Shown here one piece after another: positions 1 through 34,937 of a stretch of DNA of 34,937 nt. The position numbers and the translations under genes are program-made. This stretch comes from Bacteroidales bacterium. Its GTDB lineage: Bacteria; Bacteroidota; Bacteroidia; Bacteroidales; Bacteroidaceae. A model generated the notes under the pieces. The model searched no databases. It saw only the letters and a program-made list of their open reading frames with translations, and was not told where the DNA came from. Location: positions 1 to 34,937 of the forward strand of contig JAAYSY010000116.1 in assembly GCA_012518235.1 (NCBI GenBank), given 5' to 3'. Position 1 is the first letter of the stretch; each line of letters opens with the position of its first letter.

Positions 1-104
1 CCGAGGCTACCATAGTTTCAATAAATTGCATCCCTCGAACACCATCATAGACAGTAGGGAAATCTAAGTACTCTTTCTTTGGTTCTTTACCACATAATCT
101 AGAT
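1..104 (-). pseudogene. 3' remnant of a Gfo/Idh/MocA-family oxidoreductase (C-terminal segment only, continues off the left edge)
   Basis: Minus-strand translation reads ...SRLCGKEPKKEYLDFPTVYDGVRGMQFIETMVAS, resembling the C-terminus of Gfo/Idh/MocA oxidoreductases (DFPTxxDGxRGMxFIExVVxS). The frame meets an in-frame TAG at 194-196 and there is no upstream coding region before leuA. Confidence 0.5.
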
Positions 105-543
105 TGAATTGTAAGGGAAAAGTTTTTTAAGATTATACTCTGATGTTCTATTATTTGGGTGTAATTACAAATAACGATTAAATATTTTAATTGCTATCTA
201 TTCCTTATTATAAAAATTGTTTTCTATGTTCATATTTTAGATTAAAGCAAGAGGTTGATAGGTGATTTCGATTTAATAGTTAGTGAATATTCTAATCCAT
301 AAAATAGGGATGAAATTAGATGATCTAGTCTATTTTATGACTTGAATATCTGGCGATAGATTAAAGATATACTGGTTTTAATGGATTTTATTAGGTGTTT
401 ATGTATTATGATTGATTATATGACATCTTGTTTTATATCCATCCCTTATAAGATAATTGGTGTGTAGTAATAGAGGAATGAAACTAAAAATGGGGATGTG
501 GCTATAAAAAATGAGTAAATCGCATAAATACTATCAATTTATT

Positions 544-572
544 TTTGTTTTAAAGTAATTACTTTATCTTTG
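544..572 (+). promoter_or_regulatory. Bacteroidetes-type promoter for the leu operon leader
   Basis: TTTG at 544-547 (-33-like) and TATCTTTG at 565-572, an exact match to TAnnTTTG; spacer 17 bp. It lies about 20 bp upstream of the leader peptide ATG. Confidence 0.6.
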
Positions 573-593
573 CTATTACAAAAGAAAAAAGAT

Positions 594-674
594 ATGTTTT
601 TATTTATTATAAATATTCTACTCTGCATTATTATTCTGCTAGCGAAAGTAAAGTGGGAGGGATTTCTTTTATAA
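594..674 (+). CDS. Leu/Ile-rich leader peptide of the leu operon (26 aa)
   Basis: ATG...TAA encoding MFLFIINILLCIIILLAKVKWEGFLL; 7 Leu, 6 Ile and 1 Val in 26 residues. It sits between a consensus promoter and an intrinsic terminator, directly upstream of leuA. A-rich upstream region (caaaagaaaaaagat). Confidence 0.75.
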   Translation: MFLFIINILLCIIILLAKVKWEGFLL

Positions 675-725
675 TAAATTTGAATAAATAAAGAACTAAG
701 TATAAAATGATAAGCCTTTCTCACT
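652..725 (+). promoter_or_regulatory. Candidate antiterminator stem (652-665 paired with 712-725)
   Basis: AGTGGGAGGG (652-661) pairs with CTTTCTCACT (716-725) over 10 contiguous pairs including G-U. One mismatch follows, then 663-665 pairs with 712-714. This is mutually exclusive with the terminator stem. Confidence 0.6.
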
Positions 726-749
726 AAAATTGTGGGAAAGGCTTTTTTT
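712..749 (+). terminator. Intrinsic terminator/attenuator upstream of leuA
   Basis: AAGCCTTTCTCAC-taaaatt-GTGGGAAAGGCTT followed by a T run; ends 17 nt before the leuA ATG. Confidence 0.85.
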
Positions 750-765
750 GTAACTAAACCAATGA

Positions 766-2259
766 ATGATGACAGAGGACAGACTTTTTATATTTGATAC
801 CACGTTACGTGATGGTGAACAGGTTCCCGGGTGTCAATTAAACACAGTAGAAAAGATTGAGGTGGCTAAAGCTCTCGAAGAGTTAGGTGTTGATGTGATT
901 GAAGCTGGTTTTCCAGTTTCTAGCCCTGGTGATTTTAACTCTGTAATTGAAATTTCTAAAGCAGTTACTTGGCCGACAATTTGTGCTCTAACACGAGCTG
1001 TAGAAAAAGATATTGAGGTAGCAGCTGAATCTTTGAAATTTGCAAAGAATAAACGAATTCATACAGGTATAGGGACTTCGGATTTTCATATTAAACATAA
1101 GTTTAATTCAACTCGTGAGGAAATTATAGAAAGAGCTGTCAGGGCTGTAAAATATGCTCGTCGATTTGTAGAAGATGTGGAGTTTTATGCTGAAGATGCA
1201 GGTCGTACAGATAACGAGTTTCTAGCGCGAGTGATTGAGGCGGTAATTGCTGCTGGTGCAACAGTAGTAAATATACCCGATACCACAGGTTATTGTTTGC
1301 CACAAGCTTATGGTGAGAAAATTAGATTTTTAAAAGAGAATGTTTCAAATATTGATAGAGCAATTATTTCTACGCATTGTCATAATGACTTAGGTATGGC
1401 TACAGCCAATACTATGAGTGGAGTAGTGAATGGTGCTCGTCAAGTGGAAGTTACTATTAATGGAATTGGTGAACGAGCAGGTAATACTGCATTGGAAGAA
1501 GTTGTTATGATTCTAAAGAGTCATAACTTAGGAATTGACACCAATATAAATACACGTAAGATTGCTGGTGTGAGTCGTATGGTTTCTAGTTTGATGAATA
1601 TGCCAGTTCAAGCTAATAAAGCAATAGTAGGAAGAAATGCCTTTGCGCATTCATCAGGAATTCATCAAGATGGGGTATTAAAAAATACAAATACTTATGA
1701 GATTATTGATCCTAAAGAAGTCGGCATAGATGATAGTTCCATAGTATTAACAGCTCGTAGTGGTCGTGCTGCATTAAAGCACCGCTTGGAAGCTCTTGGT
1801 GTAAAGCTACAAGAAGAAGGCTTGAACAAAGTCTATGAAAAATTTCTAAATTTAGCAGATAAGAAGAAGGATATAACTGATGATGATGTATTGTTGTTGG
1901 CAGGTGCAGATCGCACACTAGATCATCACATTAAGTTGGATTATCTGCAAGTAACAAGTGGGGTAGGTGTTCGCTCAGTGGCAAGTATAGGATTAAACAT
2001 ATCGGGAGAAAAATTTGAAGCAGCTGCTTCGGGAAATGGGCCTGTAGATGCTGCAATACGTGCTCTAAAGAAAATCATTGAGCGAGAGATGACATTAAAA
2101 GAATTTACTATTCAAGCGATTAATAAAGGAAGTGATGATATGGGAAAGGTGCATATGCAAGTAGAACATGCAGGTCAAATGTATTATGGGTTTGGAGCTA
2201 ATACTGATATTGTGGCGGCATCTGTAGAAGCTTATATTGATTGTATAAATAAATTTTAA
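766..2259 (+). CDS. leuA: 2-isopropylmalate synthase
   Basis: [55 protein letters not shown]-terminal regulatory domain; adjacent leuC, leuD and leuB. Confidence 0.95.
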
Positions 2260-2297
2260 TAAATAGACAAGTATTAAAAGACAAACTAGAGAAGACA

Positions 2298-3677
2298 ATG
2301 AAACAAACATTATTTGATAAAATTTGGGATGCTCATGTGGTACAGGAAGTAGATGAAGGTCCTACTCAACTATATATTGATAGACTTTATTGTCATGAGG
2401 TGACAAGCCCTCAAGCGTTTGAAGGGTTAAGGCGAAGGAATTTAAAAGTGTTTAGGCCTGATAAGGTTATTTGTATGCCTGATCATAATACTCCAACCGT
2501 TGGGCAAGAACTACCTATACAAGACCCTATATCTAAACATCAGGTGGATGCATTGGAGAAAAATGCAAAAGATTTTGGGTTGACTTATTTTGGTATGATG
2601 AATCCTAAGAATGGTATTATTCATGTAGTAGGTCCAGAAAATGGTTTAACCTTGCCTGGTATGACTATTGTTTGTGGAGACTCACATACATCTACTCATG
2701 GTGCGCTAGGTGCTATTGCTTTTGGTATCGGTACAAGTGAGGTTGAGATGGTATTGGCTTCTCAGTGTGTTTTACAGAATCGCCCTAAAACAATGAGAAT
2801 TAATGTGAATGGTAAATTAGGATCGTGTGTAACAGCTAAAGATTTAGCGCTTTACATTATTTCTAAATTATCAACGGGAGGCGCTACGGGTTATTTTGTG
2901 GAATATGCTGGAGAAGCTGTTCGTTCATTAAGTATGGATGGAAGAATGACATTGTGTAACTTATCCATAGAAATGGGTGCAAGAGGCGGTATGATTGCTC
3001 CTGATGAGGTGGTGTTCGATTATGTAAAAGGAACGGAGTATGCTCCTAAGGGGGATGAGTGGGATAAGGCAATAGCCTACTGGAAGACGTTAAAGAGTGA
3101 TGAAGGTGCACAGTTTGATAAAGAGGTTACTATTGATGCTACAAAAATAGAGCCTATGATAACTTATGGAACCAATCCAGGTATGGGAATGGGAATAACT
3201 CAATCTATACCTGATTTGAAGAATGAGTCTTTTAGTAAGTCGATGGAGTACATGGGATTTACAGCAGGAAAATCTATTTTAGGACAACCCATAGACTATG
3301 TCTTTTTAGGATCGTGTACTAATGGACGTATAGAAGACTTTAGAGCCTTTGTATCTATTGTGAAAGGGAGAAAGAAAAAGAAGGATGTTGTTGTTTGGTT
3401 GGTTCCTGGTTCCTGGAGTGTATTGAATGAAATTAAGGAAGAAGGGTTGGATGTAATACTTGAAGAGGCTGGATTTGAAATTAGGCAACCTGGGTGCTCT
3501 GCTTGTTTAGCAATGAATGAGGATAAAGTACCTGCAGGAAAGTATTCTGTATCTACATCGAACAGGAATTTTGAAGGTCGTCAAGGGCCTGGTGCAAGAA
3601 CATTACTAGCTAGTCCATTAGTAGCTGCTGCAGCAGCAGTAACTGGAGAAATTACTGATCCTCGTACTTTACTATAA
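2298..3677 (+). CDS. leuC: 3-isopropylmalate dehydratase large subunit
   Basis: [48 protein letters not shown]; LeuC/aconitase family. Confidence 0.96.
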
Positions 3678-3704
3678 TTCTTACAACCTTTTAATATTGA
3701 AAAA

Positions 3705-4295
3705 ATGAAACAAAAAATAAATATTATTCAATCTACTTGTGTACCTCTTCCTTTAGAAAATGTTGATACAGATCAAATTATACCTGCTCGTTTTTTAAAA
3801 GCAACGACAAAAGAAGGGTTTGGGGAAAAACTATTTTATGATTGGCGTTTCGATAAAGAAGGAAAGCCTAAAACCAATTTTGTGCTAAATAATCCAACTT
3901 ATTCTGGTGAAGTTTTAGTTGCAGGCAAAAACTTTGGGTCGGGTTCTAGTAGAGAACATGCTGCTTGGGCATTAGCTGGTTATGGTTTTCGTGTTGTAGT
4001 TAGTAGCTTTTTTGCTGATATATTTAGAAATAATGCATTAAATAATTTTGTGCTTCCTGTACAGGTAAGCGAAGATTTTTTAGCAAGGTTATTTCAGTCT
4101 ATTGATGAAAATCCAAAGAGCAAAGTAACAATTGATTTACCCAATCAGATAATTATAAATCAGCGTACCGATGAAAATGAAACTTTTGAAATCAGTGCCT
4201 ATAAAAAACATTGTTTGGAAAATGGACTGGATGATATTGACTTCCTTCTATCCCATCAAGATAAAATAGAGAAATGGGAAAGGAAGTACGCATAG
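3705..4295 (+). CDS. leuD: 3-isopropylmalate dehydratase small subunit
   Basis: [42 protein letters not shown]; LeuD family. Confidence 0.96.
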
Positions 4296-5803
4296 AGATA
4301 ATGGATACAACACTCCGTGATGGGGAACAAACTTGCGGAGTGTCATTTGTACCGCACGAGAAGTTGATGATTGCTCGTGTGTTACTTGAAGATTTACGTG
4401 TAGATCGTATAGAAGTTGGTTCAGCTCATGTTTCGGGTGGAGAATTTAAAGCCGTAGAACTCATCACTAATTGGGCCAAAAAAAATGGTTTTTTAGAAAA
4501 GGTAGAAGTGCTTGGTTTTGTTGATGATGGGAAATCTGTTGATTGGATTTCAAAGGCTGGGGGAAAAGTATTGAATTTGTTATGTAAAGGCTCATTACGT
4601 CACTGTAATTATCAGCTTAAAAAAACTCCAGAAGAACATTTAACGAATATAAAAAAAGTAGTAGATTATGCTACCGAAAAAGGAATAGCTGTTAATATCT
4701 ATTTGGAAGATTGGAGTAATGGGATGAAGGATTCTATTGAGTATGTTTTCTTTTTAATGGATGAATTACAAAATACTGAAATTAAGCGTTTTATGTTACC
4801 CGATACTTTAGGGATACTAAATCCTCTGCAAGTCATAAGATATATGGATATAATGACGGAGCGTTATCCTAATAAGCATTTTGATTTTCATGCACACAAT
4901 GATTATGATTTAGCTGTTAGCAATGTTCTAGCTGCTGTTTTTTCAAAGGTGAAAGGATTACATACTACTATAAATGGTTTAGGAGAACGAGCAGGAAATG
5001 CTGCTCTTGCTAGTGTTCAAGCTATATTAAAAGATCATTTTAATGCCATTACCAGTATTGATGAAAGTAAATTAAATGAGGCTAGTCGTATTGTAGAGTC
5101 CTATTCTACTATTATGATACCCGCCAATAAACCGATTGTGGGAGAAAATGTGTTTACACAAGTAGCAGGAGTTCATGCAGATGGAGATCAAAAAAAGGAT
5201 TTATATTGCAATGCTTTATTGCCTGAACGCTTTGGAAGAGTTAGGGAATATGCTTTAGGTAAGACCTCTGGAAAAGCTAACATTCGGAAGAACTTAGAAC
5301 AATTAGGTTTACAATTAGATGAGGATTCTATGAAGCGAGTTACGGAACGCATTATTGCTTTAGGTGATCGTAAGGAGTTAGTTACCCAAGAAGATTTGCC
5401 ATATATCATATCAGATGTATTAAAACATGATGTAATAAATGATACAGTAAAATTAAAAAGTTATTATGTAACATTGGTTAGAGGATTAAAACCAACTGCT
5501 ACACTAAGTATTGAAATTGAAGGAAAAGTGTATGAAGAAAGTTCATCGGGAGATGGTCAGTATGATGCTTTTGTTCGTGCTTTACGGAAGGTTTATAAGG
5601 ATAAATTAGGGCGGTCTTTTCCGATGCTAACAAACTATGCGGTTACCATTCCACCTGGAGGACGTACTGATGCTTTTGTTCAGACTATTATTACGTGGAG
5701 TTTTAAGAATAAGACCTTTAGAACACGTGGCTTAGATGTCGATCAAACAGAGTCGGCTATTAAGGCTACTATGAAAATGCTGAATTTAATAGATGATATA
5801 TAG
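4274..5803 (+). CDS. cimA: Citramalate synthase-like enzyme (alpha-isopropylmalate/homocitrate synthase family)
   Basis: [107 protein letters not shown]. These resemble Leptospira-type CimA more than LeuA (from memory, not aligned). Overlaps leuD by 22 nt. Confidence 0.72.
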
Positions 5804-5891
5804 ACACTAATCTGTGTGTGGATTATATAATCCAATTGTGGTATAATTTTATTGAGTATAAAAAGAATAAATAAATAATAAAATAGAGATA

Positions 5892-6974
5892 ATGAAAATG
5901 AAAATAGCAGTGCTTCCTGGTGATGGAATAGGTCCTGAGATTACAGAGGTTGCCAAAAAAATAGTAGAAGCAGTAGCAGATAAATTTAACCATAGTGTTT
6001 CATTTGAATATGGTAGTTGTGGTGCAGATGCTATTGATAAATATGGGAATCCGTATCCTGAAGAAACCCACGCATTATGTAAAAAGAGTGATGCAGTGCT
6101 TTTTGGGGCAGTAGGACATCCTAAATTCGATAACGATCCTACAGCTAAGGTACGACCAGAACAAGGATTATTGGCTATGCGTAAGCGGTTAGGATTATAT
6201 GCTAACTTACGTCCAATAACTACATTTGAATCTTTAATACATCAATCTCCTTTACGTGCTGACTTAGTGAAAGGTGCAGATTTTTTATGTGTTAGGGAAT
6301 TAACAGGTGGACTTTATTTTGGTAGACCTCAAGGTCGTAGTGAAGATGGTAATGTAGCTTATGATACGTGTGTCTATAGTCGGGAAGAAGTTGAACGTAT
6401 CGTTCGTTTAGCTTTTGAATTTGCTATGCAACGTCGTAAAAAGCTGACTGTTGTGGATAAAGCAAATATCTTAGCTACTTCTAGACTTTGGCGTGAAGTA
6501 GCAAAGGAGATGGAACAAGATTTTCCTGAAGTGCAGACGGAGTATATGTTTGTTGATAATGTAGCTATGCGGTTAATTCAATGGCCTACATCTTTTGATG
6601 TAATAGTTACGGAAAATATGTTTGGTGATATTTTAACGGATGAAGCTTCGGTAATTACTGGTTCTATGGGGCTATTACCTTCGGCATCGATTGGGTTACA
6701 TACGTCTGTTTTTGAACCTATTCATGGTTCTTGGCCAGAGGCTGCAGGGAAAAACATAGCCAATCCATTGGCTGCTGTCCTTTCTGCAGCTATGCTATTC
6801 GAATATGCTTTTAATCTACAAGAAGAATCGGATATTATTCGAAAAGCAGTGAAGGCATCGATGGATGAGAAGATTACTACTGCTGATATTCGTACTAAAG
6901 AGGAAAAAAGTTATTCTACATCAGAAGTAGGAGAGTGGTTAGTGGATTATATCAAAAAGCAATACTGTCCATAA
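5892..6974 (+). CDS. leuB: 3-isopropylmalate dehydrogenase
   Basis: [85 protein letters not shown]. Confidence 0.96.
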
Positions 6975-7039
6975 TGATTTAATCTGTGGGGTTGGATTAT
7001 ATCAATATTTGCTAACTTGAATGTTTGAGGTACCAAGAG

Positions 7040-7074
7040 GAGAAGTGTAATAATTAGACTTCTCTTTTCTTTTT
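7040..7074 (+). terminator. Intrinsic terminator after leuB
   Basis: GAGAAGT-gtaataattag-ACTTCTC followed by TTTTCTTTTT. Confidence 0.75.
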
Positions 7075-7207
7075 AACGCTATTTTGAATTGGTGAAGTGT
7101 GAAATACTGCTAACATTTATGAATGTTCTAGTGGTATTTCTGACTATAGACAGAGGAAGTAGTTTGTTTGCTTATATTTGTATCTTAAACTAGATAATAG
7201 GTTAAGT

Positions 7208-8038
7208 ATGAAACAATATTGTATATCAATCTGTCTGTTTTTTCTTTTTCTTGGAGATTTACCTATTCAAGCCCAAGATTATACAGAGTTGGCTATTCAA
7301 GGAATCGAAGCGCTAGAAGAAGGTGCTTATGAAGAAGCTGAAGAGTTTTTTAAGAAAGCACTTCAGTTAGAACCTGCAAATATAAAAAACGCGTTGCTTT
7401 TTTCGAATTTAGGATCTATTCAACGTATGCAGAGACGATACGATGAAGCACTAGAATCATATACTCTTGCCTTAAATATAACTCCTTATTCAATACCTAT
7501 TCTTATGAATCGAGCTACTGCATATATGGAATTAGGAGAATTGCGGAAAGCTTATATTGACTATTGTAAAGTGTTAGATTTAGATTCTGAGGCGATAGAG
7601 GCACTGTTAATGAGGGCTTATATAGCTGTTTCTAATCGTGATTATGGTGCAGCTCGTATAGATTATAATCGAATTCTAAGTCTAGATGAAACTCATTATA
7701 ATGCACAACTAGGACTTGCAACGTTAGCACAAACAGAAAAAAGATATAGTGAAGCAACAGATATCTTAAATCGTATGATTCATGATCATCCACAAGATGA
7801 TTTACTGCTACTTGCTAGAGCTAATGTGGCTTTTGATCAGGAGCAATGGGATGTTGCTCTTTTAGATTTGGAGGAAGCTGAAAGTATAAATAGTCAGTCT
7901 GCTGAAGTACAAGCTTTGATGGGTAAAGTATTTTTAAAAATGGAGAAAAAGCATTTAGCTAAAAAAGCATTTGAAAATGCTATTCAACTCGGTTATCCTC
8001 AAGTGGAATTAAGTGATTTATTGAAGCAATGCAAGTAA
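7208..8038 (+). CDS. Secreted/periplasmic tetratricopeptide repeat protein
   Basis: Signal peptide MKQYCISICLFFLFLGDLPIQAQ and repeated TPR signatures (EEAEEFFKKALQLEP, YDEALESYTLALNI). ATG at 7208 is preferred over the TTG at 7178 in the ORF track. Confidence 0.85.
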   Translation: MKQYCISICLFFLFLGDLPIQAQDYTELAIQGIEALEEGAYEEAEEFFKKALQLEPANIKNALLFSNLGSIQRMQRRYDEALESYTLALNITPYSIPILMNRATAYMELGELRKAYIDYCKVLDLDSEAIEALLMRAYIAVSNRDYGAARIDYNRILSLDETHYNAQLGLATLAQTEKRYSEATDILNRMIHDHPQDDLLLLARANVAFDQEQWDVALLDLEEAESINSQSAEVQALMGKVFLKMEKKHLAKKAFENAIQLGYPQVELSDLLKQCK

Positions 8039-8054
8039 CAGTCAATTCGTTTGA

Positions 8055-9845
8055 TTAATGCTTGTTTATGAATTTCTTAATACATTCAATAAAAACTTCA
8101 CCATATTTGTTTTGTTTGTATTCACCAATACCATGAATTAGACCAAAATCAGATAGGGTAGTAGGTTGTGCATTGGATAATGAACGCAACGTTTTATCAG
8201 AAAAGACAAGATAGGCAGGAACCCCTTCCTCATCTGCTAATTCCTTTCTTAACGCTCTTAACTCCTCAAATAGATCTTCATTTTTAATCGTTGGGAAATC
8301 TATTTTTTGAGTCTTCTTTTTAGTCTCTTTTTTCTCTTCTCTTTGAATAACAGCAAGTGTGGCTTTCTCTTTTCCAAACAGTATTTCTGCACCTAAGGTT
8401 GTAATCTTAAGATGGTTATATTCATTATATGCAACTTCTAAATAGCCTAAATGAATCATTTGAAGTAGATAGTCTTGCCAATCTCGAGCAGGTACATCTT
8501 TTCCTACGCCAAAAGTTTTTAGTTTATCATAATGGTTTTCAGTTATTCGACTGTTTCGTAGTCCTCTTAAAATTTCAATTAATAGATTCGTTCCTACTTG
8601 TTGATTAGTTCTAGCTACTGCACTAAGAGCTTTTTGTATGATGATTGTTCCATCAAATTGCTTGGGCGGATTTAAACAAACATCACAGTTTCCACAGTTT
8701 GTTGATGTGGTTTCACCAAAATAGTTGAGTAATATTCTCCGACGGCAATTATTCGATTCAGCATAATGCTGCATTCGGTTTAACTTTTCTAGATTGATAT
8801 CTCTTTGGTTACTTTGGTTGGCAAATTGTGTTAATAAAATAATGTCACTAAGGGAGTAGAAAAGTAAGGTATCACTAGGTAGTCCATCGCGTCCTGCTCT
8901 ACCAATTTCTTGATAAAAATTCTCGATACTTTTAGGAAGATTATAATGAATAACCCATCGTACATTAGACTTGTCAATACCCATTCCAAATGCAATAGTT
9001 GCACAAATAACCTGTACTTTATCTTTTATGAAATCTTCTTGCGCTTGTTCTCTGATATTATTTGACAACCCTGCATGATAAACTTTGCACAGTATACCTT
9101 GTTTACTAAGGTATCTAGCAATGGATTCAGTGTTTTTTCTACTAAGGCAATATACAATACCACTTTCATTAGGGCGTTTTTTTATGTATTGTAATATAGC
9201 CTTGTTTTTATCCTTTTGCAGGTAACCTCTTTTTACATCTAAATATAAATTGGGTCGATCAAATGAAGATAAAAACAGCTTGGGATTATTCAGATTTAAT
9301 TGTTGAGCTATATCTTGACGTGTTAGTTTATCGGCTGTAGCTGTCAATGCAACTATTGGAGTATTTGGGAATTTTTCGTGTAAAAATCCAAGTTGTGCAT
9401 ATTCAGGACGAAAGTCATGTCCCCACTGTGAAATACAGTGAGCTTCGTCAATTGCAAATAGAGAGATCTCTATATCTCGCAATAAGTAGTCCGCTTCACT
9501 TAAAAGTTTTTCTGGTGAAAGATATAAAAGTTTGACTTCTCCAGCTAAGCAACTCATTCTAATGAGTGTGTTTTCCTCATCTGTTTTACTACTGTTTAGT
9601 GCTTCGGCAGCTATACCACTATTCTTTAAATCTTCCACTTGGTCTTTCATGAGGGATATTAAAGGTGAAACAACAATTGTTGTACCTGGAAGTAATAGGG
9701 CTGTTAATTGGTAACATAAAGATTTTCCACCTCCTGTAGGCATAATAACTAGGGCATCATTTTTACTTAAAAGTTGTTCTATAATTTCTTTTTGGAGTGG
9801 GCGAAAAGAATCAAAACCAAAATATTTCTTGAGTTTCTGTATCAT
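8055..9845 (-). CDS. recQ: ATP-dependent DNA helicase RecQ family
   Basis: [68 protein letters not shown] zinc-binding motif, C-terminal HRDC-like domain. Confidence 0.95.
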
Positions 9846-10193
9846 TAGTTGAATTGCATTTATACAATATTAGAGCTATATACGGGAAATAAAAATAAAA
9901 AAAAGTTAAAAAGTATTCTTTGTTATTTTTGAGTTAAAATAGATTGATTTATTTTTCTAACTCTTTGAGCTGTAATGTTTTTTTGTCTTTGTCTAAGTTT
10001 TTATTATATTATATCAATATCTTTTAAGGTCTTATTTTTACTATTAATTAGTCAAATAGTTGGTTTTAATAGAGTTAGGAATAATTCAACTGCTAAAAGT
10101 GTTTAAATTGTGAATATATTTTCGTTGTTGTACTAAACATATTTATAAGTTTGTTGTTACTAACATAATGATATAAATTCTAAATGTAATTGT

Positions 10194-10649
10194 ATGAAAA
10201 AGGAAAATCCGAAAAGACGACCCTATAATATTAGGGAAAGAGAGGACAAAGGTGCTGCTTATCGCTCTCTTATCAGACCGGAATTGGCCGATGAACTTTA
10301 CGACAAAATTTTGAATGTTGTCGTAATGCAAAAACGATATAGGGATTCATCATTCTCTGCTAAAGAATTAGCCGATGAATTGAATACTAACACACGTTAT
10401 TTGTCAGCTGTGGTTAACTCAAGGTTTGGAAAGAACTTCTCAAGTTTATTAAATGAGCATCGCATACGTGATGCCTTGTATTTGTTAAGAGATAAGAGAT
10501 ATGTAGATAAGAACATTGAAGAAATTAGTGCAATGGTTGGCTTTGCTAACCGACAATCTTTTTATGCTGCATTTTATCGAAATGTAGGAGAAACACCTAA
10601 CTCATATAGAAAGAGACATGCTGATCCTCATGATGTAAAGAAAAAGTAA
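10194..10649 (+). CDS. AraC-type helix-turn-helix DNA-binding protein lacking a sensor domain
   Basis: 151 aa; SAKELADELNTNTRYLSAVVNSRFGKNFSSLLNEHRIRDALYLL...IEEISAMVGFANRQSFYAAFYRNVGETPNSYRK is a double-HTH AraC domain. Confidence 0.85.
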   Translation: MKKENPKRRPYNIREREDKGAAYRSLIRPELADELYDKILNVVVMQKRYRDSSFSAKELADELNTNTRYLSAVVNSRFGKNFSSLLNEHRIRDALYLLRDKRYVDKNIEEISAMVGFANRQSFYAAFYRNVGETPNSYRKRHADPHDVKKK

Positions 10650-10664
10650 AAGGATATTATTTTA

Positions 10665-10714
10665 TGAAAAAGGGAATATGAAAGAGTGAAAACTTCTAAC
10701 GTATTTCCTTTTTT
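10665..10714 (+). terminator. Probable imperfect intrinsic terminator after the AraC-type gene
   Basis: AAAAAGGGAATA ... GTATTTCCTTTTTTC imperfect inverted repeat with T-rich 3' arm. Confidence 0.4.
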
Positions 10715-10745
10715 CAGTTTATTACTCTAGATTTGTATAAAAAAC

Positions 10746-12791
10746 ATGAAGAAACTTATTACCCTAGCGCTACTTGCTATTGTTGTTTTTGTCTCATGTG
10801 GAAATCCCACATCGGCTAATAAAAATCAAGAAAAATTTAATTATACCGTGGATAGATTTGCTGATTTACAGATTTTACGTTATCAGGTTCCTGGATTTGA
10901 TGAGCTATCGTTGCAACAGAAAAAATTGATTTATTTTCTTTCAGAAGCAGCTCAGTCTGGTAGAGATATATTATTCGATCAAAATGGTAAATACAATTTG
11001 CGTATTAGAAGAACGCTAGAGGCTATTTATCTAGATTATAAAGGAGACAGGACGAGTGATGACTTCAAGGCCTTTGAGGTGTACTTAAAGCGTGTTTGGT
11101 TTGCAAATGGAATTCATCATCATTATGGAATGGATAAATTTACTCCAGGGTTTAGTGAGGAGTTTTTTAAGGATGTTTTATTGAGTGTTGATGAAAATTT
11201 ATTACCAATTGAAGAAGGTAATACGATTGAGTGCTTATACAAAGACATTGCTCCTGTCATTTTTGATCCTACGATTAAGCCAAAGCGTGTAAATCAAGAA
11301 GATGGAGTGGATTTAATTGAAACTTCAGCATGCAACTACTATCAAAATGTAACTCAAGCAGAAGCAGAAGCTTTTTATGCTGGAAAAAAAGACCCTAGTG
11401 ATGAAACTCCTATATCTTACGGTCTGAATAGTCGTTTAGTAAAGGAAAATGGAGTAATAAAAGAAAAGGTTTGGAAAGTAGGTGGATTATATTCAGAAGC
11501 TATTGAACGTGTAATCTATTGGTTAGAGCGAGCTCAAGAGGTTTCAGAAAATGAAGAACAAGAAGCTGTAATAAAGAAACTGATTGAGTTTTATCAAACG
11601 GGAGATCTTAAAACATATGATGATTATAGTATCTTATGGGTGCATGATTTAAAATCAAGAGTGGATTTTGTTAATGGATTTACTGAGACTTACGGTGATC
11701 CTCTAGGATTAAAAGCGAGTTGGGAGTCCTTAGTTAATTTCAAAGACTTAGAGGCTACTAAACGAACAGAAATAATAAGTAGTAATGCTCAGTGGTTTGA
11801 AGATAATTCACCTGTTGCTCCAGAGTTTAAAAAGGAAAAGGTAAAAGGGGTATCTGCTAAGGTGATTACTGCTGCTATGTTAGGAGGTGATTTATATCCA
11901 GCTACTGCTATAGGTATTAACTTACCCAATGCTAATTGGATACGCAATCATCATGGTTCTAAGTCAGTAACTATTGGTAATATTACCGATGCATATAATA
12001 AAGCGGCTCATGGTAATGGATTTAGTGAGGAATTTGCTTATAGTCAAGAAGAAGTAGACTTGATGAATAAATATGGTGATTTAACTGGTAATCTACATAC
12101 TGACTTACACGAGTGTTTGGGACATGGTTCAGGAAAGATATTACCAGGAAAAGAAGATGCACTGAAAGCCTATGGAGCAACAATAGAAGAAGCTCGAGCA
12201 GATTTGTTTGGGTTATATTATGTAGCTGATCAAAAGCTCGTGGAATTAGGATTAACACCTAATGAGGAAGCCTATAAAGCTGAATATTATAGTTTCTTGA
12301 TGAATGGGTTAATGACACAATTAGTTCGTATTGAACTAGGAAATGAAGTAGAAGAATCGCATATGCGTAATCGTCAATTAATTGCTCGTTGGGTATATGA
12401 AAAAGGTAAAGATGATAATGTAATTGAGCTGGTTAAAAAAGAAGGAAAAACATATGTTGTAGTTAATGATTATCAAAAAGTAAGAACACTTTTTGGTGAG
12501 TTATTAGCTGAAATACAACGTATTCGTTCGACTGGTGATTTTGAAGCTGCTCGGGCTATAGTAGAGCAATATGCAGTGAAAATTGATCCTGATCTTCATA
12601 AAGAAGTTCTTAGTCGTTATGCAAACTTAAATTTAGCTCCATATAAGGGATTTGTTAATCCAGTTTACAAACCAGAATATAATGAGCAAGGTGAAATACT
12701 TGATATAACTGTAACTTACGAAGAAGGGTATGCTGAGCAGATGCTACGCTATAGTAGAGACTATTCATTTCTACCCTCAGTTAATAATTAA
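10746..12791 (+). CDS. Dipeptidyl peptidase III (M49 metallopeptidase), predicted lipoprotein
   Basis: Lipoprotein signal MKKLITLALLAIVVFVSCG; HECLGHGSGK zinc motif (HExxGH type), EEARADLFGLYYV second zinc motif. Confidence 0.92.
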   Translation: MKKLITLALLAIVVFVSCGNPTSANKNQEKFNYTVDRFADLQILRYQVPGFDELSLQQKKLIYFLSEAAQSGRDILFDQNGKYNLRIRRTLEAIYLDYKGDRTSDDFKAFEVYLKRVWFANGIHHHYGMDKFTPGFSEEFFKDVLLSVDENLLPIEEGNTIECLYKDIAPVIFDPTIKPKRVNQEDGVDLIETSACNYYQNVTQAEAEAFYAGKKDPSDETPISYGLNSRLVKENGVIKEKVWKVGGLYSEAIERVIYWLERAQEVSENEEQEAVIKKLIEFYQTGDLKTYDDYSILWVHDLKSRVDFVNGFTETYGDPLGLKASWESLVNFKDLEATKRTEIISSNAQWFEDNSPVAPEFKKEKVKGVSAKVITAAMLGGDLYPATAIGINLPNANWIRNHHGSKSVTIGNITDAYNKAAHGNGFSEEFAYSQEEVDLMNKYGDLTGNLHTDLHECLGHGSGKILPGKEDALKAYGATIEEARADLFGLYYVADQKLVELGLTPNEEAYKAEYYSFLMNGLMTQLVRIELGNEVEESHMRNRQLIARWVYEKGKDDNVIELVKKEGKTYVVVNDYQKVRTLFGELLAEIQRIRSTGDFEAARAIVEQYAVKIDPDLHKEVLSRYANLNLAPYKGFVNPVYKPEYNEQGEILDITVTYEEGYAEQMLRYSRDYSFLPSVNN

Positions 12792-12794
12792 TGT

Positions 12795-13460
12795 ATGACA
12801 TTAGAAGATAAAATAAAAGATATCAGAACACAACTCCGTTTAGCTATGAACGGAGTTGTTTCTCATAGTATGCGACAGAAAGGGGTGAATTATCGTCTTA
12901 ATTTTGGTGTCGATTTACCTACATTAAAACAAATGGCTCCTCGCTGGGATAAAGATCATGAATTGGCACAATCTTTATGGAGAGAAGATATTAGAGAGTT
13001 TAAGATTTTAGCTGGTTTATTACAACCTCTTGAAAGTTTTACTCCAGAATTAGCTACTGAGTGGGCTAAAAGTGTTGGACAGAAGGAAATTGCAGAAATA
13101 ACTGCCATGCATTTATTCCAACAGGTGCCTTTTGCTTTTGAGCTTTCTTTTCGATGGATGGCCCATCCTGATGAAATGGTTCAAATTTGTGGATATTTGA
13201 CGTTTTCTAGAATACTAAATACCTGTGCTGAGCTAGATGAACGGGCATCGAATGAGTTTTTAAGTCAATCTCTGTCTTCTATGAAAGATGATTCATATGC
13301 ATTGCAGAGTGCTTCATTTTTAGCTTTGCGTAAATTTTTAGCAAAGAGTAGTAAGCACAGAAGCTATATAAAACCTTTACTGACAACATTTAAACATTCT
13401 TCTGAGGAGAAGGAACAGAAGCTATATCAAATGATACAAGAGGAGTTGTCTTACTTATAA
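12795..13460 (+). CDS. DNA alkylation repair (AlkD-like HEAT-repeat) protein
   Basis: YRLNFGVDLPTLKQMAPRWDKDHELAQSLWREDIREFKILAGLL; all-helical AlkD-type pattern. Confidence 0.7.
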   Translation: MTLEDKIKDIRTQLRLAMNGVVSHSMRQKGVNYRLNFGVDLPTLKQMAPRWDKDHELAQSLWREDIREFKILAGLLQPLESFTPELATEWAKSVGQKEIAEITAMHLFQQVPFAFELSFRWMAHPDEMVQICGYLTFSRILNTCAELDERASNEFLSQSLSSMKDDSYALQSASFLALRKFLAKSSKHRSYIKPLLTTFKHSSEEKEQKLYQMIQEELSYL

Positions 13461-13533
13461 AAAGTTGTTTAAAAGCAATGCTTTGATTAAAAAAGAGTTA
13501 ACTTTGCTTGTTGATGATTTACATTTATTAGTT

Positions 13534-14007
13534 GTGAGAGATAAAGATTCAGATAAGGTAGTAGAGCAGATTTTTACAGAATATTTGAATTCAAAAGGCC
13601 ATAGAAAAACTCCAGAGCGTTATGCTATATTGGATACAGTATACTCTATAAATGGTCATTTTGATATAGACTCACTTTACTCCATAATGAAGGAGGAAGG
13701 AAAGTTTAGTGTGAGTCGAGCTACCCTTTACAATACAATAACTTTATTAATAGATGCTCAATTGGTGATACGACATCAGTTTGGTAATTCTTCTCAGTAC
13801 GAGAAAACGTATGATCGATCGATTCATCATCATTTAATTTGCACAAAATGTGGGAAAATTATAGAACAGAAGAATAAGCAACTTCAAAAAGAGATTGAAG
13901 CTGCTGAGTTTTCTAAGTTTAAAGTGTCTCACTATTCGCTATATGTCTATGGCTTGTGTGAAAAGTGTATCAAAGGTAATAAACACAATAAAAAACAAAC
14001 ACAATAA
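13534..14007 (+). CDS. Fur-family transcriptional regulator (start codon uncertain, probably GTG at 13534)
   Basis: GHRKTPERYAILDTVYSINGHFDIDSLY, VSRATLYNTITLLIDAQLV, HHHLICTKCGKIIE, CEKCIKG. The open frame extends to a TTG at 13465 with no in-frame ATG. Confidence 0.85.
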   Translation: MRDKDSDKVVEQIFTEYLNSKGHRKTPERYAILDTVYSINGHFDIDSLYSIMKEEGKFSVSRATLYNTITLLIDAQLVIRHQFGNSSQYEKTYDRSIHHHLICTKCGKIIEQKNKQLQKEIEAAEFSKFKVSHYSLYVYGLCEKCIKGNKHNKKQTQ

Positions 14008-14014
14008 AACTATC

Positions 14015-15274
14015 ATGAAAGTAGATGTTCTTTTAGGTTTACAATGGGGTGACGAAGGAAAAGGTAAAGTAGTTGACGTCTTGACTCCTAAATATGATGT
14101 GATTGCCCGTTTTCAAGGAGGTCCTAATGCAGGACATACGTTAATTTTTGAAGATCAAAAATATGTATTGCGTTCTATACCTTCGGGGATTTTTCAAGGA
14201 GACAAAGTAAATATTATTGGAAATGGCGTGGTTCTTGATCCTGCTCGTTTTATGGAAGAAGCTAAGAGCTTAGAAGCTGCAGGACATGAATTAAAAGATC
14301 GTCTTTATATTTCTAAAAAAACACATTTAATACTTCCTACGCATCGTTTATTAGATGCTGCTTATGAACAGCAAAAAGGGGATGATAAGGTAGGAACTAC
14401 TGGGAGAGGTATTGGTCCAGCTTATACAGACAAAGTAAGTCGTAATGGATTGAGAGTGGGTGATATATTATGTAATTTTGAAGAGAAATATGCTAAGTTA
14501 AAAGCACATCATGAAGTACTTCTTCAAAACCTAGATTACTCCTATGATTTAGATAAAGAGGAAAAAGAATGGTTAGCTGGTATAGCTTATTTAAAAGAAT
14601 TTAATTTAATCGATAGTGAACATACTATAAACCAATATTTAGATAATGGTAAGAGTGTTTTGTGTGAAGGAGCTCAAGGTACTTTGTTGGATGTTGATTT
14701 TGGGTCTTATCCATATGTTACTTCATCAAACACTGTTTGTGCTGGTGCGTGTACTGGATTAGGTATTGCTCCTAAACGAATAGGTGATGTTTTTGGTATT
14801 TTCAAAGCTTATTGTACAAGAGTTGGAGAAGGACCTTTTCCGACGGAGTTATTTGATAATACTGGAGATTTGATTTGTGAACTAGGAGGTGAATTTGGTT
14901 CTGTTACAGGACGAAAAAGACGTTGTGGATGGATTGATTTAGTAGCATTGCGTTATTCAATTATGATTAATGGTGTAACCAAGTTAATTATGATGAAGAG
15001 TGATGTTTTAGATACTTTTGAAACTATTAAAGCTTGTGTAGCTTATAAAATAGATGGAGAAGAAGTGGATTACTTCCCTTATGATATAGAAGGGAACGTT
15101 GAACCTATTTATACAGAAATTACAGGATGGCAAACTGACATGACGAAAGTTAAGAGTGAGGATGAGTTTCCTGAAGAGTTTAATGCTTATCTGTCATTTT
15201 TAGAAGAAGAATTAGGAGTAGATATTGCTATTGTTTCTGTAGGTCCTGATCGTGAACAAACAATTGTTCGTTAA
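14015..15274 (+). CDS. purA: Adenylosuccinate synthetase
   Basis: MKVDVLLGLQWGDEGKGKVVDVL, GGPNAGHT, GTTGRGIGPAY, CEGAQGTLLDVDFGSYPYVTSSN, TGRKRRCGW. The ATG at 14015 is preferred over the longer ORF at 13895. Confidence 0.96.
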   Translation: MKVDVLLGLQWGDEGKGKVVDVLTPKYDVIARFQGGPNAGHTLIFEDQKYVLRSIPSGIFQGDKVNIIGNGVVLDPARFMEEAKSLEAAGHELKDRLYISKKTHLILPTHRLLDAAYEQQKGDDKVGTTGRGIGPAYTDKVSRNGLRVGDILCNFEEKYAKLKAHHEVLLQNLDYSYDLDKEEKEWLAGIAYLKEFNLIDSEHTINQYLDNGKSVLCEGAQGTLLDVDFGSYPYVTSSNTVCAGACTGLGIAPKRIGDVFGIFKAYCTRVGEGPFPTELFDNTGDLICELGGEFGSVTGRKRRCGWIDLVALRYSIMINGVTKLIMMKSDVLDTFETIKACVAYKIDGEEVDYFPYDIEGNVEPIYTEITGWQTDMTKVKSEDEFPEEFNAYLSFLEEELGVDIAIVSVGPDREQTIVR

Positions 15275-15339
15275 GTGCGGAATTTAAAAAAGGTTATTAA
15301 ATCGTTAAATAGTGAATTTTAACGAATAAGAATATTAAA

Positions 15340-15382
15340 TAAAAGGAAACTGTATCATTGTTTGCAGTTTCCTTTTATTTTT
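15340..15382 (+). terminator. Intrinsic terminator after purA
   Basis: AAAAGGAAACTG-tatcattgtttg-CAGTTTCCTTTT followed by ATTTTT. Confidence 0.8.
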
Positions 15383-15387
15383 GGCAA

Positions 15388-15395
15388 TATATTTG
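15388..15395 (+). promoter_or_regulatory. Candidate -7 element (TATATTTG) for the Zn peptidase gene
   Basis: Exact TAnnTTTG match about 60 bp upstream of the CDS; the -33 element is less clear (TTTG at 15361). Confidence 0.4.
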
Positions 15396-15455
15396 TAGTA
15401 TATATTATTAAGAGAGTATAAAAGATTAATGTAGAATCATAAAGAGAAAAGTATT

Positions 15456-16151
15456 ATGGCTGTAGGAGCAATAGGAATGCAATGGATTATATTTATAGGT
15501 ATAGCTCTTTTGAGCTTTCTGGTACAAGCAAACTTACAACGAAAATTCAAAAAGTATTCGCAGATTCCTTTGACTAGAGGAATGACAGGTAGAGAAGTAG
15601 CTCAACAGATGTTGGATGAGAATGGTATTCATGATGTTAGAGTGATTTCTACTTCAGGTCAGTTAACCGATCATTACGATCCTAGAAATAAAACGGTTAA
15701 TTTAAGTGATGGTGTATATAATAGTAATAGTATAATGGCAGCTGCAGTAGCAGCGCATGAGTGTGGCCATGCAATTCAACATGCACGGGCTTATGGGCCT
15801 TTAACTATGCGTAGTAAATTAGTGCCTGTTGTTAGTTTAGCTTCTAAGTGGATGACATGGATACTATTATTGGGTATTATTATGTTAGAATCAATGCCAG
15901 GTTTGCTATTAGCTGGAATTATTCTTTTTGCTACTACTACATTGTTTAGCTTTATTACATTGCCAGTTGAAATAGATGCTAGTAGACGTGCTTTGGTTTG
16001 GCTAGATACAGCAGGAATAACAACTTCACAAAATCATAGTCAAGCAAAAGATGCTTTGAAATCTGCTGCTTATACGTATGTAGTTGCTGCTTTAGGTTCA
16101 TTAGCTACTTTGATTTATTATGTAATGATATTTATGGGAAGAAGAAACTAA
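15456..16151 (+). CDS. YugP-like neutral zinc metallopeptidase (membrane)
   Basis: AAHECGHAIQHA zinc motif; multiple hydrophobic segments; YDPRNKTVNLSDGVYNSNS typical of the family. Confidence 0.88.
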   Translation: MAVGAIGMQWIIFIGIALLSFLVQANLQRKFKKYSQIPLTRGMTGREVAQQMLDENGIHDVRVISTSGQLTDHYDPRNKTVNLSDGVYNSNSIMAAAVAAHECGHAIQHARAYGPLTMRSKLVPVVSLASKWMTWILLLGIIMLESMPGLLLAGIILFATTTLFSFITLPVEIDASRRALVWLDTAGITTSQNHSQAKDALKSAAYTYVVAALGSLATLIYYVMIFMGRRN

Positions 16152-16182
16152 TCTTATTTTATGCTTAAATGAAGAGATTACT

Positions 16183-16240
16183 TTGCCCTAGTCATATGTA
16201 CTATATGGCCTAGTCAAAAGGGGCAAAGGTCTAGGGCATC
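16183..16240. repeat. CTAG-triad intergenic element, copy 1
   Basis: TTGCCCTAGTCATATG (16183-16198), CCTAGTCAA (16209-16217), AAAGGTCTAGGGCATC (16225-16240); CTAG cores at 16188, 16210 and 16231. Shares both 16-mers with 28834-28895. Confidence 0.75.
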
Positions 16241-16268
16241 CTAAAAGAAGATGAAATCTAAAGAATAG

Positions 16269-16298
16269 AGCGAGAGTGATTAGACTCTCGCTTTTTTT
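16269..16298 (+). terminator. Intrinsic terminator after the Zn peptidase gene
   Basis: AGCGAGAGT-gattag-ACTCTCGCT followed by T run. Confidence 0.85.
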
Positions 16299-16351
16299 GT
16301 GGTTTGAAAATAATTTAGTCTCTAGAAAAGTAAATACACCGTTTTTTTCGT

Positions 16352-16359
16352 TAATTTTG
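16352..16359 (+). promoter_or_regulatory. Candidate -7 element (TAATTTTG) for hisS
   Basis: Exact TAnnTTTG match about 45 bp upstream of the hisS ATG; no clear -33 element. Confidence 0.4.
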
Positions 16360-16402
16360 TGACACATAAGATTTTAACAAAATAAAAAATAGAATATTTA
16401 AG

Positions 16403-17767
16403 ATGGCTATAAAACCTAGTTTACCAAAAGGAACTCGAGATTTTTCACCTGTTGAAATGGCGAAACGCAACTATATATTTGATACGATAAGAGATGTTTA
16501 TCATCTATATGGTTTTCAGCAAATCGAGACCCCAGCAATGGAAACTTTGTCTACCCTTATGGGAAAATATGGAGAGGAGGGAGACCAGTTACTCTTTAAA
16601 ATCTTAAACTCGGGAGATTACTTGTCTAAATTTTCAGATAAAGAACTATTGAGTCGCGAGAGTAATCAGTTGATCTCTAAGTTTTCAGATAAAGGATTAC
16701 GTTATGACTTAACCGTTCCTTTTGCCCGGTATGTAGTAATGCACCGTAATGAAATCACCTTTCCGTTTAAGCGTTATCAAATACAACCTGTTTGGAGAGC
16801 AGATAGACCTCAAAAAGGACGTTACAGAGAGTTTTATCAATGTGATGCTGATATTATAGGTAGTGACTCTTTACTGAATGAAATAGAGTTAGTAGAAATT
16901 ATAGATACTGTTTTTTCACAATTTGGAATACGTGTAGCCATAAAACTTAATAATAGAAAAATATTATCAGGTATTGCAGAAGTTATAGGTCAGGAAGATA
17001 AAATTGTAGATATTACAGTTGCTATAGATAAATTAGATAAAATAGGAATTGAGAATGTTCATAAAGAATTGTTGGCGAAAGGAGTTTCTCAAGAATCAAT
17101 TGAAAAACTGAAGCCTATCATTGAGTTATCTGGAACAAATAAGGATAAAATAGCAACATTAAAAACAGTATTGTCTGAGAGTGAGATAGGTCTTCAAGGG
17201 GTAAAAGAGAGTGAGTTTATATTAAATACTGTTGCTCCTATGGAGTTAACAAACGCTGTAGATTTTGACATTACTTTAGCTCGTGGCTTAAATTATTATA
17301 CAGGAGCTATTTTTGAAGTAAAAGCATTAGATGTTGAAATTGGTAGTATTACCGGTGGAGGGAGGTATGACAATCTGACAGGTGTTTTTGGGATGAAAGG
17401 AGTTTCAGGTGTAGGGATATCTTTTGGTGCTGATAGAATATTTGATGTATTGAATCAATTAGATTTATATCCTAAAGAAGCCATCCATGGCACCAGCCTT
17501 CTTTTCGTTAATTTTGGTGATGATGAGGCTTTGTTTTCGTTAAAGGCTTTAGCTGAAGTTCGTAAAGCTGGAATTTCGTCCGAAATCTATCCTGATGCTG
17601 CAAAAATGCGTAAACAAATGAGTTATGCTAACTCTAATGGAATAGAATATGTAGCAATGATAGGAGAAAGTGAGCGTAAAGCTAATAAAATAACCTTGCG
17701 AAATATGGCTACTGGAAATCAAGAATTAGTTTCATTAGAACAACTAATAAGTGAGATAGGAAAATAA
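16403..17767 (+). CDS. hisS: Histidyl-tRNA synthetase
   Basis: [21 protein letters not shown], class II motifs [45 protein letters not shown]. Confidence 0.96.
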
Positions 17768-17795
17768 ATATCTTACCCGTGGAATAGAAAATAAC

Positions 17796-17834
17796 AAGAG
17801 GCAGATGATAAGACAACCCATCTGCCTCTTTTTA
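17796..17834 (+). terminator. Intrinsic terminator after hisS
   Basis: AAGAGGCAGAT ... ATCTGCCTCTT followed by TTTATT. Confidence 0.85.
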
Positions 17835-17888
17835 TTCTTAAACTGTCAGAATGACTCTATCTGTCAGTCAGTTGTATGAAAATATACT

Positions 17889-17904
17889 TTGGCATGCTTT
17901 TAGC
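17889..17904 (+). promoter_or_regulatory. Candidate sigma-54-like -24/-12 promoter upstream of groES
   Basis: TTGGCATGCTTTTAGC: GG at 17891-17892 and GC at 17903-17904 separated by 10 nt; imperfect match to YTGGCACG-N4-TTGC. Confidence 0.35.
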
Positions 17905-17962
17905 TTATATTAAAGTGTAAAGCAAAAAATAAATTTCAATAAAAACATTAAAAAGAAAAACT

Positions 17963-18235
17963 ATGAAGATTAAACCATTAGCAGACAGAGTTCTTATTCT
18001 TCCTGCACCTGCAGAGGAGAAAACCGTTGGAGGTATTATTATTCCTGATACAGCAAAGGAAAAACCATTAAAAGGTGAAGTGGTTGCTGTAGGACAAGGA
18101 ACCAAAGAAGAAGATATGGTACTAAAAGTAGGTGACCAAGTTCTTTATGGAAAATATGCAGGAACAGAATTAGAGGTAGAAGGAAAAAACTACTTAATCA
18201 TGCGTCAAAGTGATGTAGTAGCTGTTTTAGGTTAA
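17963..18235 (+). CDS. groES: Co-chaperonin GroES
   Basis: [44 protein letters not shown]; followed by groEL. Confidence 0.98.
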
Positions 18236-18260
18236 TTTTTTATCAAAATATAAAACATAA

Positions 18261-19907
<1,647 letters not shown>

Positions 19908-19936
19908 TCACTAGATTGATTTATAGTAATATTATG

Positions 19937-19975
19937 ATAAAGGCACTGTCTGAAAAGACAGTGCCTTTATTGTTT
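19937..19975 (+). terminator. Intrinsic terminator after groEL
   Basis: AAAGGCACTGTCT-gaaa-AGACAGTGCCTTT, perfect 13-bp stem, T-rich tail. Confidence 0.88.
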
Positions 19976-20094
19976 AATTAGAATAAAAACGATCTCATAA
20001 ATTTTATTTTTCTACTTTTTTTGTTATTTTTAATGTGGGGTATACGGTATATTGCATTGATAGAGATGTTAAAATTTTTAAGGAGGGGTAATTT

Positions 20095-20319
20095 ATGGAT
20101 AAGGTTAAAATTGGATTTTGGGCAGGAGAAGTATGGCAGTTATTAAGTGATAATTGCCGTTGGAGTTATTCTGAGTTGAAGATGAAAAGTGGTCTTAGTG
20201 ATGCAGAATTAGGTGCTGCGTTGGGGTGGTTAGCCAAAGAAAATAAAATAGTATTTGAAGGCGATGATGAAGAACAATTTTATGTTTTTTTATATTCGAG
20301 TTTTAATTTCTTCGGCTAA
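20095..20319 (+). CDS. Small winged helix-turn-helix domain protein (DUF2582-like)
   Basis: 74 aa; IGFWAGEVWQLLSDNCRWSYSELKMKSGLSDAELGAALGWLAKENKIVFE. Confidence 0.75.
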   Translation: MDKVKIGFWAGEVWQLLSDNCRWSYSELKMKSGLSDAELGAALGWLAKENKIVFEGDDEEQFYVFLYSSFNFFG

Positions 20320-20334
20320 ATAAATACAATAAAG

Positions 20335-20380
20335 ATCACAAGCTTAGTAATGTTTATTATTGCTAGGTCTTGTGATTTTT
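20335..20380 (+). terminator. Intrinsic terminator
   Basis: ATCACAAG ... CTTGTGAT with an inner imperfect stem, followed by TTTTTGT. Confidence 0.7.
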
Positions 20381-20432
20381 GTATTTTTAGAGCTTGAAAC
20401 AATAGAATTTTATTTTTATATATAATACTATT

Positions 20433-21455
20433 ATGAGAAGTTTAACATCAGATAATAACTCGGGAGTACACCCTTTAATTTTAGAATCTATTAATAAAGC
20501 CAATGTAAATCATGCATATGGTTACGGAAATGATGAGTGGACTCGTGAGGCTGAGAAAGTAATACGAGCAACATTTAAATCGGATTGTGAGCCATTATTC
20601 GTGTTTAATGGCACAGGAGCTAATATCATAGGTTTGCAGCTTTTGGCTCGTTCTTATCACGCTATATTGTGTCCAGAGACAGCCCATATCTTTGTTGATG
20701 AGTGTGGATCACCAACAAAGATGACAGGAACTCAAATTATTCCTATCAAGACAGAGGATGGAAAACTGTCACCCGATTTAATTAAACCTTATCTTCAGGG
20801 GGTTGGTGATGAACATCGTTCACAGCCCGGAGTTATATCTATATCAGAAACCACAGAATTAGGTACAATCTATACTCCTGCTGAAATAAAGGAAATTGTA
20901 AATTTAGCTCATCAGTATGGATTGTATGTGCATATGGATGGTTCTAGATTATCAAATGCAGCAGCATCGCTAGGAGTGTCGTTAAGGTCATTAACTGCAG
21001 ATTGTGGAATTGATGTATTGAGTTTTGGTGGAACAAAGAATGGTTTAATGATGGGGGAGTGTGTCATTGTTTTTAATTCCAACTATTATGAATCTGCTCG
21101 TTATATTAGAAAACAATCAGCACAACTAGGATCTAAAATGCGTTTTATATCATGCCAATTCACATCATACTTAACGGATGATCTCTGGCTGAAAAATGCT
21201 CAACATGCTAATGATATGGCTAAGTTGCTTTATTCAAAACTTGTCGATTTTCCTCAAGTAAGGTTTTGTCAAAAGGTAGAAAGCAATCAGCTGTTTCTTA
21301 TCATGCCAAGGCCCTTAATTGATTATTTGCATCAAAATTATGGCTCTTTCTATGTTGATGAAAGGACAAACACCATTCGTTTAGTAACTTCGTTTGATAC
21401 TACTATTGAAGATGTTGAAACTTTTATTCAATGTGTTCATGAGTTTTATAAATAG
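20433..21455 (+). CDS. Low-specificity L-threonine aldolase / beta-eliminating lyase family
   Basis: SDNNSGVHPLILESI, YGYGNDEWTREAE, FVFNGTGANIIGLQ, VHMDGSRLSNAAASLG, FGGTKNGLMMGE (PLP lysine). Confidence 0.88.
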   Translation: MRSLTSDNNSGVHPLILESINKANVNHAYGYGNDEWTREAEKVIRATFKSDCEPLFVFNGTGANIIGLQLLARSYHAILCPETAHIFVDECGSPTKMTGTQIIPIKTEDGKLSPDLIKPYLQGVGDEHRSQPGVISISETTELGTIYTPAEIKEIVNLAHQYGLYVHMDGSRLSNAAASLGVSLRSLTADCGIDVLSFGGTKNGLMMGECVIVFNSNYYESARYIRKQSAQLGSKMRFISCQFTSYLTDDLWLKNAQHANDMAKLLYSKLVDFPQVRFCQKVESNQLFLIMPRPLIDYLHQNYGSFYVDERTNTIRLVTSFDTTIEDVETFIQCVHEFYK

Positions 21456-21484
21456 CAACTAAGCAGTAGTTGAAAAATAAGGGT

Positions 21485-21528
21485 ATAATAAAAACGTCAG
21501 AGAAAAATACCTCTGACGCTTTTATTAT
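21485..21528. terminator. Symmetric bidirectional terminator between convergent genes
   Basis: ATAATAAAAaCGTCAGAG-aaaaatac-CTCTGACGcTTTTATTAT; U-rich tract on either strand. Confidence 0.75.
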
Positions 21529-21564
21529 AAAATACACAAGTATTATATTACCTTGTGTTGTTTT

Positions 21565-23271
21565 TTATTTTCTATAGTAAGCTAGATCATCTTCACAGAA
21601 TCCGTCTATAAATTGAGCGTGTTTTTGTACTTCACTATCTGCAAACCGTACAAAAACATGAGCTGAAGAGTTAAATAACTCACTATTTTTTGTTGCATCT
21701 TGTAATACTAAGTGTCCCATAATAATATAGCCTGCCATTTCAACTAGGCGACGAGCATGAAAATCAGTTAGTTCTTTATTCTTTACTTCATTAATGAAAT
21801 CTACAGCTTTAGCATAAGTTTCAGCCATTTCTATTAAGCGATTTTGTAAACCACTCAATTCAGGTGCAACCGATAACTCTTCGTATGCTTTTATCTGTTT
21901 TAAGAAACTACCATTTGTAACATAGCGAATGGCAGCAACCACTTGAAGTTGAGTCGTACCTTCATAAATTGAAGTAATACGAGCGTCACGATAGAGTCTT
22001 TCACACGGATAGTCTTTCATATAACCCGATCCACCATGAATTTGAATGGCATCGTAAGTACATTGATTAGCAAATTCACTACCAATCCCTTTAGCAAGAG
22101 GTGTAAAACTATCAGCAAGTCTTGAGAAAGTTTTCATTTCCTTTCTTTCTTCAGGTGTGAGTTTTCTTTCATTGCTGATATCCTCAAGTGCTTTATATAC
22201 ATCAACAAAACGAGCAGTTTCATAGAGTAAAGAGCGAGAAGCATCCAGTTTAGCTTTCATAAGAGAAAGCATTTCTGCTACTGGAGGGAATTTTAAGATA
22301 GCTTGTCCAAATTGCTTTCTATCCTTAGCATAATCCAGAGCCTCATTGTATGCATTTTGGCAAATACCTACTGATTGAGAAGCTATACCTAATCGTGCCC
22401 CATTCATTAAAGACATTACATACTTTATAAGTCCTAGTCTTGTATCACCACAAAGCTCAGCTTTTGCATTTTTAAATACAAGCTCACAAGTAGGTGCTCC
22501 CTTAATACCCATTTTGTTTTCAATACGACGAACAGTAACCCCTCCGTTGTTTTTATCATAGATAAACATAGATAGACCTCGTCCATCGTGTGTACCTTCT
22601 TCAGATCGTGCTAAAACTAAGTGTATATCCGAGTCACCATTAGTAATAAAGCGCTTTACACCATTGAGATACCAACAATCATCTTTTTTATTATAGGTAG
22701 CTTTAAGCATAACAGCTTGTAAATCAGATCCAGCATCAGGTTCAGTTAAGTCCATTGACATGGTTTCTCCTTTGCAAACACGAGGAATAAATCTTTTTTT
22801 CTGATCCTCAGAGGCAAATTCATAAATAGTAGAGGCACAGTCTTGCAGTCCCCATACATTTTGAAAACTAGCATCACTCATACTGACTAAGTCAGCTGCC
22901 ATAATATAAGGAACCACAGGGAAGTTAAGTCCACCATAACGACGAGGCATAGACATTCCCATTAAATCAGCTTGAATACAAGCATCTATGTTTTGTTTAG
23001 TTCCTTCAGCATAGGTAACCCTTCCTCCACTGCAGGTGGGACCATTTTGATCAACATCCTCAGCATTAGGAGCAATAATATCAGTACAAATTTGTCCCAT
23101 AATCTCAAGAACACGCTCATAACTATCCATTGCATCTTCAAAATCAATGGGAGCATAGTCAAAATGTTCTTGATCAGTATAATTTCTTTCTTTCAACTCC
23201 ACAATTCTCTTCATAAGAGGGTGGTGAAGGTGGTGTTTATATTCTGGTATATCTAAAAAATAATTTTCCAT
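21565..23271 (-). CDS. Acyl-CoA dehydrogenase family protein
   Basis: CKGETMSMDLTEPDAGSDLQAVMLKA, FITNGDSDIHLVLARS, DRKQFGQAILKFPPVAEML, IQIHGGSGYMKDYPCERLYRDARITSIYEGTTQLQ. Confidence 0.93.
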   Translation of the reverse strand: MENYFLDIPEYKHHLHHPLMKRIVELKERNYTDQEHFDYAPIDFEDAMDSYERVLEIMGQICTDIIAPNAEDVDQNGPTCSGGRVTYAEGTKQNIDACIQADLMGMSMPRRYGGLNFPVVPYIMAADLVSMSDASFQNVWGLQDCASTIYEFASEDQKKRFIPRVCKGETMSMDLTEPDAGSDLQAVMLKATYNKKDDCWYLNGVKRFITNGDSDIHLVLARSEEGTHDGRGLSMFIYDKNNGGVTVRRIENKMGIKGAPTCELVFKNAKAELCGDTRLGLIKYVMSLMNGARLGIASQSVGICQNAYNEALDYAKDRKQFGQAILKFPPVAEMLSLMKAKLDASRSLLYETARFVDVYKALEDISNERKLTPEERKEMKTFSRLADSFTPLAKGIGSEFANQCTYDAIQIHGGSGYMKDYPCERLYRDARITSIYEGTTQLQVVAAIRYVTNGSFLKQIKAYEELSVAPELSGLQNRLIEMAETYAKAVDFINEVKNKELTDFHARRLVEMAGYIIMGHLVLQDATKNSELFNSSAHVFVRFADSEVQKHAQFIDGFCEDDLAYYRK

Positions 23272-23276
23272 GGTCT

Positions 23277-24296
23277 TTATTTTGAGTTTTGCTTGTAATA
23301 TTTAATCATTTTAGGAACTACCTCTTCAATAGTTCCATTTATTACATAATCAGCTATTTGATTAATTGGAGCTTCAGGGTCATTATTAATAGATATAATA
23401 ATTCCACTCTCTTGCATTCCTGCAATGTGTTGAATTTGTCCTGATACACCACATGCAATATATAGTTTAGGACGTACAGTTACACCTGTTTGTCCAATTT
23501 GCCTATCGGATTCTACAAATCCAGCATCAACAGCAGCACGGCTAGCACCCACTTCAGCATTTAATGTTTTAGCTAATTCAAAAAGTAGATCAAAGTTATC
23601 TTTTGATCCTACACCATATCCACCAGCAACAATGATAGGGGCACTCCCTAGATTGTTCTTAGCTTTTTCCACATGGCGTTCAATTACCTCAACAACAAAA
23701 TCTTTATCGGTAACATAATCTTTTACTGTATGGTTTATAACCTCTCCTTTGTATTTGTCAGATACAATTTGCTTTTTCATGACTCCTTCTCTAACAGTAG
23801 CCATTTGAGGGCGATGTTCTGGATTTATAATAGTTGCTACTATATTACCTCCAAAAGCAGGTCGAATTTGATAAAGTAAATTTTCATATGTTTTGTTTTC
23901 TCTTCTCTCCGTGTGGTCACCAATTTCTAGAGAGGTACAATCCGCAGTTAATCCACTAGTTAATGCAGAAGAAACTCTAGGTCCTAAGTCACGGCCAATT
24001 ACAGTAGCACCAAGTAAACAGATTTGAGGTTTCTCCTCTTGAAAAAGTTTTACTATAATAGAAGTGTGTGGAAGAGTAGTATAAGGTGACAAGCGCTTGT
24101 CATCAAAAATATGAAGTTTATCTACTCCGTAAGGAAGAATTTGAGATTTAATATTTTCTAAGTTGGCTCCTATAGCAACAGCCTCTAATTGGCATTTGAG
24201 TTCATTAGCTAACGAGCGTCCTTTAGAGAGCAACTCTAAGCTAACTTCAGCTACTTGGCCCTCTTCTATTTCGCAATAAACGAATAAATTGTTCAT
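23277..24296 (-). CDS. etfA: Electron transfer flavoprotein alpha subunit
   Basis: C-terminal FAD site: IIVAGGYGVGSKDNFDLLFELAKTLNAEVGASRAAVDAGFVESDRQIGQTGVTVRPKLYIACGVSGQIQHIAGMQ. Confidence 0.95.
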   Translation of the reverse strand: MNNLFVYCEIEEGQVAEVSLELLSKGRSLANELKCQLEAVAIGANLENIKSQILPYGVDKLHIFDDKRLSPYTTLPHTSIIVKLFQEEKPQICLLGATVIGRDLGPRVSSALTSGLTADCTSLEIGDHTERRENKTYENLLYQIRPAFGGNIVATIINPEHRPQMATVREGVMKKQIVSDKYKGEVINHTVKDYVTDKDFVVEVIERHVEKAKNNLGSAPIIVAGGYGVGSKDNFDLLFELAKTLNAEVGASRAAVDAGFVESDRQIGQTGVTVRPKLYIACGVSGQIQHIAGMQESGIIISINNDPEAPINQIADYVINGTIEEVVPKMIKYYKQNSK

Positions 24297-24314
24297 TTAA
24301 TTAAAATTTTAGAA

Positions 24315-25187
24315 TTAGCCAATCGTATGGTTAGCTAAAAGTTCAACAATAAGTTCCTCTACCTCTTTATCACTGCTAGAGAGAGTTTTACTTTCTTTAG
24401 CTTGGAATACTATATTTTCAATCGCTTTCACTTTGGTAGGTGAACCTGAAAGACCGCACTGTTCTACATCCGCTTTAACATCTTCAACACTCCATTCAGG
24501 AATATTTAAAAACTCACGTTGATTATAAAGGTCTGTATAATCTAGATTACCTTGCTGTTTTTCGGTAATTGTTTTGGCATGTTTAAATTTCTGTACTAAT
24601 TTGGCATTACGAGGACGACAAGGGGCAGCTGATCCATTAACTGTTATAACTAGAGGCAGTGGAGCTTTCACTGTTTCTACTCCTCCGTCAATGTGTCTTT
24701 TTATTGTGATACTTTTTTGGTCTAAGGATAGAATTTCCTCAGCATATGTAACTTGAGGTAGATTTAACTTTTCTGCCACTTGAGGTCCTACTTGTGCAGT
24801 ATCACCATCAATAGCTTGTCGTCCCCCTATGATTAAGTCACATTTTCCAATTTCTTTGATCGCTGTAGCTAAAGCATAAGAAGTAGCTAATGTATCCGCA
24901 CCAGCAAAAGCCCGATCTGTTAGTAAGTATCCATTATCTGCTCCACGGTAAAGTCCTTCACGAATAATTTCTGCAGCTCTTCCAGGGCCCATGGTTAACA
25001 TAGTGACGGTAGAGCCAGGAAATTGATCTTTTATACGTAGAGCTTGCTCTAAAGCATTTAAGTCCTCTGGATTAAAAATAGCAGGTAAGGCAGAACGATT
25101 CACTGTTCCATCAGCTTTCATAGCATCCTTTCCTACATTTCGAGTATCTGGCACTTGTTTTGCCAGTACAACAATTTTAAATTTCAT
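24315..25187 (-). CDS. etfB: Electron transfer flavoprotein beta subunit
   Basis: IVVLAKQVPDT, FNPEDLNALEQALRIK, IIGGRQAIDGDTAQVGPQVAEKLNLPQVTYAEEI. Confidence 0.95.
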   Translation of the reverse strand: MKFKIVVLAKQVPDTRNVGKDAMKADGTVNRSALPAIFNPEDLNALEQALRIKDQFPGSTVTMLTMGPGRAAEIIREGLYRGADNGYLLTDRAFAGADTLATSYALATAIKEIGKCDLIIGGRQAIDGDTAQVGPQVAEKLNLPQVTYAEEILSLDQKSITIKRHIDGGVETVKAPLPLVITVNGSAAPCRPRNAKLVQKFKHAKTITEKQQGNLDYTDLYNQREFLNIPEWSVEDVKADVEQCGLSGSPTKVKAIENIVFQAKESKTLSSSDKEVEELIVELLANHTIG

Positions 25188-25258
25188 AATATTAGTCTGT
25201 TATCATTTAAAATAAATACTTTTTTATATCTATATAAAAAGATATACAATTCGTCATA

Positions 25259-25288
25259 CAAATTTAAAGAAAGTATAGACTTAGCAAA
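25259..25288 (-). promoter_or_regulatory. Promoter of the etfB-etfA-acyl-CoA dehydrogenase operon
   Basis: On the minus strand: TTTG, 18-nt spacer, then TAAATTTG (TAnnTTTG), about 70 nt upstream of the etfB ATG. Confidence 0.55.
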
Positions 25289-25349
25289 GTATATCACATT
25301 AAAAATGCACAAATTAGTTAATCTTGAGCAATAATTAACTACAATAATA

Positions 25350-25396
25350 ATAAAAAAAGCATCACTTGTTTTTATAAAACTTAAAGTGATGCTTTT
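25350..25396 (-). terminator. Intrinsic terminator of the C1 peptidase gene
   Basis: AAAAGCATCACTT ... AAGTGATGCTTTT; minus-strand U-tract TTTTTTTATTATT. Confidence 0.8.
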
Positions 25397-25417
25397 ATAT
25401 TCGTATTTATTAATAGA

Positions 25418-26605
25418 TTAGAATCCTAGTTTTTTGGCTATGTTTTTAGGAATTGCATTTTTGTGAAGAACAATATTCATGGTTTTGTATTTAACAAAAG
25501 CTTTAGAGGCATACCAAATACCATTGTATTTGCTGTTTGTACCCCACGAGTTTTTGACCATATAATACTCTTTACCAGTTTGATCTTTAGCTATACCATA
25601 GATTAACATTCCATGATCGTCAGTAGTCTCCCAATTATCATAAGCTGTTTGTCTCATTTCTTGGTTTACTTCTTTTTCTGGACCTGGTTTAGACATTGAT
25701 TCATTTCGTTTATCTGAAGCTGAAAGTCCAGTCCAACGAGCCATATCAGAACCCGTTAAATCAGTACGTTCCATATCTGGTAAAATAGCGATACCATCTC
25801 TTGTAAATCCAACTTCACTAACATCGCTTCCCCAAGCTATGGTGTATCCATTATTTACAGCATAATCAAAAACCTCCATAAACTCATCAATAGGTAAGTT
25901 CCAGGAGAGTCCGTTACGCCAATTATCTTGAATTTCTAGAGGAAAAGCACTATAGAAAGGATGGTGTGTATACGATGTTAATGATACGTAGTCGTCTGCT
26001 TGTAAACCTAATTCGTCCGCAAAGCTATTAGGAGTATACTCTTTACCATTATAGGTGAATTTTTCAGGACAAGCACCTAAATAAGTATCATAAATAGATA
26101 CTAATCCCTCTTTCCACACAGGAGTTAATTTAGTATGTCTTCCTTTAGCTATAGCATTCACATAGCCTTCAGCTACAGCATCTAATTCACTATGAACATG
26201 TGCTGTATCTCCATACATAATACCTTCCATAGCTTCTTGTGGAACCAGTCCATAGTGTTTTAAGCAGTAAATAACATCATAGAAACTACCACCAGGAGAA
26301 AATGAACTTTCGCCGTGTAAACGAACATAGTTTATTGCACGATCTACCATTGTATGATGTACTACAAACATTTCAGATAGGTCATACTCTCCTTTATTAA
26401 GACGTAATAATTCTGATTCTAAAAGTCCTAATCCAGAGAAGCTCCAACAAGTACTCGATCTATTTTGGTTTTTTACTGGAGTTATAGGGTTTTCTTTAAC
26501 CGTTGTAAACTGAAATCCTTTAGTCTCGTTTTCTGTTGTGTTTTGTGCACTAAGAGATGTGCAGAATAAACCTAAAAGGACAATGAGTCCTAATTTCTTT
26601 ATCAT
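25418..26605 (-). CDS. Papain-fold aminopeptidase C / bleomycin hydrolase-like C1B peptidase, secreted
   Basis: Signal peptide MIKKLGLIVLLGLFCTSLSAQ; catalytic NQNRSSTCWSFS, TTDDHGMLIYGIAKD (His), YMVKNSWGTN (Asn). Confidence 0.92.
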   Translation of the reverse strand: MIKKLGLIVLLGLFCTSLSAQNTTENETKGFQFTTVKENPITPVKNQNRSSTCWSFSGLGLLESELLRLNKGEYDLSEMFVVHHTMVDRAINYVRLHGESSFSPGGSFYDVIYCLKHYGLVPQEAMEGIMYGDTAHVHSELDAVAEGYVNAIAKGRHTKLTPVWKEGLVSIYDTYLGACPEKFTYNGKEYTPNSFADELGLQADDYVSLTSYTHHPFYSAFPLEIQDNWRNGLSWNLPIDEFMEVFDYAVNNGYTIAWGSDVSEVGFTRDGIAILPDMERTDLTGSDMARWTGLSASDKRNESMSKPGPEKEVNQEMRQTAYDNWETTDDHGMLIYGIAKDQTGKEYYMVKNSWGTNSKYNGIWYASKAFVKYKTMNIVLHKNAIPKNIAKKLGF

Positions 26606-26630
26606 GATATTTATATTTAACGTTCAATGA

Positions 26631-26638
26631 CAAATATA
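26631..26638 (-). promoter_or_regulatory. Candidate -7 element (TATATTTG on minus strand) for the C1 peptidase gene
   Basis: CAAATATA on plus strand, about 25 nt upstream of the ATG. Confidence 0.4.
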
Positions 26639-26779
26639 ACTTAAATAAGGCGAAGAGGATAACAGTTTGTTTATAGACTCTTATTTTTTGTTATTTATTA
26701 ACCAATAAAGCAAAAAAGGATGGGTGTGTTGTTTGTATTAAAATGATAGGAATATAAGCTATTTTATAAGGAATTAATT

Positions 26780-26787
26780 TATATTTG
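26780..26787 (+). promoter_or_regulatory. Candidate -7 element (TATATTTG) for the patatin-like gene
   Basis: Exact TAnnTTTG match about 27 nt upstream of the ATG. Confidence 0.4.
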
Positions 26788-26813
26788 GTCTTGGATTAAG
26801 AAAACTACTCAAT

Positions 26814-27671
26814 ATGGGAGAATTTAGATTTGGAAATCAAGTAGGATTAGTATTAGAAGGAGGTGGAATGCGTGGTGTGTTTACCTCAGGTGTATTGGAT
26901 TATCTTATGGATAATAAGGTGCAATTTCCTTACGTAATAGGTGTGTCTGCTGGTGCGTGTAATGGTCTTTCCTATATATCTAATCAGAGAGGTAGGGCAC
27001 GAACTAGTAATATTGAACTGCTTGAAGAGTACGATTATATCAGTATAAAACATCTTTTTTCTAAACGAAATATATTAGATAGTGATTTGTTGTTTTATGA
27101 GTTTCCAGAGCATATAGTTCCTTTTGATTATGATACCTATTTTTCCTCCCCTATGCGTTTTGTTATGGTTACTACGAACTGTCTAACAGGAGAAGCTAAT
27201 TATCTTGAAGATAAAAAGAGTAAAGAACGCGTGATTGATATTGTTAAAGCTTCAAGTAGTTTGCCTTTTGTTAGTCCTATTACTTATGTTGACGAGGTGC
27301 CTATGTTAGATGGGGGTATTGTAGATTCTATTCCTTTAGCTCATGCGATTCAAGAGGGGTATACTAAAAATTTAGTGGTTCTAACTCGACCCAAAGGGTA
27401 CCGAAAAGAGACAAAAGATATTAAAGTCCCTTCATTTATTTATCGAAAATACCCTAAACTAAGAGAGGCTTTAAGTTCTCGATGTGCTGCTTATAATGCA
27501 CAGTTAGATTTAGTAGATGAATATGAAGAAAAGGGCTTAATAATGACGATTCGTCCGCAACAACCTGTAGAAGTAGATCGATTAGAGAAAGATGTGAAAA
27601 AACTAGAGACCCTTTATGAAGAAGGATATAAATGTGCATCAAAAGTTCTTAAAAGAGAGTTTGTTCATTAG
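26814..27671 (+). CDS. Patatin-like phospholipase family protein
   Basis: LVLEGGGMRGVFTSGVLDYL (oxyanion hole), GVSAGACNG (GxSxG), MLDGGIVDSIPL (DGG catalytic Asp). Confidence 0.93.
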   Translation: MGEFRFGNQVGLVLEGGGMRGVFTSGVLDYLMDNKVQFPYVIGVSAGACNGLSYISNQRGRARTSNIELLEEYDYISIKHLFSKRNILDSDLLFYEFPEHIVPFDYDTYFSSPMRFVMVTTNCLTGEANYLEDKKSKERVIDIVKASSSLPFVSPITYVDEVPMLDGGIVDSIPLAHAIQEGYTKNLVVLTRPKGYRKETKDIKVPSFIYRKYPKLREALSSRCAAYNAQLDLVDEYEEKGLIMTIRPQQPVEVDRLEKDVKKLETLYEEGYKCASKVLKREFVH

Positions 27672-27725
27672 TTGTTAGGCTTTTGTTGTATTACTTTTTA
27701 GTCTAACTTTAGATTATGTAGGGAG

Positions 27726-28328
27726 TTATAAAAGACAAAAGAAAGTTACCAGAAAAGGAACACTTAAATCGACTATAAATCCATGATATATGGATGCAAT
27801 AGCAAATTCTTTTCCTGAGTATTGGGTAATAATAGGTAATGTGGTATCCATAGTTGTAGCACCCCCTACTGATATAGGAGCTAGTTTTCCAAAGTATTTT
27901 ACTAAAAATGGAGCTAGAAGCAAAGCTATAATTTCTCTTATTATGTTAGATAGCAAGGCTATAGTTCCTAACTCTGCTCCTTTATATTCAGTTATGAAAA
28001 TGCTTGATAATGAGTAATATCCAAAACCAGAACCTATTGCCATGCAGGTTGAGGCTGTACGATGTGGAAGGAATAAACTAACAATAAAACATCCGAGTAG
28101 TGTTCCTATAATAGTAGCTAAAGGGAGTAGTAAAAGGCGATAATTAATAGTGCGGAAGCCTTTAATTGTTTTTGAATCATTGCCAATGCCTAGTCCAACT
28201 AGATACATTAATCCGCATAAAATATAAAAGCTCACATTACTATCAGTTAAACTAAAAGGAATCCATTGATAGTGACCTACCACAATTCCAAAAATGAAGA
28301 ACAAGATAATGATTATACTTCCTTTCAT
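27726..28328 (-). CDS. LysO-type exporter, C-terminal part (DUF340-like), encoded as a separate gene
   Basis: MYLVGLGIGNDSKTIKG, GSGFGYYSLSSIFITEYKGAELGTIALLSNIIREIIALLLAP, GGATTMDTTLPII typical of LysO/YbjE. The ATG at 28328 is preferred. Confidence 0.78.
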   Translation of the reverse strand: MKGSIIIILFFIFGIVVGHYQWIPFSLTDSNVSFYILCGLMYLVGLGIGNDSKTIKGFRTINYRLLLLPLATIIGTLLGCFIVSLFLPHRTASTCMAIGSGFGYYSLSSIFITEYKGAELGTIALLSNIIREIIALLLAPFLVKYFGKLAPISVGGATTMDTTLPIITQYSGKEFAIASIYHGFIVDLSVPFLVTFFCLL

Positions 28329-28330
28329 AT

Positions 28331-28600
28331 TCAATTCTGATTTTTTTGAATAAAAGACCAAAGGAGCCAAGCAAATAAAATACTTCCTATAACTGCACCA
28401 ATTGTAATAACAATTGCTTCTATACCTAATGTGTTAAAGTTTTGAAGTATGCTTTTATTTTCCCCAACTTCCACCCCTAGTATAAAGAGTAGTGAGCAAA
28501 TAAGTCCCATAATAGGTAAGTTCACTTTTAAGGTTTTACGTTTTTGTATAATGAACCCCGTAATAACACCCAAAAATAAAATTCCTATAACGATTAACAT
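28331..28600 (-). CDS. LysO-type exporter, N-terminal part, encoded as a separate gene (start 28600 or 28639)
   Basis: LIVIGILFLGVITGFIIQKRKTLKVNLPIMGLICSLLFILGVEVGENKSILQNF resembles the LysO N-terminus; ends immediately upstream of the C-terminal gene. Confidence 0.65.
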   Translation of the reverse strand: MLIVIGILFLGVITGFIIQKRKTLKVNLPIMGLICSLLFILGVEVGENKSILQNFNTLGIEAIVITIGAVIGSILFAWLLWSFIQKNQN

Positions 28601-28833
28601 AACTCTATTTTTTAGTAGAATGAAGTTTAATAGCTTCAATATTAAAGCTGTTATTGCAGAGGATTGAACCCTTTATAGTGCAATTAACTCTAGCATAAGC
28701 ACTATATAAATGTGAAAATACAAAAAGGTGAACAATATTGAAAAGCTATTTATATAATTAATGCATTGCTGTTTGGAAAGTGTACATTGTTATCTCTCAG
28801 GTTTGAATAAATAAAGGCCTAATTCACTGAATG

Positions 28834-28895
28834 CATATGACTAGGGCAAGTTAAGCACTTGACTAGGTCATCCGTGGCAGATGCCCTAGACCTTT
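28834..28895. repeat. CTAG-triad intergenic element, copy 2
   Basis: CATATGACTAGGGCAA (28834-28849), TTGACTAGG (28859-28867), GATGCCCTAGACCTTT (28880-28895); CTAG cores at 28841, 28863 and 28886. Confidence 0.75.
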
Positions 28896-28930
28896 TGATT
28901 TAAGACGTTTTAGGGATTAACGAAGAAAAC

Positions 28931-28968
28931 AAAAAGGCTCATTTAGAATAGTCCAAATGAGCCTTTTA
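28931..28968 (-). terminator. Intrinsic terminator of the RND efflux operon
   Basis: AAAAAGGCTCATTT-agaatagtcc-AAATGAGCCTTTT; downstream of the tolC-like stop codon on the minus strand. Confidence 0.8.
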
Positions 28969-29000
28969 ATGAAAAAGAATGAAATTATTATCACTGAAAT

Positions 29001-30425
29001 TTAATTAATACCACCACCTAACGCTCTGTATAAATTAGTAACTGCTTGCAATTGTTCTAGTTTATCATTTACTTGATTCAATTGAGCTTCGAGTAATCCT
29101 TGTTGTGCACTGAGAACCTCAAGATAAGTAGCTAAATCAGCTTGTAGTAGTTCTTGAGTGTCAGCTACAGCTTTCTTCTGAGCTTCTACTTGGATGGCAC
29201 GATCTGCATTTTTCTTTGTCGAAGATTCGTATGTAGTAAGAATATCAGAAACTTCTTTTCCTGCCATAAGAACAGCCTTTTCAAATCCTATTAACGTTGC
29301 TCTTTCTTCAGCTTTAGCCACATTTAATTGTGTAATTAGCTTTTTTCTTGCAAACAGAGGTTGTGTTAATCCCCCAGCAATACTTGCAATTAAATTTTCA
29401 GGCTTAAAAAAGTTACTCAACCCGTTAATAGTAGAGTATCCAATTAATCCTGAAGTTAGATTGATTGAAGGGTAGAAACTAGCTCTTGATGCATTGGTTA
29501 ATTCAAAAGCAGATCTAAAAGCCAACTCAGCTTGTTGAACATCTGGTCTTTTAGCTAACATTTGAGCTGGTACACCTATTGATAAATTGGTTTTTACCAT
29601 TTGATTTGCAATGGTACTCCGTTGAATAGCAGCAGCCGGTTCTCCTAACATAACCGATAAAGCATTTTCTAGATGCGTTATGTTTTTTTCTAATTCAGGT
29701 ACTGATGTTTTAGTACTATGAAGTAGCGCTCTAGTTTGTTCTATAGCAGCAGAAGTTGTATAACCAGCTTCTTTCATTGCAATAGTAGTTTCTAACGTTT
29801 GATGTAGTAACCTTATCATATCCTGAGTTACTTCTAACTGCTTATCTAAAGCTAAAAGAGTGTAATAACTAGTAGCAATGTTGGAAATCAATGAGGTTTG
29901 TACCAAGTTGCGTCCTGCATAACTATTTAACATATCAGCATAACTTGCTCTTGATTGTCTATTTAATTTTCCCCAAACATCTAGTTCCCAGCTTGCTACA
30001 ACCCCCAATGTGTAGGTCTCTTTGTGGTAAGCTAATGAATTACGATCTTTTGGCATTCCAGTGAGTGGATCGACACTACTTAACCGAGTTTGATCAACTT
30101 GTGCTGTCAATGCAAGTTCTGGAAAATAATTTGCACGCGCTTGTCCTAAAACAGCTTCCGCTTGTTTAATTCGTTCTTGAGTAATAAGCATGTCGTGGTT
30201 GTTACTCAATCCTTTCTGAATATATCCTTGTAGAATAGGATCAGAATAAAATTCCATCCACGGAATATTTGCTATGGTCGCAGTATCTGTAGAGGCTTCA
30301 TCTCTATAGATGTCATCAATACTTAACTTAGGAGTAGAATACCGTTTTGTTACTTGGCAAGAGCTTAAACTAATTAGGAGGATAGCCCCTAATAGAAAAG
30401 TGTCTTTTATATGTTTTGTTTTCAT
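29001..30425 (-). CDS. RND efflux outer-membrane lipoprotein (NodT/OprM-type TolC family)
   Basis: Lipoprotein signal LLISLSSC; WELDVWGKLNRQSRASYADML, RPDVQQAELAFRSAFELTNASRASFYPSINLTS. Confidence 0.94.
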   Translation of the reverse strand: MKTKHIKDTFLLGAILLISLSSCQVTKRYSTPKLSIDDIYRDEASTDTATIANIPWMEFYSDPILQGYIQKGLSNNHDMLITQERIKQAEAVLGQARANYFPELALTAQVDQTRLSSVDPLTGMPKDRNSLAYHKETYTLGVVASWELDVWGKLNRQSRASYADMLNSYAGRNLVQTSLISNIATSYYTLLALDKQLEVTQDMIRLLHQTLETTIAMKEAGYTTSAAIEQTRALLHSTKTSVPELEKNITHLENALSVMLGEPAAAIQRSTIANQMVKTNLSIGVPAQMLAKRPDVQQAELAFRSAFELTNASRASFYPSINLTSGLIGYSTINGLSNFFKPENLIASIAGGLTQPLFARKKLITQLNVAKAEERATLIGFEKAVLMAGKEVSDILTTYESSTKKNADRAIQVEAQKKAVADTQELLQADLATYLEVLSAQQGLLEAQLNQVNDKLEQLQAVTNLYRALGGGIN

Positions 30426-30436
30426 CTTCTAATTTT

Positions 30437-33400
30437 TTATTGTTCTATTTGTTTTGGTTTACCCACAATCCACTCTTGTAGATATTGAAATAAAATGTAG
30501 AAGGTGGGTATAATAAATACACCAATCAGTGTACCAACTAACATACCACCTACAGCACTAATACCTACCGATTGGTTTCCTGTAGCACCTGCTCCCGTAG
30601 CAAACATCAAAGGTAGTAATCCAAAAATTAGAGCAAACGAAGTCATTAATATAGGCCTAAATCTTGCTACTGCTCCATTAATTGCCGATCGTACAATACT
30701 CTGTCCTTGCTGACGTCTTTGAACCGCATATTCAACAATTAAAATAGCATTCTTGGCTAATAAACCAATTAACATTACCATAGATACCTGAACATAAATA
30801 TTATTTACTATTCCTTTAGAAGAGCCAAAAAGATTTAGGAAAATAAAAACACCAGCTAGTCCAACGGGGATAGAAAACAGAACCGATAAGGGGGTAATGT
30901 AACTCTCGTACAGAGCAGAAAGAAGCAAGTATACAAATAGAATACAGATAAAGAATATGATTCCCAGTTGAGAATTATCGCCAGCTTCTTCACGAGTCAT
31001 TCCTGAATACTCATACCCATATCCATGAGGCAGTGTTTGTTCTGCTACTTCTTTCATTACATTAATCACATCACCAGTACTATATCCCTGTGCAGAATTT
31101 GGTATAATATTAACATCCATAGATTGGAACATATTGAAACGATTAATCATTTGCGGTCCCGTTATGTCATTGATGGTAATAAACTCACTGATAGGAGCCA
31201 TTTCTCCAGTAGGAGTCTGTACAAATAAGCCATGTAAATCTTCTAGTTTCTCTCTATATTCGGGTGCTGCTTGAATCATAACTCTAAACTGTTTACCATA
31301 TAGATTAAAATCGGATACATACATACTCCCAATGTATGCTTGTAGCGTTGACATAATACTATTTAGAGTAAGTCCTGCTTCTTTAATTTTAGGAATGTTA
31401 GCTTCGATTTCTTTCTGAGGAAAGCTAGGATTAAAAGTAGTCATAGCTACTAATACTTCATCTCTTTTATTCATTTCAGCTAAGAATCCATTTGTAATAT
31501 CGTAGAAGTCAAGCATATTACCTCCTGTTCTATCTTGCATTTTTACTTCCACTCCCGTACTCATACCAAATCCTTGCAATGTAGGTAAACCAAAGAATAA
31601 GAACGTTGCATTATTAATATCTTTCGTTTTCTCTGTTAACAGAGCTGCGAATTCAGCAGAAGAAAAGTCTCTATTGTTCCAGTGACTTAATTTATAAAAA
31701 ATAGTACCATAAGAGCTAGACATCCCTCCAATACCTCCCAAGAAGTTTACTCCGTTAATGTCTGTAACAAACTCAACTCCTTCCATATCTTCAGTTAATT
31801 TTAGCACTTGTTGAACTATAGAATCAGTTCTTTCTAGTGATGAACCTGGAGTAAGAGAAACCAAACCTAGAACACTACCACTATCTTCTTGTGGAACAAA
31901 ACCAGCAGGTGTTGTTTTTAATTGATAAAAAAGAAAAAGTCCAGCTACTGCAACAACAGCAACGGCAATCCATCGATTGGTCTTTCTACTTAAGAAATTT
32001 AAAGAAGATTTGTATTTAGTTGTTGCTGCATTGAAACCTACATTGAATAAATGGAAAAAGCGTTGGAGAACATTTTTTTTCTTTAGATTTGCATCTTTTG
32101 GCTTTAAAAATAAGGCACAAAGAGCAGGACTTAATGTTAATGCGTTCACAGCAGATATAGCAATTGCAATAGCTAAGGTTAATCCAAATTGCTTAAAGAA
32201 TACACCTTGAGTTCCTCCAATAAAGCTAACAGGAATAAATACCGATGCCATAACTAACGTAATAGAAACAATAGCAGGAGTAATTTCCTTCATGGCAGAA
32301 ACTGTAGCTTTTTTAGGATCGGTTTCGCCCCCTTCCATTTGAGCATGAACAGCTTCAACAACAATAATAGCGTCGTCCACCACAATACCAATAGCTAAAA
32401 CCAGAGATAATAACGTCAATATATTTACTGAGAAACCTAATACTTGAATAAAAAAGAAGGTTCCTATAATTGATACTGGAATAGCAATAGCGGGTATAAT
32501 TGTTGACTTAAAATCTTGTAGGAAAATAAATACCACTAAGAATACTAAAAGTAAAGCCTCAATAAATGTAGTAATAACCTTAGACATTGATGCAGATAAA
32601 AACTCGTTAGCATCCATCATATAGGCCACTTCAATACCAGGAGGAAAGTCTTTGGCCGCTTCATCTACAACTTCTTGCACTTTCTTAATTAGGTCTTGTG
32701 CATTTGATTCAGCTGTTTGACTAATAGAAACGAATACCGATTCGTGCCCATTAGTTGATGAAGTTATGGAGTAATTTAATGATCCTAGTTCTACATTAGC
32801 TATATCTTTTAGTCTTAAAATGTGTCCATTTTCTGAGCGAATAACAACATTTTCAAACTCTTCAGCCGATTTTAATCTACCTGTATATTTTAAGCTGTAT
32901 TGAAAGGCTTGATTACTATTTTCACCTAATTCACCAGGAGCAGCTTCTATGTTCTGATCTCTTAATGCTTGGATTACTTCAGCTGGTGTAATTAAATACG
33001 AGGCCATAATATCAGGCTTTAACCATACCCTCATAGAGAAGTCTTTTGCACCTAAAACCTCAGCTTCTCCAATACCATAAATTCGTTTTATTTGTGGTAG
33101 TAAGTTTACGTTAAGGTAGTTTTGTACAAACTCAGCATCATAGTCTGGATTTTCAGAATAGACAGACATCATAAGAATATAACTACTTAATCTTTTTTGA
33201 ACCGTAACTCCCATTTCATTCACTTCAGCTGGAAGTAAAGGAGCAGCTCTAGAGACTAAGTTTTGCACGTTAACTGCCGCAATATCGGGATCAACTCCTT
33301 TTTCAAAGAATATTTGAATCGATCCAATACCACTATTAGAAGCTGTAGATGTCATATAGGTCATACCCTCAACTCCATTTACTTGCTCTTCAATGGGAAT

Positions 33401-33586
33401 AATTACACTATTCATTACTACATCAGCATTAGCTCCAGGGTACTGAGCTGTAATACTTACGGTAGGAGGTGCAATATCAGGATACTGTTCAACAGGTAGT
33501 GTAGCTATTCCGATGATACCTAGTGCAACGATCAATATTGATATTACAGTAGATAATACGGGTCTTTCTATAAATGTTTTAATCAT
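30437..33586 (-). CDS. HAE1-type RND multidrug efflux permease (AcrB/MexB family)
   Basis: 1049 aa; FIERPVLSTVISILIVALG, LPVEQYPDIAPPTVSITAQYPGA, VDDAIIVVEAVHAQMEGG, LSPALCALFLKP, LLAKNAILIVEYAVQ. Confidence 0.96.
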   Translation of the reverse strand: MIKTFIERPVLSTVISILIVALGIIGIATLPVEQYPDIAPPTVSITAQYPGANADVVMNSVIIPIEEQVNGVEGMTYMTSTASNSGIGSIQIFFEKGVDPDIAAVNVQNLVSRAAPLLPAEVNEMGVTVQKRLSSYILMMSVYSENPDYDAEFVQNYLNVNLLPQIKRIYGIGEAEVLGAKDFSMRVWLKPDIMASYLITPAEVIQALRDQNIEAAPGELGENSNQAFQYSLKYTGRLKSAEEFENVVIRSENGHILRLKDIANVELGSLNYSITSSTNGHESVFVSISQTAESNAQDLIKKVQEVVDEAAKDFPPGIEVAYMMDANEFLSASMSKVITTFIEALLLVFLVVFIFLQDFKSTIIPAIAIPVSIIGTFFFIQVLGFSVNILTLLSLVLAIGIVVDDAIIVVEAVHAQMEGGETDPKKATVSAMKEITPAIVSITLVMASVFIPVSFIGGTQGVFFKQFGLTLAIAIAISAVNALTLSPALCALFLKPKDANLKKKNVLQRFFHLFNVGFNAATTKYKSSLNFLSRKTNRWIAVAVVAVAGLFLFYQLKTTPAGFVPQEDSGSVLGLVSLTPGSSLERTDSIVQQVLKLTEDMEGVEFVTDINGVNFLGGIGGMSSSYGTIFYKLSHWNNRDFSSAEFAALLTEKTKDINNATFLFFGLPTLQGFGMSTGVEVKMQDRTGGNMLDFYDITNGFLAEMNKRDEVLVAMTTFNPSFPQKEIEANIPKIKEAGLTLNSIMSTLQAYIGSMYVSDFNLYGKQFRVMIQAAPEYREKLEDLHGLFVQTPTGEMAPISEFITINDITGPQMINRFNMFQSMDVNIIPNSAQGYSTGDVINVMKEVAEQTLPHGYGYEYSGMTREEAGDNSQLGIIFFICILFVYLLLSALYESYITPLSVLFSIPVGLAGVFIFLNLFGSSKGIVNNIYVQVSMVMLIGLLAKNAILIVEYAVQRRQQGQSIVRSAINGAVARFRPILMTSFALIFGLLPLMFATGAGATGNQSVGISAVGGMLVGTLIGVFIIPTFYILFQYLQEWIVGKPKQIEQ

Positions 33587-33597
33587 TTGTTCTAGTT

Positions 33598-34719
33598 TTA
33601 TTGATTTACAGCAAGGTCTTGGTAGCTAATTTTTTGACCATTGCGGAGGGTAATAATTCCTTCAGCTACAATTCGCTCTCCTTCACTTAATCCTTGAGTA
33701 ACAGCATAGTTATGGCCATCGGGAGTAGGAAGTACTTCAACCACCCTTTGTCTTACCGTGTCATTTTCTACTACATAAGCCACTCTTTTATTTAGTTGGG
33801 CGAAAGTAGATTTTTGTGGAATTATAAAAGCATTTTCAACTACTCTAGGAGTAATAACCTTAGCACTTGCACCACTTCTTAATAGTCCTTTTTTATTTGG
33901 AAACTCAACACGAAAATTTGCCGATCCGGTTCTAATATTTAGTGACCCAGTAATTGTTTCTAATTTTCCTTTTTCTTCATAAATTGAACCGTCTGCTAAA
34001 ATCAATGAAATTTCGGGGGCATTGTTTATTTTTTCTTGTTGTGTTTCTCCTTTGAGATTATTTAAATAGACAGCCAATTCTTTTTCATTAAGCGAAAAGT
34101 GTGCATAAATGTTACTTGTATTAGCTACCGTGGTTAGTACATTAACAGAACTAACTAAACTACCTAGACGGTAAGGTATTTCACCTATTAATCCATCAAC
34201 AGGGCTAATTACATGAGTCCATCCTATGGTTGCTTGTGCATTTTTTAATGCAGCTTCAGCTTGTGCTAATCCAGCTAAAGCAGTTTGTAATGCATCTTTA
34301 GCTTTCTCCAATTGAACTTGACCTACAATGCCTTTTTCAGCTAAGGGACGAATGCGATCTACATTCATTTGAGCAGTATTGACTTGTGCTTCTGCACTTT
34401 TTAATCCAGCTTTTGCTGTTGTTAAAACCTGTTCTGCTTGAGGGGAGTTAATCTTAAATAAGCGTTCTCCTTTTTTTACTTCAGCTCCTTCATCTATATA
34501 GATTTCATCGATAAATCCATCAATTCTGGGACGTATTTCAATGTCTTGTTGTCCTTTAATTGTAGCAGGAAATATATTTTCTAAGGTGGCATTTTCTCTA
34601 CTTACTACGAGCGTAGTATAAATGTTCTCTTTTTGTTCTACCTGAGCCTGTTTCTGACTACACGAGCCAAGTATTCCTACTGATAGAATTATAAATGCAA
34701 TTTGTACAATCTTTTTCAT
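33598..34719 (-). CDS. RND efflux periplasmic adaptor (membrane fusion protein), lipoprotein
   Basis: Lipoprotein signal IILSVGILGSCS; IRPRIDGFIDEIYIDEGAEVKKGERLFKI, ATIGWTHVISPVDGLIGEIPYRLGSLV. Confidence 0.94.
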   Translation of the reverse strand: MKKIVQIAFIILSVGILGSCSQKQAQVEQKENIYTTLVVSRENATLENIFPATIKGQQDIEIRPRIDGFIDEIYIDEGAEVKKGERLFKINSPQAEQVLTTAKAGLKSAEAQVNTAQMNVDRIRPLAEKGIVGQVQLEKAKDALQTALAGLAQAEAALKNAQATIGWTHVISPVDGLIGEIPYRLGSLVSSVNVLTTVANTSNIYAHFSLNEKELAVYLNNLKGETQQEKINNAPEISLILADGSIYEEKGKLETITGSLNIRTGSANFRVEFPNKKGLLRSGASAKVITPRVVENAFIIPQKSTFAQLNKRVAYVVENDTVRQRVVEVLPTPDGHNYAVTQGLSEGERIVAEGIITLRNGQKISYQDLAVNQ

Positions 34720-34756
34720 ACTTTTTTTATTGTTTCAGTTTAAAATCATATCACAA

Positions 34757-34782
34757 TAAGAGTATAGAACGCTATACTCTTA
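34757..34782. promoter_or_regulatory. Perfect 11-bp inverted repeat upstream of the efflux operon (candidate operator or hairpin)
   Basis: TAAGAGTATAG-aacg-CTATACTCTTA, 38 bp upstream of the adaptor gene ATG. Confidence 0.5.
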
Positions 34783-34937
34783 GTTTTAAGGGATTATGTT
34801 TTTCTGATAATTAGTAGCTAATGTTAAGGAGAATAATCATTTACCGTATTATTCTGCTACAAAGATGGTGTTAATAAGAATCTATAGAACTATCTATGTT
34901 TCCCAAAAAATGTTCTAAATGGCTTATTTTTGATGAC

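Follow-up and report, generated by a model that had tools for sequence, protein, structure and literature searches.

A predicted leader-peptide attenuator of the leu operon in Bacteroidales, with related leaders upstream of ilvD

The region upstream of leuA in a Bacteroidales bacterium controls, with a probability that we put at roughly 90% from sequence and comparison, the leuA-leuC-leuD-cimA-leuB operon by ribosome-mediated transcription attenuation. The region lies in what we call the window, the whole stretch of DNA analysed here (34,937 nucleotides, contig JAAYSY010000116.1 of assembly GCA_012518235.1). Taken together, the window and its relatives bring out a short ORF with control codons, a pair of covarying helices that exclude each other, a characteristic spacing, a promoter and a matching operon content. 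An initial annotation, made from the letters of the window, had predicted ribosome-mediated attenuation at this place, and the conservation of peptide, stems, promoter and spacing in Bacteroidales leuA leaders supports that prediction.

Leader anatomy and the predicted switch

The coordinates first proposed for the promoter, ORF, antiterminator arm, terminator and leuA were all exact to the base when checked against the sequence (Table 1). The pairing put forward between AGTGGGAGGG (652-661) and CTTTCTCACT (716-725) is also the most stable duplex that we computed for the leader with the 5' arm of the terminator. Through this pairing the antiterminator arm, which overlaps the end of the ORF, shares the 5' arm of the terminator. 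The last Leu codon lies 10 nt before the antiterminator arm, and the stop codon ends 23 nt past the arm start. The start of the leader is A-rich, without an evident Shine-Dalgarno sequence, and leuA could alternatively start at its second ATG, at 769.

Table 1 Features of the leader and of the downstream operon in the window
Feature	Position	Strand	Details	Evidence
Bacteroidetes-type promoter	544..572	+	TTTG -33 region 544-547; -7 element TATCTTTG (TAnnTTTG) 565-572	sequence
Leader peptide ORF MFLFIINILLCIIILLAKVKWEGFLL	594..674	+	26 codons; ATG 594, stop TAA 672-674	shuffle test p=0.0008; homologous leaders
Control codons ATT ATT ATT CTG CTA (Ile-Ile-Ile-Leu-Leu)	627..641	+		conservation in relatives
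Antiterminator 5' arm AGTGGGAGGG	652..661	+	partner 716-725 (CTTTCTCACT); GGAAGTGAG in relatives	duplex energy, covariation
Intrinsic terminator	712..749	+	5' arm 712-724 = shared partner; 3' arm 732-744; T-run 743-749	z=-6.8, covariation
Terminator 3' arm segment GTGGGAAAGG	732-741	+		
leuA, 2-isopropylmalate synthase	766..2259	+		NCBIfam TIGR00973 and NF002086 over cut-off
leuC	2298..3677	+		TIGR00170 over cut-off
leuD	3705..4295	+		TIGR00171 204.7 bits, cut-off 116.25
CimA-like citramalate synthase	4274..5803	+		best NCBIfam NF042433 CimA 637 bits, below its cut-off 950
leuB	5892..6974	+		TIGR00169 over cut-off

Dinucleotide shuffles of the window sequence gave p=0.0008 for an Ile/Leu-rich ORF (ATG start, at least 20 codons, at least 50% Ile+Leu), and the terminator, at -20.0 kcal/mol, reached z=-6.8 in a shuffle test on the same sequence. 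The best duplex that the leader could form with this arm had an energy of -13.5 kcal/mol against a shuffle mean of -9.3 (p=0.046), a marginal advantage over chance for the antiterminator when the window is taken by itself. As this value is weak by itself, the case for the antiterminator rests on relatives. Thus the ORF and the terminator are significant without comparison, whereas the antiterminator needs comparative evidence, which supports it and settles the matter.

Folding yielded both of the competing conformers that had been expected. With the footprint of a stalled ribosome removed, the RNA folded into the antiterminator, at -13.4 kcal/mol before the terminator 3' arm exists; with the footprint of a ribosome at the stop codon removed, it formed the terminator only, at -20.0 kcal/mol. 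From this arrangement we infer ribosome stalling, termination near 749 and a response to Leu and Ile, as follows. RNA polymerase would start just 3' of position 572, with a ribosome trailing it through the 26-codon leader. Were charged tRNA-Ile or tRNA-Leu scarce, the ribosome would stall at the Ile-Ile-Ile-Leu-Leu run (627-641), with its leading edge some 10 nt downstream; 652-661 would then be available for pairing with 716-725 ahead of synthesis of the terminator 3' arm, and transcription would read through into leuA. Were both amino acids ample, the ribosome would reach the stop codon (672-674) and cover 652-661, and with the arm covered 712-724 would pair with 732-744, ending transcription near 749.

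Pfam and NCBIfam gave the operon order leuA-leuC-leuD-(cimA-like)-leuB, in which the CimA-like gene scores 637 bits against the CimA model and 335 bits against the best LeuA model; it overlaps leuD by 22 bases (4274-4295). In the citramalate synthase route, leuCDB are used to make 2-oxobutyrate, an isoleucine precursor. The control codons, Leu and Ile, match the products of the downstream leuA-C-D-cimA-leuB operon, and because a CimA-like gene is present, Leu codons combined with Ile codons suit this operon better than Leu codons alone would. Elsewhere, the window holds a complete RND efflux operon on the minus strand (29001-34719), encoding a membrane-fusion protein, an AcrB-type pump and an outer-membrane factor.

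leuA leaders of relatives and the window's own copy

From the leuA loci of named GTDB genomes and of genomes of the window's family we obtained 165 distinct upstream regions. A simple search for a terminator, a complementary upstream arm and a short ORF recovered the same anatomy in 96 of them, a few of the ORFs being spurious, and a covariance model of leuA leaders found no element at about 35 of 80 named Bacteroidales leuA loci. Homologous leader peptides of the ILLxGIIILL type stand in most Bacteroidales leuA upstream regions; typical ones read MNQSFIHILLSGIIILLAKFSGSECCA or MNNNFLHILLLGIIILLQNK, and Prevotella-type peptides end in ...IIIIRLR. In an alignment of relatives, conservation within the leader was highest over ATTATTCT(A/G)CTG. 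In relatives the last part of the ORF is shared with the arm, GGAAGTGAG; the complementary CTCACTTCC makes up the upper part of the 5' strand of the terminator stem, together with the terminator loop. The Leu and Ile codons, the peptide and the stems that the initial annotation expected to be conserved in Bacteroidales leuA leaders are so, as are promoter and spacing.

Covariation was counted in a MAFFT alignment of 47 diverse leuA leaders (A1). In the antiterminator helix 93.9% of cells were paired, and 7 of 9 pairs varied at both positions; all shuffles scored lower, and slid controls reached 38-62%. The terminator was paired in 92.1% of cells, with both-side changes in 11 of 13 pairs, and beat all shuffles. 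Because MAFFT displaced the arm of the window by about 6 nt relative to the GGAAGTGAG of its relatives and we counted it in that register, these counts are, if anything, understated. At A1 columns 136/153, halfway along the terminator stem, most sequences have a mismatched pair, involving a base that is mostly paired in the antiterminator; this mismatch may weaken the terminator and so balance the two states. RNAalifold on the 47 leaders returned the terminator as the sole conserved structure and no 1:2 protector hairpin that would sequester the arm in the absence of translation. The geometry of the E. coli leu and ilv leaders, claimed at the outset, was thus borne out for the ORF, control codons, competing helices and spacing and not for the 1:2 pause hairpin, which is not conserved.

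A bacterial ribosome covers about 10-12 nt past its A-site codon. In relatives the last Ile/Leu codon mostly lies 10-11 nt before the arm, and the stop codon mostly ends 22-26 nt past the arm start. This spacing fits a ribosome switch in which a stalled ribosome would just free the arm and a terminating one would cover it. Of 95 leuA leaders, 81 have a TAnnTTTG element in the 75 nt that precede the leader ATG, as against 5% of shuffles.

Codon choice in the relatives' leaders is uneven: ATT makes up 78% of the Ile codons, and CTA makes up 30% of the Leu codons versus 1.8% in the same organisms' leuA genes. The leuL leader of E. coli uses rare codons, which the relatives' preference for CTA resembles. 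This rare-codon argument does not carry to the window, because CTA is not rare in its AT-rich genome (122 of 852 Leu codons, 14%). In Prevotella-type leaders (for example L010, L028, L037) the control run has CGA (Arg) in place of the Leu codon CTA, one base apart (ATTATTATTCGACTG); CGA accounts for 33% of leader Arg codons versus about 6% in relatives' leuA genes.

With a covariance model trained on leuA leaders only (R1), the window element scored 77 bits (E=5.5e-14) and was the only strong match in its own genome, where a search for further copies returned only leuA, the nine weak places inspected (E 0.05-2) showing no plausible leader system. Is this copy still a working switch? It could belong to a true attenuator family and yet be decaying, loss of ilv genes having left it termination-biased and with little response. 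By the balance between antiterminator (-13.5) and terminator (-19.6) it ranks 90 of 92, among the most terminator-biased, the two being about equal in relatives. Where relatives have the conserved GGAAGTGAG/CTCACTTCC block, it has AGTGGGAGGG/CTTTCTCACT, three of whose pairs are G-U. The competing stems of the initial annotation are present as mutually exclusive helices, with an antiterminator weaker than in most relatives. In addition, ilvB, ilvC and ilvD were not found in the window's genome (97% complete; control searches positive). These genes have possibly been lost, and without ilvBCD the physiology may have changed; equally, the assembly is in 322 contigs and the ilv genes may just be missing from it. 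Against decay, the ORF, control codons, spacing, promoter, terminator and 10-bp antiterminator are all intact, and the antiterminator would be the first to form, before the terminator 3' arm exists. We regard decay as unlikely, if worth keeping in mind.

In both congeners (G009, G037) leuB is immediately followed by ilvD, which belongs to the same operon and has no leader of its own, whereas in the window a TPR-repeat gene follows leuB (6974-7178). The leuA leaders of these congeners contain Val codons (VIIVLIIILLL and IIVISIILLL), which otherwise occur in 6 of 90 leuA leaders (Fisher p=0.007, with n=2 congeners); the core of the window leader has none. This pattern is in line with leader codons that follow the content of the operon, but the comparison was made post hoc, and a missing contig could account for part of it.

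ilvD leaders and leaders of other amino-acid operons

A search of 295 Bacteroidales genomes with model R1, whose training set contained no ilvD leaders, gave matches at E<=1e-5 in 64 genomes. We inspected 58 matches at places that the leaders of the window's own family had not already covered. All 58 directly precede leuA (35) or ilvD (23), and none stands before another gene. The ilvD leaders, present in many Bacteroidales (L209, L210, L211, L213, L215, L036:479-601 and most of L252-L299), have the same design with Val/Ile/Leu peptides. Peptides with Val include MMNNVLHIILVVVLLVISR and MKSQLLTSLVSVVVVVNEGK; in a 12-residue core, Val makes up 1% of leuA leaders versus 25% of ilvD leaders, and at least two Val residues are present in 3 of 125 leuA leader peptides versus 19 of 24 ilvD leader peptides (Fisher p=1e-16). 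Given this difference in Val content, the control codons follow the pathway.

Neither a small membrane protein nor an RNA acting through its structure would be expected to have codons that track the pathway. The product of the leader ORF is short and very hydrophobic, as a small membrane peptide would be, and the hairpin could then be an ordinary constitutive terminator that holds leuA low. Against this stand the covariation of the second, competing helix, the fixed spacing to the arm and the Val content of the ilvD leaders, and we consider it very improbable. Terminator and antiterminator are also the common architecture of riboswitches, T-boxes and protein-binding leaders, in which case the ORF would be incidental. 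However, an Rfam scan of the window found no family at its gathering score, including T-box, riboswitches, Bacteroid-trp and leader families, and relaxed thresholds over 540-770 gave chance-level matches only. Moreover, the consensus fold is the terminator alone, with no conserved domain the size of an aptamer, and conservation is concentrated in the codons and the two arms, which makes a riboswitch-like leader hard to credit. An AT-rich ORF and a terminator might also have come together by chance, to which the p=0.046 of the antiterminator in the window could point; conservation and covariation across Bacteroidales, and inspected model matches that stand only before leuA or ilvD, make the probability of this negligible.

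At class level, we searched Bacteroidia at E<=1e-3 and inspected 20 weaker or secondary matches, naming genes by NCBIfam for representatives. Sixteen of the 20 precede amino-acid genes, and one runs off its contig; ilvD, ilvB and leuA are among the genes found. Three matches (L221, L222, L224) do not stand before amino-acid genes and were rejected as false. Upstream of thrA (L219, L225) the leader peptide is rich in Thr and Ile (MTINNTIITTIITTGIKDGGR), and upstream of asnA and a prephenate dehydratase gene (L227) it is rich in Asn, Phe and Tyr (MMNFYFNNNFNYATPPGGD), each being followed by a similar terminator. Among the leaders of sulfur amino-acid genes, that of cysE-cysK (L217) has a Cys run (...CSSLVCCCKN...), that of a nitrite/sulfite reductase family gene (L223) reads ...GMCCCCAFLWRG and that of an O-acetylhomoserine sulfhydrylase gene (L228) has a Met/Cys run (...MQMMCMCCYM...), with CCC and CCCC occurring within this set, suggesting Cys- and Met-responsive attenuation. 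The leaders of these other operons seem to apply one regulatory principle through different control codons; the quantitative test covers leu and ilv only. On balance we lean towards a single terminator/antiterminator design in Bacteroidia (AAAGCCTTTCTCAC...), with interchangeable control codons, that would attenuate most amino-acid pathways: leu, ilv, thr, asn-phe, cys, sulfite/nitrite reductase and met.

Known attenuators and meaning for Bacteroidales

The leu, ilvGMEDA and ilvB leaders of E. coli and Salmonella (leuL, ilvL, ivbL) combine a short ORF, Leu or Ile/Val/Leu control codons and mutually exclusive antiterminator and terminator. The window leader is like them in its short ORF, control codons, exclusive helices and downstream biosynthetic operon; unlike them, it has no conserved 1:2 hairpin and no evident Shine-Dalgarno sequence, it has a Bacteroidetes -33/-7 promoter, and it matches no Rfam family. 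The predicted Bacteroidales leu/ilv attenuator family is absent from Rfam 15, and the mechanism itself is of a known type.

Bacteroid-trp RNA (RF01692), which we take to be a trp leader attenuator, comes from the same phylum and is likewise a cis-regulatory RNA, but it is named for trp and the window does not match it. It is tabulated as a Bacteroidetes cis-regulatory motif in PMC2864571 (Weinberg 2010). In other phyla, the accounts of the ilvB-II uORF motif of Corynebacterium (PMC10272879) and of the ilvD attenuator of S. aureus (PMC5794164) describe a branched-chain-rich leader peptide with terminator and antiterminator before a branched-chain amino-acid operon; both differ from the window in having unrelated sequence and another first gene. 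Closer to the window, a report on Flavobacterium psychrophilum, of the same phylum, mentions 'strong clues' of leader-peptide attenuation before amino-acid biosynthesis operons, its main text giving no leu/ilv detail for Bacteroidales (PMC9723704), and B. thetaiotaomicron sORFs have been called 'reminiscent of leader peptides' (PMC7366714). Our literature search, which covered few subscription papers, found no described Bacteroidales leu/ilv attenuator; an earlier mention (Vitreschak 2004, Lopatovskaya 2010) is possible.

These results give a dominant gut and rumen order a predicted Leu/Ile attenuator family and a Val-containing sister family upstream of ilvD. They predict that the leu and ilv operons of Bacteroidales would sense the supply of aminoacyl-tRNA in cis. 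Tight coupling of transcription and translation has, to our knowledge, hardly been examined so far in Bacteroidota; because the proposed mechanism requires a ribosome near RNA polymerase, such coupling would become testable with small reporters.
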